This document shows, one piece after another, positions 1-64,000 of a stretch of DNA of 64,000 bases; the first letter of the stretch is position 1, and each line of letters starts with the position of its first letter. Position numbers and translations under genes: made by a program. Origin of the DNA: an uncultured Gemmatimonadota bacterium. Its GTDB lineage: Bacteria > Gemmatimonadota > Gemmatimonadetes > Gemmatimonadales > Gemmatimonadaceae. Under the pieces are notes generated by a model that saw only the letters and a program-made list of their open reading frames with translations, made no database searches and was not told where the DNA came from. The DNA is taken from positions 7,238-71,237 of the forward strand of contig CADEDA010000012.1 of NCBI GenBank assembly GCA_902825965.1. The letters run 5' to 3'.

Positions 1-385
1 CCGCGTGGCTCGCGCCGACCTTGGCCGCCAACACACCCTGCGCGACGGAGTGCACGAGGGTCGCGGCGCAGCGGATGCCGTCGGTGGCGAGTCGGTGCAG
101 GGCCGGCAGCGCGTCCTCGATGAACGGCACCGCGATGATCGCATGTTCGGCGATCCGGGTGAGCGCCTTGCCGGCGCGGGCGATCTCGACCGGGTCGATG
201 GACGGCACGCTGGTGAAGATCGGCAGCGTGGTGCGCTCGGCCAGTTCGCCCAGCACCTCGCGCGGGTCCGCCTGCGGGAGCGCCGCGGCGAGCACGGCCG
301 GCGTGGCGACCACGCCGTCGAGCAACCCGGCGGCGTCGGCCCAGCGGATGTCGTCAGCGGCGACGGAAGCGAGATAGAGGCGCAT
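1..385 (-). CDS. Transaldolase/fructose-6-phosphate aldolase-like protein, partial, catalytic residues missing
   Basis: The 5' part of a gene that leaves the window at its left edge; 128 residues are visible. Its pattern matches the small transaldolase/FSA family: N-terminal MRLYLASV, LLDGVVATPAV, IIAVPF and ATLVHSVAQGVLAAKVGA. In E. coli FsaA the Schiff-base lysine is K85 (VVKVP) and the acid/base partner is D6 (YLDTS). Here residue 85 is Ala in IIAVPF and residue 6 is Ala in YLASV, so the class I aldolase chemistry should be lost. The ATG overlaps the truA stop in a TGATG junction, so it is translationally coupled to truA. It is best read as a pseudo-enzyme or a family member with another role; the C-terminal half cannot be seen. 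Confidence 0.75.
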   Translation of the reverse strand, partial: MRLYLASVAADDIRWADAAGLLDGVVATPAVLAAALPQADPREVLGELAERTTLPIFTSVPSIDPVEIARAGKALTRIAEHAIIAVPFIEDALPALHRLATDGIRCAATLVHSVAQGVLAAKVGASHA

Positions 386-1173
386 CAGGGCGGCGTGAGG
401 TACAGGTCGGAAGGGTAGGTCACCGCTTCGAGGCACAGTCCCACCGACGCGACCGGCGGTGAGACGTCATCGTTGCGATCGGCAACGAGCAGGGCGGTGA
501 AGTCCTCCTTCGGCCGCTTGCCGCTCGCGGCGTCGAGCATCGTGCCGACCAGGAATCGCACCATGTGGTGCAGGAACCGGTTGGCAGCGACATCGAACAC
601 CAGGCCCTCCGGGTCCGCCGCACCTGCGGGGCGCCAGCGCGCGAGTGTCACCTCGCAGGCGTGGTCGTCATCCTCGGGTGCCGTCCCGCGCACCGCGAAT
701 CCCCGGAAGGTGTGCCTCCCCAACAACCGCGACGCGCACCACTCGAGCACCTCGCGGTCGAGGGCCCGTGACCAAGGGAGCGTCCACCGGCGCCGGAACG
801 GCGAGGCGGCCCCCTCGTCGAGCCCCACCGCGTAACTGTAGCGGCGAGCGGTCGCGCTGAAGCGGGCGTGGAATCGCGGATGCATCTCATGCGTGGCCGC
901 GACCCACAGATCCTGCGGGAGCTTCTCGTTCAGGACCTTCCGCAGTCGTTCCGCCGACCAATGCCGGGCGACGGTGATCCCTGCGGCCTGGCCTCGTGCG
1001 TGCACGCCGGCATCGGTCCGTCCGGCACCGGTCACCCGCACCGGAGCACCTTCCAGCCGTGCCAACGTCTGCTCGAGGACCCCCTGCACGGTGCGCCGCC
1101 CGGGTTGGATCTGCCATCCGGCGAAGTCAGTGCCGTCGTAGTGCAGAACCAGCTGGTAGGTGCGCTCCTCCAT
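385..1173 (-). CDS. truA: tRNA pseudouridine(38-40) synthase TruA
   Basis: Forms pseudouridine at positions 38-40 of the tRNA anticodon arm. The 262-residue protein has the usual length. The catalytic motif GRTDAGVHA places the nucleophilic Asp at residue 54, and an N-terminal YDGTDFAGWQ and a C-terminal HHMVRFLVG region fit the family. A promoter TTGAAT-N17-TAGCTT ends 8 nt before the ATG, so the transcript is probably leaderless. The stop overlaps the start of the transaldolase-like gene (TGATG). It is divergent from the GAF/trpD pair. Confidence 0.96.
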   Translation of the reverse strand: MEERTYQLVLHYDGTDFAGWQIQPGRRTVQGVLEQTLARLEGAPVRVTGAGRTDAGVHARGQAAGITVARHWSAERLRKVLNEKLPQDLWVAATHEMHPRFHARFSATARRYSYAVGLDEGAASPFRRRWTLPWSRALDREVLEWCASRLLGRHTFRGFAVRGTAPEDDDHACEVTLARWRPAGAADPEGLVFDVAANRFLHHMVRFLVGTMLDAASGKRPKEDFTALLVADRNDDVSPPVASVGLCLEAVTYPSDLYLTPP

Positions 1174-1181
1174 CGACGGGA

Positions 1182-1210
1182 AAGCTACCCTGCGACGGAG
1201 GGGGATTCAA
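1182..1210 (-). promoter_or_regulatory. truA promoter (leaderless type)
   Basis: On the minus strand TTGAAT (1210-1205) is followed after 17 nt by TAGCTT (1187-1182). The ATG at 1173 lies 8 nt further on, so transcription would start at or next to the start codon. Confidence 0.65.
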
Positions 1211-1240
1211 GGAATGGCGCACGGATCACGCGTGCTTCGA

Positions 1241-1269
1241 TTGACACGGCCAGTCGCACCGGACAACGT
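1241..1269 (+). promoter_or_regulatory. Predicted promoter of the GAF protein/trpD pair
   Basis: A consensus -35 TTGACA is followed after 17 nt by CAACGT, a weak -10. A start near 1276 would give a leader of about 60 nt before the ATG at 1339, unlike the leaderless promoters elsewhere. Confidence 0.5.
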
Positions 1270-1285
1270 TCCACCATCCCGCACC

Positions 1286-1306
1286 ACGCACGTGCTCCAC
1301 GTGCGT
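1286..1306. repeat. 9-bp inverted repeat in the GAF/trpD leader
   Basis: Arms ACGCACGTG and CACGTGCGT are perfect and separated by CTC. The site lies just downstream of the predicted promoter, so it could be an operator or an RNA hairpin early in the leader. Confidence 0.55.
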
Positions 1307-1338
1307 CCGGTCCGCGCGTCGGTCCTCTTCTCCTCCCA

Positions 1339-2646
1339 ATGTCCGCCCGCACGCTCACCTCGTTGGCGCAGGCTCTCGGCGCGGCGACCGATCTCGATGC
1401 TGCCCTCGTCGCCCTCTCGGGCGCATTGGCCGAGAGTGATCGCGACGCCACGCTCGCCCTGCTGCGGTTCGATTCCAAGCAAGGCCTGCTGCGCGAGCGG
1501 CTCACGGTCCGCGAGGGCCGCGTGGACCACGCACCGCTCGAGACCTCGCTCGAGCAGCTCCCGAGGCTGACGCTGCGGGCCGTGCAGGATGGCGGCACCT
1601 TCGCCGACCTCACGGAGGAGCCGCCCGCCTACGCGCGGCTGCTGCGCCTGCCCGAGCTCGAGGAGGGCGGCACGCTGGCGATCCGGGGCATCAAGGTGGA
1701 CGGACACCTGATCTGCCTGCTCACGCTCGGCGAACCGCGCCGGGTCTTCGGCACACGGGCGACGGAGCGCGTGGCCCCGTTGGCGGCGCTGTTCGAGCTC
1801 GCGGTGGCGCGATTCGTGGACCGCGAGGCGCGCGAGGAGGCGGCCCGCACGCTCGAGGAAGTCACGCAGCGGGTGCATGGCGAGTACCTCACCAAGCTCG
1901 GCACGCTCGAGCAGCAGGTCGCCTCGGCCCGCAAGGCGGCCAACACGCCGGCCGAGGATCCGGCGGCAACGGTGATGCGCGAGAAGGAGGAGGCGCGGCG
2001 GGCCGAGGAATCGCGGCGCACGCTGCGCCGGCTCGCGGCGCTGGAGCACCAGCTCACGGCTTCGGTCGGGCAGCTCGAGCAGGCACACATCGAGCTGCAT
2101 CGCCGGAGCGAGGCGCTGCGCCAACGCACGCGCACGCTCTACCTGCTCGATCGCGTGATGACACTCGCCGCCGAGACCAAGGACCCGCATCGGCTCGCGG
2201 AAGGGCTGCTCTCGATGGTCGGCGACGACATGCAGGCGCTCCGCTGCTCGTTGTTCCTGACCGGCAAGGAACCCAACACCATGTACCTCGCCGCCGCGCG
2301 CGGGCTCGCGCCGCATGTGCAGCTCGGCAAGGTCATCCAGGTGGGGCACGGCGTCGCCGGCAAGGTGGCCGAACGCCGCGAGCCCATGCTCGTGGTCGAT
2401 GCCGTCGATGCGAAGCAGACGCCGCTGCTCGGGGACGACTACCTGACCAGCGGCTCGTTCATCTCGTTCCCGCTCGTCCTGCACGGGGACCTGGTCGGCG
2501 TGGTGAACCTCACGAACCGCGCGCAGCGCGGCCTCTTCGTGGAGGAGGACGTCGAGCGCGTGCGCATGCTCGGCCTGGTGATCTCGCTGATCGCGAGCGA
2601 GGCGCGGCTCCGTGACGAACTCCACGGTTCACAGCGTGAGCGGTAG
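1339..2646 (+). CDS. Cytoplasmic GAF-domain protein with central coiled coil
   Basis: A 435-residue protein with no membrane segment. Residues 1-165 look like a degenerate GAF-type domain, residues 165-265 are Glu/Arg/Ala-rich coiled coil, and residues 270-430 form a recognisable GAF domain (LFLTGKEPN, VGHGVAGKVAERREP, SFISFPLVLHGDLVGVVNLT). There is no kinase, cyclase or output domain, so it is probably a ligand-sensing scaffold or partner for another signalling protein. The ATG at 1339 is chosen because earlier codons of the open frame lie in the leader and opposite truA. Its last 35 nt overlap trpD, so the two are co-expressed. Function unknown. Confidence 0.8.
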   Translation: MSARTLTSLAQALGAATDLDAALVALSGALAESDRDATLALLRFDSKQGLLRERLTVREGRVDHAPLETSLEQLPRLTLRAVQDGGTFADLTEEPPAYARLLRLPELEEGGTLAIRGIKVDGHLICLLTLGEPRRVFGTRATERVAPLAALFELAVARFVDREAREEAARTLEEVTQRVHGEYLTKLGTLEQQVASARKAANTPAEDPAATVMREKEEARRAEESRRTLRRLAALEHQLTASVGQLEQAHIELHRRSEALRQRTRTLYLLDRVMTLAAETKDPHRLAEGLLSMVGDDMQALRCSLFLTGKEPNTMYLAAARGLAPHVQLGKVIQVGHGVAGKVAERREPMLVVDAVDAKQTPLLGDDYLTSGSFISFPLVLHGDLVGVVNLTNRAQRGLFVEEDVERVRMLGLVISLIASEARLRDELHGSQRER

Positions 2647-3661
2647 TGCCCTCCAACCGATCCTGAGGAGACTCGCGACCGGCGCGGTGCTCACGGGCAC
2701 CGAGGCGGCCGACGCGTTCCGCACGGTGATGCAGGGCGAGGCCACGCCCGCCCAGATGGCGGCACTGCTCATGGCCCTGCGGGTGCGGGGAGAGACCGCG
2801 AGCGAGGTCGCCGGCGCGGCGAAGGCGCTACGCGAGGCCATGACGCGGTTGGTCGCCCCGGAGCCGGAGCGGTTGGTGGACACCTGCGGCACCGGCGGCG
2901 GTGCGGTCGGCACGTTCAACATCTCCACGGCGGCCGCCTTGCTCGCCGCCGGTGCCGGCGTCCGCATCGCCAAACACGGCAACCGCTCGTTCACCTCGCG
3001 CAGCGGCTCGGCGGATGTGCTGGAGGCGCTCGGGGTCCGCATCGACGTGCCGGTCGACCGGATGCGGCAGGTCCTCGACGACGCCGGCATCGTGTTCATG
3101 TTCGCGCCGACCATGCATCCGGCGATGCGGCATGTGGGGCCGGTCCGTCGTGAGATGGCCATCCAGACGGTGATGAATCTCGTCGGTCCGCTCGCGAATC
3201 CCGCGGGGGCCGGGCGGCAAGTGATCGGCGTGGCGGATCCCGCGCGGCTGGAGCTCATCGCGGGGGCGCTGGCGGAGCTGGGGACCACGCATTCACTCGT
3301 GGTGCACGGGGAGCCCGGAATGGACGAGATCAGTCCGTTGGGGCCCACGCGGGTGATCGAGATCCGCGGCGGCGAGCGCGTGGTGACGACGATCGATCCG
3401 GGTGCACTCGGATTCCGTGACGTGACCGCGGCCGAACTCGCCGGCGGCGAGCCGGCCGACAATGCCGCAACGATCGAGAAGGTGCTGCTGGGCAAGGGCA
3501 GCGCCGGTGCCTCGGCGGCCGTGCTCCTGAATGCCGGGGCGGCGATCTACGTGGCCGGGTTGGCACCTTCGATGGCCGAGGGGGTGGACGCCGCGCGCAC
3601 AGCACTCGCCGAGAAGCGCGGGTGGGACGCACTCGGCCGCCTCAAGGCCGTATCGATCTGA
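2612..3661 (+). CDS. trpD: Anthranilate phosphoribosyltransferase TrpD
   Basis: Second step of tryptophan synthesis: joins anthranilate to PRPP. Family signatures are DTCGTGGGAVGTFNIST (residues 90-106), where the glycines bind PRPP, and KHGNRSFTSRSGSADVLEALG around residues 121-141. Length 349 is normal. The GTG at 2612 overlaps the upstream GAF gene by 35 nt; a second in-frame GTG at 2636, inside the terminal codons of that gene, is an equally plausible start. trpE and trpG are not in the window, and the rest of the pathway is transcribed from a separate promoter beyond lexA. Confidence 0.95.
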   Translation: MTNSTVHSVSGSALQPILRRLATGAVLTGTEAADAFRTVMQGEATPAQMAALLMALRVRGETASEVAGAAKALREAMTRLVAPEPERLVDTCGTGGGAVGTFNISTAAALLAAGAGVRIAKHGNRSFTSRSGSADVLEALGVRIDVPVDRMRQVLDDAGIVFMFAPTMHPAMRHVGPVRREMAIQTVMNLVGPLANPAGAGRQVIGVADPARLELIAGALAELGTTHSLVVHGEPGMDEISPLGPTRVIEIRGGERVVTTIDPGALGFRDVTAAELAGGEPADNAATIEKVLLGKGSAGASAAVLLNAGAAIYVAGLAPSMAEGVDAARTALAEKRGWDALGRLKAVSI

Positions 3662-3662
3662 C

Positions 3663-3678
3663 GTCGGCGCGCGCCGAC
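3663..3678. terminator. GC palindrome between convergent trpD and lexA
   Basis: A perfect 16-bp palindrome (GTCGGCGC with its complement) fills the 28-nt gap between the ends of trpD and lexA. It could stop transcription from both sides, but there is no T-run. Confidence 0.4.
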
Positions 3679-3689
3679 TGCGGTAGGGC

Positions 3690-4298
3690 TCAGTAGCGCC
3701 GCATCACGCCGACCACGATCCCTTGTACGCGCACCTGGTTCTCCTGCACGTAGATGGGGGACATACTCGCATTCGCCGGTTGCAGGCGCACCCGCCCGTC
3801 GCGCTCGCGGTAGTACCGCTTCACGGTGGCCCCGGCGTCCTCAAGCATCGCAATCACCATCTCGCCGTTGTCCGCCGACGGACGGTCATGCACCACCACA
3901 TAGTCGCCGTCGCTGATCTGGTCTTCGATCATCGAGTTGCCACGGACCTTCAGCACGTAGTGGTTGCCGGCGCGCCGGACGAAATCGTCGGGCACGGCGA
4001 TGGTCTCCTGGCTCTCGAAGGCCTCGATCGGCACACCGGCCGCGACCGCGCCGAGCACCGGCAGTTCGATCGCCTTGGGGAAGATGTCCGAGGGCAGGAT
4101 CTCGATCGCGCGCGACTCGTTGTACGAGCGCTTGATGTAGCCCTTGCGCTCGAGGTTGCTCAGGTGCTCATGCACCGTGGCCAACGAGTTATAGTTGAAC
4201 TGTTCGGCGATCTCCTCGAAGCTCGGTGCGTACCCGTGCTCGCCGGCATAACTGGTGAGGAAATCCAGGATCTGGCGTTGGCGCTTGGTGAGCGGCAT
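3690..4298 (-). CDS. lexA: SOS repressor LexA
   Basis: Repressor of the DNA-damage response that cleaves itself when stimulated by RecA. The 202-residue protein has a winged-helix N-terminus (residues 1-65, with APSFEEIAEQFNYNS as the recognition region), the cleavage site Ala87-Gly88 (AVAAGVP), catalytic Ser122 in GNSMIEDQ and Lys160 in GATVKRYY. I start at the ATG at 4298 because AGGGA lies 8 nt upstream; an in-frame TTG 18 nt earlier is less likely. The promoter at 4388-4416 carries a LexA-type direct repeat in its spacer, which fits autorepression. It is divergent from trpC. Confidence 0.95.
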   Translation of the reverse strand: MPLTKRQRQILDFLTSYAGEHGYAPSFEEIAEQFNYNSLATVHEHLSNLERKGYIKRSYNESRAIEILPSDIFPKAIELPVLGAVAAGVPIEAFESQETIAVPDDFVRRAGNHYVLKVRGNSMIEDQISDGDYVVVHDRPSADNGEMVIAMLEDAGATVKRYYRERDGRVRLQPANASMSPIYVQENQVRVQGIVVGVMRRY

Positions 4299-4361
4299 CT
4301 CGGCGGTCCCTGGCAACTAATGAAGTGTGGTGGCGCGTTCGGCCCGAATGGCCTCGTCCCC

Positions 4362-4391
4362 TTGACTACCGAACAGTAACCGAAGTAACGG
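4362..4391 (+). promoter_or_regulatory. Predicted trpC operon promoter
   Basis: TTGACT at 4362 followed after 18 nt by TAACGG, a weak -10, pointing toward trpC. The first LexA-type repeat (4371-4385) lies in the spacer. Confidence 0.45.
4371..4385 (-). promoter_or_regulatory. LexA-box-like direct repeat 1
   Basis: On the minus strand CTTC-N7-GTTC, one mismatch from the GTTC-N7-GTTC operator described for alphaproteobacterial LexA. It sits between -35 and -10 of the predicted trpC promoter, just downstream of the lexA -10. Binding is inferred. Confidence 0.5.
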
Positions 4392-4416
4392 TATCCGAAC
4401 ATTGCCCGAAACACAA
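4388..4416 (-). promoter_or_regulatory. lexA promoter
   Basis: Minus-strand TTGTGT (4416-4411), a 17-nt spacer, then TACCGT (4393-4388). The leader to the lexA ATG is about 80 nt and ends in a good ribosome binding site. Confidence 0.6.
4397..4411 (-). promoter_or_regulatory. LexA-box-like direct repeat 2
   Basis: On the minus strand TTTC-N7-GTTC, inside the lexA promoter spacer and 26 bp from repeat 1. Both repeats share the extended form TTCGG-N6-TTCGG. Likely the lexA autoregulatory operator. Confidence 0.55.
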
Positions 4417-4440
4417 GCACCCCTTCACCGGGACGGGTTG

Positions 4441-5229
4441 GTGGGTCCCCTCGGCGAGCTGACCGCAGCGTCCCGCGAACGGGCACGTGCGTCCGAGGCC
4501 CAGCGCGCGCGCCTCGAACGCGAGGTCGCGGCGATGCCGGCCGCGGTCCCGTTCGCGGCGGCGCTGCGCGGCGCGCAGGTGCGCGTCATCGCCGAGCTCA
4601 AGCGGCGATCACCCAGCAAGGGGGTGATCAACGACGCGCTGCGAGCCGACGAGCGCGCGGTGGCCTACGCGAGCGGTGGCGCGTCCGCCCTCTCGGTGCT
4701 CACCGAACCGACCCGCTTCGGCGGCTCGCTCGAGGACCTGCGGGCGGTGCGCGCCGCGGTCGCTGTGCCGTTGCTCCGGAAGGACTTCATCACGGCGCAG
4801 ATCCAGTTGCTCGAGGCGCGCGTGGCGGGGGCCGCGGCGGCGCTGCTCATCGCGCGGGCCCTCCATGCGGACGAGCTCCGGCAGCTCGCGCGCGAGGCGC
4901 GGGAGCTGGGGCTCGACGTACTCGTGGAGGTGCGCAGCGAGGATGAGCTGGCCACCGCGCTCACGGTGCCCGACGCCGTGGTCGGCGTCAACAATCGCAA
5001 CCTCGAATCCCTCGCGATCGACGACGCCATCGGTGCGCGATTGCTGCCGCTCATCCCTCCGGCCCGTGTGGCGGTGTACGAGAGCGGGGTCCGGTCGGTG
5101 GCGGAGGTCGAACGCGCGGCGTCGATGGGCGCCGATGCCGTGCTCGTGGGGTCCGTGCTCTCGGCGGCCGAGGATCCGGTCCAGGCCGTGCGAGCACTCG
5201 CGGGAGTCATGCGTCGTGGACGAGACTGA
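4441..5229 (+). CDS. trpC: Indole-3-glycerol phosphate synthase TrpC
   Basis: Closes the indole ring in tryptophan synthesis. Catalytic signatures of the (beta/alpha)8 fold are visible: IAELKRRSPSKG (Glu52, Lys54), LLRKDFI (Lys114), LVEVRSEDE (Glu163), GVNNRNL and YESGV. GTG at 4441 is chosen since GGGACGGG lies just upstream and the protein then starts like other TrpC proteins; an in-frame TTG at 4402 would add 13 residues but falls inside the LexA-type repeat. Length 262. Its end overlaps trpF by 14 nt. First gene of a chain of nine overlapping genes. Confidence 0.94.
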   Translation: MGPLGELTAASRERARASEAQRARLEREVAAMPAAVPFAAALRGAQVRVIAELKRRSPSKGVINDALRADERAVAYASGGASALSVLTEPTRFGGSLEDLRAVRAAVAVPLLRKDFITAQIQLLEARVAGAAAALLIARALHADELRQLAREARELGLDVLVEVRSEDELATALTVPDAVVGVNNRNLESLAIDDAIGARLLPLIPPARVAVYESGVRSVAEVERAASMGADAVLVGSVLSAAEDPVQAVRALAGVMRRGRD

Positions 5230-5875
5230 GCTCAAGTTCTGCGGCCTCACCCGTGCGGAGGACGCTCGGGCGGCCGCCGAGCTGGACGCCGCGTATGCCG
5301 GCGTGGTGTTTGCCGGCGGACCGCGGAAACTCGACGCGGCACGGGCGGAGGCGGTGTTCGCCGGGCTCGGCGGTTGCGGCGTGCGCCGGGTCGGGGTCTT
5401 CGGTCCGGCGCAGGAGGTCCCCGAGATCCTGGCGACCTCCCGCGCGATCGGGCTCGATGTGATACAATTGCACGATAGCGGGACCGCCGACCGCACTCTA
5501 TTGTTGCGCCAAGAGTTCTTCGGCGAGATCTGGGTGGTGTTGGGCGTAAGCGGCTCGTCGTTTCAAGGCGTACCTCCGAATGTCGACCCGTCAATGGATG
5601 CCTTGGTGCTCGACACGGCGGTCGGCGGGCGCAGTGGTGGCACAGGAGTGACCTTTGACTGGGTGGCGGTGGCGCCGGCGGTCGCGGCGCTCAAGACGAA
5701 GCACCGCGTGGTGCTCGCCGGTGGACTGCGCCCGGGGAACGTGCGTGAGGCGGTGCGGACGCTCGCACCGCATGTGGTGGATGTCTCGTCCGGCGTGGAA
5801 TCCGCGCCGGGCATCAAGGATCCGACACTGATGCGAGCCTTCGCCACGGCGCTGCGCTCGCGCGAGGAGCGATGA
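5216..5875 (+). CDS. trpF: Phosphoribosylanthranilate isomerase TrpF
   Basis: Amadori rearrangement of phosphoribosylanthranilate, the step before TrpC. KFCGLTR at residues 7-13 holds the catalytic base Cys9, and [19 protein letters not shown] holds the catalytic acid Asp133 and phosphate-binding glycines. The end has the usual [15 protein letters not shown] signature. Starts at GTG 5216 within the end of trpC; the last 4 nt overlap trpB (ATGA). The middle part (residues 35-120) is more diverged than in typical TrpF, but no key residue is missing. Length 219. Confidence 0.93.
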
Positions 5876-7062
5876 CGCAGGCAGTGACCGACCGGTTCGG
5901 TGCATTCGGAGGCCGCTACGTCCCCGAGACGCTCGTGCCGGCGCTCGACGAACTCGAGCGCGCGCTGGCGGACGCGCTGGCGGACCCCACGTTCGCGTCG
6001 GAACTCGACGCGTTGCTCACGCACTACGTCGGCCGGCCCACGCCGCTCACGGATGCGCCGCGCCTCTCGGCGCACGTCGGGGCGCCGGTCTGGCTCAAGC
6101 GCGAGGACCTGAACCACACGGGGGCACACAAGATCAACAATGCCCTCGCGCAGGCCCTGCTGGCCAAGCGCATGGGCAAGCGTCGCATCATCGCGGAGAC
6201 CGGTGCGGGGCAGCACGGCGTGGCGACCGCCACCGTGTGCGCGCGGCTCGGCCTCGAGTGCATGGTGTACATGGGCGAGGAGGACATGAAGCGGCAGTCG
6301 CTGAACGTCTTCCGCATGCGGCTCATGGGCGCGACGGTGGTACCCGTCACCGCCGGGACGCGCACACTCAAGGACGCCACCAGTGAGGCGATCCGCGATT
6401 GGGTCAGCACCTGCACCCACTCGCACTACATCATCGGGTCGGTGGTCGGCCCCGCGCCGTACCCGCGCATGGTCCGGCACTTCCAGGCGATCATCGGGCG
6501 CGAGGCGCGGGCGCAGATGCTCGAGCGCGCCGGCCGGTTGCCGCACACCGTCGTCGCCTGCGTCGGCGGCGGATCCAACGCGATGGGCATCTTCCACGCG
6601 TTCGTGCCCGACGCCGCGGTGCGCCTCGTGGGAGTGGAAGCGGCGGGCGAGGGTATCGACACCGACCGGCACAGCGCCTCGCTGTCCAAGGGCGTGCCCG
6701 GCGTGCTCCACGGCACGCTGAGCTACCTGTTGCAGGACGCGCACGGCCAGGTGCACCCGGCGCACTCCATCTCGGCCGGTCTCGACTACCCCGGCGTGGG
6801 GCCCGAGCATGCGTTCCTCAAGGACTCGGGCCGCGCGACCTACGTCGCCGTGACGGACGACGCCGCACTCGAGGGGTTCGAGCTGCTGAGTCGCGCCGAG
6901 GGCATCATCCCTGCGCTGGAGACGTCGCACGCCGTGGCGTGGATCGCGTCGCAGGCCGGGCGCTGGGCGAGTGACGAGCCGGTGCTGCTCTGCCTGAGCG
7001 GCCGCGGCGACAAGGACGTGGCCACGGTGGCGCCGATGCTCGAGCTCGGAGGGCTCGCGTGA
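5872..7062 (+). CDS. trpB: Tryptophan synthase beta chain TrpB
   Basis: PLP enzyme that condenses indole with serine. The PLP lysine is Lys87 in HTGAHKINN, the phosphate loop is [10 protein letters not shown], and [10 protein letters not shown] and SGRGDKD are present. Length 396, as usual for TrpB1. It overlaps trpF by ATGA and the HEAT-repeat gene by GTGA. Unusually, trpA does not follow directly: two signalling genes (3.26 kb) come between the subunits of what is normally a tight alpha2beta2 complex. Confidence 0.97.
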
Positions 7063-8828
7063 GTTCGGCGCAGGCCGTCGCGGCGGCAGAGCAGGAGGAA
7101 CCGCCGTGCCCGCCGGCGATCGTCGAGGACATGTTCAAGGTCCTCGACAAGGCCATGCGCGCCTATCAGCTGTACATGCACAACAACCCCACCTACCAGA
7201 AGTCGCTCGAGAACGCGAAGAAGGCGTTCGAGCCGGTGTGGGCGCAGACGGGCAACCTGCCGATCACGGTCACCGACACGCAGTTCAAGTATTACGGGCG
7301 TGTGGTCCACGAGATGGCGGACAAGGGCGGCGACTCCATGCCCTGGTTGCTCTTCAAGGACGGACTGCGCGAGATGACGCTGTTCCCCGGGTTCGAGGAC
7401 GAGGAGCTGGCCAAGCTGCTCTCGATCTTCCCGCGGGTGCGGCGCGCGAAACCCGATGAGGACGACCTGCTGACCATCCTCTGGGAGCAGGACTTCCAGT
7501 ACATGCGCTACCGCTACGTCGAGATCGCCGATCCCTCGGCGCCGCTCGACACCAACGCGGAGCCCGGTCGCTGGCCGGCGCCGGTGGGCAAGGAGCTGGA
7601 GCCGGCGTGGAAGGCGGTCGAGGAGGCGCGCGCCGAGGTGGAGGAAGGGACGAGCGCCGGTGACGGGGCGTCGGCGCCCGCGCCGCGACCGTCGGGCATG
7701 GTGCGCATGGAGGATTTCGACTCCACGCTGTACTTCCTCGATCCCAACGAGATCGAGTACCTGCGCCAGGAGACCGACCGCGAATACAAGCTCGACCTGC
7801 GCCGCCTCGTGCTCTGCGCCCTGCTGGACATCTTCGAGCTGCAGGTGGATCCCCTCGTGCGGTCCGAGGTCGCCAACGACCTCGAGGCGCTCGTGCTGCA
7901 CCTGCTCTCGGCCGGGCAGTTCTCGTCGGTGGCGTTCCTCCTGCGGGAGATCGACGGGACCATGGAGCGCGCCCGCGAGGTGAAGCCGGCCGACCGGGAG
8001 CGGCTCGGGCGGCTCGCCGACCGGCTCAGCCACCCGGACTCGCTCGCGCAGATGCTGCAGGCGCTCGAGGAGACCGCGCAGCTGCCGTCGAAGGACGACC
8101 TCGCGCAGCTGTTCGCCCAGCTCAAGCCCGCCTCGCTGCCTGTGCTGCTGGATGCGATCGACCGCACGCAGAACGTCGAACTGCGACCGCTGCTCGAGTC
8201 CGCCACCGACCGGCTGGCGCAGTCCAACACGGGCGAGCTGGTGCGGCTCATCAAGAGCCCGAAGGTCTCGATCGCCCGCGAGGCGATCCGGCGTTCGGGG
8301 GCCTTGCGCACCGCGGCGGCGGTGCCCTCGCTCAGCGAGATGCTCTCGAGCGGCGCCGACCGGGTGCTGCGGGCCGCGGCGGTCACCGCACTCACCGACA
8401 TCGGCACGCCGGGTGCGCTCTCGGGCCTCGAACCGGCGCTCAACGACGAGGACCGCGACATCCGTGTCTCGACCATGCGCGCGCTGGGCGCGCGGACGCA
8501 TCGGCCGGCGCTGTCCAAGGTCGAAGCGCTCGTGAAAGGCAAGCTCAGCAAGGAGGCGGACCGCACGGAGCGGATCGCCCTCTTCGAGTTGTACGGCGCG
8601 ATCTGCGGCGACGGCGGTATCCCGCTGCTCGACGGGATCCTCGGCGCGAAGGGCGGCCTGTTCGCGCGCAAGGAGGATCCGGAGCTCCGGGCCTGCGCCG
8701 CGATCGCGCTCGGCAAGATCGGGAGCGCCGCGGCGCGCAGCGTGCTGGAGAAGTCGGTGGGTGAGAAGGACGTCATCGTCCGGGCGGCGGTGACGCGTGC
8801 CCTCAAGGGCCAGGCGGCCTCGGCATGA
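7059..8828 (+). CDS. HEAT-repeat protein, function unknown
   Basis: A soluble 589-residue protein with no signal peptide. Residues 25-125 form a helical/mixed module with [20 protein letters not shown] at 32-51; residues 230-390 are helical; residues about 395-589 are HEAT-type repeats (IREAIRRSG-like helices, [34 protein letters not shown]). HEAT repeats are protein-binding scaffolds. The N-terminal module resembles that of the HD-GYP protein encoded next (ALRNLKMYPVENPVVQKGLE), and the two genes overlap by ATGA, which suggests they act as a pair. GTG start overlaps the trpB stop. No known role; a regulatory partner of the HD-GYP protein is my inference. Confidence 0.8.
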
Positions 8829-10327
8829 GCGGCTCGGCGCCGGGCGGATCGCCCCCACCGCGGCAGTCGGTCGCGCGCAGCACGCCGGTGACCGCCAGCG
8901 CGGGACTCGGCGAGGGTACCGTGCGGCGCATCGGCCGCAGCTGGGTGCTCGGCTTCTATGTCGCGCTCCGCAACTTGAAGATGTACCCGGTCGAGAACCC
9001 TGTCGTGCAGAAGGGGCTCGAGGACCTCAGCGGCCTCTCCGGCGAGCTGCTCGCCGGCGACGGGGAGTGCGACTTCCGGCTCGCCGGGGAGTTCCTGTTC
9101 CTGAACGCGACCCGGATGAAGCTCGATCTCGACAACTACACGAGCTTCTCCTACATCCTCGGCCGCTGTCGCGAGGCCGGCGTGGGCGTGATCCGCTTCC
9201 ACGAGAAGCCCTCGCTGCGCGACTGGACCGTGCTGCTCTCGTTCCTGTCCTCGCCGATGGGGCGGGCGCCGGCGGAGCGGTACGAGTTGCTGCTCAAGCG
9301 ACTCGCCGACACCAACGTCTCCGTGTTCGAGGTGACGCCGCCCGTCGAGGCGGCCGACGACCCGGCCGATGCGGGCGAGGCGAAGGAGCGCGCCAAGCGC
9401 ACGTACCAGCAGTCGGTGACGACCACCAAGGAAGTCATCAACTCGGTGCGCATGGGGCAGAGCCCCAACATCAAGAAGATCAAGCGCGTGGTGCAGGGCA
9501 TCGTCGACCAGATCCTCTCGGAGGAGACGTCGCTGATCGGACTCACCACCATCCGCGACTACGACGACTACACGTTCACGCACTGCGTCAACGTCTGCAT
9601 CTTCTCGGTCGCGCTCGGGCGACGCCTCGGGCTCACGCGCCTGCAGCTGTACGACCTCGGCTTCGCGGGCCTGTTCCACGACATCGGCAAGTCGCGCGTC
9701 CCCATCGACATCATCCAGAAGCCCGACATGCTGAGCGAGGAGGAGTGGCGCCTCGTCGCGGCACATCCCTGGCTCGGGGTGCTGGCGCTCTTCCAGCTGC
9801 GCGAGCAGTCGGAGTTCCCGTACCGGTCCATGCTGGTCGCGTACCAGCATCACATGAAGCGCGACCTCACCGGCTATCCGCGATCGCTGCGGATGACGGA
9901 GATGTCGTTCTACAGCAAGATCGTCGCGGTGGCGGACGGTTTCGATGCGGCCACCACGCGCCGCGTCTACCAGTCCGACCCGCTCGACCCGGCGGTCGTG
10001 CTGCAGGAGATGCGGGACAGCCCGCGCCGTGGCATGGACCCGGTGATCGTGAAGGCCTTCGTCGCGTTGCTGGGCGTGTACCCGGTCGGCACGTTCGTGG
10101 TGCTCGACACCTTCGAGCTCGCGATCGTGCACGGAGCGAACCCGTTGCCGGAGTTCGTCTCGCGCCCGATCATCCGCATCGTGAGCGACGCCCTGGGCAA
10201 CGTCGAGCACCCGGGACGCCTCGTGGACCTGGCCGAGCGCGACGCGGCGGGCAACTTCGTGCGCACCATCATCAAGACGGGTGATCCCGAGCGGTACGGC
10301 ATCCGTGTGGGAGACTACTTCCTCTGA
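8825..10327 (+). CDS. HD-GYP domain protein (probable c-di-GMP phosphodiesterase)
   Basis: A 500-residue cytoplasmic protein. Residues 40-165 are a sensory-like module shared with the preceding HEAT protein; residues about 240-430 are an HD-GYP domain. Metal ligands are in place: His253, His285-Asp286 (HDIGK), His314 (HPWLG), His342-His343 and Asp371 (VADGFD). The GYP loop is HHMKRDLTGYP, where most family members have HHERxDGxGYP, so metal binding looks intact but the signature loop is altered. It may hydrolyse c-di-GMP or a related dinucleotide; no GGDEF or EAL protein lies in the window. The stop forms a CTGA junction with trpA. Confidence 0.88.
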   Translation: MSGSAPGGSPPPRQSVARSTPVTASAGLGEGTVRRIGRSWVLGFYVALRNLKMYPVENPVVQKGLEDLSGLSGELLAGDGECDFRLAGEFLFLNATRMKLDLDNYTSFSYILGRCREAGVGVIRFHEKPSLRDWTVLLSFLSSPMGRAPAERYELLLKRLADTNVSVFEVTPPVEAADDPADAGEAKERAKRTYQQSVTTTKEVINSVRMGQSPNIKKIKRVVQGIVDQILSEETSLIGLTTIRDYDDYTFTHCVNVCIFSVALGRRLGLTRLQLYDLGFAGLFHDIGKSRVPIDIIQKPDMLSEEEWRLVAAHPWLGVLALFQLREQSEFPYRSMLVAYQHHMKRDLTGYPRSLRMTEMSFYSKIVAVADGFDAATTRRVYQSDPLDPAVVLQEMRDSPRRGMDPVIVKAFVALLGVYPVGTFVVLDTFELAIVHGANPLPEFVSRPIIRIVSDALGNVEHPGRLVDLAERDAAGNFVRTIIKTGDPERYGIRVGDYFL

Positions 10328-11109
10328 CCCCCTCGCTCTCGCAGCACCTCACCGCGCTGCGCTCGTCGGGCCGCAAGGCGCTCGTCTGCTACATCACGGC
10401 CGGCCACCCGGATCGCGCGGCCACGCTGCGGCTGCTGCGCGAACTGCCGGCCGCCGGGGCCGACGTGATCGAGGTCGGCGTGCCGTTCTCGGATCCGCTC
10501 GCGGACGGCCCCATCATCCAGCAGAGTTCGCAGCGCGCGCTGGAGCAGGGCATGACCCTCGCGGGGACGCTCGCGCTGGTGGCGGAGGCGCGGACCTCGG
10601 TGCCCGTGGTGCTCTTCAGCTACCTGAATCCGCTGCTCGCGGCGGGCGCGGAGGTGTTGCACCTGGCCGCGCGGTCCGGTGTACACGGCGTCCTCGTCAC
10701 CGACCTGCCCGTGGGCATGGACCCCGAGCGCGAGGCCTGGCTGGGGGCGAGTCCGGTGGAGTTCGTGCGCCTCGTCGCCCCGACGACGCCGCGCGAGCGC
10801 ATGGCCGAGATCGCCCGGCACGGCAAGGGGTTCGTCTACCTGATCAGCCGGCTCGGCGTGACGGGCGTGCAGGAGTCGGTGAGCACGGACCTGCCGGCCA
10901 CGCTGGCGCGGCTGCGTGAGGTCTGCGATCTCCCGATCTGCGTCGGGTTCGGGATCTCCAAGCCCGAGCACGCGCGCCAGGTCGGCGCGCTGGCGGACGG
11001 GATCGTGGTGGGCAGCGCGGTCGTGCGTGCCGCCGAGCAGAGCGTCGACGCGGCGCTCGCCCTCGTGCGTGCGCTGCGCCGCGCCCTCGACGCACCGGTG
11101 CACGCGTGA
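10324..11109 (+). CDS. trpA: Tryptophan synthase alpha chain TrpA (CTG start)
   Basis: Cleaves indole-3-glycerol phosphate to indole for TrpB. With translation from CTG at 10324 the protein has 261 residues, the family length, and the catalytic Glu50 ([18 protein letters not shown]) and Asp61 match E49 and D60 of the enterobacterial enzyme. The frame is closed by TGA at 10282 and contains no ATG, GTG or TTG before GTG 10465; starting there would delete the first strand ([10 protein letters not shown]). So CTG, overlapping the upstream stop as CTGA, is the only start that gives a whole enzyme. The 3' end overlaps the next gene by GTGA. Confidence 0.93.
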
Positions 11110-13184
11110 ACGCGGTCCTCAACCTCTATCGGCTCGCGCTGCCGAGCGTCGGCGGCCTCATCGTGGCCGCCGGACTGCTCTTCACCTCGGAGTGGTTCGA
11201 TCACCTGGGCTGGATCGTCGCGCTCTCCGCGATCACCGCGTACCTGCGTCGCGACCAGCTCCCGGTCACCAAGTACACGGCCATCCACCTGCTCGGCATC
11301 GTGGCGGTGGGCGGCGCCGTCATCGTGGGCCTCGTGCCCACGACCATGTCGCTCGGCCTGGGCATCGTCGCGGCGGACCTCATCTGGCTCCGGCGCAACT
11401 GGACCGCCGCATGGATGAACGCCTCGCGCGAGATCACCGCCATCGCGTCGGCCTTCGGGTGGTACGCCTGGGCGCGCGGACCCCTGGGCGCGGACGAGAC
11501 GGTGCTGAGCGGGCAGACCGTGCCCGCGATCGCGCTGTTCCTGCTGCTGCACTTCCTCATCGCGAAGGGGCTGTACTACTTCACGCTCTCGGTGCGCGGC
11601 AAGCTGTCGCCCGAGGAGCGCTCGCTGATCCTGCGCTACGAGGTCATCGGCCTGGGCGCGGTGGCCGGCGGGATCGCGGCGATCCTGCTCTCGTTGGCAT
11701 TCCTCGGCTGGCTCGGCACGGGCATCGTGCTCCTCGTCCTCGGCTTCGCGGGCCTGCTGCTCAAGCGCATCCTCGAGGAGAGTATCGCGGCGGAGGAGCT
11801 CAACACGGTGCTCGCGATGGAGCTGGCCGTCGCGGCCGACGCCAACATGGGCGATGCGATCGCGCGGATCGAGTTGCTCGCCAATCGCCTGCTGGAATGG
11901 AAGGAGCTGCGCGTCCTCCGGGCCGACCGCGGCGTGGTGCAGTTGATCTATCGCAGCGGCCCCGGCCTGCTCACGCCGCCGCAGCCCGAGCCCAAGGACG
12001 GCGAACGGTTGCGCCGCGAGGTGCTCGAGACCGGACGGCCGATCATCCTCGTGGACGCGGACCGGGATCCGCGCGTGGAGCGTCCGCTGCCGGACGCCGC
12101 GTCGCGTGCCGTGGTCCCCCTGCGCTTCGGGGACCACACGATCGGCCTGCTCGAACTGGACACGCACAAACGCGGCTCGTACGGCGTGAAGGAGTCGCTG
12201 CTGATCCGGCGCGTGGCCAACCAGTTCGCGACGGCGATCCACATCCTCGACCTGCGGAACCCGTTGCTCGAGACGGTGGACCGCCTCTCGCGCGAGCTCG
12301 CGACGCTGACGGCCTCGGCGCGCACGCTGCGCAGCGGCGGCGAGGCCATCGCCCGCACCGCGGGCGAGATCGAACGGGCGGTTTCCGAGGAGGGCGAGCA
12401 GCTCAAGCGCGGCCTCGATGCGACGACCTCGCTGGAGTCGCGGTCCCGCGCGGTGGCGAGTGACGCCCGCGAGGCCCAGGACGCGACCCGGAAGGCCAGC
12501 GTGATCGCCACCGAGAACCGGCAGACGGTCGACGCCGCGATGGAGCGGCTCGTCGCCGCGAAGGGCTTCGTCGCCGAGAGCTCGGCCAAGGTCAAGGTGC
12601 TGGCGACCACGACCTCGCAGGTCACGGGATTCATCTCGGTCATCCGCGAGCTCGCGGTACAGACGAACCTGCTGGCGCTCAATGCGGCCATCGAGGCGGC
12701 GCGCGCCGGGCACGAGGGGCGCGGCTTCGCCGTGGTCGCGGACGAGGTGCGGAAGCTCGCCGAGGAGAGCGGCAAGGCGGCCGATGATGCGCAGGGTGTG
12801 CTGCGGGAGTTCGAGGAGCAGATGCGCGAGACGGCGGCGCTGATGGGACGCGGTGAGGCCCTGGTCGCCGACGCGGAGTCGTTCTCCGGCGGGTCCCGGG
12901 AGGCGCTGAGTGCGATCGTGACGGCGACGAGCGGCGCCGCCGGCCAGTCGGCGCGGATCGCCACGGCGGCGGACGACCAGGGCGTGGAGGTCGCGCGTCT
13001 CCGCGACCGCGTGAACCGCGTGACGGAGATCGCCACGAAGAACCGTGCCGGGGCGCAGCACGTCGCGGCGGCCTCCGGCGACCAGGCCGCGGCGTTGCGC
13101 GAGTTGGAGACCGCGACGAACGTGCTGAAGCAGGTGGTCAGCGAACTCGCCGACCTCACCCGACGGATCACCAACACCCGATGA
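11106..13184 (+). CDS. Membrane methyl-accepting chemotaxis-type protein with GAF domain
   Basis: A 692-residue signal transducer. Residues 1-230 contain about seven hydrophobic helices with short loops, i.e. a membrane-embedded sensor and no periplasmic domain. Residues 240-390 form a GAF-like domain ([16 protein letters not shown]), followed by a long coiled-coil signalling region to the C-terminus. Its hairpin tip is well conserved: [17 protein letters not shown] followed by [18 protein letters not shown]. No HAMP domain is evident. No che genes are in the window, so its kinase partner is elsewhere. GTG start overlaps the trpA stop; ATGA overlap with the next gene. Co-transcription with trp genes is striking. 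Confidence 0.9.
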
Positions 13185-13723
13185 CCCCGCGTCCGCTCGA
13201 CATGCCCGACTGGGCCAAGGTCGGGGAGAAGCGGCTCGCCCACATCACGCGAGTCACGGCGCTCCTCGATCGCTGGGCCGAGCAGTTGCACCTCGACGCC
13301 GACGAGGCGCAGGCCTGGCACGACGTGGGCCGGTATCACGATGCGCTGCGCGACGCTCCGGAGGAGGAGCTCAGGGCACTCGCCGGCCCGCTGGAACTGC
13401 CGCTCGAGGTGCTGCACGGCCCGGCGGCCGCGAACCACCTCCTGGCGCTCGGGGAGACGCGGGACTCGGTGCTCAATGCGGTGCGCTACCACACGCTCGG
13501 ACACGCCCAGTGGGACCGCACCGGCCGCGCACTCTACATGGCCGACTTCCTCGAGCCGGGCCGGAACTTCCAGCGCGCCGACCGTGCCTTCCTCGCGGAC
13601 CATCTCGTGCACGACTTCAACGGCGTATTCCGCCAGGTCGTGCGCAAGCGGCTGGAGTGGACGCTGCGCGAGGGCAAGGCGCTGTTCCCGGAGTTCGTCG
13701 GACTCTGGAACTCGGTGCGATGA
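13181..13723 (+). CDS. YqeK-like HD-domain hydrolase
   Basis: A 180-residue HD-superfamily protein. Metal-binding candidates are His21, His47-Asp48 ([10 protein letters not shown]) and the AVRYHTLGH and [10 protein letters not shown] motifs. The latter two resemble YqeK, the symmetrical Ap4A hydrolase usually encoded next to nadD and rsfS; neither is here. The HD signature is slightly unusual, with a second HD (YHDALRD) six residues later. A nucleotide or dinucleotide polyphosphate hydrolase is likely; the exact substrate is not certain. It overlaps its neighbours on both sides by ATGA. Confidence 0.7.
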
Positions 13724-14160
13724 AGGGTCGCGGGCGCTGGATCGTCGGCGGCGCACTCGCGCTCGTCGCGCTGGTGTGGTTCGTCCGGGATGCGCTGCCG
13801 CGGCGCGAGGTCGCCGCGCGCGACGTGGCGCCGGTCACGCGGATCAAGCGCGTGGTGCCCGAGGACACACGCATCCGCGTCGAGGTCCTCAACGGCACGG
13901 ACACGCGCGGACTCGCCCGCCGCGCGACGGCGGCGATGCGCGACGCGGGCTTCGACGTCGTCAGCTCCGGGAACGCCGTCGAACGGCCCGACAGCTCGCT
14001 GGTGTACGTGCGCACCGGCAACGAGGCCTGGGGCGCGCTGGCGGCGAAGGCGCTGGGCGGGGCGCGGGTCGCACTGCGCCCCGACACCTCACGCTACGTC
14101 GATCTCACGATCGTGATCGGCAGCCGCTGGCGGCCGCCGACGCAGCCGTTCGACCCGTAG
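13720..14160 (+). CDS. LytR C-terminal-domain membrane protein
   Basis: A 146-residue protein with one N-terminal membrane helix (residues 7-24) and a cell-surface LytR_C-type domain: IRVEVLNGTDTRGLARRATA followed by GFDVVSSGNA. This domain is found at the end of LytR-CpsA-Psr proteins and in small anchored proteins; its ligand is unknown. Last gene of the trpC chain. Its final 72 nt overlap the 3' end of rlmN on the other strand, so the C-terminus WRPPTQPFDP is encoded opposite the rlmN tail. Confidence 0.8.
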   Translation: MKGRGRWIVGGALALVALVWFVRDALPRREVAARDVAPVTRIKRVVPEDTRIRVEVLNGTDTRGLARRATAAMRDAGFDVVSSGNAVERPDSSLVYVRTGNEAWGALAAKALGGARVALRPDTSRYVDLTIVIGSRWRPPTQPFDP

Positions 14161-15162
14161 CTGGCCGCACGCCGCCGCGATGTCCATGCCGCGGCTCTTG
14201 CGGATCGCGACCTCCACGCCGGCGTTACGGATGCGCCGGGCGAACTTCGCGATCGCCTCGGGCGCCGTCGGCGTGAACCCCATCGCGCCGCCCGGGTGCA
14301 GCGGGATCAGGTTCACGAACGCCTGGCAGCGCCGCGCCAGCGCCGCGAGCTGATCCGCATGCGTCGCGGCGTCGTTCACGCCGCCCAGCATGACGTACTC
14401 GAACGTGACGCGCCGATCGAACGCCGCCGCCGCGTCGATCACGTCCGCGAGGGGATACTTGATGTTCACCGGCATCAGCGTCCGCCGGAGCTCGTCACTG
14501 GGGGCGTGGATCGACAGGGCCAGCCGGAACTGCTCCTTGCGCTGGCCCAAGGCGACGATCCCAGGCAGCACGCCCACCGTCGAGACGGTGATGTGCCGCG
14601 CGCCGATGCCGAACCCCTTCGGGTCGTTGAGGATCGTGAGCACCTCGGTCACGGCCTTCCAGTTCATGAGCGGTTCGCCCATGCCCATGAACACGATGTT
14701 CGTCGCCCGCAGCGGCGGATCGAGCAGGGCGAGTTCGCGCACCTGGCCGGCGATCTCGTGCACGGCGAGGTTGCGTGCGAACCCCATCGCGCCGGTGGCG
14801 CAGAACGCGCACTGCAGTGCGCAGCCCACCTGCGACGAGATGCAGAACGTGAGCCGGTCGCCGTCGGGGATGGCCACCGTCTCGATCGCCTGCCCATCGT
14901 GCATCCGGAACAGGAACTTCCGCGTGCCGTCCACCGAGCGTTGCTCCATCTCGAGCGGCAGGCGCGGCAGGCTGAAGTGCTCGGCCAGCAGCTGCCGGAA
15001 CGCGAGCGGCAGGTCCGTCATCTCGGCGAACGACGCGACCGGCTTGGTCCAGAGATGGGGGACGACCTGGGTGCCCCGATACGCGGCCTGTCCGTGCGCG
15101 ACGGCGAACTCCCGCAGCACCTTCTCGGCGTCGGCCGGGGCCAAGTCCAGCAGATTCAGCAT
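14089..15162 (-). CDS. rlmN: Dual-specificity RNA methyltransferase RlmN
   Basis: Radical-SAM enzyme that makes 2-methyladenosine in 23S rRNA (A2503) and in some tRNAs (A37). The cluster cysteines are C114, C118 and C121 (CALQCAFC), GMGEPLMN is the SAM region, and Cys332 (AAACGQL) is the C-terminal catalytic cysteine that traps the RNA. Length 357. The 25 residues after Cys332 (Arg/Ala-rich) lie in the convergent overlap with the LytR_C gene and are poorly conserved in appearance. A textbook promoter (TTGACC-N17-TACTGT) ends 5 nt before the ATG, implying a leaderless transcript. Confidence 0.96.
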   Translation of the reverse strand: MLNLLDLAPADAEKVLREFAVAHGQAAYRGTQVVPHLWTKPVASFAEMTDLPLAFRQLLAEHFSLPRLPLEMEQRSVDGTRKFLFRMHDGQAIETVAIPDGDRLTFCISSQVGCALQCAFCATGAMGFARNLAVHEIAGQVRELALLDPPLRATNIVFMGMGEPLMNWKAVTEVLTILNDPKGFGIGARHITVSTVGVLPGIVALGQRKEQFRLALSIHAPSDELRRTLMPVNIKYPLADVIDAAAAFDRRVTFEYVMLGGVNDAATHADQLAALARRCQAFVNLIPLHPGGAMGFTPTAPEAIAKFARRIRNAGVEVAIRKSRGMDIAAACGQLRVERLRRRPPAAADHDREIDVA

Positions 15163-15167
15163 GTTGG

Positions 15168-15196
15168 ACAGTACCCGGCTTCGGGGGACGGGTCAA
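15168..15196 (-). promoter_or_regulatory. rlmN promoter (leaderless type)
   Basis: Minus-strand TTGACC (15196-15191), 17-nt spacer, TACTGT (15173-15168), then only 5 nt to the rlmN ATG. The best-matching promoter in the window. Confidence 0.75.
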
Positions 15197-15247
15197 CCAT
15201 TTCGGCTACCACCAAGTGATGACGTGGGTTAGATTTACGCCCTGTCT

Positions 15248-15316
15248 ATGCGCCTCTCGACCCCCCTCGCATCCCCTCGTCGCATCGGGGTGCCGGACGC
15301 CACGCGCCGCCGGTGA
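15248..15316 (+). CDS. Possible 22-codon leader ORF before vanZ-like gene
   Basis: ATG at 15248 opens a 22-residue basic peptide (MRLSTPLASP...DATRRR) whose TGA overlaps the GTG of the VanZ gene as GTGA. A -10 hexamer TAGATT (15230-15235) lies 12 nt before this ATG, so it would be the first ORF on the mRNA, nearly leaderless. It may serve to load ribosomes for the VanZ-aspS chain, or be chance. Confidence 0.35.
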   Translation: MRLSTPLASPRRIGVPDATRRR

Positions 15317-15711
15317 ACCCGACGCGTGGGACCGCGGCGCCCTTGGCGTCGCGTTGGGTGCCGCCCGTGCTGTGGGCCGGTGTGATCCTCGCCATGACCT
15401 CTTGGCCGGCGCCGGACGGCATTCCGAACGTCACCGGACTCGATAAGGTCGCACATTTCTCGGTGTACGCGGTGCTCGGGGCGCTGGTCGCGCGGGCGAT
15501 CTGGCCTGTTCGCGCGAAGCGGCGGTTGGCGGTTGCGGCGCTCGCGCTCGGGCTGTTCGGCGCGATCGACGAATGGCACCAGAACTTCATCCCCGGTCGG
15601 GACGCCAGCCTCGCGGACTGGCTCGCCGATTCCAGCGGCGCCCTCGTGGGCCTCGCGTGTGCTCCACTCCTCCTCCGTCTGGCGCCTGCGCGCCAGGATC
15701 TCCCGTCGTGA
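15313..15711 (+). CDS. VanZ-like membrane protein
   Basis: A 132-residue protein with about four membrane helices. The VanZ-family pattern is clear: a helix ending SWPAP, DKVAHFSVYAVLGAL, then GAIDEWHQNFIPGRDASLADWLADSSGALVG spread over residues 75-105 with conserved Asp, Glu, Gln and Arg. VanZ relatives are linked to glycopeptide tolerance or surface processes, but the biochemical role is unknown. GTG start within GTGA after a short leader ORF; the stop overlaps aspS in the same way. First full gene of an 8.7-kb chain of touching genes. Confidence 0.8.
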   Translation: MNPTRGTAAPLASRWVPPVLWAGVILAMTSWPAPDGIPNVTGLDKVAHFSVYAVLGALVARAIWPVRAKRRLAVAALALGLFGAIDEWHQNFIPGRDASLADWLADSSGALVGLACAPLLLRLAPARQDLPS

Positions 15712-17504
15712 CTTCGGCCATCACCACCCCGCTCGCCACCACGCTGCGCACCCACTTCGGCGGGGCGCTGCGCCGCACCGACACCGGCACCACTGTGACC
15801 ATCGGGGGCTGGGTGCACCGGTCCCGCGACCTCGGCGGGCTGGTGTTCATCGACCTGCGCGATCGCGAGGGGCTGGTCCAGGTGCACTTCAATCCGCACT
15901 GGACCGCCGCCGAGGTGATCGCGGCGGCGAGTACGATCGGCGTGGAGTCGGTGGTGCTGGTGGAAGGGGTCGTGGCGGAGCGGCCCTCGGAGATGCTGAA
16001 TCCCAACCTCGCGACCGGGGCGATCGAAGTCCGCGCGACGTCCATCCGCGTGGTGGGCCCGGCGGCCACACCCGCGATCCCGGTGGCGCTGGACAAGGAA
16101 GGGAAGCTGCCGGCCGAGGAACTCCGGCTGCGGCATCGCGTGCTGGACCTGCGTCGCGAGGAACTGCAGCGGGCCTTCATGCTGCGCCATCGCCTCATGC
16201 AGGTCACGCGGCGCTTCCTCAGCGGGCAGGGATACCTCGAGATCGAGACCCCCATTCTCACGAAGCCCACGCCGGAGGGCGCACGCGACTTCCTCGTGCC
16301 GTCCCGCGTGCACGCCGGCGAGTTCTACGCGCTGCCGCAGTCCCCGCAGATCTACAAGCAGTTGTTCATGTGCTGCGGATTCGACCGGTACTTCCAGATC
16401 GCGCGCTGCTTCCGCGACGAGGACCTGCGGGCGGACCGGCAGCTCGAGTTCACGCAGATCGACATCGAGGCGTCGTTCATCGGGCGTGAGGACATCATCG
16501 CCATGGCGGAGGGCCTCATCCAGGCGCTCTGGGCCGAGGCCGGTGTGGCGGTGGAGACGCCATTCCCGCGCATGAGCTACGCCGAGGCGATGGAGCGGTA
16601 CGGCTGCGACAAGCCGGACCTGCGCTACGCGCTCGAGATCCGCGACGAGTCCAGGGTCTTCGCGGGTTCGGAGTCGGGGATCATCCAGGCCGCGCTGACG
16701 GCCGGCGGTCGTGTGCGCGGCATCCGCGTGCCCGGGGCCGCGGCGTGGAGCCGCAAGCAGGTGGATGAGCTCGAGGCGATCGCCAAGAGTGCCGGGGCCG
16801 GCGGGTTGGTCCGGCTCAAGGCCGCGAATGGGGTGCTCGAGGGACCACTGGCCAAGTTCCTGGCCGCCGAGGCGCAGGCCGCGCTCGGACTCGCCGACGG
16901 CGAGCTCTTCCTTGGCGTCGCCGGCCCGGATCGCGTCTCGAGCCCCGCACTGGACCGCGTGCGGCAGGAGTGTGCGCGCCGGCTCGGGCTGGTGGACGAG
17001 CGGCAGCGCCGCTTCCTGTGGCTGCTCGATTTCCCGATGTTCGAGCAGGACCCGGACAGCGGAGCGCTCACGGCGGTGCATCACCCCTTCACGGCGCCCA
17101 ACGCGGACGACATGGCGGCGTACCCGCAGTCCCCGGAGCGCTGGCGCGCGCTCGCCTACGACTGCGTGCTCAACGGCACCGAGCTCGGCGGCGGCAGCAT
17201 CCGTACCAGCGATCCCGCGGTGCAGTCGCGCATGTTCGAGCTGCTCGGCATCGGCGATGTGGCGGAGCAGGAGCGGCGGTTCGGCTTCCTGCTCGAGGGG
17301 CTTCGCGCCGGTGCGCCGCCGCACGGCGGCATCGCGTTCGGCTTCGACCGGATCGCGATGCTGCTCGCGGGGGCGAGTTCGCTCCGCGACGTGATCGCGT
17401 TCCCCAAGACCACCGCCGCACGTGCGCTGTTCGAAGGCGCGCCCAGTGTCGTCCCGGCGGGCGACCTGGAGGTGTTGCACATCCGCACCGTGGAGTCCAC
17501 GTGA
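15708..17504 (+). CDS. aspS: Aspartyl-tRNA synthetase AspS
   Basis: Class IIb synthetase, 598 residues, the bacterial long form with the GAD insertion (about residues 300-430). The OB-fold anticodon domain is at 1-110 (GWVHRSRDLGGLVFIDLRDR), motif 2 is RCFRDEDLRADRQLEFTQID and motif 3 is GIAFGFDRIAMLLAG. The Leu in RDLGG occupies a site that is His in the well-studied non-discriminating enzyme of Pseudomonas, which hints at a discriminating AspRS; that is an inference from one position. GTG start overlaps the VanZ stop, and the stop overlaps phoH (GTGA). Confidence 0.97.
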   Translation: MTSAITTPLATTLRTHFGGALRRTDTGTTVTIGGWVHRSRDLGGLVFIDLRDREGLVQVHFNPHWTAAEVIAAASTIGVESVVLVEGVVAERPSEMLNPNLATGAIEVRATSIRVVGPAATPAIPVALDKEGKLPAEELRLRHRVLDLRREELQRAFMLRHRLMQVTRRFLSGQGYLEIETPILTKPTPEGARDFLVPSRVHAGEFYALPQSPQIYKQLFMCCGFDRYFQIARCFRDEDLRADRQLEFTQIDIEASFIGREDIIAMAEGLIQALWAEAGVAVETPFPRMSYAEAMERYGCDKPDLRYALEIRDESRVFAGSESGIIQAALTAGGRVRGIRVPGAAAWSRKQVDELEAIAKSAGAGGLVRLKAANGVLEGPLAKFLAAEAQAALGLADGELFLGVAGPDRVSSPALDRVRQECARRLGLVDERQRRFLWLLDFPMFEQDPDSGALTAVHHPFTAPNADDMAAYPQSPERWRALAYDCVLNGTELGGGSIRTSDPAVQSRMFELLGIGDVAEQERRFGFLLEGLRAGAPPHGGIAFGFDRIAMLLAGASSLRDVIAFPKTTAARALFEGAPSVVPAGDLEVLHIRTVEST

Positions 17505-18463
17505 CCGACAGTACCGTTTCCGGCGAACCCCTCACGCAACGCCTCTCGACGGAGGGCGCGGATCTCCTGTCGCTGGCCGGCGCCGGCGACGCGAACCTCG
17601 CCGAGCTGCAGAAGCTGTTCCCCGTGCGGGTAACGCTCCGCGCCGATGCGCTCGTCATCACCGGGGCCGCGGACGCCGTGGAGCGCGCGGTGGCGGTGGC
17701 GACGCGCATGGTGGAGCAGGCGCGGCAGCGGCTGCCGCTGGATCCCGACGACGTCCTGCGCTTCTCGATGGAAGGTCCGGCCCGCGAAGGCAGCACCTCC
17801 GGCAAGATCGTCCTGCCGGGCGTCCGCAAGGTCATCCAGCCCAAGACGCAGGGGCAGGGTGAGTACATGCAGAAGATGTTCGACCACGAGATCGTCATCG
17901 GCATCGGCCCGGCGGGCACCGGCAAGACGTACCTGGCGGTCGCGGCGGCGGTGGATGCCCTCGCGCGCAAGCGGGTGAAGCGGATCGTGCTGGCGCGGCC
18001 GGCCGTCGAGGCCGGAGAGTCGCTCGGGTTCCTCCCGGGCGACATGCAGGCGAAGGTCGATCCCTACCTGCGGCCGCTGTACGACGCCCTCGACGACCTC
18101 ATGCCGGCCGAACGGACGCAACGGGCGCTGGAGACCCGCGTGATCGAGATCGCGCCGCTGGCGTACATGCGCGGGCGGACGCTGGCCGACGCGTTCGTGA
18201 TCCTCGACGAAGCACAGAACGCCACCAACGCGCAGATGAAGATGTTCCTCACGCGCCTCGGTGTGAACTCGCGCGCCGTCATCACCGGCGACAAGACGCA
18301 GATCGACCTGCCGAAGCGCGAGGAGAGCGGGTTGCTGCAGGTGGAGCGCATCCTCCAGGGCATCGACGGGATCGCGTTCCACTACTTCACGGAGACCGAC
18401 GTGGTGCGCCACCGTCTGGTGCGGGAGATCGTGAAGGCGTATGCGGCGGATGCCGGCACCTGA
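17501..18463 (+). CDS. phoH: PhoH-family ATPase
   Basis: RNA-linked P-loop ATPase of the PhoH/YbeZ group, 320 residues. An N-terminal KH-like segment (30-75) precedes the ATPase with Walker A GPAGTGKT (136-143), LARPAVEAGESLGFLPGD and Walker B VILDEAQN (Asp236, Glu237). YbeZ acts with the nuclease YbeY in ribosome quality control, and ybeY follows directly here (TGATG overlap). GTG start overlaps the aspS stop. Confidence 0.95.
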   Translation: MTDSTVSGEPLTQRLSTEGADLLSLAGAGDANLAELQKLFPVRVTLRADALVITGAADAVERAVAVATRMVEQARQRLPLDPDDVLRFSMEGPAREGSTSGKIVLPGVRKVIQPKTQGQGEYMQKMFDHEIVIGIGPAGTGKTYLAVAAAVDALARKRVKRIVLARPAVEAGESLGFLPGDMQAKVDPYLRPLYDALDDLMPAERTQRALETRVIEIAPLAYMRGRTLADAFVILDEAQNATNAQMKMFLTRLGVNSRAVITGDKTQIDLPKREESGLLQVERILQGIDGIAFHYFTETDVVRHRLVREIVKAYAADAGT

Positions 18464-18978
18464 TGGGCGCGCGACGACGACCGACCGGCGCGGCGCAGGT
18501 CTCCGTCCAGGCGGACGGGGTCCGCTCACCCGTGGCGCCGTCGCGCATCGCGGAGGCGGTGCGCGAGACCTTGCGCGCGGAGCGCGCCGGCGCGGCGCTG
18601 GTCTCGGTCACGTTGCTGTCGCCCCGGGCCATGGCGACGCTCAACCGGCGGCACCTCGCGCACGCGGGCCCCACCGACGTGATCTCCTTCGGGTTCCGTG
18701 ATCCCGCGGGGGCCGTGATTGGCGACGTGTACCTTTGCCCGGCGGTGGCGGCCGAGAACGCCAAGCGCTTCGCGCGGCCCGTGCGCGAGGAGATCCTGCG
18801 GTTGGCCGTACACGGCACGCTGCACGTGCTCGGCCACGACCATCCCGACGGCGAGCTCCGCATGCGCTCGCCGATGTGGCGGCGCCAGGAGCGGCTGCTC
18901 GCGCGGCTGCTGTCACGACGGCCGGCACAACGGCCGGCAAGCCGGCCGGCACCGGCGACTCCGGCGACGAAACGCTAG
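18463..18978 (+). CDS. ybeY: Endoribonuclease YbeY
   Basis: Metal-dependent RNase for 16S rRNA 3'-end maturation and 70S quality control. The zinc motif is HGTLHVLGHDH with His117, His121 and His127; TDVISFGF and IGDVYLCP are also family signatures. The 171 residues include a Pro/Ala/Arg-rich tail after residue 150 that most YbeY proteins lack. The stop TAG abuts the next ATG with no gap. Confidence 0.95.
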   Translation: MGARRRPTGAAQVSVQADGVRSPVAPSRIAEAVRETLRAERAGAALVSVTLLSPRAMATLNRRHLAHAGPTDVISFGFRDPAGAVIGDVYLCPAVAAENAKRFARPVREEILRLAVHGTLHVLGHDHPDGELRMRSPMWRRQERLLARLLSRRPAQRPASRPAPATPATKR

Positions 18979-20229
18979 ATGAACGTCGGCGCGGCGCTCT
19001 TCGCCCTCGGGGCGGCCCTCATCGCGGCGCTCTGTGCGTTCGCCGACGGGGCGCTGCTCGGGATCGACGACGAGGAACCTCCCTCCGATCCGAGCGTCCG
19101 CACGCTCCTCGCGCGGCGCGAACGTACACATCGCGCGCTGGCGTTCGGCCGCATCCTCGCACAGCTGGTCGCCGGCGCTGCCACCTCGGTGGCGCTGGTC
19201 ACCAGCGGGTGGGTGCCTGCGACGTTGTTGGCGCCGGTCGTGGTGGTGGCGGGCATCGCGCTCGTGATCGTCACCGAGGTGGCGACGCGTGCGGTGGGTG
19301 ACGCCTCCGGCGCCCGCGGACTCGCCGCGATGCTTCCGGTGGTGGCCGCGGTCGAAGTGGTCTGCGCCCCGGTGGTCGCGTTCGGGGCCTGGGCCGACAC
19401 GGTGCTGCACACGCTGCTCCCGCCGCCCACGCCCGACGAAGCCGACCGCGAGGACGCGGTGGAGCGGTTCCGGGAGGTGGTGGCCGCCGAGACCGAGGTC
19501 GAGGGCGCGGGTGAGGTGATGCTGCATGGCGTGTTCTCGCTCGGGGATACACAGGTGCACGAGATCATGGTGCCCCGAGTGGACATCGTGGGCATCGATC
19601 AGGACACGCCCTGGTCGGAGGTCGCGGACAAGGTGCGCAGTGCGCGCCATGCGCGCCTCATCGTGTACGACGGCACGCTCGACGAGGTGGTGGGCGTGCT
19701 GTACGCGAAGGACCTGTTGGCTGGCTTGCTGGCCGACGTCGAGCCGGCGGGCGGGTGGCAGTCCCTGGTGCGGCCCGCGCTGTTCATCCCCACGTCCAAG
19801 AGCGTCGAGCGCCAGCTCCGGGAGTTCCGTGCGACCCATCGGCACCTCGCCGTCGTGGTGGACGAGTTCGGGGGCACGGCCGGGTTGGTGACGCTGGAGG
19901 ACGTGCTCGAGCTGATCATCGGCGACGTGCAGGACGAGGGCGACGTGGAACTGCCCGAGGTGCAGCGAGGGGACGGGGGGCGACTCTGGATCGCCGCGCA
20001 CGTGACGCTCGACGTGCTCTCCGACATCACCGGTGAGGACTTCCGGCGCGGGGACGTGACCACCGTCGGCGGGCTCGTGATGGAGCTGCTCGGCCGCGTG
20101 CCGCGCGCGGGCGAGGAACTCGTCGTGGGCTCGCACCGGTTGGTGGTGGAGCGCGTGGTGCGCCGGCGGATCGAGCGCGTGTATCTCGAGCCGCTCGTGG
20201 CGGTCATCACCGAGGAGGACGAGGCGTGA
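18979..20229 (+). CDS. CNNM/CorC-type membrane protein with CBS pair
   Basis: 416 residues: an N-terminal membrane domain (1-150, about four helices), a CBS pair (about 190-325, with VHEIMVPRVDIVGI and VVVDEFGGTAGLVTLEDVLE) and a C-terminal CorC/HlyC domain (330-412). The family includes magnesium/cobalt efflux proteins such as CorC and the CNNM transporters. The membrane part is diverged (ADGALLGIDD rather than the usual SETAL), so transport activity is not certain. Placement after phoH-ybeY matches the conserved phoH-ybeY-corC order in many bacteria. Overlaps the next gene by GTGA. Confidence 0.85.
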   Translation: MNVGAALFALGAALIAALCAFADGALLGIDDEEPPSDPSVRTLLARRERTHRALAFGRILAQLVAGAATSVALVTSGWVPATLLAPVVVVAGIALVIVTEVATRAVGDASGARGLAAMLPVVAAVEVVCAPVVAFGAWADTVLHTLLPPPTPDEADREDAVERFREVVAAETEVEGAGEVMLHGVFSLGDTQVHEIMVPRVDIVGIDQDTPWSEVADKVRSARHARLIVYDGTLDEVVGVLYAKDLLAGLLADVEPAGGWQSLVRPALFIPTSKSVERQLREFRATHRHLAVVVDEFGGTAGLVTLEDVLELIIGDVQDEGDVELPEVQRGDGGRLWIAAHVTLDVLSDITGEDFRRGDVTTVGGLVMELLGRVPRAGEELVVGSHRLVVERVVRRRIERVYLEPLVAVITEEDEA

Positions 20230-21188
20230 GCGCATTGATGCTGACGGTCGTGCTCGTGGGCGTGGTCGGGGTGCTGACCGGCGCGGCCACGGCGTTGCGC
20301 AGCGTGAGCCGCATCTGGCTGCGGCACTGGGCGGAGCAGCGCATGGCCGGTGCCGGCACGGCGACCCTCTACCTCGAACGCCCGCAGCGGCTGCTGCTCG
20401 CGGCCGGCACTGGCATTGCCGGCACGGTGTTCGCGCTGGGGGCCGTCCTGGGATTGCAGCACGGCGACCAGCCGCTGCCCTTGGTGCGCGCGATGCTCGT
20501 CGCGGCGCTGCTGCTCCTCACGGTGGGGCAGCTCGTCCCGCGCGCGTTCGCCATGCGGTGGCCCTCCGAGGTGCTGCCACTGTTGCTGCCGCCGCTGCGC
20601 GCCGTCGAGGGGCTGGTGTCGCCACTCGCCGGGCTCGCGACCAAGGTCGCCCGCCGCTGGCTCGGGAACCCCACCGTGCTCGCCCCCTCAGCCACCGAGT
20701 CGTTGGAGGACCTGCTGCGCGAGGGCGAGATCGAAGGGGTCGGCGCCGCCGGCGAGCGGGAGATCATCTCGGGGGTCGTGGAGTTCGGGAGCAAGCGGGT
20801 GCGCGAGGTCATGACGCCACGCAGCGAGATCGTCGGGGTGGAGCACCAGGCACCCGCGAACGAGGTGGCGCGCATCGTGTCGCAGTCCAAGTTCAGTCGG
20901 CTCCCGGTCTACGATCATTCCATCGATCACATCGCCGGGCTCGTGACCAGCTGGGACGTGATTGCGCGGCCCGAGGCCCCGTTGCGCACGCTGCGCGCCG
21001 TCTCCTTCGCCACCCCCGACGAACCCTGTCACACGCTCATGGGCCGGATGCTGCGCGAACGCCGGCATCTGGCGATCGTTCGCGGGACGGCCGGCGAGAC
21101 GCTCGGCCTGGTGACCCTGGAAGACCTGGTGGAGGAGTTCGTGGGCGACATCCACGACGAACACGACGACGTGCCGGGGGCGCGATGA
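20226..21188 (+). CDS. Second CNNM-type CBS-domain protein, shortened
   Basis: 320 residues with the same plan as its neighbour: membrane segments in residues 1-150, then a CBS pair (VREVMTPRSEIVGV, FSRLPVYDHSIDHIAGLV, TLGLVTLEDLVEEFVGDIHDE). It stops right after the CBS pair and lacks the CorC/HlyC domain. The two genes look like an old tandem duplication and may form a heteromer. ATGA overlap with meaB. Confidence 0.82.
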   Translation: MSALMLTVVLVGVVGVLTGAATALRSVSRIWLRHWAEQRMAGAGTATLYLERPQRLLLAAGTGIAGTVFALGAVLGLQHGDQPLPLVRAMLVAALLLLTVGQLVPRAFAMRWPSEVLPLLLPPLRAVEGLVSPLAGLATKVARRWLGNPTVLAPSATESLEDLLREGEIEGVGAAGEREIISGVVEFGSKRVREVMTPRSEIVGVEHQAPANEVARIVSQSKFSRLPVYDHSIDHIAGLVTSWDVIARPEAPLRTLRAVSFATPDEPCHTLMGRMLRERRHLAIVRGTAGETLGLVTLEDLVEEFVGDIHDEHDDVPGAR

Positions 21189-22290
21189 GCGCGGCGACCC
21201 CGCTGCGGGTCCCGGACGCCGCCACCCCGGCACTGCGGGCCGTGCTCGGCGATTTCGTCGCCGGCCGGAAGGCGGCGCTCGCACGCGCGGTGAGCATCGT
21301 CGAGGACCAGCGCAGCGGGCACGAACTGCTCATGGCCACCCTGCATCCCGTGGTGGGACGCGCGCGGCGCATCGGCATCACCGGTCCGCCGGGAGCCGGG
21401 AAGAGCACGCTCACGACCCTGCTCGCGGAGGCGTTCCTCGAGGCCGGGATGCGCGTCGGCATCGTGGCCGTGGACCCGACGTCGCCGTTCACCGGCGGGG
21501 CGCTGCTCGGCGACCGCGTGCGCATGGAACGGGTGGCGTTGCATCCAAACGTGTTCATCCGCTCCATGGCCACGCGCGGATCGCTCGGGGGCCTGGCGGC
21601 GATGACCCGCGAGGTCTGCGACGTGATCGACGCGTTCGGGGTGGACCGGATCCTCGTCGAGACCGTCGGCGTCGGGCAGAGCGAGCTGGACATCGCGCGC
21701 CTGGCGGATACGAGCACGGTCGTGCTGGTGCCCGAATCCGGCGACTCGATCCAGACGCTCAAGGCCGGGGTCATGGAGATCGCGGACCTCTTCGTCGTGA
21801 ACAAGGCGGACCGTCCGGGGGCCGACCGGCTGCGCAACGACATCGAGCTGATGCTCGGCCTGCGCAGCGGCGAGACACTCAGGAACGTTCCCGCGCACCA
21901 CGGCGTGGACCTGCGGCAGAAGAACCCCAAGCGCATCGCCCGGGAGGCGGCGGCACGGGACGATGCGGACCAGTGGACGCCCCCGGTGCTCCGGACCATC
22001 GGTGCCACGGGCGAGGGTCTCGGGGAACTGGTCGGCGCCCTGGATCGTCATTTCGGGTATCTTGAACGCAGCGGCACCTTGCAGCAGCGACGTCGCGCCC
22101 GGCTCCGGGAGCGGGTGGTGGATGTCGTGGAACACCGCGTGCGGCAGCGCCTCTGGCGCGACGCCGCCACGTTGGAATGGCTCGACGGGCAACTCCCTGC
22201 GCTCGAAGCGGGCGAGACCACCCCCTTGGCTGTGGCCGAAGCGCTGCTCGCGCGGAGCGTGACGGCCGGGACCCTCACCGGAACCCCCTC

Positions 22291-22294
<4 letters not shown>
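21185..22294 (+). CDS. meaB: Methylmalonyl-CoA mutase GTPase chaperone MeaB
   Basis: G3E-family GTPase that loads and protects the B12 cofactor of methylmalonyl-CoA mutase. Walker A is GPPGAGKST (67-75); [21 protein letters not shown] is the switch/base-off region, ETVGVGQSE follows, and VNKAD is the guanine motif. Length 369. It overlaps CNNM2 upstream and mcmA downstream by ATGA, placing it directly with its client enzyme. Confidence 0.95.
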
Positions 22295-23985
<1,691 letters not shown>

Positions 23986-24003
23986 GGGCCGGCGGTCCGC
24001 GAC

Positions 24004-24033
24004 CGACGCGGCGACCGATCCGTCGCCGCGTCG
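24004..24033 (+). terminator. GC-rich hairpin after mcmA
   Basis: Perfect 12-bp stem (CGACGCGGCGAC and its complement) with a 6-nt loop, 18 nt past the mcmA stop. No T-run follows, so termination is plausible but unproved. Confidence 0.45.
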
Positions 24034-24142
24034 TCGCGAGGTTGTGACGCGGACGTGATGGGTTCATCGCCGGTGCGGGGCGATCGTGGGCGCGCGTGCG
24101 GTGACCGCCGTGCGCCTCACGTTCTCCCCGAGGTCCAGCGCC

Positions 24143-25603
24143 GTGCGTTCGCGTCTCCTCTCCCTGCTCCTGCTCGCCGGGCTCGCTGCCTGCGCCGACG
24201 CTCCCGTCTCGCCTGACTCCGTTGGGCCGCGTCACGCCGCGACCGGCGCCCTCCACGGACTCGGGCGGGTCATCCAGGTCACCTCGGCGGACGATGCCGG
24301 TGCGGGTACGCTGCGTGCCGCCCTCGCGGCGGCGGACGCTGACCCGGAGATCCAGGTGATCGAGCTGTCCTCCGCGCTCGACACCATCGTGCTCCAGTCC
24401 GGCCTGACGTTCGACGGCCCCCAGCCGTTGGTGATCGATGGGCGGAGCACCATCATCGACGCGGCGGCGTTGCCCGCGGGCCGCGACGCGCTGACCCTTG
24501 GGCTGAGCATCGCGGCCGAGCTGCGCGACCTCACGGTGCGCCGCGCACCCGGTACCGGCATCTCGATGCTGGTGTCGCCGCGCGCGACCGGCACGGTGCA
24601 GGTGGTCCTCGACGGGGTCCGCGTGATCGAGAACGGCAGTCACGGGGTGCTCATCAACGACCAGGTCGACTACCTGACCGACCCGGATGCCACGACCAAC
24701 GGCGGCTCGGACGCCAACCTCCGCGTCACCGTGCGCGGCAGCCTCTTCCGCGGCAACGGATTCGCCGCGATCGATCGCGACGGCCTGCGCGTGAACGAGG
24801 GCGGCCTGGGTGACCTGGTGGCCGAGATCGTGGGCACCGTGGTCGAGCGCAACGGCGGGGACGGCATCGAGCTCGACGAGCGCGGCGCAGGTGACGCGTC
24901 GTTCGTCGTGCGTGGAACCGACCTGCTGTTCAACGGCGCGTTCACGCCCGACGACTACGATGACGGCATCGACGTCGACGAGGCGGACGCCGGGCACCTG
25001 GTGGGTCACTTCGAGCGGGTCCGGGCGAACGACAACTTCGAGCAGGGGATCGACCTGAACGAGAACCACGCCGGGGACCTCAAGGTCACGATGCGCGACG
25101 TCCAGGGGTCCCGGAACGCCGAGGAAGGCATCGAGTTCGAGGAGGACGACGACTTCGCCGGCGGTGGCAGCCTCTACGCGGATCTCGCGGACGTGGTCGC
25201 GAACGGCAATGGTGCCGTGGACGGGGATGCCGGCCTCAAGCTCCGCGAGAAGGGTGACGGAGACGTGGAGGCGACGCTGCTGCGCATTCGCGCGTCCGAC
25301 AACGCGGTCCGCGGGATCGAACTGCGCGAGGATGCCGCCGGCGCGATGCTCGCCTTCGCCACGGACATCACGGCCGATGGGAACGCCGGCGAAGGCGTCC
25401 GTCTGGACGAGAACGGCGCGGGCGACCTGCTGGCCAAGGTGGTCGATGCGCGCACGGTCGACAATGGGGAGGCCGGCATCCATGCGGAGCAACAGACCGC
25501 CGGTTCGGGCACGCTGGTGGTGGTCGGCCACACCGCAGCGGGCAATCCCGATGGCAGCGTGGAGGCCGACCCGCGGCAGGTCTCCGTGACGATCCTGCCC
25601 TGA
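24143..25603 (+). CDS. Secreted lipoprotein with right-handed beta-helix repeats
   Basis: 486 residues from GTG at 24143, where GAGG lies upstream and a lipoprotein signal follows at once: hydrophobic core then LAAC with lipidation Cys17. The rest is a parallel beta-helix: residues 50-110 are the typical N-terminal cap of such proteins (ADDAGAGTLRAALAAA, a CSLREAI-like segment), and then coils repeat a motif of the type N-x-G-x-G-I-x-L-x-E-x-x-A-G-D, e.g. GGDGIELDERGAGD, EQGIDLNENHAGD and GEGVRLDENGAGD. It is very acidic. No catalytic residues are recognisable. It interrupts the mcmA-mcmB module but has a different leader and probably its own promoter. Confidence 0.8.
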   Translation: MRSRLLSLLLLAGLAACADAPVSPDSVGPRHAATGALHGLGRVIQVTSADDAGAGTLRAALAAADADPEIQVIELSSALDTIVLQSGLTFDGPQPLVIDGRSTIIDAAALPAGRDALTLGLSIAAELRDLTVRRAPGTGISMLVSPRATGTVQVVLDGVRVIENGSHGVLINDQVDYLTDPDATTNGGSDANLRVTVRGSLFRGNGFAAIDRDGLRVNEGGLGDLVAEIVGTVVERNGGDGIELDERGAGDASFVVRGTDLLFNGAFTPDDYDDGIDVDEADAGHLVGHFERVRANDNFEQGIDLNENHAGDLKVTMRDVQGSRNAEEGIEFEEDDDFAGGGSLYADLADVVANGNGAVDGDAGLKLREKGDGDVEATLLRIRASDNAVRGIELREDAAGAMLAFATDITADGNAGEGVRLDENGAGDLLAKVVDARTVDNGEAGIHAEQQTAGSGTLVVVGHTAAGNPDGSVEADPRQVSVTILP

Positions 25604-25636
25604 GCGGTTCGGTGCCGGGCCGCAGTATCTTCCGGC

Positions 25637-26392
25637 ATGCCGAAGCGCAGCGACGAGTGGTGGAAGACCTATTTCGACGCGGGATACGTCCGCGAGTATG
25701 AGCCGCTGTTCGACCTCGTGACCGACCGACAGCAGGTCGCGCGCCTGATGGAGCTCCTGCAACTGGAATCCGGCGCGCGCCTGCTCGACGTCCCCTGCGG
25801 GCAGGGGCGCCACGCGCACCTGCTCGCCGAGGCCGGCTACGACGTGGACGGGTTGGACCTCTCGGCGCATCTCATCGCGATGGCCAAGCAGCGGGGCACC
25901 GGGCGGACGCTGCGCTACCGGCGGGGCGACATGCGCCGCCTGCCGAGCGCGTGGACCGGCCGCTTCGACGCGGTGCTGAATCTCTTCACGAGTTTCGGCT
26001 TCTTCACCGACGCCCGGGACGACGCGCGGGTGATCCAGGAGTTCGCCCGGGTGCTCAAGCCGGGCGGGGTCCTGGTGTGGCACGGCGGGAGCCGCGACGG
26101 GGTGATGGCCAAGTTCCTCGCGTCCGATTGGTGGCAGACCGCGGATGGCACCGTGATCGCGCAGGACCGCGACTTCGACCCGCTCACCGGATTCCTGAGC
26201 ATCAAGTCGCTGTGGCAGGGTCCGCGGGGCACGGAGCGCCGGGAACACCGCATCCGGCTGTACACGGCGTCGCGGCTCGCCGAGCTCATGCTGGACGCCG
26301 GGCTGGTGGTGGAGCAGGCGTGGGATGCGTTCAGCGACCGGCCGCTCACGCGCCGGTCGAGCGAGATGCTGCTCCTCGCGCGCAAGGAATGA
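25637..26392 (+). CDS. Class I SAM-dependent methyltransferase
   Basis: 251 residues with motif I LLDVPCGQGRHA (about 48-59), acidic GLDLS at the end of strand 2, and the post-I GDMRRLP segment. FDAVLNLFTSFGFF and LKPGGVLVWHGG are typical of small-molecule methyltransferases of this fold. The substrate cannot be told. A TATCTT hexamer 5 nt before the ATG suggests a leaderless transcript. Confidence 0.85.
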   Translation: MPKRSDEWWKTYFDAGYVREYEPLFDLVTDRQQVARLMELLQLESGARLLDVPCGQGRHAHLLAEAGYDVDGLDLSAHLIAMAKQRGTGRTLRYRRGDMRRLPSAWTGRFDAVLNLFTSFGFFTDARDDARVIQEFARVLKPGGVLVWHGGSRDGVMAKFLASDWWQTADGTVIAQDRDFDPLTGFLSIKSLWQGPRGTERREHRIRLYTASRLAELMLDAGLVVEQAWDAFSDRPLTRRSSEMLLLARKE

Positions 26393-26405
26393 CGGTCGTC
26401 CGGCG

Positions 26406-26434
26406 TTGATGCGGCGGCGCCCTGCGGGTAGCTT
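26406..26434 (+). promoter_or_regulatory. mcmB promoter (leaderless type)
   Basis: TTGATG, 17-nt spacer, TAGCTT, then 6 nt to the mcmB ATG at 26441. The -10 region GGGTAGCTTTCCCG is identical to that of truA. Confidence 0.7.
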
Positions 26435-26440
26435 TCCCGC

Positions 26441-26851
26441 ATGTCACGCCCCGTCCGAGTTCTCGTCGCGAAGCCCGGCCTCGATGGTCACGACCGTGGC
26501 GCCAAGGTGGTCGCGGCCGCCCTCCGTGATGCCGGCATGGAAGTCATCTACACCGGCCTGCACCAGACCCCCGAGATGATCGCCACCGCCGCCGTCCAGG
26601 AGGACGTCGACGTGGTCGGACTCTCCATCCTCTCCGGCGCGCACATGACGCTCTTCCCGCGCGTCCGCCAGCTGCTCGCCGAGCAGGGGCGCGAGGACAT
26701 CCTCCTCACGGGCGGCGGCATCATCCCCAAGGAGGACATGGAGGCGCTCGAGACCCAGGGGATCGGCAAGCTGTTCGGTCCCGGCACCCCCACGTCGGCG
26801 TTGGTCGACTACATCAAGACCTGGTTCGCCGCTCGGCATCAGGAAGCGTGA
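26441..26851 (+). CDS. mcmB: Methylmalonyl-CoA mutase, cobalamin-binding subunit
   Basis: A 136-residue free-standing B12 domain. [12 protein letters not shown] holds the DxHxxG motif with axial ligand His17, and the SILSG and LTGGGIIP segments line the nucleotide tail. It pairs with McmA encoded upstream. It has its own promoter and overlaps the carboxyltransferase gene (GTGA), so supply of the B12 subunit can be set apart from the large subunit. Confidence 0.95.
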
Positions 26852-28506
26852 GCGACTCCAAGTCCACGACGGGCGCATCGGCGCCGTCGAGCCGTTTGCG
26901 CGCGCTGGCTGAGGCTTCGAAGGAACTTGAGCAGCGCCTGCGCCTCGGCGGCGGGCCGGACCGCATCGCCAAGCAGCACGCCCAGGGCAAGCTCACGGCG
27001 CGCGAACGCGTCGCCGCCCTGAAGGATCCGGGGTCGCATTTCCTGGAGTTCGGGCTCCTGGTCGCCCACGACCTCTACAACGGCGAGGCGCCCGGCGCAG
27101 GCGTCATCACCGGGATCGTGCAGGTGCATGGGCGCGAGTGCGTCGTCGTCGCGAACGACGCCACGGTGAAGGCCGGTTCGTGGTGGCCGGAGACCATCCC
27201 GAAGATCCTCCGGGCGCAGGAATGCGCCATGCGCTGCCGCATCCCCATCGTCTACCTCGTCGACTCGGCGGGTGTGAACCTGCCGTACCAGGGAGGTGTG
27301 TTCCCGGGGCAGTACGGGGCGGCGCGCATCTTCTACTACAACTCGCTCATGCGGCGCTACCTCCGCATCCCGCAGATCGCCGCGGTGATGGGGCAGTGTG
27401 TCGCGGGTGGGGCGTACCTCCCGGCGCTGAGCGACGTCATCCTCATGGTCAAGGGCAGTTCCTTCATGGGGCTCGGTGGACCCAACCTCGTGAAGGGGGC
27501 GACCGGACAGTCGGTGGATGGCGAGACGCTCGGTGGTGCCACCATGCACACCGAGGTGAGCGGCGTCGCCCACTACGCACTGGAGGATGACCAGTCCTGC
27601 CTCGAGAAGGTGCGCGACCTGGTCTCGCGACTGGCGCCGCCGCCACGCGTCGCACCGCACAATCCCGATCGCCAGCCCGGCGCCGAGCCGGAGGCGCTCT
27701 ACGACCTGCTGCCGGCCGACCATCGCATGTCCTACGACATGCATGCGCTGCTCCGGTCGGTGCTGGACGGCGGCTCGCTCGACGAGTTCCAGCCGAACCT
27801 CGCCAAGGAGATGATCTGCGGCGACGCCGCCATCGAGGGGATCCCGGTGGGCGTGATCGCGAATGCGCGTGGCCTCATCAAGGGCCGCGCGGGCGAGCCG
27901 CCACGCTTCGGCGGCATCATCTACGCCGAGAGCGCGGAGAAGGTCGCGTTCTTCATCGACCGCTGCGATCGCCAGGGCATCCCGCTGCTCTTCGTGCAGG
28001 ACGTCTCGGGCTTCATGGTGGGCAAGGAGGCCGAGCACGAGGGCATCATCCGCGCGGGAGCGCGCTGGGTCGAGGCCATGGCCACGGCATCCGTGCCCAA
28101 GCTGGTGCTCACCGTGAACCACGCGTCCGGCGCGGGCTACTACGCCATGGCGGGGCAGGGGTTCGATCCGGACTTCATCTTCTCCTGGCCCACCGGCCGC
28201 ATGGCCGTGATGGAAGGCGAGTCCGCTGTCGCGGCGGTGCATGGCCCCGCGATCGCGGCGGCGAAGAAGGCCGGCGTGGAGCCGAGTGCGGCCGTGCAGC
28301 AGGCGATGGACGAGATGCGGGCCGACTACGAGCATCAGCTCGATGCGCAGTACGCCGGGGCCCGCGGGTACATCGACGCGATCGTCTATCCCGAGGAGAC
28401 GCGCACGGCCCTCGCGATGGCGCTGCGGGCGGCCTGGCAGAATCCCGGCCCGCACTTCGGGCCGTACGTCATCCCCTCGCTGATCCCTCAGCGACCCAGC
28501 CAGTGA
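26848..28506 (+). CDS. Acyl-CoA carboxylase, carboxyltransferase (beta) subunit
   Basis: A 552-residue biotin-dependent carboxyltransferase with both crotonase-fold halves. [16 protein letters not shown] and [17 protein letters not shown] are in the N-terminal half; [19 protein letters not shown] and [15 protein letters not shown] in the C-terminal half supply the oxyanion holes. The sequence style is closer to methylcrotonoyl-/geranyl-type subunits than to classic PccB, but coupling to mcmB by GTGA suggests propionyl-CoA as substrate. No biotin carboxylase or biotin carrier gene is nearby. The 3' end overlaps the DUF5916 gene by 19 nt on the opposite strand. Confidence 0.88.
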
Positions 28507-31244
28507 CTCCACTTGACGGTGAGCACGTTCGTGCCGCCGTCGGAGAACAGGTCGCCGAGCTGGCGCGAGGGATCGAACGCGCCCACTGCATCGCTCGCAT
28601 CGCGGCGCTGTGACCACACGACGAACAACGTCGAGCCGGGCCGGTACTCCCAGCGGAACACGGCATTGCTGCGGAACTCCCCGACGCTGAACGCCGGGTC
28701 ATCGATCCGCACCGCCGCGGCACCGCTGCCGAGGGTGAGTGTGCCGTCCCCGTGCGCCGTGTACTCGCTCCCACGGTACGGCCGGACACGGTCGCGCCAG
28801 CGCGACGCACGCGGCGCCACCACCTGGAAGAGGTCGCGATACGTCCCGGATGCCACGAAGGGCTGCGCGTAGAGCTGGAGCGTGGCATTCGGGGTGAACG
28901 CCAGGTTGAGCCGCGCCGTGAGCGCCGTCGTCGTCTGCGTCAGGTCGCCGAGGATGTACGTCGGTCCGAGGGTCGTGCTGCGGGTCGCGACGTACTGCCA
29001 GGGCAAGCGATTGCGCGAGAGACTCGGGCCCAGGCTCACGTCGGCGCGCGCCGATGGCCGCAGGGTGACGAGTGGCGTCGCGTTGATCACGTAGCCGCCG
29101 CTCTCGGTGCTGCGCAGTGCGTACTGCGAATACTCCAGCGCGATGCGCCGCCGCTGGTCCGTGCGGTACCGCAGCCACAGCGAGTGTCGCGTCGGAAGGG
29201 TGAGCGCCGGTCCACCGCGCAGCGCCTGCACCGCGAGTGCCGACGCGTCCACACGGCCCTCGACGCTCAGGCTGTGCAGGGAGTGGAACTGGAAGTCGTT
29301 CCAGAGTGTCGCGCCGGCAAACATCCGTTCGCCGGCCGTGGTCGTCTGCTGGAACAGGTTGCCCCAGTGTGCACGGTCGCGCAGGCGCTTCGTCGGGCCC
29401 ACGGCATCGTAGCCCACCCATCCGCCCACATGGATCGCGTCGGCGCGGAGCTGGAACCCGAGGTCGTTGGCCTCGAAACCCGGCGTCTTCACTTGGGAGG
29501 CGATGCCCCCGCGCCAGGCGCCGCCCGCTTCCTTGGTCAGCATCACTTGCGCATTCAGTCCGCGGAGCACGGTGGCCGACGAGTCCACCTCGAGGTGCGC
29601 CGCATCACGGCGCTGGAAGTTGTGCACGAGGTTGCGTTGCGTGGCGGTGATCGCGGCAGCTGTCCCGCGCACCTGGCTCCCGAAGATCGACCCCAGCACC
29701 TGGAACCGACCCTCTGCGAACCGCCGCCGTCCCGTGAGGCCGGCCACCAGTGCGCCGTCCCGCAGCGAGTGGAGGGCGGTCCCCTCCAGCCGGCGATGCG
29801 TCGTCGTGAGCATCGCACCGAGCGTCCCCTCGCCACGTGCGATGTCCTTCGTCACCCGCAGCACGCCGTAGTGCGACATCGGCTCGACGACGCTGCGCGA
29901 CTGCGTGATCCCGTCGCTCCAGCGCACCCCGGTCTCTTCCGTGAGCGCGGAGAGGCCACCGATGGCCCACCCGCCGGCGGTCTTGCCGGAGAGCTTGAGC
30001 GCGCCGAGCACCTGCGCGTCACGTGGGGCGGAACGATGCTCGGCGGCACTCGGCAGTCCTCCCTGTGGCGGTCGGCCGATCCGGCGCGAGTAGAACAACT
30101 GGTCATGCCCGCCCACCCAGCCTTGGGCTGAGACCGTCTGGAGGAAGAGGTCGCTGCCTTCGGTGAAGAAGGGGCGGCGCTCGGCGAAGAAGTTCTCGTT
30201 GCCGCTCAGGTTCACCACGCTGGGGTCGGCCTCCACCTGGCCGAAGTCCGGCGCCACCGTGGCGGTGAGCGTGACGTCGGAGGTCAGGCCGAGCTTCACG
30301 TCGGCACCCACGCGCGGCAGAACGAGATCCTGCTTGAAGAACGGATTCCCGGGCTGCAGCGGGGCATGGGTGACACTGGCGACCGAGAAGGGCACGACTT
30401 CGAGCCGACGCAACGCACGGGGTGGCTCCATGCCGCGCAGCGTGCCGAACCTCGAGACGAACCCCGCACGGTCCGGCGTGGTCAGCGACCACGTGGAGCG
30501 TTCGTTCCGGCGGGCGAGGTCGCGGGCGAACTGGATGCCCCAGTCCCGCGACCCCGCAGCATCGACCGCGAAGCGCAGTTGTGAGAGTGGAATGCGGAAC
30601 TCGACGCTCCAACCGGCGGAATCCCTCGCGACCGCGGCATCCCAGACCGCGTCCCAGCCCAGGTCCTCGGTGAACTCCTGGTCGCCGCTGATGTATCCGT
30701 CGCGCTTGACGCCGGCGGGATTCACGCCGAATCGGAAGGCCGTGCGCCGGTCGTAGTAGCTGTCGATGATCACGTGCGCCCAGTCGCTGTAGCCGGTGAA
30801 GTCGCGGCGCCCGAGCGTGGCGACGATCGAGTCCGGCGCGCTGTCCTCGAGGCGCATCGCGATGTAGAGTGCCTTGTCGTCGAAGAGGACGCGGGCCGCA
30901 CTGCGCTGTGTGGCCGGCGCGCCGCCGTCCGGCACCGACTGCGTGAACGCGTCCGCGGGCAGCACGGACGCCCAGGCCGCGTCGTCGAACCGCCCGTCGA
31001 GCACGATCGGGCTCGACGCACGGGTGGCGATGGTGCTGCGGATCGCGGCGGCGCCCGCGCCGCCGGGCACACCGCTGGCGGCACGGCTGCCCGCACCGCC
31101 ACTCCGTGCGCCCTCCCGGACACTCTCGCGCGGGGGTGCCTGCGCGGCCACCACCGCCGCAGGCAGAGTGGACAACACGGCGACGAGCACGACGGGCAGC
31201 ACGATGCCGAGCGGCATCGCCGGACCTGCGGTACGACGGGACAT
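28488..31244 (-). CDS. DUF5916 outer-membrane protein with CBM9-like N-terminal domain
   Basis: 918 residues from an ATG with GGAG 6 nt upstream; earlier TTG is less likely. A signal peptide ends near AVVAA. Residues about 70-260 are a carbohydrate-binding family 9-like domain (IVLDGRFDDAAW, YIAMRLEDSAPD, WSVEFRIPLSQLRF). The rest is DUF5916, with VAPDFGQVEADPSVVNLSGN and FFAERRPFFTEG as hallmarks, and alternating strands ending in a likely beta-barrel. Such proteins are common in Gemmatimonadota and Bacteroidota and are of unknown function. Same strand as the two-component genes upstream, 159 nt apart. Confidence 0.88.
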   Translation of the reverse strand: MSRRTAGPAMPLGIVLPVVLVAVLSTLPAAVVAAQAPPRESVREGARSGGAGSRAASGVPGGAGAAAIRSTIATRASSPIVLDGRFDDAAWASVLPADAFTQSVPDGGAPATQRSAARVLFDDKALYIAMRLEDSAPDSIVATLGRRDFTGYSDWAHVIIDSYYDRRTAFRFGVNPAGVKRDGYISGDQEFTEDLGWDAVWDAAVARDSAGWSVEFRIPLSQLRFAVDAAGSRDWGIQFARDLARRNERSTWSLTTPDRAGFVSRFGTLRGMEPPRALRRLEVVPFSVASVTHAPLQPGNPFFKQDLVLPRVGADVKLGLTSDVTLTATVAPDFGQVEADPSVVNLSGNENFFAERRPFFTEGSDLFLQTVSAQGWVGGHDQLFYSRRIGRPPQGGLPSAAEHRSAPRDAQVLGALKLSGKTAGGWAIGGLSALTEETGVRWSDGITQSRSVVEPMSHYGVLRVTKDIARGEGTLGAMLTTTHRRLEGTALHSLRDGALVAGLTGRRRFAEGRFQVLGSIFGSQVRGTAAAITATQRNLVHNFQRRDAAHLEVDSSATVLRGLNAQVMLTKEAGGAWRGGIASQVKTPGFEANDLGFQLRADAIHVGGWVGYDAVGPTKRLRDRAHWGNLFQQTTTAGERMFAGATLWNDFQFHSLHSLSVEGRVDASALAVQALRGGPALTLPTRHSLWLRYRTDQRRRIALEYSQYALRSTESGGYVINATPLVTLRPSARADVSLGPSLSRNRLPWQYVATRSTTLGPTYILGDLTQTTTALTARLNLAFTPNATLQLYAQPFVASGTYRDLFQVVAPRASRWRDRVRPYRGSEYTAHGDGTLTLGSGAAAVRIDDPAFSVGEFRSNAVFRWEYRPGSTLFVVWSQRRDASDAVGAFDPSRQLGDLFSDGGTNVLTVKWSHWLGR

Positions 31245-31339
31245 CAGCACTCCGGATCGGGTCGACAACGAGTGCCGACAGGATCGCGGGTCGCGCTGCG
31301 GTTATGGTGGTGGCGCGGTGCTCATCGCGTGACAGTGCG

Positions 31340-31366
31340 GTGAGCGGCCGGTGCGGAGCCGCTCAC
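31340..31366 (-). terminator. Hairpin between response regulator and DUF5916 gene
   Basis: Perfect 9-bp stem (GTGAGCGGC and complement) with a 9-nt loop, 38 nt after the response-regulator stop. No clear T-run; a weak terminator or an RNA-processing site. Confidence 0.4.
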
Positions 31367-31403
31367 GCGACGCGCACGCAGCGGGACGGGCCGCCTGCCC
31401 GAC

Positions 31404-32096
31404 TCAGAGCTCCAGGCGATACCCGGCCTTGCGCACCGTGAGGATGTGGCGCGGATGCGCGGGGTCCGCCTCGAGCTTGCGGCGCAGTTCCACCACATGG
31501 GTGTCCACCGTCCGGCTCACGATGCTCGCATCGTAGCCCCACACCTGGCGCATCAGGTCATGCCGCGAGACCACGGCGCCGCGACGGTCGAGCAGCGCGA
31601 CGAGGAGTTCGTATTCCATCGGCGCGAGGGACACCGTCGCGCCGGCCCGGCGCACGGTGCGCGCGGCGCGGTCGATGGTCACGTTCCCGAAACCGTCGAG
31701 CGGCGCGCCGGCGGCCTGCCCACCGCGGCGCAACAGCGCCTGTACACGCGCCAGCAGCTCGAGGACGCCGAAGGGTTTGGTCACGTAGTCATCCGCGCCG
31801 TGCCGGAAGCCCATGACCTTGTCCGCCTCCTCGCCGCGCGCGGTGAGGATCAGCACCGGCGCCTCGAAACCGGCGTCGCGGAGCGTACGCAGCACCCGAT
31901 AGCCGTCCATGCCGGGCAGCATCAGGTCGAGGATCACCACGTCCGGCCGCCAACTCTGCGCGGCGGCGACGCCGCTCGGCCCATCCTCGGCCAGGCGCAC
32001 CTCATGGCCCTCGATCTCCAGGTTGTTGCGCAACCCGAACGCGAGATCCGGGTTGTCCTCCACGACGAGCACGCGGCCCTTCCGGTTCGCGCTCAT
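31404..32096 (-). CDS. OmpR/PhoB-family response regulator
   Basis: 230 residues: receiver domain (1-120) with acidic pocket Glu13/Asp14, phospho-acceptor Asp57 (ILDLMLPG), Thr85 (LTARG) and Lys107 (YVTKPF), then a winged-helix DNA-binding domain (130-230) with APMEYELLVALLD, VWGYDASIVSRTVDTHV and RKAGYRLEL. It overlaps the kinase gene by ATGA, so the two form a cognate pair. A direct repeat resembling a Pho box lies upstream of the pair. Confidence 0.94.
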   Translation of the reverse strand: MSANRKGRVLVVEDNPDLAFGLRNNLEIEGHEVRLAEDGPSGVAAAQSWRPDVVILDLMLPGMDGYRVLRTLRDAGFEAPVLILTARGEEADKVMGFRHGADDYVTKPFGVLELLARVQALLRRGGQAAGAPLDGFGNVTIDRAARTVRRAGATVSLAPMEYELLVALLDRRGAVVSRHDLMRQVWGYDASIVSRTVDTHVVELRRKLEADPAHPRHILTVRKAGYRLEL

Positions 32097-33730
32097 GCGG
32101 ATTCCCCCGTCGTCGGGAACTGCACCACGAACCGCGCACCGCGACCGTTGGGCGCCTCTTCGACCCAGGCCTTGCCATGGTGGCCGAGCACGAGTTCACA
32201 CACGACGGCGAGACCGATGCCACTGCCCGCGACCGCGGAGTTCACGTCGCGCTCGAGACGCTGGAAGGCCTGCCAGATGCGGAGGCGGTCGCCGACCGGG
32301 ATGCCCGGCCCGGCGTCATCGACCATGAGCGTGGGCGCGCCATCACGCAGCGTGACGGTCACGGCCAGGGTCTGTCCTGCAGGACCGTATTTCACCGCGT
32401 TGTCCATGAGGTTGAGCACGATCTGCCGGATGGCGCCGGGGTCGAGCCGGGTGCGGACGCTGGGGTCGAGCGCCGTCTCCACATGAACCTTCCGGGCGGC
32501 CGCCACGGGGAAGAAGACCTCGACCGCATCGCGCACGTGCGGTGCGAGGGCCGTCTCCTCGAGATTCAGGTGCAGCGCCGACCGTTCGGCGCGCGAGAAC
32601 TGGAGGATGTTCTCCACGAGATGCGACAGCCGACGGGCTTCCTGGTCGATGATGCCGAGCGAGCGCGTCCGCTCCTCCTCGCTGCGCACGCGGCCCAGCA
32701 GCAGGGTCTCGGCGAACATGCGCAACTGTGCCAGCGGCGTGCGCAGCTCGTGGGAGACACTCGCGATGAAGTCGGTGCGCAGGCGCTGGAGCTCGTCCTC
32801 GCGTCGGAGCTGGGCGATACCCGTGCCGACCAGCAGGAACGCCAGCGCAAGTGCGGCGAGCAACAGCGGCAGGCGGCTCTGCGGCACGCCGCCGATGAGC
32901 AGCCGCTCGTCCATGCCGTCCCGGAAGGTCACGACCGTCTTGAGTCCCCCCAGGTACTGCAGCACGTGCTTGCCGTGGAACGCGCTTTCGTAGCGGTGTG
33001 GCGTGGCGAAGATCACGCGGCCGCTGCCGTCGTAGACCTCGACGCTGAACAACGAATCGTTCCGCACCGGGCCGGTCAGCGTCGGGGGCAGCAGCACCCC
33101 CTTCGCGGCCACCCGCGCGAGGATTGGCTGTGCGAACTTGGCAAGGCAGATCTCGAATCCGTAGGCCGCGGCCGGGCGCCCGGCGTGGTCCCACTTCACC
33201 TGGTAGACGAAGGTCCGTTCCTGGTCACCCTCCCACCGCGTCACGGCCGACGAGGACCACTCGATGGTGTAGTAGCCGCTGCGGACCTCCGCGAGCACCG
33301 TGTCGCGCAGCCAGGTGGCGATCCCGTCGTCCAGCGCCGCCTCATTGGTGCTGAGGGCGCCGGTGGCGATCGCGATGCGGAAGACCGGCGAGATCGAGTC
33401 GCCGGGGCACTGCAGCTTCTTGGCCGTGGTGGAGCGGAGGATCTGCACCGAGGGCAACGGAGCACCGGCCGCGAGCTTCTCGCGTCCCATGATCGGACTG
33501 AGCAACCACACGATGTCGGCGTACAGCATCTCCTTCGCCGCCGAGTTGAACTCCCAGGCCGCGAAGCTCGCATAGTCGCGCATGGTGCGCTCCGCATCGG
33601 CGCGATGCCGGTGCGTGGCGTCCCAGGCCTCGTAGGTCAGGAACCCAGCGAGGCCGAACGTGAGCAGCAGGATAATCGTCAACGAGCGCGAGCGCGGGGC
33701 GATCGAGGACGGTCGGGGAAGCGGAGCCAT
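32093..33730 (-). CDS. Membrane sensor histidine kinase
   Basis: 545 residues. Two membrane helices (18-36 and 287-304) flank a 250-residue extracytoplasmic sensor without a recognised family. The kinase core has phospho-acceptor His327 (SVSHELRTPLAQ), the N box LNLMDNAVKYG, the G1 box VDDAGPGIP and the G2 box VAGSGIGLAVV. No HAMP or PAS domain between helix 2 and the kinase core. Partner of the response regulator that follows. Signal unknown; the PhoR-like arrangement is suggestive only. Confidence 0.93.
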   Translation of the reverse strand: MAPLPRPSSIAPRSRSLTIILLLTFGLAGFLTYEAWDATHRHRADAERTMRDYASFAAWEFNSAAKEMLYADIVWLLSPIMGREKLAAGAPLPSVQILRSTTAKKLQCPGDSISPVFRIAIATGALSTNEAALDDGIATWLRDTVLAEVRSGYYTIEWSSSAVTRWEGDQERTFVYQVKWDHAGRPAAAYGFEICLAKFAQPILARVAAKGVLLPPTLTGPVRNDSLFSVEVYDGSGRVIFATPHRYESAFHGKHVLQYLGGLKTVVTFRDGMDERLLIGGVPQSRLPLLLAALALAFLLVGTGIAQLRREDELQRLRTDFIASVSHELRTPLAQLRMFAETLLLGRVRSEEERTRSLGIIDQEARRLSHLVENILQFSRAERSALHLNLEETALAPHVRDAVEVFFPVAAARKVHVETALDPSVRTRLDPGAIRQIVLNLMDNAVKYGPAGQTLAVTVTLRDGAPTLMVDDAGPGIPVGDRLRIWQAFQRLERDVNSAVAGSGIGLAVVCELVLGHHGKAWVEEAPNGRGARFVVQFPTTGESA

Positions 33731-33792
33731 GCGGGTGGGACGAGGGGCACGAGGACGGACACCGAAAACTGCACCGGAACGCTGCCGGGCGG

Positions 33793-33808
33793 TGTCAGCA
33801 CCATGTCA
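33793..33808. promoter_or_regulatory. Pho-box-like direct repeat
   Basis: TGTCA-N6-TGTCA, the 11-bp periodic direct repeat used by PhoB-type regulators, with a further TGTCG at 33817. It lies 62 nt upstream of the kinase start and 48 nt before the divergent gene at 33856, so it could be the autoregulatory site of the response regulator. Confidence 0.4.
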
Positions 33809-33855
33809 GGAGGCGGTGTCGGAGCGGGCAGGGGAATCGCTACATTCCTGCCTCC

Positions 33856-34911
33856 ATGTCCCGCCCCCTGCTGCTCTACGGCGCCAACGGCTACACCGGC
33901 CAGCTGATCCTCACGGAATGTCTGGCGCGCGGCCTCCGTCCCATCGTGTCGGGCCGCAACGCAGCGGCGATCACCGAACTCGCGACGCGCCACGGACTCG
34001 AGGCGCGGCCGGTGGGCCTCGAGGACCGCGCCGCGCTGCAGCACGCGCTCGACGGCGTGGGCGCGGTCCTGCACTGCGCGGGTCCCTTCGTCCACACGGC
34101 CACGCCCATGCTCGAGGCGTGTTTGGCGACGGGCGTGCACTATCTGGACATCACCGGCGAGATCGCGGTGTTCGAGCAGGTCGCTCGGCTGGATGCGCGC
34201 GCCCGCGCGGCCAGCGTGACGCTCCTTCCGGGCGTCGGCTTCGATGTCGTCCCGACGGACTGCCTCGCGGCCCATCTCAAGCGGCGGCTGCCCTCGGCGA
34301 CCTCGCTCGAACTCGCGTTCAGCGGGGGCACGCCGCCGTCGCACGGGACCTCGCTCACGATCATCGAGGGGTTGGGCCAGGACGGCGCGATCCGCCGAGA
34401 CGGTCGCATCACGCCGGTCCCGCAGGGATGGCGCACACGCATGGTCGACTTCGGCGTCCGGGAGCGCATGTGCGTGACGATCGGCTGGGGCGATGTGTCG
34501 ACCGCATTCCACTCGACCGGAATCCCGAACATCGTCACGTACGTCGCGACGTCGCCGCAGGGTGCCCGCTCGCTGCGCTGGTCGCGCTATCTCAGCCCTG
34601 TCCTCGGCACCAGCACCGTGAAGAACTTCCTCGCCGCGCGCGTGAAGCGCGGACCGGCCGGTCCGTCGGCAGACGCCCTGGCCGCCCGCCAGAGCCACGT
34701 GTGGGGCGAGGTGACGGACGCGCACGGCGGCGTCGCGCGCGCGCGCCTCACGGCGCCGAGTGGCTATGCCCTCACGGCGCTCACGGCCGTACGGGCGGCG
34801 ATGCGGGTGTTGGGTGGGGCCACCGCGGCGGGATTCGTCACGCCGTCCAAGGCCTTCGGGCCGGAGTTCATCCTGGAGATCCCGGGCACCACCCGGGAGG
34901 ATATCGCGTGA
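33856..34911 (+). CDS. Saccharopine dehydrogenase-like NAD(P)-binding protein
   Basis: 351 residues with an N-terminal Rossmann motif LYGANGYTGQ and the family segments VLHCAGPF and YLDITGE. This matches the trans-acting enoyl-reductase/saccharopine-dehydrogenase-like group that includes mycobacterial lipid enzymes and many unassigned oxidoreductases. Substrate unknown. TACATT lies 9 nt before the ATG. The stop overlaps a small membrane-protein gene (GTGA). Confidence 0.8.
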   Translation: MSRPLLLYGANGYTGQLILTECLARGLRPIVSGRNAAAITELATRHGLEARPVGLEDRAALQHALDGVGAVLHCAGPFVHTATPMLEACLATGVHYLDITGEIAVFEQVARLDARARAASVTLLPGVGFDVVPTDCLAAHLKRRLPSATSLELAFSGGTPPSHGTSLTIIEGLGQDGAIRRDGRITPVPQGWRTRMVDFGVRERMCVTIGWGDVSTAFHSTGIPNIVTYVATSPQGARSLRWSRYLSPVLGTSTVKNFLAARVKRGPAGPSADALAARQSHVWGEVTDAHGGVARARLTAPSGYALTALTAVRAAMRVLGGATAAGFVTPSKAFGPEFILEIPGTTREDIA

Positions 34912-35069
34912 CCGAGCGCACGATCGCGAAACTCGTGTTGGCGGGCGCCGGCCTCGCGGTGTTCTTCACCGGCGTCCGCTTGGATCTGGAAGCGCTGCGC
35001 TACGTCGGCATCGCCCTCGTCGGGGTCGCGTTCCTGCTCCGCTTCGTCGGCCGGCGACCGCCGACGTGA
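34908..35069 (+). CDS. Small membrane protein (53 aa)
   Basis: A 53-residue protein read from GTG overlapping the preceding stop (GTGA). Two hydrophobic helices: residues 5-21 (IAKLVLAGAGLAVFFTG) and 29-46 (YVGIALVGVAFLLRFVG), ending in RRPPT. Such small genes are often missed. No homology recognised; the coupling suggests it is really translated. Confidence 0.6.
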   Translation: MTERTIAKLVLAGAGLAVFFTGVRLDLEALRYVGIALVGVAFLLRFVGRRPPT

Positions 35070-35070
35070 C

Positions 35071-35361
35071 TCAGAGGCCGTCGGTGATGCGGTAGCCGCG
35101 CTTGACGTCGCTGGCACCGGCGCGTGTGCCGAGCGCCGTGCTGAGGCCGAAGGCGATGGCCGTACCCGCACCGACGATGGGGAGGATCGCGGTCAACGGC
35201 ATCGCGATCAGGGCCGCCACCACACCGGCGGCGATCGCCGCGAACGGGGTGTGCGCGGCCTCCACGTAGCGCAGCCGTTCGCGCACGAACCGGCGCGCCG
35301 TGCTGTAGCCGAACCACGAGGCGCCGAGCGCCGCTCCTACCGCCAGCAATTCGAAGAACAT
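35071..35361 (-). CDS. Small membrane protein (96 aa), function unknown
   Basis: Hydrophobic helices near residues 3-20, 43-60 and 62-82 separated by a basic stretch (RRFVRERLRY). The ATG has AGGAGCG about 9 nt upstream. It ends 1 nt from the convergent 53-residue gene. No family recognised. Confidence 0.6.
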   Translation of the reverse strand: MFFELLAVGAALGASWFGYSTARRFVRERLRYVEAAHTPFAAIAAGVVAALIAMPLTAILPIVGAGTAIAFGLSTALGTRAGASDVKRGYRITDGL

Positions 35362-35509
35362 CGGGACGCTCCTGTTGCTCCGACTACGCGCCGCCGCAGG
35401 CGCGGGTTTCGCGCGCGACGCGCGGTGGCGAACCGTAGCCAGCCCGCGACGGGGAAGCTACGATACTAGGGTCGGCCCCGCGCGGGGCCTCCCCCATCAG
35501 AGGTCGGCA

Positions 35510-36055
35510 ATGGAAGTGAGCATCGATCGCCGCGTGACCAAGCTCGAAGCCGAGCTGGCGCGGGTGCGCCAGGAGTTCGAGGCGGCGCTGGACCGTGTGC
35601 CGCCGGAGCGGCTGCACAAGGCTCCGGCGGGGCAATGGACGCCGGCGCAGATCATCTGGCACGTCGCCAAGGTGGAGCGCGGGATCGCGCGGTTGTTCGA
35701 GCGGCTCGATGCCGCCATCCCGCCGATGGCCACGGTGCCCCCGGGGCCGTCGCTGGACCGGGTCCTGCATCTGTTGGACCACCACAACTACAAGGACCGC
35801 ACGCGCAAGATCGTCGCGCCGGACGCGATCACGCCGCCCACGGAGGTGGACTTGGTGGCCGAGCGCGCCCGCTGGGCGGACGGTCGCGTGCAACTGATCG
35901 ACGCCATGCGGGCGTCGGGGCCGCGTCTCTCGCTCATGAAGCACGACCACCCGTTCTTCGGGCCCTACGATGGCTGGCAGTGGGCCCTGATGATCGCGCG
36001 CCACGAGGAGCGGCACCTGTTGCAGCTGCACGAGGTCGTGGCCGCGCCGGTGTAG
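35510..36055 (+). CDS. DinB-like four-helix-bundle protein
   Basis: 181 residues of the DinB/YfiT metalloprotein superfamily. The three expected metal ligands are visible: one His in IIWHVAKVERG (about residue 49) and two in IARHEERHLLQLHE near the C-terminus. WTPAQIIWHVA is the usual helix-2 signature. Members act as thiol transferases or hydrolases for small molecules; the substrate here is unknown. Its TAG stop is also the first half of the -10 hexamer TAGATT of the next gene. Confidence 0.8.
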   Translation: MEVSIDRRVTKLEAELARVRQEFEAALDRVPPERLHKAPAGQWTPAQIIWHVAKVERGIARLFERLDAAIPPMATVPPGPSLDRVLHLLDHHNYKDRTRKIVAPDAITPPTEVDLVAERARWADGRVQLIDAMRASGPRLSLMKHDHPFFGPYDGWQWALMIARHEERHLLQLHEVVAAPV

Positions 36056-36063
36056 ATTGCGGG

Positions 36064-38562
36064 ATGGCCCTGCGTCCCATCCCTGAGCTCCTCGCGCCCG
36101 CCGGCTCGCTCGACGCCGTGCGGGCGGCGGTGGCCAACGGCGCCGATGCCGTGTACTGCGGCGCGTCACGCTTCAACGCCCGCGACGATGGCGCCCAGCT
36201 GACCCTCGACGAGCTCGAGCAGGCCTGCCTCATCGCCCATGAGCGCGGGGCGCGCATCTACCTCACGCTCAATATCCTGATCAAGCCCGCCGAGCTGCAC
36301 GATGCGCTCGCGTACCTCGGCGAATGCATCGACCGCGGCATCGACGCGGCCATCGTGCAGGACCTTGGCCTCGTCCGGCTCATCCAGCGCACCTACCCCG
36401 GATTCGAGATCCACGGCTCCACCCAGATGACGGTGCACGACGCGTCCGGTGCGCGGGTCATGGAACGCCTCGGCATCGAGCGCGTGGTACTGGCCCGCGA
36501 GAACACGCTCGACGACATCCGGACCATCCGCGCCGCCGTGCCCGGGCTCGGCCTCGAGACCTTCGTGCACGGCGCCCTCTGCATCTCGTACTCGGGGCAG
36601 TGCTACATGTCGGGCATGATCTCCGAGCGGTCGGCCAATCGGGGATCCTGCGCGCAGAGTTGCCGCAAGGACTACGTCTTACGTGACGCGCGGGACGGGG
36701 CCGAACTCGACCGTGGCTATCTCATCTCCGCCAAGGACCTCGGCGCCTGGGACCATCTCGCCGAGATCGCCGAGGCGGGTGTGGGCTGCCTGAAGATCGA
36801 GGGGCGCAAGAAGAAGCCCGAGTTCGTGGCCACGGTCACACGCGGCTACCGCGACTTCCTCGCGCAGGTCGAGCGCGGGGAGTTCGAACCGCCGACCTTC
36901 GAGGAGGTCCAGCCGCTGGTGCAGATCTTCTCCCGGGGCTCCACCGGGGGCATGTACGGCGGTCGTGAGGGGCGCGGGTACATCACACGCACGCAACCGG
37001 ACAACCGCGGTGTCGAGCTCGGCGTCGTCACCGGATTCTCGGACGGCGAACTGTTCGTCGAGGTCCGTGCGCCGATCGCGGAGCGGGACGGGCTGGGTTT
37101 CGAGCCCCCGGCCGGTGGCCATCTCGAGAGTACTGGCTTCGCTGCAGGCGCGGTGCGGACGCTCGGCGTCACCGACGGCGTCCACCGGCAGGCGATCCGG
37201 GCGCGGCACCGCGTGCCCATCGGGTGGCGCGTGGTGCGGAGCGCGCAGGCGGCGCTGCTCGAACGCGCGCGCGCCAGCTTCGCCGAAGTGGGGCGGGGCA
37301 CACGCCTGCGCCGCGTGCCGCTCTCCTGGCGCGTCTTCGGCAGCGCCGGATCACTGCTCAAGGCGATCGTCCGCTGTGCGGACCTCGAGGTCACCGTGCG
37401 GAGTGAGGTCGCACTCGCGCCGGCCAACGCGCGCGCGCTGGATCAGGCCCAGCTGCGCGAGCAACTCGGTCGCCTCGGGGAGACGCCGTTCGTGCTCACC
37501 GAGATCGATGTGCACGGGCTGGCCGAGGGGCTCTTCCTGCCACTGCGCGAACTCAACCACCTGCGCCAACGCGCCGTGGATGAACTGCTCGTCCAACGCG
37601 ACTGGGTCCGGCAGGCCGAGGAAGCGGAGCGTGCGGCGCGTATCGCGTCGGCCGTCGCTCGGGTGGCGGTACATGCGCGCGGCGGGACGGCGGGGCCGGA
37701 GCCGTCGACCGGCCGGATCGTCGCCGAAGTGTGGCAACTCGGAGCCGCCGAGGCGGCGCTCGAAGCCGGCGCCTGCGAGATCGTCTTCGATCCCTTCCTG
37801 CGGCACCCCTTCCCGGCGCTGACCAAGGTCCAGGCGTTCATCGCGCGTGCGGCGGCGTCCGGCGTGTCGCTGCGTCTCCGCCTCCCGACCATCGTGCGGC
37901 CCGAAGAGCGCAAGAAGCTCGACAAGTGGCTCGCCCTCGGCACGCCGTTGCTCACCGGTCACCTCGGCCTGCTCGCCGAGCTCGCCGGGGACGGACGCGA
38001 CGTGGCGGCTGACTACGCCGTCAACTGCTTCAACGCACACACGGCCGCCGAGTTGTTCACGCTGGGGGCCTCGCGCATCACGCCTTCGGTGGAACTGACG
38101 GTCGACGAACTGGAGGCCCTGTCCGCCCCGTGGGCGGGCGCCGGGTTCGAGGTGCTCGTGCACGGCCGGCCCGAGGGCATGACGCTTGAGCACTGCGTCC
38201 TGAGCGCGGCCTTCGATCGCACGCCTACCCATTGCCGCGACCTCTGTACCAAGCAGCACGTGGATACGCGCCTCACGGACCCGGCCGGCTATGTGTTCCC
38301 GGTTGCGACGGACTACGCCTGCCGCAACCGCCTGCTGCATTCACGCCCCATCGACGCGACCGAGTACCTGCCGCGGCTGTGGAACGCGGGGCTCCGCGAC
38401 TATCGCTTGGTGTTCAACCTGCCGGACGACCCCGTCGCCGCCGTGGTGCGCGGGTACGCGGATGCGCTGGCGTCCCTGCGCGCGGGGCAGCAACCCAGCC
38501 GCGCGGTGCGCGCGCTGCTGGGCGAGGGCTTCACCCGTGGGCACTTCGCGCGGGCGGTCTGA
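36064..38562 (+). CDS. U32-family peptidase/RlhA-like protein, long form
   Basis: 832 residues. The N-terminal U32 domain (about 5-260) starts ELLAPAGSLDAVRAAVANGA and has the four conserved cysteines C173, C180, C196 and C200, probable iron-sulfur ligands. It is followed by a DUF3656-type collagenase-like region and a second TIM-barrel-like part (about 560-832) with further Cys motifs THCRDLC and DYACRN. E. coli RlhA of this family makes 5-hydroxycytidine in 23S rRNA; RNA hydroxylation rather than proteolysis is therefore plausible. TAGATT lies 5 nt before the ATG. The last 32 nt overlap the convergent kinase gene. Confidence 0.87.
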   Translation: MALRPIPELLAPAGSLDAVRAAVANGADAVYCGASRFNARDDGAQLTLDELEQACLIAHERGARIYLTLNILIKPAELHDALAYLGECIDRGIDAAIVQDLGLVRLIQRTYPGFEIHGSTQMTVHDASGARVMERLGIERVVLARENTLDDIRTIRAAVPGLGLETFVHGALCISYSGQCYMSGMISERSANRGSCAQSCRKDYVLRDARDGAELDRGYLISAKDLGAWDHLAEIAEAGVGCLKIEGRKKKPEFVATVTRGYRDFLAQVERGEFEPPTFEEVQPLVQIFSRGSTGGMYGGREGRGYITRTQPDNRGVELGVVTGFSDGELFVEVRAPIAERDGLGFEPPAGGHLESTGFAAGAVRTLGVTDGVHRQAIRARHRVPIGWRVVRSAQAALLERARASFAEVGRGTRLRRVPLSWRVFGSAGSLLKAIVRCADLEVTVRSEVALAPANARALDQAQLREQLGRLGETPFVLTEIDVHGLAEGLFLPLRELNHLRQRAVDELLVQRDWVRQAEEAERAARIASAVARVAVHARGGTAGPEPSTGRIVAEVWQLGAAEAALEAGACEIVFDPFLRHPFPALTKVQAFIARAAASGVSLRLRLPTIVRPEERKKLDKWLALGTPLLTGHLGLLAELAGDGRDVAADYAVNCFNAHTAAELFTLGASRITPSVELTVDELEALSAPWAGAGFEVLVHGRPEGMTLEHCVLSAAFDRTPTHCRDLCTKQHVDTRLTDPAGYVFPVATDYACRNRLLHSRPIDATEYLPRLWNAGLRDYRLVFNLPDDPVAAVVRGYADALASLRAGQQPSRAVRALLGEGFTRGHFARAV

Positions 38563-40837
38563 CGGCGGCCCCGTCGATCGCCTGCCGTGCGGCGATCGCG
38601 AGTTGCTGGATGCTGAAGGGTTTGGTGAGGAGCCTCCCGCCCTCCGGCATCGCGCCGCGGCCGCTCAACGCGTCCTCGCTGAAGCCCGAGAGGAACAGCA
38701 CCGGCAACCCCGGACGTGAGGCCACGATACGCGCCGCCGCCTCCGCGCCGCCCATGACCGGCATCACGAGGTCGCTCACGAGCAGGTTGAACGCGCCCGG
38801 ATGGCCGGCGGCGACGTGCACCCCTTCGGCGCCGTCCGCCGCGGTGAAGACCACGTAGCCGAGCTTCCGGAGCAGCCGCGCCGTCACCTGGCGCACGGCT
38901 TCCTCATCCTCGATGAGCAGCACGGACTCGCCGAAGCGCGCCAAGGGGATCGGTTCGTCGATCCCGGCCGCACCCGCTTCCGCCGGGGCGTCGTCCACAC
39001 GAGGGAAGTACAGCGAGAACGTCGCTCCCTCACCGGGCGCCGAGCGCACCAGCACGTGTCCGCCCGCCTGCCCGACGATCCCGTGGACCGTCGGCAGTCC
39101 GAGTCCGCTGCCACCCGCCGGGCCCTTGGTCGTGAAGAAGGGCTCGAAGAGCCGCGTCTTGGTGTGCTCGTCGATGCCGACCCCCGTGTCCTCCACGTCC
39201 ACGCGCACCCACTCGCCGGCAGGGATCGCGCGCGGCAAGGCGTTATCGCCCACGGCGTGGTTCACCACCCGCACCGAGAGCCGGCCGCCGCGGGGCATCG
39301 CGTCGCGGGCGTTCACCACGAGGTTGATCAGTGCCTGCTCGATGGCCGTGGGATCCGCGCGCACCGACCAGGGCACGGCCGGCGTCTCGATCTGCAGCGA
39401 GATGTCCTCGCCGAGCAGGCGGCGGAGCAGGCGCTCGAGCCCGTGCACCTGCGCGCCCAGGTCGATGACCTTGGGCTCGATCATCTGCCGGCGGGCGAAC
39501 GCGAGGAGGCGCAGCGTGAGGTCGGCGCCGCGCCGGCCCGCGTGGTCGATCTCGTCGAGATGGGTCCGTGCTTCCGTGTCGGGGCCGACGAGCGGCCGCA
39601 GCAGCGTCACGTTGCCGAGGATGGCGGTGAGCAGGTTGTTGAAGTCGTGCGCGATGCCACCGGCCAGACGTCCGACGCTTTCCAGCCGGCGTGCGGCGAC
39701 GAGTTCCGTGGCCAGGCGGTCCCGCTCGCGCACGTCGCGCAGCGCGACGATGAGCCGCGGGCTGCCGTCCTCCTCGACGAACGGCCGCGACGCCCCCTCG
39801 AGCCGCACGTAGTCGCCGTTCCGGTGCCGCGAGCGCACGGGCACGCCGTTCGCGAGGCTGGGGTCGCGCGCGAAGGAGCGCTCCATCTGATCGCGCATCA
39901 CCGGGACGTCGTCGGGGTGCACGAAGTCGAACGCGCTGGTCCCCACCACGGCGGCCGGGTCCCAGCCGAGGATGCGGGTGACCGAGGGGGAGATGTAGAG
40001 GATGGTCCCCGTGCGGTCGAGCATGAAGATGATGTCCGTGGAGTGCTCGATCAGCGAGCGGAAGCGGGCGTCCCGTCGCCGCAACTCCGCCTCGGACTCC
40101 AGCGCCGCCAGCTGCGCGGCGGCGCGCGCGGTGATCGCGGCCTCGCTGCGGGCGCGCTCCACGTCGAGGAGTGCGATCAGCACGCCGGCACCCATCGCCA
40201 CCTGCATGGGGATGCCGCCGAAGGTCAGGAACTGCTGCAGTACGGCAGACGGCTCCGCGAAATGCGAGAGCGGCTCGAGCAGGCGCAGGGATCCATACGC
40301 GATCAGCGCCCCGGCGAGCGTGCGCCGGCCGAGGTCGGAGATGCCGGGCGCGCCGCGGGCGATCTGCAGGCCGGCCCAGAGGTACGTCGCGCCCCAGATG
40401 ACGGCGAGGAGCGACGCACGCCGGAGGTAACGGTCGGCGAGCAGGGACGGATCCGCTGGCGGCGCGCGCAGCACCATCCCGACCGCGACGGTCATTGCGA
40501 GCACCACGGCGATCGCGATGGCGCGGGGCGCGCCGTGCCCCGGCTTGCCCAACGCGTGCGTGCCGCGGAGCAGGAGGATCAGGTGGGCGGTCGCCGCCAC
40601 GAGCGAGGCCAGCGATGCTGGCTGCCGCCACGCGCTCCAGGACGGGATGTTGACCGCGAGCAGCGAGACCGCCGCGCACACGGCGTACAGCGACAGCGAC
40701 GTCCATACCCCCTGCCAGATCCGCAGATGCCCGGCGGCGTTGGGTTGCCGGCGCAGCGTCCACAGCGTCGCCGCGAAGCCGATGGCGAACGCCGCGAGGA
40801 TGCCGGAGGCCGAGACGAAAAGCGGGATCCGTTGCAC
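38531..40837 (-). CDS. Hybrid sensor histidine kinase with PAS and receiver domains
   Basis: 768 residues: seven or eight membrane helices (1-225) acting as a membrane-embedded sensor, a coiled coil (226-255), a PAS domain (255-370, IEHSTDIIFMLDRTGTILYI), a kinase with His397 (GGIAHDFNN, the NtrB-like variant), N box NLVVNARDAMP, and a C-terminal receiver with phospho-acceptor Asp689 and Lys739. No cognate DNA-binding regulator is adjacent. The GTG start has TAGTGT 7 nt upstream, which fits a leaderless transcript. Its 3' end overlaps the U32 gene. Confidence 0.92.
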   Translation of the reverse strand: MQRIPLFVSASGILAAFAIGFAATLWTLRRQPNAAGHLRIWQGVWTSLSLYAVCAAVSLLAVNIPSWSAWRQPASLASLVAATAHLILLLRGTHALGKPGHGAPRAIAIAVVLAMTVAVGMVLRAPPADPSLLADRYLRRASLLAVIWGATYLWAGLQIARGAPGISDLGRRTLAGALIAYGSLRLLEPLSHFAEPSAVLQQFLTFGGIPMQVAMGAGVLIALLDVERARSEAAITARAAAQLAALESEAELRRRDARFRSLIEHSTDIIFMLDRTGTILYISPSVTRILGWDPAAVVGTSAFDFVHPDDVPVMRDQMERSFARDPSLANGVPVRSRHRNGDYVRLEGASRPFVEEDGSPRLIVALRDVRERDRLATELVAARRLESVGRLAGGIAHDFNNLLTAILGNVTLLRPLVGPDTEARTHLDEIDHAGRRGADLTLRLLAFARRQMIEPKVIDLGAQVHGLERLLRRLLGEDISLQIETPAVPWSVRADPTAIEQALINLVVNARDAMPRGGRLSVRVVNHAVGDNALPRAIPAGEWVRVDVEDTGVGIDEHTKTRLFEPFFTTKGPAGGSGLGLPTVHGIVGQAGGHVLVRSAPGEGATFSLYFPRVDDAPAEAGAAGIDEPIPLARFGESVLLIEDEEAVRQVTARLLRKLGYVVFTAADGAEGVHVAAGHPGAFNLLVSDLVMPVMGGAEAAARIVASRPGLPVLFLSGFSEDALSGRGAMPEGGRLLTKPFSIQQLAIAARQAIDGAAVRPPARSAHG

Positions 40838-40900
40838 GAGGGGAACACTACGCGCAAAAGGGGGATGCCGCAGGGGGCAGGCGGGCGGCTATCGTACGCC

Positions 40901-42964
40901 GTGACCGTCCCCGCCGATCCCGCCCCGTCGCTCGACGCCGCCCGCGCGCTGCTCCGCGAGCGCTTCGGCTACCCCGACTTCCGGCCCGGCCAGACCGAGG
41001 CCGTGCGCGCCATCCTCGAGGGCCGCGACACGCTCGTCGTGCTGCCCACGGGCGGCGGCAAGTCGCTCTGCTACCAGGTGCCGGCGCTGTTGCTGGACGG
41101 GTTGACGGTCGTGATCTCGCCGCTCATCTCGCTCATGAAGGACCAGGTCGACGCCCTCGCGGCGCGCGGGCTGCCGGCCACGTTCATCAACAGCACGTTG
41201 TCGCCGGCGGAGTCGAGCGAACGGATGGCTCGCGTGCTCGCGGGTGACGTCAAGCTGCTCTACCTCGCGCCCGAGCGATTCGATGTCGGCAGCATGGCCG
41301 AGCGCCTGCGCACGCTCGGCGTCCGGCTGCTGGCGATCGATGAGGCCCACTGCATCAGCGAGTGGGGACACGACTTCCGACCCAGCTACCTGCGCGTGAA
41401 GGACGTCCGCGAGCGCCTCGGCGCGCCGCCCACCGTCGCGCTCACGGCCACCGCGACTCCCGAGGTGCGGGAGGACATCGCGCGCCAGCTCGCGCTGCGC
41501 GACCCGGTGCTCGTGCTCACCGGCTTCGATCGCACCAACCTCTCGTACCACGTCATCGCCGCGAAGAACGACGCGACCAAGGATGCGACGCTCATCGACC
41601 TGCTGCGCGAGCGGTCGGGCGATGGTGTGGCCATCGTGTACGCCAGCACGCGGCGGACCGTCGAGCGCATCGCGACGATGCTCCAGCACGCGCGCCTCAA
41701 GGCGGTCGCCTACCATGCCGGGCTGGACGACGGGCACCGGGCGGAGGTCCAGGACGCCTTCATGACCGAACGCGTGCGCGTGATCGTGGCGACGAACGCC
41801 TTCGGCATGGGCATCGACAAGCCGAATGTGCGGCTCGTCGTGCACCACGCCATGCCGGGCACACTCGAGGCGTACTACCAGGAAGCCGGCCGGGCGGGGC
41901 GGGACCGCCAACCGGCGACGGCGATCCTGCTGCACGCGTTCCCCGACCGCTTCATGCACGAGTTCTTCATCAAGGGCGCGCTGCCGGAGCGGGAGGTGAT
42001 CGCCGCCGTCTACGACGCCTGTCGGCGGCTCGCCGATGCCGAGGGACTGGTGTCGAGTCCGGCGGTGGAGATCGCCGCCGCGGCGCGCGGCAAGGTGAGC
42101 GACCGCGAGGCGGAGTCCGCACTCCGCATCCTCGCGCGGGCCGGTGCGCTCGCGGTGGCGGATGCGTCGCGGACGCAGGCCTACGTCCGGCTCATCGCCA
42201 CCACGGCACGCATCAAGGCCGAACTCCCCGAATCCGCGCACGGCATGGAGCTGGCCCTGCTGCGGTCGCTGTGGCGGCGCTCGCGCGGTGCCGTCGAGGA
42301 CGGCATCGTCGCTGATCTCGATGCGCTGCCGCCGGGGCTGGGCGGTGCACCCGGTGCGATGGCGCTGCTCGACGCGCTCCAGGCGCGACAGATGCTCGTG
42401 TGGAGGCGGCTCGGCGAGGGCATCACCCTGCACGATCCGGCGCGTGCGCTTGACGCGTGGCCGGTCGATTGGGAGGTACTCGAGCGCCGCCGGCGCGGCG
42501 AGCTCCGGAAGCTCGAGATGATGCAGAAGTACGCCTACACCGACCAATGCCGCCGTGCCTTCGTCCTCCGCTACTTCGGCGACAAGGCCGCGCGCCCTAC
42601 CTGCGATGGCTGCGACAACTGCCTCCGGCAGCCGCTGGCCGCGAGCGAGGCGGCGCCGGTCAAGGGGACTCGGGTGCGTCGACAACGCACGCCCGCGGCG
42701 GACCGGGGAAAGGCCGCCGCAGCCGTGGCCACTCCGCTCTCGCGAGACGAGATCGCCACCCTCGACGCGCTCAAGGCCGTACGGGCACGGCTGGCGCGCG
42801 AGGAGGAGGTCCCGGCCTACGTGATCTTCCCGGACCGCACGCTGCGCGAGATGGTCACCAGCCGCCCCCGGACCCTGACCGCGTTGGCGAACCTGCACGG
42901 CGTCGGTCCCACACGGCTCGATCGGTTCGGTGCCGCCTTCCTCGAGGTGCTCACCGCGGAGTGA
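40901..42964 (+). CDS. recQ: ATP-dependent DNA helicase RecQ
   Basis: 687 residues of a 3'-5' helicase in recombination and fork repair. Walker A is TGGGKS, the DExH box is IDEAHCISEWGHDFRP, and the aromatic-rich loop is intact. The zinc site is formed by four cysteines in the segment from QCRRAF to DGCDNC, and an HRDC domain (about 615-687, YVIFPDRTLREMV, LHGVGPTRLDRFG) ends the protein. I start at GTG 40901 because TATCGT ends 5 nt before it, as for other leaderless genes here; an ATG 36 nt upstream is the alternative. The frame stays open far upstream, but that is a shadow of the opposite kinase gene. Confidence 0.95.
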   Translation: MTVPADPAPSLDAARALLRERFGYPDFRPGQTEAVRAILEGRDTLVVLPTGGGKSLCYQVPALLLDGLTVVISPLISLMKDQVDALAARGLPATFINSTLSPAESSERMARVLAGDVKLLYLAPERFDVGSMAERLRTLGVRLLAIDEAHCISEWGHDFRPSYLRVKDVRERLGAPPTVALTATATPEVREDIARQLALRDPVLVLTGFDRTNLSYHVIAAKNDATKDATLIDLLRERSGDGVAIVYASTRRTVERIATMLQHARLKAVAYHAGLDDGHRAEVQDAFMTERVRVIVATNAFGMGIDKPNVRLVVHHAMPGTLEAYYQEAGRAGRDRQPATAILLHAFPDRFMHEFFIKGALPEREVIAAVYDACRRLADAEGLVSSPAVEIAAAARGKVSDREAESALRILARAGALAVADASRTQAYVRLIATTARIKAELPESAHGMELALLRSLWRRSRGAVEDGIVADLDALPPGLGGAPGAMALLDALQARQMLVWRRLGEGITLHDPARALDAWPVDWEVLERRRRGELRKLEMMQKYAYTDQCRRAFVLRYFGDKAARPTCDGCDNCLRQPLAASEAAPVKGTRVRRQRTPAADRGKAAAAVATPLSRDEIATLDALKAVRARLAREEEVPAYVIFPDRTLREMVTSRPRTLTALANLHGVGPTRLDRFGAAFLEVLTAE

Positions 42965-42982
42965 GCCCCTGGGATCCCGGAG

Positions 42983-44026
42983 TCAGTTGCCGAGTTTCTG
43001 GCACACGCGGACGACCTCGCGCTCGAACCGCTTCGCGTCGGACAGGATCGGCCAGAACTGCTCGAGGTAGGCACGCGAATCGGCCTGACGCTTGGGGTCG
43101 AGCCCGTCGAGCGGCTTGGCCCAGAGGGCGTCCACCTCGGCCTTCTTCGACTGGTAGTGGGCGATCATCGGCGCCCACTCCGCCGCCGTGCGACAGGGCC
43201 CGCGATGCAGGCGCTCCCGCACGGTGCGGATGCCGAGCTTCTCGCTGGGGAACGAGTAGCGCGCATTCACCGCGCCGGACCAGTCGAAGTCATAGGCCAC
43301 GGGGATGAAGTCGCCCGCGGCGTTGCGGAAGAGCGAGATGTTGTGCAGCGCGGCCAGCGACCAGTCGGTGTTGCCGATCCAGAACTCGAACAGCGAGAGG
43401 CGGTTCAGGTCCTCCGGCACCACGTCATCCCACAGCGCCCCGGTCTGCTCGACGAACTGGAGCTTGGCCTCGTCGGCGACCTCCTCCTCGACCTCGAGGA
43501 AGAACGCGGTCACCGAGATCGGCTTCACCCGGTCGCTCGAGTCGCGATAGGTGATGTTCGCCAGGCGTGTGCGATGGTGCACCGGATTGATGATCGCGTA
43601 GGTCCGGTAGGTGAGGTACTCCAGATAGATGTACTGCTGGTAGTCCGCCGCACTCGGCCGGCACGGCCCGACGATCTTGAGGCGCGGATTCCCCTGCAGG
43701 ATGGTGCTGTCGCGCGCCGCACGGTCGGACCGGAGGAAGAGCGGCGGGAAGGCGCAGTTGCGCGCCTGACGACGGAAATGCCCCCGCGCACGGAGCTCCA
43801 CCGGGACGCGCCGTGCGGTCCCCTTGGCATCGGTGTAGCTCAGCTCGGCGCCGAACCAGCGCAGCTCGGTCGAATCACGCTCGCGCATGAGGTCGCGCAG
43901 GTTGGTCGTGAGCGTGAGCGTCAGCGGGGCCTCGTCCCGGAACAGCGCCTGCGCGTCCGCGCTCGGTGCGGCGATCCCGAGCAGCACGAGCGCGAGCAGG
44001 AGGGCACGACGGAGGACGGTGGTCAT
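42983..44026 (-). CDS. Secreted CotH-kinase-like protein
   Basis: 347 residues with a signal peptide ending ADAQA. The body resembles CotH-type spore-coat/secreted kinases: a KIVGPCRPSA region, LYLEYLTYRTYAIINP-like helices, FEFWIGNTDWS and FIPVAYDFDWSG, the last two being where the CotH fold keeps its catalytic Asp residues. The match is by pattern only and moderate. It overlaps the DUF4956 gene by ATGA. CotH and DUF4956 proteins are found together, often with a VTC polyphosphate polymerase; no VTC gene is here. Confidence 0.6.
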   Translation of the reverse strand: MTTVLRRALLLALVLLGIAAPSADAQALFRDEAPLTLTLTTNLRDLMRERDSTELRWFGAELSYTDAKGTARRVPVELRARGHFRRQARNCAFPPLFLRSDRAARDSTILQGNPRLKIVGPCRPSAADYQQYIYLEYLTYRTYAIINPVHHRTRLANITYRDSSDRVKPISVTAFFLEVEEEVADEAKLQFVEQTGALWDDVVPEDLNRLSLFEFWIGNTDWSLAALHNISLFRNAAGDFIPVAYDFDWSGAVNARYSFPSEKLGIRTVRERLHRGPCRTAAEWAPMIAHYQSKKAEVDALWAKPLDGLDPKRQADSRAYLEQFWPILSDAKRFEREVVRVCQKLGN

Positions 44027-45045
44027 CGGAGCTCCACGCCGCGCAGCGGCGAGTCGGGAACGGAACCCAGGTCGTCGGTCACGACGCCCGGGGTGACGGT
44101 GTCAGCAAGGGTCACGCCGTATTCGAGCACGCGCAAGTCGTTCTCACGGGTGGTCCCGAGGAACTTCCAGGTGGCGAACAGGCCGCCGAAGCGCGGCTCG
44201 ATCAACGCCCGGGCGGCCTCGGGGTCCACGGTCTTCACGCGCAGCATCTTGTCGAAGCGCTGGCGCTCCTCGCCGGTCTTCTCGGACTCGGTGGCCTCGG
44301 GATCGTTGCGCTTCCGACGCCGCCACGCGCGGTCGGCCAGCGCCTCCAGCTGCTCCGGCGACATCGCCTTGAGGACCTCCTCGTCCATGCGCGCGAGGAA
44401 CATCCCGGTGCGGTTCGCGGTCGCGAGTGCCCGTTCGAGCCGGCGCGCGGCATCCTTGCCCTCGAGTGCCGCCGGCCGCCCGAAGTCGCTCCACCAGAGG
44501 CCGAGCATGAGCAGGTTGAACCCGATCGAGATCACCCAGGCCACGGCGGGCACCGCGCCCGCCGCCATACCGATGCCGATCACCACGAAGATGCCGGCCG
44601 CGTCCTTGGAGTCGTCGAGCGAGGTGCGGAACCGCACTGCGGCGACGATGCCGGCGAGCGCGAAGGCGAGCGGCAGCGAACTCTTCACGAGGATCACGAT
44701 GCCCGCCGCCACCACCGGCAGGATCAGGTAGGTCTGCACCACCGACTGCTGGAACCCCTTCTTCCGACGCGTCAACGTGTAGATCCACGCGACCGGCAGC
44801 GAGGTCAGGAAGGCGGTGAGCATCGCGATGGCCGTCGCGGCAGCGGTCGGCAAGGCGCCGAGTACGGCGCCGGGGGCGACCGTCGTGCCCGAGAGCAGCG
44901 TGTCGATCGCGGTGGCCGAATCCGTCGGCAGGGAGGGCAGCAGCAGGTCGCGCGCGTACCACGCCGCCGTCAGCGTCAGCGCGTAGTACACGACCGTGCG
45001 CGCGACGATGTTGCGCCAGACGGGGAGGTCCGAGACGGAAGGCAT
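44023..45045 (-). CDS. DUF4956 membrane protein
   Basis: 340 residues from ATG 45045. Several membrane helices in residues 15-190, with the family core YTLTRRKKGFQQSVVQTYLI, LAGIVAAVRFRTSLDDSKDA and GIGMAAGAVP. The C-terminal 130 residues are soluble and charged. DUF4956 proteins often accompany VTC-domain polyphosphate polymerases and CotH proteins, so a role in polyphosphate or surface polymer export is conceivable. First gene of a two-gene operon. Confidence 0.8.
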   Translation of the reverse strand: MPSVSDLPVWRNIVARTVVYYALTLTAAWYARDLLLPSLPTDSATAIDTLLSGTTVAPGAVLGALPTAAATAIAMLTAFLTSLPVAWIYTLTRRKKGFQQSVVQTYLILPVVAAGIVILVKSSLPLAFALAGIVAAVRFRTSLDDSKDAAGIFVVIGIGMAAGAVPAVAWVISIGFNLLMLGLWWSDFGRPAALEGKDAARRLERALATANRTGMFLARMDEEVLKAMSPEQLEALADRAWRRRKRNDPEATESEKTGEERQRFDKMLRVKTVDPEAARALIEPRFGGLFATWKFLGTTRENDLRVLEYGVTLADTVTPGVVTDDLGSVPDSPLRGVELR

Positions 45046-45159
45046 GGGGTGGGGACGGGAGGAACGACGCGGGAAGGTGCCGATGCCGGCGCGCGCTGGC
45101 AACTGGTCCCGCCGGCGGGTCTGCGGGGTATCTTGTAACACCCTTCACCGGATGCTTGC

Positions 45160-46803
45160 GTGAACCGACTGCCGCAGCCGTCAGCCCCCCGCCGCGCCCT
45201 CCGTGCCGCGCTCGCCGCCCTGGGTGCGGTCACGCTCGCCACGGCACTGCCGGGCGCGGCGCCCGCGCAGGACGGCACCACGCCGACGCTCGTGGTGTTC
45301 ATCACGGTGGACCAACTGCGGCCCGACTACCTCGACCGTTGGCGCGCGCAGTTCACCGGCGGATTCAAGCGCCTGCTCGACGAGGGGCGCTTCGTGGCCA
45401 ACGGCGTGCACGACCACGCGATCACGGAAACCGCCCCCGGTCATGCGTCCACGCTGTCGGGACGGTTCCCGTACTCCACGGGCATCGCGAGCAACTCGGC
45501 GGGCGTCAACACCAAGGACGCGCCGCTCGTGGGCGGCGACGGCGTCGGGGCGTCACCGTACCGGTTCCAAGGCAGCGTGCTCGCCGACTGGATGCAGCGG
45601 GCCGACCCACGCAGCCGTGTGGTGTCGGTCTCGCGCAAGGACCGCGGGGCGATCCTCCCCGTGGGCCGGGGCAAGCACGCGGTGTTCTGGTACGCGCCGT
45701 CCAACGGGCGATTCGTCACGAGCAGCTGGTACGGGGACTCGCTGCCGAGTTGGGTGCAGGCGTTCAACGCCGAGGACCGCGTGATGCGCCGCTATGCGGG
45801 GCAGGTCTGGATGCCACTGCTCCCGGAGTCGTCGTATCCCGAGCCGGACTCGGTGCCGGGGGAGGTGGGCAGCGGCGAGCCGACGTTCCCGCATGACGTG
45901 CCCGAGGACACGCTCCGCGCGCGCAATCTCATCATGGGCACGCCGTACATGGACGAGTTGACGCTCGACCTCGCGTGGCGCGGCGTGCGCGAACTCGGAC
46001 TGGGCGCCGGGCCCCAGGTCGATCTCCTCGCGGTCTCGCTGTCGAGCACGGATGCCGTCGGGCATCGCTGGGGTCCGGATTCGCGCGAGCTCCACGATCA
46101 GGTCGTTCGGGTCGATCGCATGCTCGGGGTCTTCCTCGATTCCCTCATCGCGCTGCGGGGGCGCGAGCGGATCGTGCTGGCGCTGACCGCCGATCACGGG
46201 GTCTCGCCCAGCCCCGACGTCCCGTCGTCGTGGGGCGACAACCGGAAGGCACAGCGCGTGCGGCTCGACGACTTCAATGCCGCGCTCGGTGCCCTGGGGC
46301 CGCTCGTCGCTCGACACAAGCTGGACCACGAGGCGTTCAACTTCGACGGCATGACCCTCGAGGTGGACCGGGCGCGTGTGGCCGGCAAGGAGCGCGCGGT
46401 CAACGAAGTGGCGGCGCTGTTCGCGAAGGAGGCGCGGCGCGTGCCGGGGGTCCTGCGGGCCGATGTCGTCAACGACCTCGCGAAGGCCGACACCGTGAAG
46501 GACGCGATCGCACGCCGGTGGCTGCACATGTTCCGACCCAACGGCGAGGTGCTGGTGGCGGTGACGCTGGCACCCTTCAACAAGTGGGGCAACAGCAGCG
46601 GGGCCTCGCACGGCTCGCCGCACGACTACGATGCGCGGGTGCCGATCATCTTCTGGGGCCGGACGTTCGCCCCCGGACGCGACACCAGCGGTGCGCGTGT
46701 GGTGGATATCGCGCCGACCTTGGCCGCGGTGCTCGGGGTGTCGCCGACCGAACGGCTCGATGGACACGTGTTGCGCACACTTTTGCGGCCCACACCCCCT
46801 TAG
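45160..46803 (+). CDS. Secreted alkaline-phosphatase-superfamily enzyme (PafA/NPP-like)
   Basis: 547 residues with a signal peptide ending near GAAPAQ. Metal and catalytic residues of the superfamily are recognisable: Asp51 (FITVDQLRPD), nucleophile Thr91 in ETAPGHAST, Asp and His in SSTDAVGHRWGPDS, LTADHG, and a last His in SSGASHGSPHDYDARVP. A Thr nucleophile and this spacing fit PafA-like phosphatases or nucleotide pyrophosphatase/phosphodiesterases. It may free phosphate outside the cell. TATCTT lies 25 nt upstream of the GTG. Divergent from the DUF4956 operon. Confidence 0.87.
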   Translation: MNRLPQPSAPRRALRAALAALGAVTLATALPGAAPAQDGTTPTLVVFITVDQLRPDYLDRWRAQFTGGFKRLLDEGRFVANGVHDHAITETAPGHASTLSGRFPYSTGIASNSAGVNTKDAPLVGGDGVGASPYRFQGSVLADWMQRADPRSRVVSVSRKDRGAILPVGRGKHAVFWYAPSNGRFVTSSWYGDSLPSWVQAFNAEDRVMRRYAGQVWMPLLPESSYPEPDSVPGEVGSGEPTFPHDVPEDTLRARNLIMGTPYMDELTLDLAWRGVRELGLGAGPQVDLLAVSLSSTDAVGHRWGPDSRELHDQVVRVDRMLGVFLDSLIALRGRERIVLALTADHGVSPSPDVPSSWGDNRKAQRVRLDDFNAALGALGPLVARHKLDHEAFNFDGMTLEVDRARVAGKERAVNEVAALFAKEARRVPGVLRADVVNDLAKADTVKDAIARRWLHMFRPNGEVLVAVTLAPFNKWGNSSGASHGSPHDYDARVPIIFWGRTFAPGRDTSGARVVDIAPTLAAVLGVSPTERLDGHVLRTLLRPTPP

Positions 46804-46887
46804 ATTCCGGCGCATCTCGACGACGAGCGCCCCGCTCACCCGTGGCGCCTCGTCGCTCCCGGTCTCCGCCTTCCGCCACACCCCCCG

Positions 46888-48105
46888 ATGCACGATTCGT
46901 TGTACTTCCAGGAGCACCACCTCGCGACGCGCGAGATGGTGCGTGCGTTCGCGCGTGACGAAGTCGCACCCGTCGCCCGGCACTTCGATGATTCCCAGGA
47001 GTTCCCCTGGGACAACGTCAAGAAGATGGCCGACCTCGGCCTGCTGGGCATCCCGTGGTCCGAGGACCTCGGCGGCGCCGGCCTCGACACCATCAGCTTC
47101 ATGATCGCGATCGAGGAGCTGGCCCGCGTCTGCGCGTCGCACTCCATCACGATCTCCGCCCACACCACGCTGGGCACCTCGCCCATCGTGAACTTCGGCA
47201 ACGACGAGCAGAAGCGGCGCCTGGTCCCGCGGCTCGCCAGCGGCAAGGTCCTCGGCGGCTTCGGCCTCACCGAACCCGGTGCCGGCTCCGACGCGGGGGG
47301 CACCAAGACCACCGCGGTGCGGAAGGGCGACCGCTACCTCCTCAACGGCAGCAAGCGCTTCATCACGCACGGCGGCGTCGGCGAGAGCTTCGTCGTGACG
47401 GCGGTGACCGATGCGAGCAAGGGCACCAAGGGCATCTCGTCCTTCGTGCTCACCAAGGAGACCTGCGACCTGGCCCGGGTGAAGGACCTCGGCATGGGGC
47501 ACGATCCCGAGATCCCCGTGATGAAGGGGTTCCGCGCCGGCAAGAAGGAGGACAAGCTCGGCTGGCGCGCCTCCGACACGCGCGAGTTGATCTTCGAGGA
47601 CGTCGAGGTCCCGGTCGAGAACCGCATCGGCGAGGAAGGGAAGGGCTTCATCAACTTCATGAAGACGCTCGACGCCGGCCGCATCGGCATCGCCGCCCTC
47701 TCGCTCGGCGTGGCGCAGGGCGCGTTCGACGAGGCGGTGAAGTACACGTCCGAGCGGAAGCAGTTCGGGCGGCCCATCGCGGAGTTCCAGGGCGTGCACT
47801 TCCAGCTCGCCGACCTCGCGACCGAGCTCGAGGCCGGGCGGCACCTCGTGTACCACGCGGCGTGGCTCGCGCAGCACGGGCATCCGTTCGGCAAGGAGGC
47901 CGCGATGGCCAAGCTGTTCGTCTCCGAACTCGCCATGCGGGCCACCATCAAGTCCATCCAGCTGCACGGTGGGTACGGCTACACCAAGGACTATCCGGTC
48001 GAGCGCATGATGCGCGATGCGAAGATCGGTGAGATCGGTGAGGGTACGTCGGAGATCCAGCGGATGGTCATCGCCCGTCACCTGCTCAAGGGCCTGAGCC
48101 TCTGA
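46888..48105 (+). CDS. Acyl-CoA dehydrogenase
   Basis: 405 residues of the FAD-dependent beta-oxidation dehydrogenases. [16 protein letters not shown] binds FAD and substrate, [12 protein letters not shown] and [21 protein letters not shown] are classic, and the catalytic base is Glu385 in GEGTSEIQR. An insertion around residues 195-215 ([20 protein letters not shown]) is longer than in short-chain enzymes. Chain-length preference cannot be read. A TAGATT hexamer at 46801-46806 would give a 75-nt leader. Confidence 0.93.
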
Positions 48106-48179
48106 TCCGGGCGAGCGACCTCCAGCCGGTCCGCGCGCGCCGCTCCTCCGGCGCGCGCAACCCGGGCAGCCGCGCTCGT

Positions 48180-49655
48180 GTGCTGGCCACGCTACTGTGG
48201 GTCTCGGCTGCGGTGGCCGCGTGGCCCGTCGCGTCGGCGGCGCAGGACCCCGCCGCGCTCGCGCGCTGGTCGTCGCTGCCCAAGGCGACCGCACGCCTCG
48301 CCACCCTGTGGACGCTCGCCCCAGTCGCGTTCCGACGGGCTTGGGACGATGCGCTCGCCAGCGACCTTGTGCGACTCGACTCCGCCGCGGCGTCGTTCGC
48401 CGACGAGGCCAGTGTCCGACGGGAACGGGAACGGCTCCGGCTCCGCCACGCGATGGGGCGCGTGACGTTCCCGTATTTCTCGTGGCGTGAGGGCAGCGCC
48501 GCGACGCCACGGCTGGACGAGTCGGCCATCGACGCGGCGCTCGCACTCCCCTTGGCCGACACCACGCTCTGGGCATTGCCGGAGCACCGTGATCTCGTGG
48601 GGGCGGTGGTGCACGAAGTGGCACGCGCGGCGATGCAGCGGGAGCCGGCGCTGCGGCAGGGCGACGTCCGGTGGTTGCGTGCCGAGTTCGCGGCCGCGGC
48701 CAGGCTCAAGGACTCGGCGCTCGTGCAGCGGACCCGCGAGGCCCTGGTGCTCGCCCACCTCGACGACAACGGCAGCACCGGCACCGAGGACCTGTTGGCC
48801 ACGTGGCGGGCCACGGAGCCGTCACCCGAGGCGCTCGCGCGCGCGGATTCCCTCGTGGATCTCGATCGCGCCCGCGGCACGGGGCACCGCGTGGTGACGT
48901 ACCGCGAGGTCGATGGCGTGCGGCTCAGCCTCCACGTGCTGCCCGGTGAGCGCGCCGTGAGCGGGCCGGCGCCGGCGATGCTCTGGTTCCACGGCGGTTC
49001 CTGGACGACCGGTACCTGGTGGCACGCGCCGGTGATCCCGGGTGCGCTGCGCGCGGCCGGTGTCACCGTGATCGGGGTCGAGTTCCGCACCGGCAGCCGC
49101 TTCGATGCCGGGCCGGTGGAGCAGCTCGACGACGCGATCAAGGCGTTCGAATGGGTGCGCGCCAACGCCGCCGCCCTTGGAGTGGACTCGACGCGCATCG
49201 GTGTCGCCGGATTCTCCTCAGGCGGTACGCTCGCCCTCATGCTCGCGACGCGGGGACTCGGCGATCCGACGGCCGCGCCGCGCGCGGCGGCGACGCGACG
49301 CTATCCCGCGGCGGCGGTGGTGATGGGGGCGTGTGCCGATCCCCTCGCGCCGTCGGAGGACGGCTACTTCCGCCGCACGGTGGCGAGGACCGGGGTCGCG
49401 ACCGGGTACTCCCCGTCGGCCCTCATCGCGCGGGGACAGCCGCCGGTGCTGGCCATCCATGGCAGCGAGGATGAGTTCTGCCCCTTCGACGCCACACAGC
49501 GGTTCGTGACCCGCGCCAAGGCCGCAGGCTCGGACGCGGTGCTCGCCCGCATCGCGGGTGCGGTGCACTTCTTCCCGTTCTTCGATCGACCCGGGCAGGC
49601 CGAGGCCCGACGCGCGCTCGGCGACGCGCTGGAGCGCTGGGGCTGGCGCCGCTGA
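48180..49655 (+). CDS. Secreted alpha/beta hydrolase (esterase-like)
   Basis: The C-terminal 250 residues are an alpha/beta hydrolase of the hormone-sensitive-lipase type: oxyanion loop LWFHGGSW, nucleophile Ser346 in GFSSGG, Asp in HGSEDEFCPF and His in AGAVHFFPFF. The N-terminal 240 residues are helical and unrecognised. A signal peptide ends VASAA. The nearest standard start, GTG 48180, leaves the signal without its basic n-region; reading back in frame to CTG 48102, which overlaps the preceding stop as CTGA, adds 26 residues rich in Arg and gives a normal signal peptide. The CTG start may be the real one. Confidence 0.82.
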   Translation: MLATLLWVSAAVAAWPVASAAQDPAALARWSSLPKATARLATLWTLAPVAFRRAWDDALASDLVRLDSAAASFADEASVRRERERLRLRHAMGRVTFPYFSWREGSAATPRLDESAIDAALALPLADTTLWALPEHRDLVGAVVHEVARAAMQREPALRQGDVRWLRAEFAAAARLKDSALVQRTREALVLAHLDDNGSTGTEDLLATWRATEPSPEALARADSLVDLDRARGTGHRVVTYREVDGVRLSLHVLPGERAVSGPAPAMLWFHGGSWTTGTWWHAPVIPGALRAAGVTVIGVEFRTGSRFDAGPVEQLDDAIKAFEWVRANAAALGVDSTRIGVAGFSSGGTLALMLATRGLGDPTAAPRAAATRRYPAAAVVMGACADPLAPSEDGYFRRTVARTGVATGYSPSALIARGQPPVLAIHGSEDEFCPFDATQRFVTRAKAAGSDAVLARIAGAVHFFPFFDRPGQAEARRALGDALERWGWRR

Positions 49656-49689
49656 ATCCCGGAGGCGGTGCCAGGCGACACGCGCGCCG

Positions 49690-49949
49690 TTGCGAACCCC
49701 GCCGCCGAGTGGTACCCATTAGGCACGCAGTCTGTCAGCGCCCCGGGACGTTTTCGGGGCGCATTCTCTGCCGGGACCAGGGGTCCCGGCTTCTCCCGTC
49801 GCCTGCACACGTCACGATGGATCGCACGCGCCACCGACTCATCCCGGTCGTCCGGAGCACCCCCGCAGGGTGCGGCCGGTCACACGACCGGGCGGTGGGC
49901 CCGTGGACGATCCGGTGCGCGCACGGGGGCTCACCAGCCGTGGGAATAA
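49690..49949 (+). promoter_or_regulatory. Structured leader of the RNase E/G gene
   Basis: The gap before the RNase gene (294 nt) has a possible promoter, TTGCGA-N17-TACCCA (49690-49718), and four perfect hairpins: 49738-49762 (8-bp stem), 49770-49790 (9-bp stem, 3-nt loop), 49857-49873 (6 bp) and 49876-49891 (6 bp). The second is followed by TTCTC and could act as a terminator. No small ORF is evident. RNase E of E. coli controls its own mRNA through leader hairpins, so the same could apply. Confidence 0.5.
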
Positions 49950-51575
49950 ATGAAGCGCGAGATCTTGATCAGTGCGACGCAGCGCGAGGTGCGCGTCGCG
50001 ATCATCGAGGACGATCAGCTCGTTGAACTGCAGGTCGACCGTCCGGAGAACAAGCGGATGGTCGGGGACATCTATCTCGGGAAGGTCGAGGCGGTGCTGC
50101 CGGGGATCCAGGCCGCCTTCGTGAACATCGGCACCGAGAAGAGCGCCTTCCTCCACAACTCCGACCTCGTCTACGTCGAGGACGGCGATGAGGACGACGA
50201 CGAGGACGGCGAGGACGACGATGCCGGGAGCGAGGCGGATGCCGCCGAAGCCGCGGCCGAGGGGGCGGCGCCCGAACCGGCCAAGAAGCCGAACAAGGGG
50301 CGCGGCGGCCGTCGGCGGCGCAAGGACCCGCCCAAGGTCGAGGACGCGCTCAAGCGCGGGCAGTCGATCATCGTCCAGGTCTCCAAGGAACCGATCTCGA
50401 CCAAGGGACCGCGTGTCACCGCCCAAGTCTCGATGGCGGGGCGCTTCCTCGTCTACATGCCCTTCGCCTCGCGTGTCGGGGTCAGCCGCAAGATCGGCGA
50501 GCGCGCGGAGCGCCAGCGCCTGCGCGAGCAGGTGCAGAAGGTGCTGCCCAAGGATTCCGGCGGCGTGATCGTCCGCACCGTTGGTGAGGACGTGACGCAG
50601 GAGACGTTCAACCGCGAGCTCTCGACCCTGATCTCGCAATGGCAGAAGATCAACAAGAAGACGAAGTTCGTCGGGAACCCGCCCAAGCTGCTGCACCGCG
50701 AGACCTCGCTCACGCGTGGCATCATCCGCGACCTGTTCTCCACCAAGGTCGATCGGCTGACGGTGGACTCCAAGCAGGTCTACAACGAGATCGTCGAATA
50801 CCTCAAGGGCATCGCGCCGGAGCTCATCGACCGCGTGCAGCTCTACGAGGACAAGGTCCCGCTCTTCGACAAGGAAGGCGTCGAGACGGAGATCCGCGAC
50901 CTCTTCAAGCGACGCTGTGATCTGCCGAGCGGCGGCTACCTGATCATCGAGCCTACCGAGGCGCTGGTCTCGATCGACGTGAACTCCGGCCGCTACACCG
51001 GCAAGAAGGACCCGGAGAAGACCGTCACGAAGACCAATGTCGAAGCCGCACGCGAGATCGCGCGGCAACTCCGGCTCCGCGACGTGGGCGGCATCATCGT
51101 CTGCGACTTCATCGACATGGAGACGAAGGCCAACCGCGACAAGGTGCTGCAGGAGTTGCGGACCCACCTGGGCCGCGACCGGGCGCGCACCAAGGCGTTC
51201 GCCGTCAGCGACCTCGGGCTCATCGAGATGACGCGGCAGCGCGTGCGGCAGAGCCACTTCCACGCGATGACGGAGCCCTGTCCCACCTGCCTCGGGACCG
51301 GGCGTGTCTTCACGGCGGAGACCATCGTGCGGCGGATGGAGCGCGCCGTGCGGCGCCTCGCGAGCGAGGGGCGGCGCGAGGGCATCATCATCAAGCTGCA
51401 TCCCGACACCGCGATGTATGTGCTCGAGGAGGAGAAGGACCTCGTGAAGCGGTTGGAGAAATCGGTCGGCTTCTCGCTCGAGATGCGGGATGACCCGCTG
51501 CTCAAGCCGGACGAGTTCAAGCTCGTGGTCAAGGGCGCCGGTCGCGACATCACCAGTCAGTACGCGGTGGCGTGA
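49950..51575 (+). CDS. rng: Ribonuclease E/G family endoribonuclease
   Basis: 541 residues, catalytic domain only: an S1 domain (about 38-160) and an RNase-H-like/DNase-I-like core with magnesium ligands Asp343 (SIDVNSGR) and Asp386 (CDFIDM), and the zinc-link CPTC (Cys444, Cys447). The S1 domain is split by an acidic then basic low-complexity insert at about residues 76-128. The long C-terminal degradosome scaffold of RNase E is missing, so RNase G-like use is likely. Preceded by a long leader with four hairpins. Confidence 0.95.
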   Translation: MKREILISATQREVRVAIIEDDQLVELQVDRPENKRMVGDIYLGKVEAVLPGIQAAFVNIGTEKSAFLHNSDLVYVEDGDEDDDEDGEDDDAGSEADAAEAAAEGAAPEPAKKPNKGRGGRRRRKDPPKVEDALKRGQSIIVQVSKEPISTKGPRVTAQVSMAGRFLVYMPFASRVGVSRKIGERAERQRLREQVQKVLPKDSGGVIVRTVGEDVTQETFNRELSTLISQWQKINKKTKFVGNPPKLLHRETSLTRGIIRDLFSTKVDRLTVDSKQVYNEIVEYLKGIAPELIDRVQLYEDKVPLFDKEGVETEIRDLFKRRCDLPSGGYLIIEPTEALVSIDVNSGRYTGKKDPEKTVTKTNVEAAREIARQLRLRDVGGIIVCDFIDMETKANRDKVLQELRTHLGRDRARTKAFAVSDLGLIEMTRQRVRQSHFHAMTEPCPTCLGTGRVFTAETIVRRMERAVRRLASEGRREGIIIKLHPDTAMYVLEEEKDLVKRLEKSVGFSLEMRDDPLLKPDEFKLVVKGAGRDITSQYAVA

Positions 51576-51622
51576 TCAGGTCCCCCTGTCGGTCGGCGAG
51601 CGCGCTTCGCGCATCCTGGCGC

Positions 51623-52543
51623 ATGCGTATCCCCATGCCGGTCCTGCTCGGGTTGCTGGCGTTCGGCGCCATCGGCTGCGAGGTCGTGCCCGTCCCCGAA
51701 GGTCGCATCGTGCGCACGGTCGGTTCTGCGAGCGCCGAGACGTCGGACAAGCATCCCTTCCGCGTCCCGGACACCGCGAGCATTCCGGCCGGGCCGGTGG
51801 GCGCCTCCATCCGCCGCGGCCTCGCCTTGGTGACGGCCACGCCGGATTCGTTGCCCGCAGCGGTGCGCGCGTCGCTGCGCTGCACGAGTTGCCATCTCGA
51901 CGCGGGCACGCGGCCGGACGTGATGCCATGGGTGGGTGTGCTGGCGCGGTTCCCGCAGTATCGCTCGCGCTCGGGCCGTGTGATCAGCATCGAGGACCGC
52001 ATCCGCGGGTGCTTCGCGCGCAGCCTGAATGCGGACCCGGTGCCGGCCTACGGATCCCCGGAGGTGGCGGACATCGCCGCCTACTTGAGCTGGCTGTCGC
52101 GGGGGACCCCGATCGGCCGTGAGACCCAGGGCCAGAGCATGCCCATGGTGGCGCTGGCCGCGGCGGACACGGCGGCCGGTCGGGCCGGATACGCGGCGGA
52201 ATGCAGTCGCTGCCATGGGGCCGACGGGCAGGGCGGACCCGCGGCTGGTGCGATCCCCGCCTCGCCGCCGCTCTGGGGCCCGCGGAGCTACAACATCGGC
52301 GCCGGGATGGCGCGGCTGAGCCTCGCCTCGAGCTTCATCCGGGTCGCCATGCCGTACGACCGCCCGGGCACGTTGACCGAACAGCAGGCGCGCGACATCG
52401 CCGCGTACGTCAACGCGCAGCCGCGGCCCGACTTCCCCAAGAAAGCCGAGGACTGGCCGCACGGCGACCCGCCGCCGGACGTCGCGTACCCGACCCGGGC
52501 GGCGGCGACGTCACCCCAGCGGACCCCGCAAACCCCCCGGTGA
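51623..52543 (+). CDS. TsdA-like diheme cytochrome c lipoprotein
   Basis: 306 residues from ATG 51623. A lipoprotein signal ends at Cys19 (FGAIGC). Two haem sites: CTSCH in the N-terminal half and CSRCH in the C-terminal half. The segment around RCTSCHLDAGTRP, FPQYRSRSG and IEDRIRGCFARSLN matches thiosulfate dehydrogenase TsdA, where a Cys (here in RGCFARS) is the second axial ligand of haem 1. TsdA joins two thiosulfates to tetrathionate, or runs in reverse. Membrane anchoring by lipid is unusual for it. It stands alone, 47 nt after the RNase gene. Confidence 0.8.
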   Translation: MRIPMPVLLGLLAFGAIGCEVVPVPEGRIVRTVGSASAETSDKHPFRVPDTASIPAGPVGASIRRGLALVTATPDSLPAAVRASLRCTSCHLDAGTRPDVMPWVGVLARFPQYRSRSGRVISIEDRIRGCFARSLNADPVPAYGSPEVADIAAYLSWLSRGTPIGRETQGQSMPMVALAAADTAAGRAGYAAECSRCHGADGQGGPAAGAIPASPPLWGPRSYNIGAGMARLSLASSFIRVAMPYDRPGTLTEQQARDIAAYVNAQPRPDFPKKAEDWPHGDPPPDVAYPTRAAATSPQRTPQTPR

Positions 52544-52550
52544 CAACCAC

Positions 52551-52579
52551 TTGACCTCGTAGTGCGGTCCGGATAGTTT
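52551..52579 (+). promoter_or_regulatory. rplU-rpmA promoter
   Basis: TTGACC, 17-nt spacer, TAGTTT. Transcription would start near 52586, leaving a leader of about 35 nt before rplU. Confidence 0.7.
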
Positions 52580-52619
52580 CCTAGGCTCGCAACGAAACCG
52601 TATCTGAGAGCCGTCCACT

Positions 52620-52937
52620 ATGTCGTACGCAATCTTCCGCTCCGGCGGCAAGCAGTTCCGCGCAGAGAAGGGCACCACGCTTCGTCTCCCCACGCTGCCG
52701 GGTGAGGCGGGCGCGACCGTCGAGTTCAACGAGGTGTTGCTCGGCTCGGACGGCAACAACGTCAAGGTCGGCGTGCCGACGCTCAAGGGTGCCTCCGTCT
52801 CGGCGGAGATCGTGAAGCATGGACTCGGCGACAAGATCGTCGTCTTCAAGTTCAAGCGTCGCAAGAACTATGCGAAGAAGCAGGGGCATCGTCAGGGCTT
52901 CACCGAAGTCCGCATCCGCGACATCACCCTCGGTTGA
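52620..52937 (+). CDS. rplU: 50S ribosomal protein L21
   Basis: 105 residues of normal length with the L21 hallmarks: [16 protein letters not shown] at the start and [16 protein letters not shown] near the end, where the basic stretch contacts 23S rRNA. Forms the usual pair with rpmA 18 nt downstream; GGGGAGAGAGG lies before rpmA as ribosome binding site. Confidence 0.98.
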
Positions 52938-52955
52938 TCGGGGAGAGAGGATACC

Positions 52956-53216
52956 ATGGCACATAAGAAGGGCGTCGGCTCCTCCCGCAACGGGCGCGAC
53001 TCCAACCCGCAGTACCGCGGCGTGAAGAAGTTCGGCGGCGAGAAGGTCATCGCCGGCAACATCATCGTCCGCCAGTGCGGCACCAAGTGGCACCCGGGCA
53101 ACAACGTCGGCCTCGGCACCGACTACACGATCTACTCGTTGATCGAGGGCGTCGTGAAGTTCGAGCACAAGTCCAAGAGCCGCTTCAAGGTCTCCGTGTA
53201 CCCGGTCTCCGCCTAA
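52956..53216 (+). CDS. rpmA: 50S ribosomal protein L27
   Basis: 86 residues starting [16 protein letters not shown], the N-terminus that reaches the peptidyl-transferase centre; there is no cleavable extension as found in Firmicutes. [15 protein letters not shown] is the conserved core. Ends in a strong terminator. obgE, often third in this operon, is absent. Confidence 0.98.
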
Positions 53217-53238
53217 GAGCGGCGAATCGTCTGCACCG

Positions 53239-53275
53239 GGCGCCCGTCGATGCGAGTCGACGGGCGCCTCTCGTT
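53239..53275. terminator. Terminator between rpmA and GDPD gene
   Basis: Perfect 12-bp stem (GGCGCCCGTCGA and complement, 53239-53268) with a 6-nt loop, followed by TCTCGTTT. Serves rpmA and, by symmetry, perhaps the convergent gene. Confidence 0.75.
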
Positions 53276-53968
53276 TCAGGGCCGAGCGTCGCCGCGCGCC
53301 ACCAGGCGACGGGCAAGCGCGACGTCGTCGGTGCAGAGGGCATCGACCCCCCAGCCGGCCAGGCGCACCATGACCGCCGGGTCATTCACGGTCCAGGCCA
53401 CGACGCGGCAGCCGGCGGCATGCGCCGTCTCCACGAAGGCCGCGTCCACGAACTCCCAGTGGCGCCAGAGGTCGCGTGCGCCAACGGCGCGTGCCGCCGC
53501 GAGCGCGTCAATCGGATAACTGACCTCCAGCACTCCGCGCGGCACCTGCGGCGCGAGGCGCTGCGCCTGCGCGATCAACCGGTGGTCGAAGCTGTGGACC
53601 GCCGTGCGCTCCAGCGGGACGCCCTTCGCGGCGAGGAGGGCCAGGGTGTCCGCCGCCGTGTCCGCACCCTTGAGCTCGCAATACAGGCGGAGGGCTCCGC
53701 CCACCGCGTCGAACACCGCCGCCAGCGTCGGGATCGGCTCGCCGCGCACCCGTGCATCCGCGAGCACGTCCCAGTGCACCTCGCGGATGGGGCCGAGCCC
53801 GGCCACCTGGGGATCGTGGTGGACCACGAGCACCCCGTCGGCGGTGCGGTGGACGTCCAGTTCCGCGGCGTCCGCCCCGAGCTCCACTGCCCGGTGGAAG
53901 GCCGCGAGGGTATTCTCCGGTCGTTCCCGGGAGGCGCCCCGGTGGGCGACGATCTCAGGGATGGGCAT
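53276..53968 (-). CDS. Glycerophosphodiester phosphodiesterase
   Basis: Hydrolyses glycerophosphodiesters to glycerol-3-phosphate and an alcohol. The 230-residue TIM barrel has the GDPD signature: HRGAS (catalytic His), RPENTLAAF, AAELDVHRTADG (metal ligands) and VVHHDP (second catalytic His), and WTVND near the end. No signal peptide, so it is cytoplasmic, UgpQ-like. TAAACT lies 6 nt before the ATG, suggesting a leaderless transcript. Confidence 0.93.
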   Translation of the reverse strand: MPIPEIVAHRGASRERPENTLAAFHRAVELGADAAELDVHRTADGVLVVHHDPQVAGLGPIREVHWDVLADARVRGEPIPTLAAVFDAVGGALRLYCELKGADTAADTLALLAAKGVPLERTAVHSFDHRLIAQAQRLAPQVPRGVLEVSYPIDALAAARAVGARDLWRHWEFVDAAFVETAHAAGCRVVAWTVNDPAVMVRLAGWGVDALCTDDVALARRLVARGDARP

Positions 53969-54016
53969 GGGCCAAGTTTAACGTCCGGCGGGTGTCGGCG
54001 TCTCATCGGGTGAACC

Positions 54017-54574
54017 ATGGGTGACCCCAAGTCCCGGACCTCTGAAGCGACCGACGCGGAGTTGATCGCCCAGTGGCAGGGGGGTGACCAGCGCGCGGCG
54101 ACGGCGCTCGTCTCCCGGCACGCCCAGTCGCTCGGCCGCTTCGCGGCGAGCCTCGGGGAGCGCGAGGGGATCGACGAGTTGGTGCAGGACACGTTCGTGC
54201 GGGCCTTCCAGTCCCTCGACACGTTCCGCGCCGACAGTTCGCTCCGGACCTGGCTGTTCACGATCTGCAAGCGCCTGGTGCTCGACCGCAAGCGATCGGA
54301 GCGACGACGACGGAATCAGGTCGAGCTGGACGAAGGACACGCGGTGGTGGAGTACGACGCGCTGGACGGGATGGTGGCGGAGGAGGCGGCCGGGAGGGTG
54401 GAACGGGCGGTCGCCAAGCTGACGCCGCTGCAGCGGGAGGTGTTCTCGCTGCGGGTGACGGAAGGATTGCCGTACGGGGAGATCGCGAAGGTGGTGGACA
54501 GTACGGAGGGGGCCTGCCGCGTGCACTACCACAATGCGATGCGACTGATCAAGGAGTACCTGAGCGATGACTGA
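54017..54574 (+). CDS. ECF-family RNA polymerase sigma factor
   Basis: 185 residues. Region 2 (about 15-95) includes LVQDTFVRAFQSLDTFRADS and LRTWLFTICKRLVLDRKR; region 4 (about 125-180) has LTPLQREVFSLRVTEGLPYGEIA, a helix-turn-helix for the -35 element. No region 3, as usual for ECF factors. It overlaps the anti-sigma gene by 8 nt. The targets are probably this operon and unknown envelope genes. Confidence 0.95.
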   Translation: MGDPKSRTSEATDAELIAQWQGGDQRAATALVSRHAQSLGRFAASLGEREGIDELVQDTFVRAFQSLDTFRADSSLRTWLFTICKRLVLDRKRSERRRRNQVELDEGHAVVEYDALDGMVAEEAAGRVERAVAKLTPLQREVFSLRVTEGLPYGEIAKVVDSTEGACRVHYHNAMRLIKEYLSDD

Positions 54575-55223
54575 GTGCCTCAACGAAGACCTGCGCGACC
54601 TGCTGCCCCTGCTGGCGCACGGATCGCTGTCCGCGGCGGACGCTGGCCGGGTGCGCGCGCACATGGCCGGTTGCGCCGCCTGTGCGGCGGAGTTGAGCCT
54701 GCTGCAGTCGGCCGCCGCGCACCTTGAGGCGTCCGCCCCGGCACTCGATCTCGCCGCGATCACGCAGGGGGTGCAGACCGCCCTCGCCCAGGGACGTCCG
54801 GCGCTCCGTGTGGTGCCCGGCGAGCTCCCGGCCGGCGCCGCCGCTCCGCGCGGGGCGGCGGCACCGCCGCGCCGCACGTGGGTGCCGCGCCAGTACCTCG
54901 CCGCCGCAGCCACGATCCTGGTGGTCGTCTCGCTCGCGATCCCGTTCACGGGGCGCAACGGCGAGGACCCCGTGGCGGCACCGACCGCGACGGGGCCGGC
55001 GGCAGCGACCGACACGCCCTCGGTTCCGGTCGCGGAGTCGGGGGGCGGTACTCCTGGCGCGGCCGCGGCGCGCGAGGCGCTGGTCGCCACCGATGGGCTC
55101 TCTGACCTCACCGATGCGGATCTCGAGGCGCTGCTCGATGAACTCGAAACGCTCGAGGCGACGGTTTCGGCCGAGCCGGGTACGATGCGACGGGCGATCG
55201 TGAACACCCCGGGAGGCATCTGA
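54567..55223 (+). CDS. Anti-sigma factor with zinc-finger domain
   Basis: 218 residues. The N-terminal anti-sigma domain has the HxxxCxxC zinc motif HMAGCAAC (about residues 31-38). One membrane helix lies near 112-128 (YLAAAATILVVVSLAIPF) and the remaining 90 residues are outside, Ala/Pro-rich with an acidic end (LTDADLEALLDELETLEATV). It should hold the ECF factor at the membrane until a stress signal. Overlaps its neighbours on both sides. Confidence 0.88.
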   Translation: MTECLNEDLRDLLPLLAHGSLSAADAGRVRAHMAGCAACAAELSLLQSAAAHLEASAPALDLAAITQGVQTALAQGRPALRVVPGELPAGAAAPRGAAAPPRRTWVPRQYLAAAATILVVVSLAIPFTGRNGEDPVAAPTATGPAAATDTPSVPVAESGGGTPGAAAAREALVATDGLSDLTDADLEALLDELETLEATVSAEPGTMRRAIVNTPGGI

Positions 55224-55840
55224 TGCGCATCCCGCAATCGCTCCGAGTCACGAGTGCCGCCCTCGCGATCGCCATCGCGGCCTTGGGCCTGCGACCGGCG
55301 CTGGCGCCCGGTGTGCTCTCGGCGCAGGAAGCCGTGAGCGCCACCCAGCCTCCGGTCGCGCGTGACTCGCTGGAGTCCCGCGTGCGGCTCCGCATGGCGC
55401 AGATCGTCAAGACGCAGCTCGGGCTGAGCGACCGGCAGGTCCGGCAGCTGCTGCTCGCCACGCGGCGCTTCGAGGGACCACGCGCCGCGCTGTTCGCCCG
55501 CGAACGCGAGGTCCGCAACGCGCTGCGCGATGAGATCGAGTCGCGCGACACCACGCGGCAGCAGCAGGTGGCGACCCTGCTGGATCAGATGCTGCAGCTG
55601 CAGCGCGAGCGACTCGACCTGATCGAGGCGGAGCAGAAGGAACTCGCGACGTTCCTCACGCCAGTGCAACGGGCCCGCTACTTCGGCATGGAAGAGCAGA
55701 TCCGGCGTCGCGTCATGGAGCTCCGCGACCAGCAGCGTCCGGGCGGCATGGCACCGGATGGTCCGCCGGGCGGTCGTCGTCCGCTGGGACCGGGCAACCG
55801 GCCACCCGGTGGCGGGGCGCGTCGTCCACCGACGCGCTGA
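55223..55840 (+). CDS. Secreted Spy/CpxP-like helical protein
   Basis: 205 residues with a signal peptide ending VLSAQ. The body is helical and charged, with two LTxxQ-like motifs, LGLSDRQVRQL and TFLTPVQRARY, as in Spy/CpxP periplasmic chaperones and in zinc-resistance-like sensors. A Pro/Gly/Arg-rich tail follows residue 170. Translated with the anti-sigma factor (TGATG); it is likely the envelope sensor or effector of the sigma pair. Confidence 0.7.
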   Translation: MRIPQSLRVTSAALAIAIAALGLRPALAPGVLSAQEAVSATQPPVARDSLESRVRLRMAQIVKTQLGLSDRQVRQLLLATRRFEGPRAALFAREREVRNALRDEIESRDTTRQQQVATLLDQMLQLQRERLDLIEAEQKELATFLTPVQRARYFGMEEQIRRRVMELRDQQRPGGMAPDGPPGGRRPLGPGNRPPGGGARRPPTR

Positions 55841-55883
55841 CCGCTCCCTCGCTGCCGGGGCCGGGGTTATCTTCCGCTCCGTC

Positions 55884-55967
55884 GCCCGGATGGCGGAACC
55901 GGCAGACGCAGGGGACTCAAAATCCCCCGAGGGCAACCTCTTGTGGGTTCGATTCCCACTCCGGGCA
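55884..55967 (+). tRNA. tRNA-Leu (anticodon CAA)
   Basis: 84 nt including the discriminator A. Acceptor stem GCCCGGA pairs with TCCGGGC; anticodon stem GGGGA/TCCCC encloses the loop CTCAAAA with anticodon CAA, reading UUG. The long variable arm and T-loop GGTTCGATTCC are typical of leucine tRNA. CCA is not encoded. TATCTT at 55868-55873 is the likely -10. Confidence 0.95.
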
Positions 55968-55983
55968 TGGAGCGCGCTGAACG

Positions 55984-56023
55984 GACACAGGCCCCGACCG
56001 ATGGTCGGGGCCTGTGTCGTTTC
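55984..56023 (+). terminator. Terminator of tRNA-Leu
   Basis: Perfect 16-bp stem (GACACAGGCCCCGACC and complement, 55984-56018), loop GAT, followed by GTTT. The strongest terminator-like hairpin in the window. Confidence 0.8.
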
Positions 56024-56059
56024 GGGAACCGCCGACGCGCGTGGTCGGCGCGGCGTGTC

Positions 56060-56449
56060 TCAGCGATCCGACGGCCGCGCCGCGTCGAAGATGAGGTCGG
56101 CGGCCAACCACACGGTCCGCGTGAACGGATACGTGAAGATGGGCGCGAGGATCATCGCGACCACCGCGACCACTTGGATCGCATCCCAGGGCACGTCCGG
56201 CCACACCGTGACCACCCACACGCCGAGGATGGAGGCAAAGAGCAGTTCGGCGATGATCAGGTTGACCAGGTACGCGCCGACGAAGTGGTCCGGACGTCCG
56301 CGGTCGAGCTTGAGTGCGCAGTGCGGGCAACGCGGCTGGAGTCGCAGCCAGTTGCGGAAGATGCCCCGGCCCCCGCACTCCGGGCAGCGGAGCGTGAAGG
56401 CGCGGCCGAGTCGGGTGGAGGCGCTGGGGGCGGGCGTGGGTTCTCCCAT
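56060..56449 (-). CDS. DUF983 membrane protein
   Basis: 129 residues. Two zinc-ribbon-like CPxC motifs, LRCPECGGRGIF and PRCPHCAL, precede two membrane helices (about 59-78 and 88-110). This is the DUF983 plan, of unknown function. TAGCTT lies 6 nt before the ATG, and the promoter overlaps that of the divergent gene only 22 nt away. Confidence 0.82.
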   Translation of the reverse strand: MGEPTPAPSASTRLGRAFTLRCPECGGRGIFRNWLRLQPRCPHCALKLDRGRPDHFVGAYLVNLIIAELLFASILGVWVVTVWPDVPWDAIQVVAVVAMILAPIFTYPFTRTVWLAADLIFDAARPSDR

Positions 56450-56455
56450 GGTCGC

Positions 56456-56465
56456 AAGCTACATT
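56456..56465. promoter_or_regulatory. Overlapping divergent -10 hexamers
   Basis: Minus-strand TAGCTT (56461-56456) and plus-strand TACATT (56460-56465) share two base pairs. Each ends 6 nt from its own ATG. With 22 nt between the two start codons there is no room for leaders. Confidence 0.6.
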
Positions 56466-56471
56466 CTTTCC

Positions 56472-57221
56472 ATGGCTCATGACACTCCGCCGACGTCGCC
56501 GCGGTTGCCCGAGGTCCCAGCCGACCGGCGATTCGACCAGGAGGAGACGGCACGCATCCTCCGACGTGCGACCGAGCTGCGACCGGTGCTCCCCGCGACG
56601 CTGAGCGGGGCCGCTGATGGTGTGACGCTCGCCCAGTTGGTGGCGGCGGCGGAGGAAGCGGGCATCAGCCCCGAGGCGGTACGCCGGGCGGCGAGCGAGC
56701 TCACGGTGCCCGAGGCGCTGCGCGTGTCGCCGTGGTACGGCGCGGCGACGCGCATCGTCGAGGAACGTGTGATCGGCCGCGCGATGGCGGTGGAGGAGTT
56801 CGATGCCTTCACCGATGACGTGCGTCGGCTGTACGGGATGATGGGGGTCGTCAGCACCACGCCGCGCGGACTGACCTGGACCTCCCTCCTCCCGGGCACC
56901 GCGGCCCCGGCCGGCCGCCGGCTGAGCGTGTCGCTCGCGGTGCGCGGCAGCACGACGGTGTTGCGGGTGGAGGAGGACCTGACCCCGGACGTCGCGGGCT
57001 ACTTCGGGGCGGCCACCGGCTTCGGTGCCATCGGCATGATCGCCGCCGTCGGCGTGCTCGGCAGCTTCGGCTCCGTGCTCGCGTTCGGGGCGCCGATCGT
57101 CCCGGTAGCGTTGCTGGCCGGCGCGCGCGCGCTGTTCCGGCGCACGGCCGAGCGCCGGCGTGCGGAGGCCTCCGCCATCGCGACGCAGCTCGCCACGCGC
57201 TGCGAGCGTTCGCTGCTGTGA
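56472..57221 (+). CDS. Membrane protein of unknown function
   Basis: 249 residues. Residues 20-85 are a helical segment (FDQEETARILRRATEL, GVTLAQLVAAAEEAGISPE) similar to an N-terminal module seen in SHOCT- or kinase-linked Gemmatimonadota proteins. Residues 95-170 are mostly strands, and two membrane helices lie near 178-197 and 200-218. No catalytic motif. The GTGA overlap with the following dehydrogenase gene implies co-translation. Confidence 0.65.
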   Translation: MAHDTPPTSPRLPEVPADRRFDQEETARILRRATELRPVLPATLSGAADGVTLAQLVAAAEEAGISPEAVRRAASELTVPEALRVSPWYGAATRIVEERVIGRAMAVEEFDAFTDDVRRLYGMMGVVSTTPRGLTWTSLLPGTAAPAGRRLSVSLAVRGSTTVLRVEEDLTPDVAGYFGAATGFGAIGMIAAVGVLGSFGSVLAFGAPIVPVALLAGARALFRRTAERRRAEASAIATQLATRCERSLL

Positions 57222-58186
57222 GCCGGCGTCCCCGCGTCGTCGTCACCCGGCGACTGCCGAGTGCCGTGGAGTCGGCGCTGCGCGCGGAGTTCGATGCCGT
57301 CATCCCGCCACACGACGACGGGCTGGACGCGACGGCGCTGGCGGAGGCCATGCGCGACGCCGACGCGTTGGTGCCCACGGTCATCGACCGCCTCGCTGCG
57401 CCGCTGTTCGCGGCCGCATCCCGCTGCAGCATCGTGGCCAACTACGGCGTCGGCGTGAACCACATCGCCTTCGACGCGGCGCGTGCGGCCGGCGTGGTGG
57501 TGACCAACACGCCGGACGTGCTCACGGACGACACGGCCGACCTCACGATGCTCCTCATGCTCGCGGCGCTCCGGCGGAGCGGCGAGGGCGAGCGGGAACT
57601 GCGGGCTGGTCGCTGGGCGGGGTGGCGTCCCACGCACCTGCTCGGCCGGCGGCTCAGCGGGCGGACGCTCGGCATCGTCGGCTACGGTCGCATCGGCCGC
57701 GCGGTCGCCCGTCGTGCCCGCGACGGGTTCGGCATGCGCGTGCTGGTCTGGAGCCGCTCCCGGCCCGCGGACCTCGGTCCGCAGGACGGCGTGGAGTTCG
57801 TGGACTCGCTGGAGGCGCTGCTGCCGCGCGTCGATGTCCTCTCGCTGCACTGTCCGGCCACGCCGGCCACGCACCACCTGATCGCGGCCGCACAACTGGC
57901 GCAGTTGCGCCCGGATGCGATCCTGGTGAACGCGGCCCGCGGGGATGTGGTCGATGAAGAGGCGTTGGTCGCGGCGCTGGAGGCAGGACAGCTCGGCGGC
58001 GCCGCGCTCGACGTGTATGAGCACGAGCCGAGCGTGCACCCCGGCCTGCGCGCCCGTGAGGACGTCGTCCTGCTGCCGCACCAAGGCAGCGGCACGGTCG
58101 AGTCCCGCGTCGCGATGGGCGCGCGTGCGCTGGAGAACCTGCGCGACTACTTCGCCGGGCGCCCGCCGAGGGACCGCGTGGTCTGA
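57218..58186 (+). CDS. D-2-hydroxyacid dehydrogenase (glyoxylate/hydroxypyruvate reductase type)
   Basis: 322 residues. NAD-binding motif [13 protein letters not shown] (about 148-160). Catalytic Arg is in [13 protein letters not shown], Glu in YEHEP, and His in LPHQGSG. Overall GRHPR-like, close to glyoxylate reductase. In the window the nearest metabolic partner is icd, but they have separate promoters. GTG start overlaps the preceding stop. Confidence 0.9.
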
Positions 58187-58250
58187 GCGCCGCTTGCTCC
58201 GCGCGTCGCGGAGCCTAGCTTTCCCCCCACAACATTCGACCCGTAGACCA

Positions 58251-59495
58251 ATGACGACCTACAAGTACGCCAAGGTGCCCGCGAAGGGTGAGCGCATCGA
58301 GGCTTCCGCCGGCACGTTCCGCGTTCCCGACCAGCCGATCATCCCGTTCATCGAGGGCGACGGCACGGGGCCCGACATCTGGAAGGCCAGCGTGCGCGTG
58401 TTCGACGCGGCCGTGGAGCGGGCGTACGGGGGCAAGCGGAAGATCCACTGGATGGAGATCCTCGCCGGCGAGAAGGCGCACACCACCACGGGTGAGTGGA
58501 TGCCGGCGGAGTCGCTCGAAGCCGTGCGCGAGTTCAAGGTGGCGATCAAGGGACCGCTCACCACGCCCGTGGGCGGGGGCATCCGGTCGCTGAACGTGGC
58601 GCTGCGGCAGGAACTCGACCTCTATGCCTGCATCCGGCCCGTGCGGTACTTCGAGGGCGTCGGTGCCCCGGTGAAGCACCCGGGCAAGGTGGACATGGTC
58701 ATCTTCCGCGAGAACATCGAGGACGTCTACAGCGGCATCGAGTTCAAGGCGGGCACGCCGGAGGCCGAGAAGCTGCGGGCCTTCATCGAGAAGGAGTTCG
58801 GCAAGAAGATCCGCCCCCAGTCGGCCATCGGCATCAAGCCGATGTCGGCGTTCGGGTCCAAGCGGCTCATCGAGATGGCGATCCGTTACGCCATCAAGCA
58901 GCAGCGCCCGTCGGTGACGATGATGCACAAGGGCAACATCATGAAGTTCACCGAAGGGGGCTTCCGCGACTGGGGCTACGAACTCGCGAAGGAGAAGTTC
59001 GCGGGTCAGGTGGTGGCCGAGGCGGACCTGGGCCAGGCGGGCGCCGCAGCGCGCGCCGATGCCGTGATCCTCAAGGACCGCATCGCCGACTCGATGTTCC
59101 AGCAGATCCTGCTGCGCCCCGACGAGTACTCGGTGGTGGCGACGCCGAACCTCAACGGTGACTACATCTCCGATGCGCTCGCGGCCGAGGTCGGCGGGCT
59201 CGGCATCGCGCCGGGCGGCAACGTCGGTGACGAGGCTGCGGTGTTCGAGGCGACGCACGGCACTGCGCCCAAGTACGCCGGACTCGACAAGATCAACCCG
59301 GGCTCGGTGATCCTCTCGGGCGTGATGATGCTCGAGCACATGGGCTGGGACGAGGCGGGGAAGCTCATCATCACGGGCCTCGAGCGCTCGATCGCGGCGA
59401 AGACCGTCACCTACGACCTCGCGCGGCAGATGACCGGTGCCACCGAGGTGTCCACCTCGGCGTTCGGCGACGCGATCATCAAGGGGATGGCCTGA
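58251..59495 (+). CDS. icd: Isocitrate dehydrogenase (NADP)
   Basis: Oxidative decarboxylation of isocitrate in the TCA cycle. 414 residues, homodimeric E. coli-type enzyme: substrate loop [13 protein letters not shown] with the regulatory Ser, Tyr/Lys site [12 protein letters not shown], and [21 protein letters not shown] split around the NADP-discriminating Lys-Tyr pair. Promoter TTGCTC-N16-TAGCTT at 58194-58221 gives a leader of about 25 nt. TGATG overlap with pepA. Confidence 0.96.
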
Positions 59496-60970
59496 TGGCG
59501 ATCGCTTTCGACGTGCGCGCCGGGGACCCGGCGCGCGCGGCCACACCCCTGTTGGTCGTGGCGCTGCCGGCGGAGCCGGCGTTCCCACGCGCCCTGGCCG
59601 CCCTCGACCGCCGCTACGGTGGTGCGCTGTCGCGGGCCGTGCGTCGCAAGGACTTCCAGGGTGGGAAGGACGAGTCGCTGTTGCTGTTCGCGCCGGGGGC
59701 GGGACCCGAGCGGGTCCTGCTGGTCGGCGCGGGGACAGCGGACCCGGTGAAGGGCCTCACCCGCGCGGCGACGCTCGCCGGACGCAAGGCGGCCGGACTC
59801 GGCGTGGGCCGCCTCGCGTTCTGGGCGGCGGACCTCGTGGGTGAAGCGCTCGAGGGCGTGGTGGTCGGGTTGTCGCTCGGGGGATGGGAGTTCAAGGAAC
59901 TCCACTCCCCGGTCCCGGCCGCCAAGCGCAAGAAGGCGCTGACGGCGGCGACGGTCTATGTGCCGAACGTGCGGGCGGCGCGCTCGGCGCTCGCCGCCGG
60001 TGTGGCCGTGGCCGAAGGCCAGAACATCACCCGGCGGCTGGCGATGCTGCCCGGCAACATCTGCACGCCGGAGTACCTCGCGCGTGCGGCGCGTGACATC
60101 GGCCGGCGGCATCGCCTCGCGGTGAAGGTGTTCGGCCGGCGCGAGATGACTCGCATGAAGATGTTTTCGTTCCTCGCCGTCGCCCAGGCGACGACGCAGG
60201 ACCCGAAGCTGATCGTGCTGGAGTACCGGGGCGGCCGCCGTGGCGAGGCACCGGTGGCGTTGGTGGGCAAGGGACTCTGCTTCGATTCCGGCGGCATCTC
60301 CATCAAGCCCGCCGCCTCGATGGAGATGATGAAGTTCGACATGAGCGGTGCGGCCGGCGTGCTGGGGGCGATGGAAGCCATCGCTCGCCTGAAGCTGCGC
60401 ATCAACGTCGTGGGACTCATCGGCTCGACCACGAACATGCTGGGGGGCGAGGCGATGAAGCCCGGCGACGTGGTCCGCGCAAGCAACGGGAAGACCATCG
60501 AGATCCAGAACACGGATGCCGAAGGGCGCCTCGTGCTCGCGGACGTGCTGCACTACGCGCGCCGCTACAAGCCGCAGGCGGTCGTCGACGCGGCGACGCT
60601 CACTGGAGCGGTGGTGGTCGCACTCGGCAGCACCACGGTCGGCGTGATGGGCAATGACCAGGCGGTGATCGACGAAGTGCTGGCCGCCGGCCGACGCGGC
60701 GGCGAGGTCGGGTGGCAACTCCCGCTGTTCGAGGAGTACAAGGAACTGATCAAGTCCGATGTGGCCGACATGCGGAACATCGGGGGGCGCGGAGCCGGTA
60801 CGATCACCGCCGCGCTGTTCCTGGCCGAGTTCGCCGAGGGGATGCCGTGGGTGCATTTGGATGTCGCGGGGACCGCCTACTCCGAGACGGACATGGTCGT
60901 GATGCCCAAGGGACCGACCGGCACGCCGGTGCGCACCTTCGTGGAGTTCGTGCGCGGGAGAGCGCGCTGA
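59495..60970 (+). CDS. pepA: Leucyl aminopeptidase (M17)
   Basis: Zinc/manganese aminopeptidase, 491 residues. The metal and catalytic signatures are VGKGLCFDSGGISIKP (Lys and Asp ligands), MKFDMSGAA and NTDAEGRLVLAD, the M17 hallmark. ATG shares a base with the icd stop (TGATG). The end touches the TonB-receptor-like gene, with a CTGA at the junction. Confidence 0.96.
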   Translation: MAIAFDVRAGDPARAATPLLVVALPAEPAFPRALAALDRRYGGALSRAVRRKDFQGGKDESLLLFAPGAGPERVLLVGAGTADPVKGLTRAATLAGRKAAGLGVGRLAFWAADLVGEALEGVVVGLSLGGWEFKELHSPVPAAKRKKALTAATVYVPNVRAARSALAAGVAVAEGQNITRRLAMLPGNICTPEYLARAARDIGRRHRLAVKVFGRREMTRMKMFSFLAVAQATTQDPKLIVLEYRGGRRGEAPVALVGKGLCFDSGGISIKPAASMEMMKFDMSGAAGVLGAMEAIARLKLRINVVGLIGSTTNMLGGEAMKPGDVVRASNGKTIEIQNTDAEGRLVLADVLHYARRYKPQAVVDAATLTGAVVVALGSTTVGVMGNDQAVIDEVLAAGRRGGEVGWQLPLFEEYKELIKSDVADMRNIGGRGAGTITAALFLAEFAEGMPWVHLDVAGTAYSETDMVVMPKGPTGTPVRTFVEFVRGRAR

Positions 60971-60975
60971 CCCTG

Positions 60976-62775
60976 ATGCGGCGCGCCGGGGTGGCGGTGC
61001 TCGTCTGGCTCGCCGCCACCCCGGCCGCGGCGCAGCAGCGGCCCGATTCGCTGCCGCGCGCGGTGCCGATGGCGATCGCGCGCGACACCAGCGCCGACGG
61101 CAAGGCGAAGCAGGACAGCGTCGTCCCCCGCGACACGGTGAAATCCCCGATCGCGGTGGCGCTGCGGCCACTGGGGCCGGAGATCCGCGGCCGCCGCACC
61201 ATCTGGGACCGCGACGCCATCTTCGCGTCCGGCGCCCTGACGCTCCCGCAGCTGCTCGCGCAGGTGGAGGGCGTGACGACCTTCCACAGCGGCTTCATCG
61301 CGTCGCCCACGGCCACGTCGTGGTTCGGCGAACTGGGCCGTGTCCGCGTGTTCCTCGACGGCGTGGAGCTCGACGCACTCGACCCCCGCGAGGGGGGCGT
61401 GCCGGACCTGTCGGTGGTCCAGCTCTGGTCGCTGGAGGAGGTGGCACTCGAGCGCACGGCGGCCGAGCTGCGCGTGCACCTGCGGTCGTGGCGGGTGCGG
61501 CTCACCACGGCGCAGACGCGGACCGATATCGTGACGGGCTCGGAGAACACCAATCTCTACCGTGGCTTCTTCGGCAAGCGCACGGATCGTGGTGGGGTGT
61601 TCCAGATCGCCGCGCAGCAGTATGCGACCACCAGCGTGCGCACGGCCGGTGACGGCGACGCCCTGTCGGCGTTCGCGCGGGCCGGGGTCGCGCGCGGGCG
61701 GTTGACGGTGGATCTCGTGGCGAGCCGCATGGGGCGCCAGCGGAACCCGAGCATCCGCAACCTCATCGGCGGCACGCCGGTGGACGACGCGATCGGCGGA
61801 TTCGAAGGCAACGACGCCGTGGGGTATCTCCGCGCCGCGTGGGGCGACGCCGACAGCACCGGGTTCTGGATGCAGGCCATCGCCGCGGCGCAGCGGCACG
61901 AGGAGACGGGCGATTCGGCGGCGGGTGCGGACACGGCGCGGTCGCTCACGCAGTACGTGGCGACCGCCGGCGTGACGCGATGGGGCGCGCGCCTGAGCGC
62001 CACCGCCCGCCTGCGCGTGCAGGACGGCAGCAGCCGCATCGCCCCGTCGGTGCACGCCGGCTGGGAACGGGACTGGCTCGCGGTCGCGGCGAATGCGGAC
62101 CTCGCGGGACCGGATTCGACGCGGCGCCTGGATGCCGCCGTCACGCTGCGGCCCCGCGACTGGCTGCATGTCGCCGCGCACCACGGAATCCAGACGCCGA
62201 CGAACCCCGGGCTGCAGGGGCCGGAACGCTCCGCGTCACGCGTGGAGCTCGGGCTGCGGCTCTTCGGGCGCTGGGTCTCCGGCGGCGTCGTGCAACGCAC
62301 CGCGCTCGACGCGGTGGGCATGCCGGTGTTCGACACCCTGTACCAGCCGGTCGCCCGCGGCGAGGGCAACGGGGTGTTCGGGGCGATCTCCGGCCGGATC
62401 CGGGGCCCCTTCTCGTTCGGCTGGCGCGGCGTGCAATGGGCCGAGGACGTGGCGTACCGGCCGAAGGTGGAGAGTCACGCCGAGGTGAGCTTCGCGTCTG
62501 GCTTCGAGAAGCAGATCGCCCGCAAGACGTTCCATCTGAGCGCCACACTCATGCACGACTACCGCGGTGCGCTGCTCGCGCCGGACGGCAGTGGTGGGTT
62601 GGCGCGGGCGGAGGGGGCGGGATGGTTCGGCACGGCGGTCGAGATGCGCATCGGGACGGCGTACCTGTTCTGGTATAACCAGAACTCCTCGGGCAAGGTC
62701 TTCGAGATGGTGCCCGGCTACGTGATGCCGAGGCTCGTCCAGCTTTACGGGGTGCGCTGGGAGTTCTGGAACTGA
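60976..62775 (+). CDS. TonB-dependent receptor-like outer-membrane protein
   Basis: 599 residues with a signal peptide (RRAGVAVLVWLAATPAAAQQ). Residues 70-165 resemble a TonB-receptor plug (LTLPQLLAQVEGVTTFHSG, RVRVFLDGVELDAL, LWSLEEVALER), and the rest is strand-rich barrel ending in WEFWN, with the usual C-terminal aromatic residues. It lacks an obvious TonB box and is shorter than most receptors (usually over 650). ATG at 60976 is used; a CTG at 60967 overlaps the pepA stop (CTGA). Confidence 0.75.
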   Translation: MRRAGVAVLVWLAATPAAAQQRPDSLPRAVPMAIARDTSADGKAKQDSVVPRDTVKSPIAVALRPLGPEIRGRRTIWDRDAIFASGALTLPQLLAQVEGVTTFHSGFIASPTATSWFGELGRVRVFLDGVELDALDPREGGVPDLSVVQLWSLEEVALERTAAELRVHLRSWRVRLTTAQTRTDIVTGSENTNLYRGFFGKRTDRGGVFQIAAQQYATTSVRTAGDGDALSAFARAGVARGRLTVDLVASRMGRQRNPSIRNLIGGTPVDDAIGGFEGNDAVGYLRAAWGDADSTGFWMQAIAAAQRHEETGDSAAGADTARSLTQYVATAGVTRWGARLSATARLRVQDGSSRIAPSVHAGWERDWLAVAANADLAGPDSTRRLDAAVTLRPRDWLHVAAHHGIQTPTNPGLQGPERSASRVELGLRLFGRWVSGGVVQRTALDAVGMPVFDTLYQPVARGEGNGVFGAISGRIRGPFSFGWRGVQWAEDVAYRPKVESHAEVSFASGFEKQIARKTFHLSATLMHDYRGALLAPDGSGGLARAEGAGWFGTAVEMRIGTAYLFWYNQNSSGKVFEMVPGYVMPRLVQLYGVRWEFWN

Positions 62776-62801
62776 CGCCGACCCGCTCCGGGGGCGGCGT
62801 C
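62774..62801 (+). terminator. Hairpin after TonB-receptor-like gene
   Basis: 7-bp stem GACGCCG/CGGCGTC with a 14-nt GC-rich loop, starting within the stop codon. No T-run. Weak terminator candidate. Confidence 0.35.
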
Positions 62802-62808
62802 GCGAACC

Positions 62809-62837
62809 TTGCCCAAGTCACGGTGCCAGAGTAACTT
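62809..62837 (+). promoter_or_regulatory. yicC-gmk promoter
   Basis: TTGCCC, 17-nt spacer, TAACTT, then 11 nt to the yicC ATG; a very short or absent leader. Confidence 0.6.
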
Positions 62838-62848
62838 ATCTGGCTACA

Positions 62849-63727
62849 ATGATTCGGAGCATGACAGGGTTCGGAGCGGCCGAAGGGCCGGTCGGGGGTT
62901 CGCGCGTCAGCGTCGAGCTCCGCTCCGTCAATCATCGATTCTTCAATCCGAGCCTCAAGCTTCCCACGGCGCTGGCGGAGTGGGAGGGCGAGGTCCGGGA
63001 GATGTTGCGGCAGCGGATCGCGCGTGGGCATATCACGGCGTTCGCGCGGATCGAACGGAACGAGGAGCCCGCCGCGGTCGTGGACGAGGCGCGCTTTCGG
63101 ACCTACGCCGAGGCACTGCGACGTCTGCAGCGGGAGAACGGTTTGGGTGGTGAGGTGGACGTGGCCACCGTGCTGCGGATGCCGGACGTGGTCCGGGTCG
63201 GGCGCGAGGACGATTTCCAGGACGGGGCAGCGGCGGAGTTGCTGGCCGTCGTGGGCGCTGCGACGGACGCGTTGCAGGCGATGCGGGCAGCCGAAGGGGC
63301 GCGGTTGGCGGCGGTGATCGGCGAGCGGCTGTCGTTGATCGAGGCCGCCGTGTCTCGGCTCTCGGCACGGGCGCCGGAACGGATGGAGGCGCAGCGGAAG
63401 CGCCTGCGCGAGAACGTCGAGCGGCTCGCCGGTGGGGTCGCGGTCGATCCGCAGCGCCTCGCCCAGGAGATCGCGATCCTCGCGGACAAGCTGGATGTGG
63501 GGGAGGAGCTCGACCGGTTCGCGTCGCACATCGCCGCGTTCCGGGAGACGCTGGGGGCGCAGGATGCGGAACCGGTGGGCAAGCGGCTGGGGTTCCTGCT
63601 GCAGGAGTTGCTGCGGGAGGCCAATACCACCGGGAGCAAGGCGAACGATGCCACCATGCTGCAGGATGTGGTGGCGATCAAGGAGGAGTTGGAGCGCATT
63701 CGGGAGCAGGTGGAGAATCTCGAGTGA
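62849..63727 (+). CDS. yicC: YicC-family endoribonuclease
   Basis: 292 residues. Family signatures: MIRSMTGFGAAEG at the start, VELRSVNHRFFNPSLKLP, and the C-terminal KRLGFLLQELLREANTTGSKAND. E. coli YicC was shown to be an endoribonuclease; the role in this phylum is untested. It is coupled to gmk by GTGA, an order seen in many bacteria. Confidence 0.95.
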   Translation: MIRSMTGFGAAEGPVGGSRVSVELRSVNHRFFNPSLKLPTALAEWEGEVREMLRQRIARGHITAFARIERNEEPAAVVDEARFRTYAEALRRLQRENGLGGEVDVATVLRMPDVVRVGREDDFQDGAAAELLAVVGAATDALQAMRAAEGARLAAVIGERLSLIEAAVSRLSARAPERMEAQRKRLRENVERLAGGVAVDPQRLAQEIAILADKLDVGEELDRFASHIAAFRETLGAQDAEPVGKRLGFLLQELLREANTTGSKANDATMLQDVVAIKEELERIREQVENLE

Positions 63728-64000
63728 GTCCGCGGCCGTTCCCGGTGGTCCTCTCGGCGCCGTCGGGCGGGGGGAAGTCCACGATTGCGCGGGCGTTGTT
63801 GTCGGAGCGGACGGACGTGGGGTATTCGATCTCCTGCACCACCCGGACCCCACGGGACGGCGAGCAGGATGGCGTGGACTACCACTTCCTGCCGCGCGCG
63901 GAGTTCGACCGCCGTGTCGCCGCGGGGGAGTTCGCCGAGTGGGCCGAGGTGCATGGGAACCGCTACGGGACCCTGCGCCGCGAGGTGGAGAAGGTGATGG
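63724..64000 (+). CDS. gmk: Guanylate kinase, 5' part
   Basis: 92 residues visible before the window ends. Phosphorylates GMP to GDP. P-loop SAPSGGGKSTIARAL is present (the family usually has GPSGVGKST), and SCTTRTPRDGEQDGVDYHF binds GMP. GTG start overlaps the yicC stop. The C-terminal half lies outside the window. Confidence 0.93.
   Translation, partial: MSPRPFPVVLSAPSGGGKSTIARALLSERTDVGYSISCTTRTPRDGEQDGVDYHFLPRAEFDRRVAAGEFAEWAEVHGNRYGTLRREVEKVM

Follow-up and report, generated by a model that had tools for sequence, protein, structure and literature searches.

In a 64-kb stretch of DNA from a bacterium of the phylum Gemmatimonadota (referred to below as the window), two direct repeats lie in the region between the divergent genes lexA and trpC, which raises the question of what protein they bind and which of the two genes they serve. 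An earlier note, made from the sequence alone, had described them as minus-strand TTTC-N7-GTTC and CTTC-N7-GTTC, 26 bp apart, sharing the longer form TTCGG-N6-TTCGG, and this is exactly what the sequence contains. The two sites, named O1 and O2 (Table 1), have a start-to-start distance of 26 bp on the minus strand and are the only exact matches to TTCGG-N6-TTCGG in the window. If one mismatch in the ten core bases is allowed, the window has three matches compared to about 4.5 expected by chance, and isolated near-matches are therefore meaningless; the adjacent exact pair O1/O2 is not a product of chance. Across the whole 4.07-Mb genome, the ten-base core has 16 exact matches, while a reversed control has one. 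A 12-base form, CCGAACA-N4-CCGAA, is found five times exactly and, with one mismatch, 21 times versus four for its reversed control. A control with the wrong spacing (N5) returned 71 matches with at most one mismatch, none of them at lexA. A row of near-copies of CCGAACA-N5-CCGAA with a period of 12 bp (L002, G000:C10:107734-107786) came up in this wrong-spacing search.

Table 1. Positions of the operators, promoter elements and genes around lexA and trpC in the window
Feature	Position	Strand	Remarks
trpD	2612-3661	plus	convergent with lexA
lexA coding region	3690-4298	minus	ATG at 4298; longest ORF from 4316
TTGACT, proposed trpC -35 element	4362-4367	plus	not supported as conserved promoter element
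LexA operator O2 (predicted, downstream site)	4369-4384	minus	TTCGGTTACTGTTCGG, exact TTCGG-N6-TTCGG (4384-4369)
lexA -10 element TACCGT (TAnnnT)	4388-4393	minus	alignment of 68 lexA promoters
LexA operator O1 (predicted, upstream site)	4395-4410	minus	TTCGGGCAATGTTCGG, exact TTCGG-N6-TTCGG (4410-4395); counterpart in 68/68 aligned lexA promoters
lexA -35 element TTGTGT	4411-4416	minus	TTG columns 63-67 of 68
trpC	4402-5229	plus	TrpC family matches, best 237.8 bits, just below the 260-bit cut-off
trpC candidate start TTG	4402-4404	plus	within O1; alternatives TTG 4438, GTG 4441
trpB	5872-7062	plus	ORF; downstream of trpC and trpF, same orientation

The repeats are conserved at lexA across the phylum. 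Loci of lexA were drawn from genomes of the same phylum and the upstream DNA of 70 of them, from nine families, was examined: all 70 promoters have at least two copies of the motif, all in the sense of lexA (one mismatch in the ten core bases allowed; the sampled genomes are related and hence dependent samples). Of the spacings between sites, 40 are 26 bp and 61 fall within 24-28 bp. The core letters are near-invariant across the lexA operators, with the GG of TTCGG nearly invariant, and the 11-bp period of the direct repeat (TTCGG-N6-TTCGG) is found in every sampled operator; the six middle bases are variable, apart from a preference for T and then G directly 5' of the second half-site. The base 5' of the first TTC is C in 51%, T in 20% and G in 13% of cases and the base 5' of the second TTC is G in 57%, and with such flanking bases the alphaproteobacterial definition, in which both half-sites are GTTC, does not describe the lexA operators of Gemmatimonadota. 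This conservation spans all nine families, down to a LexA identity of about 60%.

When 68 of the lexA promoters are aligned on O1, a promoter consensus emerges, cTTGnnn-[O1]-n-TAnnnT. The three TTG columns of the -35 element are conserved in 63, 67 and 63 of the 68 promoters, and in the -10 element TAnnnT the first T is present in 68, the A in 66 and the last T in 68. The spacer of this promoter has 17 nucleotides and consists of O1 and one further base. The placement of O1 within a 17-nt lexA promoter spacer, as put forward in the earlier note, thus holds: TTGTGT and TACCGT flank O1, and the promoter is conserved class-wide. O2 starts a few nucleotides past the -10 element of lexA, across the predicted start point of lexA transcription.

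The most likely explanation, to which we assign a probability of about 0.93, is that O1 and O2 are tandem operators for the SOS repressor LexA, through which this protein represses its own gene. Each operator would consist of two head-to-tail TTCGG half-sites, 11 bp or about one helical turn apart; bound to O1, a LexA dimer would occupy the lexA promoter between its -35 and -10 elements, and a dimer bound to O2 would sit over the start point. Since the LexA dimer is two-fold symmetric, binding to a direct repeat requires that one domain is rotated, a geometry that is accepted for Alphaproteobacteria.

The earlier note had proposed a scan of other SOS genes: the repeat is present before recA and imuA, but not before uvrA. 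A motif in the same sense within 300 bp upstream is found at all 30 recA loci (within one mismatch; often as TTCGT/TTCGC-N6-TTCGG) and at 18 of 23 imuA loci, or 18 of the 21 imuA loci for which upstream DNA is present; the other three of these 21 have no motif within 300 bp. The background is two in 513 random 300-bp windows. In the genome under study, imuA has two exact sites upstream and is followed by imuB and a gene for an error-prone polymerase of the DnaE2 type (dnaE2), and recA is preceded by two sites with one mismatch each; several recA promoters, like that of imuA, bear two sites. At both uvrA copies of this genome there is no suitably placed site (one locus has two one-mismatch matches, which are not promoter-like), and uvrA was dropped as an operator target. 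An operator at uvrA is common in LexA regulons, but not universal. With LexA as the regulator, DNA damage would cause RecA-stimulated self-cleavage of LexA and, by this, the joint release of lexA, recA and the mutagenesis cassette imuA-imuB-dnaE2; we infer binding, repression and damage induction.

Further exact sites of this genome were not taken as targets: several are within apparent genes (L031, L049, L050) or between genes of the wrong orientation (L041). One more exact site, in the usual orientation, lies some 140 bp upstream of msrB-msrA and has a TetR-like gene in divergent orientation (L032:1501-1516). Another operator-like exact site is found where a gene of the DinB family (PF05163; L033:1501-1516) starts, with an orientation opposite to the sites of lexA and recA. 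In other genomes, exact sites recurrently precede radical-SAM and ImuA-like genes and in one case an S24-peptidase gene, with gene calling too crude for a regulon list. The radical-SAM gene was seen behind exact sites at L320, L323, L329 and L355 (Pfam search on L320) and the S24-peptidase gene, which is UmuD-like, at L344.

In principle, a regulator other than LexA that is shared by lexA, recA and imuA would yield the same pattern. We consider this very improbable: the genes with the repeat, lexA, recA and imuA-imuB-dnaE2, are the classical LexA set, the half-site includes the TTCG of known LexA half-sites and the LexA protein encoded here has a DNA-binding domain, an aligned Ala-Gly site and a Ser/Lys dyad. 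The protein matches the LexA family model TIGR00498 with 208.9 bits (cut-off 110.95), and its N-terminal winged-helix domain (PF01726, 74.0 bits) and C-terminal S24 peptidase domain (PF00717, 110.4 bits) are both above cut-off. It aligns to solved LexA structures: VAAG, GNSM and TVKRY correspond to VAAG, GMSM and TVKRL in the solved LexA of the E. coli type, and by this alignment both the Ala-Gly cleavage site and the Ser/Lys dyad are present.

The second part of the question is whether one of the two sites belongs to trpC. The earlier note had placed O2 in the spacer of a predicted trpC promoter and suggested SOS control of the trpC chain. If so, O1 and O2 would be separate operators, one for lexA and one for trpC, and the trpC chain would be an ordinary SOS operon. 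The letters TTGACT are indeed there, at a promoter-like distance before O2 in this genome, and most relatives have a divergent trpC. However, the corresponding -10 element is poor, a consensus scan of positions 3500-4600 found no sigma-70-like promoter, an alignment of related loci shows that TTGAC lacks conservation even among members of the genus, and O2 has no conserved promoter next to it on the side of trpC. Moreover, loci that have no divergent trpC retain O1 and O2 with unchanged spacing, among them two of the same genus (L056, L057) as well as L090, L094, L097, L109, L117, L120 and L121; two-site promoters are equally found at imuA and several recA genes, as described above. As O2 persists without trpC and the proposed trpC promoter is unconserved, O2 is best regarded as an operator of lexA; both the predicted trpC promoter and O2 as a trpC-specific operator were rejected, and SOS control of the trpC chain via O2 is not supported. 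Separate operators are an improbable reading of this locus.

The predicted autorepression of lexA by LexA on O1 and O2 would take place in an unusual setting, though, as lexA is nested in antisense orientation between trpD and trpC, within the trp operon, throughout the class. The order trpD(+)-lexA(-)-trpC(+) is present in 64 of the 67 scored loci that have trpC and room for trpD, and trpB is downstream of trpC in related loci too (tblastn). In 86 of 121 distinct loci a candidate start codon of trpC is in O1 or abuts it, usually as the TTG of the spacer or as a GTG that overlaps the -35 element of lexA, and 58 of the 121 loci have no alternative trpC start 5' of the conserved part of TrpC. 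The O1 spacer reads TTG in the sense of trpC in 67 of 121 divergent loci compared to 0 of 25 loci without trpC (Fisher p 3.5e-8, with related genomes treated as independent). Thus, in loci with the trpC start in or at O1, transcription of trpC has to pass the predicted LexA sites, and LexA could act as a roadblock to trpC; SOS control of trpC is in this way a possibility, on grounds other than those of the earlier note. As a consequence of this layout, LexA on O1 and O2 may impede transcription into trpC; in our estimate the chance of this is slightly less than even.

A more specific form of this idea, which would add to lexA autorepression and not replace it, is that trpC lacks its own promoter: transcription would read through from trpD across the antisense lexA, as in a non-contiguous operon, and LexA on O1 and O2 would be a roadblock. 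DNA damage might then raise trpC expression at the same time as lexA transcription opposes it. The gene order, the position of the trpC start (the sole start in 58 loci) and the TTG of the O1 spacer all fit, and a crude scan of 3500-4600 found no intrinsic terminator on the plus strand. On the other hand, trpC could equally well have a weak or leaderless promoter near O1/O2, and the Fisher test overstates the independence of the genomes. We put forward both the read-through and its damage response tentatively, as being less likely than not. The same caution goes for the general picture, that in most of the phylum lexA is antisense in the trp operon, with O1 containing the trpC start codon, and that LexA may be both autorepressor and roadblock on trpCFB transcription. 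If it is true, DNA damage would alter tryptophan synthesis, and trp transcription would be antisense to lexA. In any case, the position of lexA between trpD and trpC, where an operator holds a start codon, lends itself naturally to the study of roadblocking and antisense transcription. Non-contiguous operons, as reviewed in PMC7154746, likewise have an antisense gene between the genes of one operon, with trpD-[lexA]-trpC being known from gene order; the difference is that the operators of the nested lexA also coincide with the start codon of trpC.

Further downstream in the window, trpB and a trpA-like gene are separated by two ORFs, a long one at 7059-8828 and an HD-GYP-like one at 8825-10327; start and stop codons overlap along this stretch, so that the two look like part of the trp operon. 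A chemoreceptor-like gene (11106-13184) follows the stretch of the HD-GYP-like ORF and the trpA-like gene.

How far does the tandem operator reach? The tandem pattern with 26-bp spacing was searched in 84,980 genomes and is present in at least 117 stretches. Among the matches listed, 111 of 117 are fewer than 400 bp ahead of a lexA gene, in the same sense, and nearly all are labelled Gemmatimonadota. Of the six listed matches that are not at lexA, one is before a dnaE2-like gene (L129), one ends close to the edge of its contig (L179), three are simple repeats (L126, L214 and apparently L125), and the sixth is L165. L164, labelled Candidatus Kuenenia, has the typical Gemmatimonad trpD-lexA-trpC block and a LexA that is 73% identical and is probably a misbinned contig. 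L149, labelled Spirochaetota, has the same tandem TTCGG operator in front of a lexA whose product is only 38% identical and which is followed by imuB-like and dnaE2-like genes. Its two nearest relatives have similar repeats and a fourth genome has a single TTCGT repeat (relatives L383-L385), while no such repeats occur in the remaining 21 lexA upstream regions of this comparison. In a sister class of Gemmatimonadota the lexA promoter contains TTCGC-N6-TTCGC twice, about 33 bp apart (L293, L295-L298), and these operators sit in near-consensus promoters resembling TTGACT-17-TATAAT. As read from these promoters, the LexA code of the phylum thus differs by a single letter from one class to the other (TTCGG to TTCGC), which informs on how LexA changes its target.

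Gemmatimonadota are common in soils. The repeats almost certainly define, as judged from sequence comparison, a LexA operator variant that is new for this phylum: our literature search, of incomplete coverage, found no earlier report of a Gemmatimonadota LexA motif. The data provide a specific LexA code and a core regulon for a phylum for which no description of the SOS response was found. Seventeen LexA motifs had been reported by 2021 (PMC8565304), and direct-repeat motifs are already known from Alphaproteobacteria and Balneolaeota (PMC7739468; PMC8565304). The Gemmatimonadota thus join the groups beyond Alphaproteobacteria that have a direct-repeat operator for LexA, here a predicted one, which bears on the question of how LexA changes its target. 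The idea of the earlier note that a phylum distant from Alphaproteobacteria has a LexA operator of the direct-repeat kind finds strong support in the presence of the same repeat before recA and imuA-imuB-dnaE2.

As positive controls, the same procedure recovered GTTC-N7-GTTC (on either strand) at three alphaproteobacterial lexA genes and CTGT-N8-ACAG at lexA of E. coli; upstream of the Bacillus control lexA, the strict CGAAC-N4-GTTCG was not found, so the Bacillus comparison gave no information. The alphaproteobacterial operator GTTC-N7-GTTC (Caulobacter, Rhizobiales) is like the one described here in its 11-bp direct repeat, in TTC-N8-TTC and in lexA autoregulation, which is a prediction on the Gemmatimonadota side; Alphaproteobacteria also have LexA sites before recA and imuA-imuB-dnaE2. 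Gemmatimonadota differ in the half-site TTCGG (TTCGC in the sister class), the tandem operators 26 bp apart around the -10 element, the type of recognition helix and the antisense position of lexA within the trp operon. The box of Gram-positive LexA (DinR), CGAAC-N4-GTTCG in Bacillus, has the TTCG half-site core in common with the Gemmatimonadota operator, but is an inverted repeat and not a direct one. The Balneolaeota operator, TTACACATATTTTWTACATA, was found by promoter comparison and confirmed by gel shift (PMC7739468). Like the predicted one of Gemmatimonadota, it is a direct-repeat LexA operator outside Proteobacteria; it is an unrelated AT-rich sequence of another phylum, and the part of PMC7739468 consulted describes no trp nesting.

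The likeness to Alphaproteobacteria could mean that Gemmatimonadota inherited operator and LexA from this group, or exchanged them with it, instead of evolving them independently. Both groups share the 11-bp period and TTC-N8-TTC, and lexA adjoins trp genes in the Sargasso Sea metagenome too (PMC2395257). There, lexA is always after trpC, different from the antisense lexA between trpD and trpC in Gemmatimonadota: gene order and orientation are not the same. In a tree of 16 LexA sequences, Gemmatimonadota and Alphaproteobacteria are weakly supported neighbours (80/82), but this kinship was not upheld with more sequences: in a tree of 28, Alphaproteobacteria group with other phyla, apart from Gemmatimonadota and a small Spirochaetota-labelled group (90/84), and a joint clade of Gemmatimonadota and Alphaproteobacteria is disfavoured, although with a p-AU of 0.073 it is not rejected. 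The recognition helix SLATVHEHL, too, is nearer to SSSTVHGHL of Bacillus than to the alphaproteobacterial SKSGVHRLI, and the Bacillus type, TVHxHL, is the closest among those aligned. A common origin with the alphaproteobacterial system thus appears unlikely to us, and an independent origin of the Gemmatimonadota direct-repeat operator is favoured by these comparisons. Many genomes of the same family have two LexA matches, which may point to a second, LexA-like paralogue.
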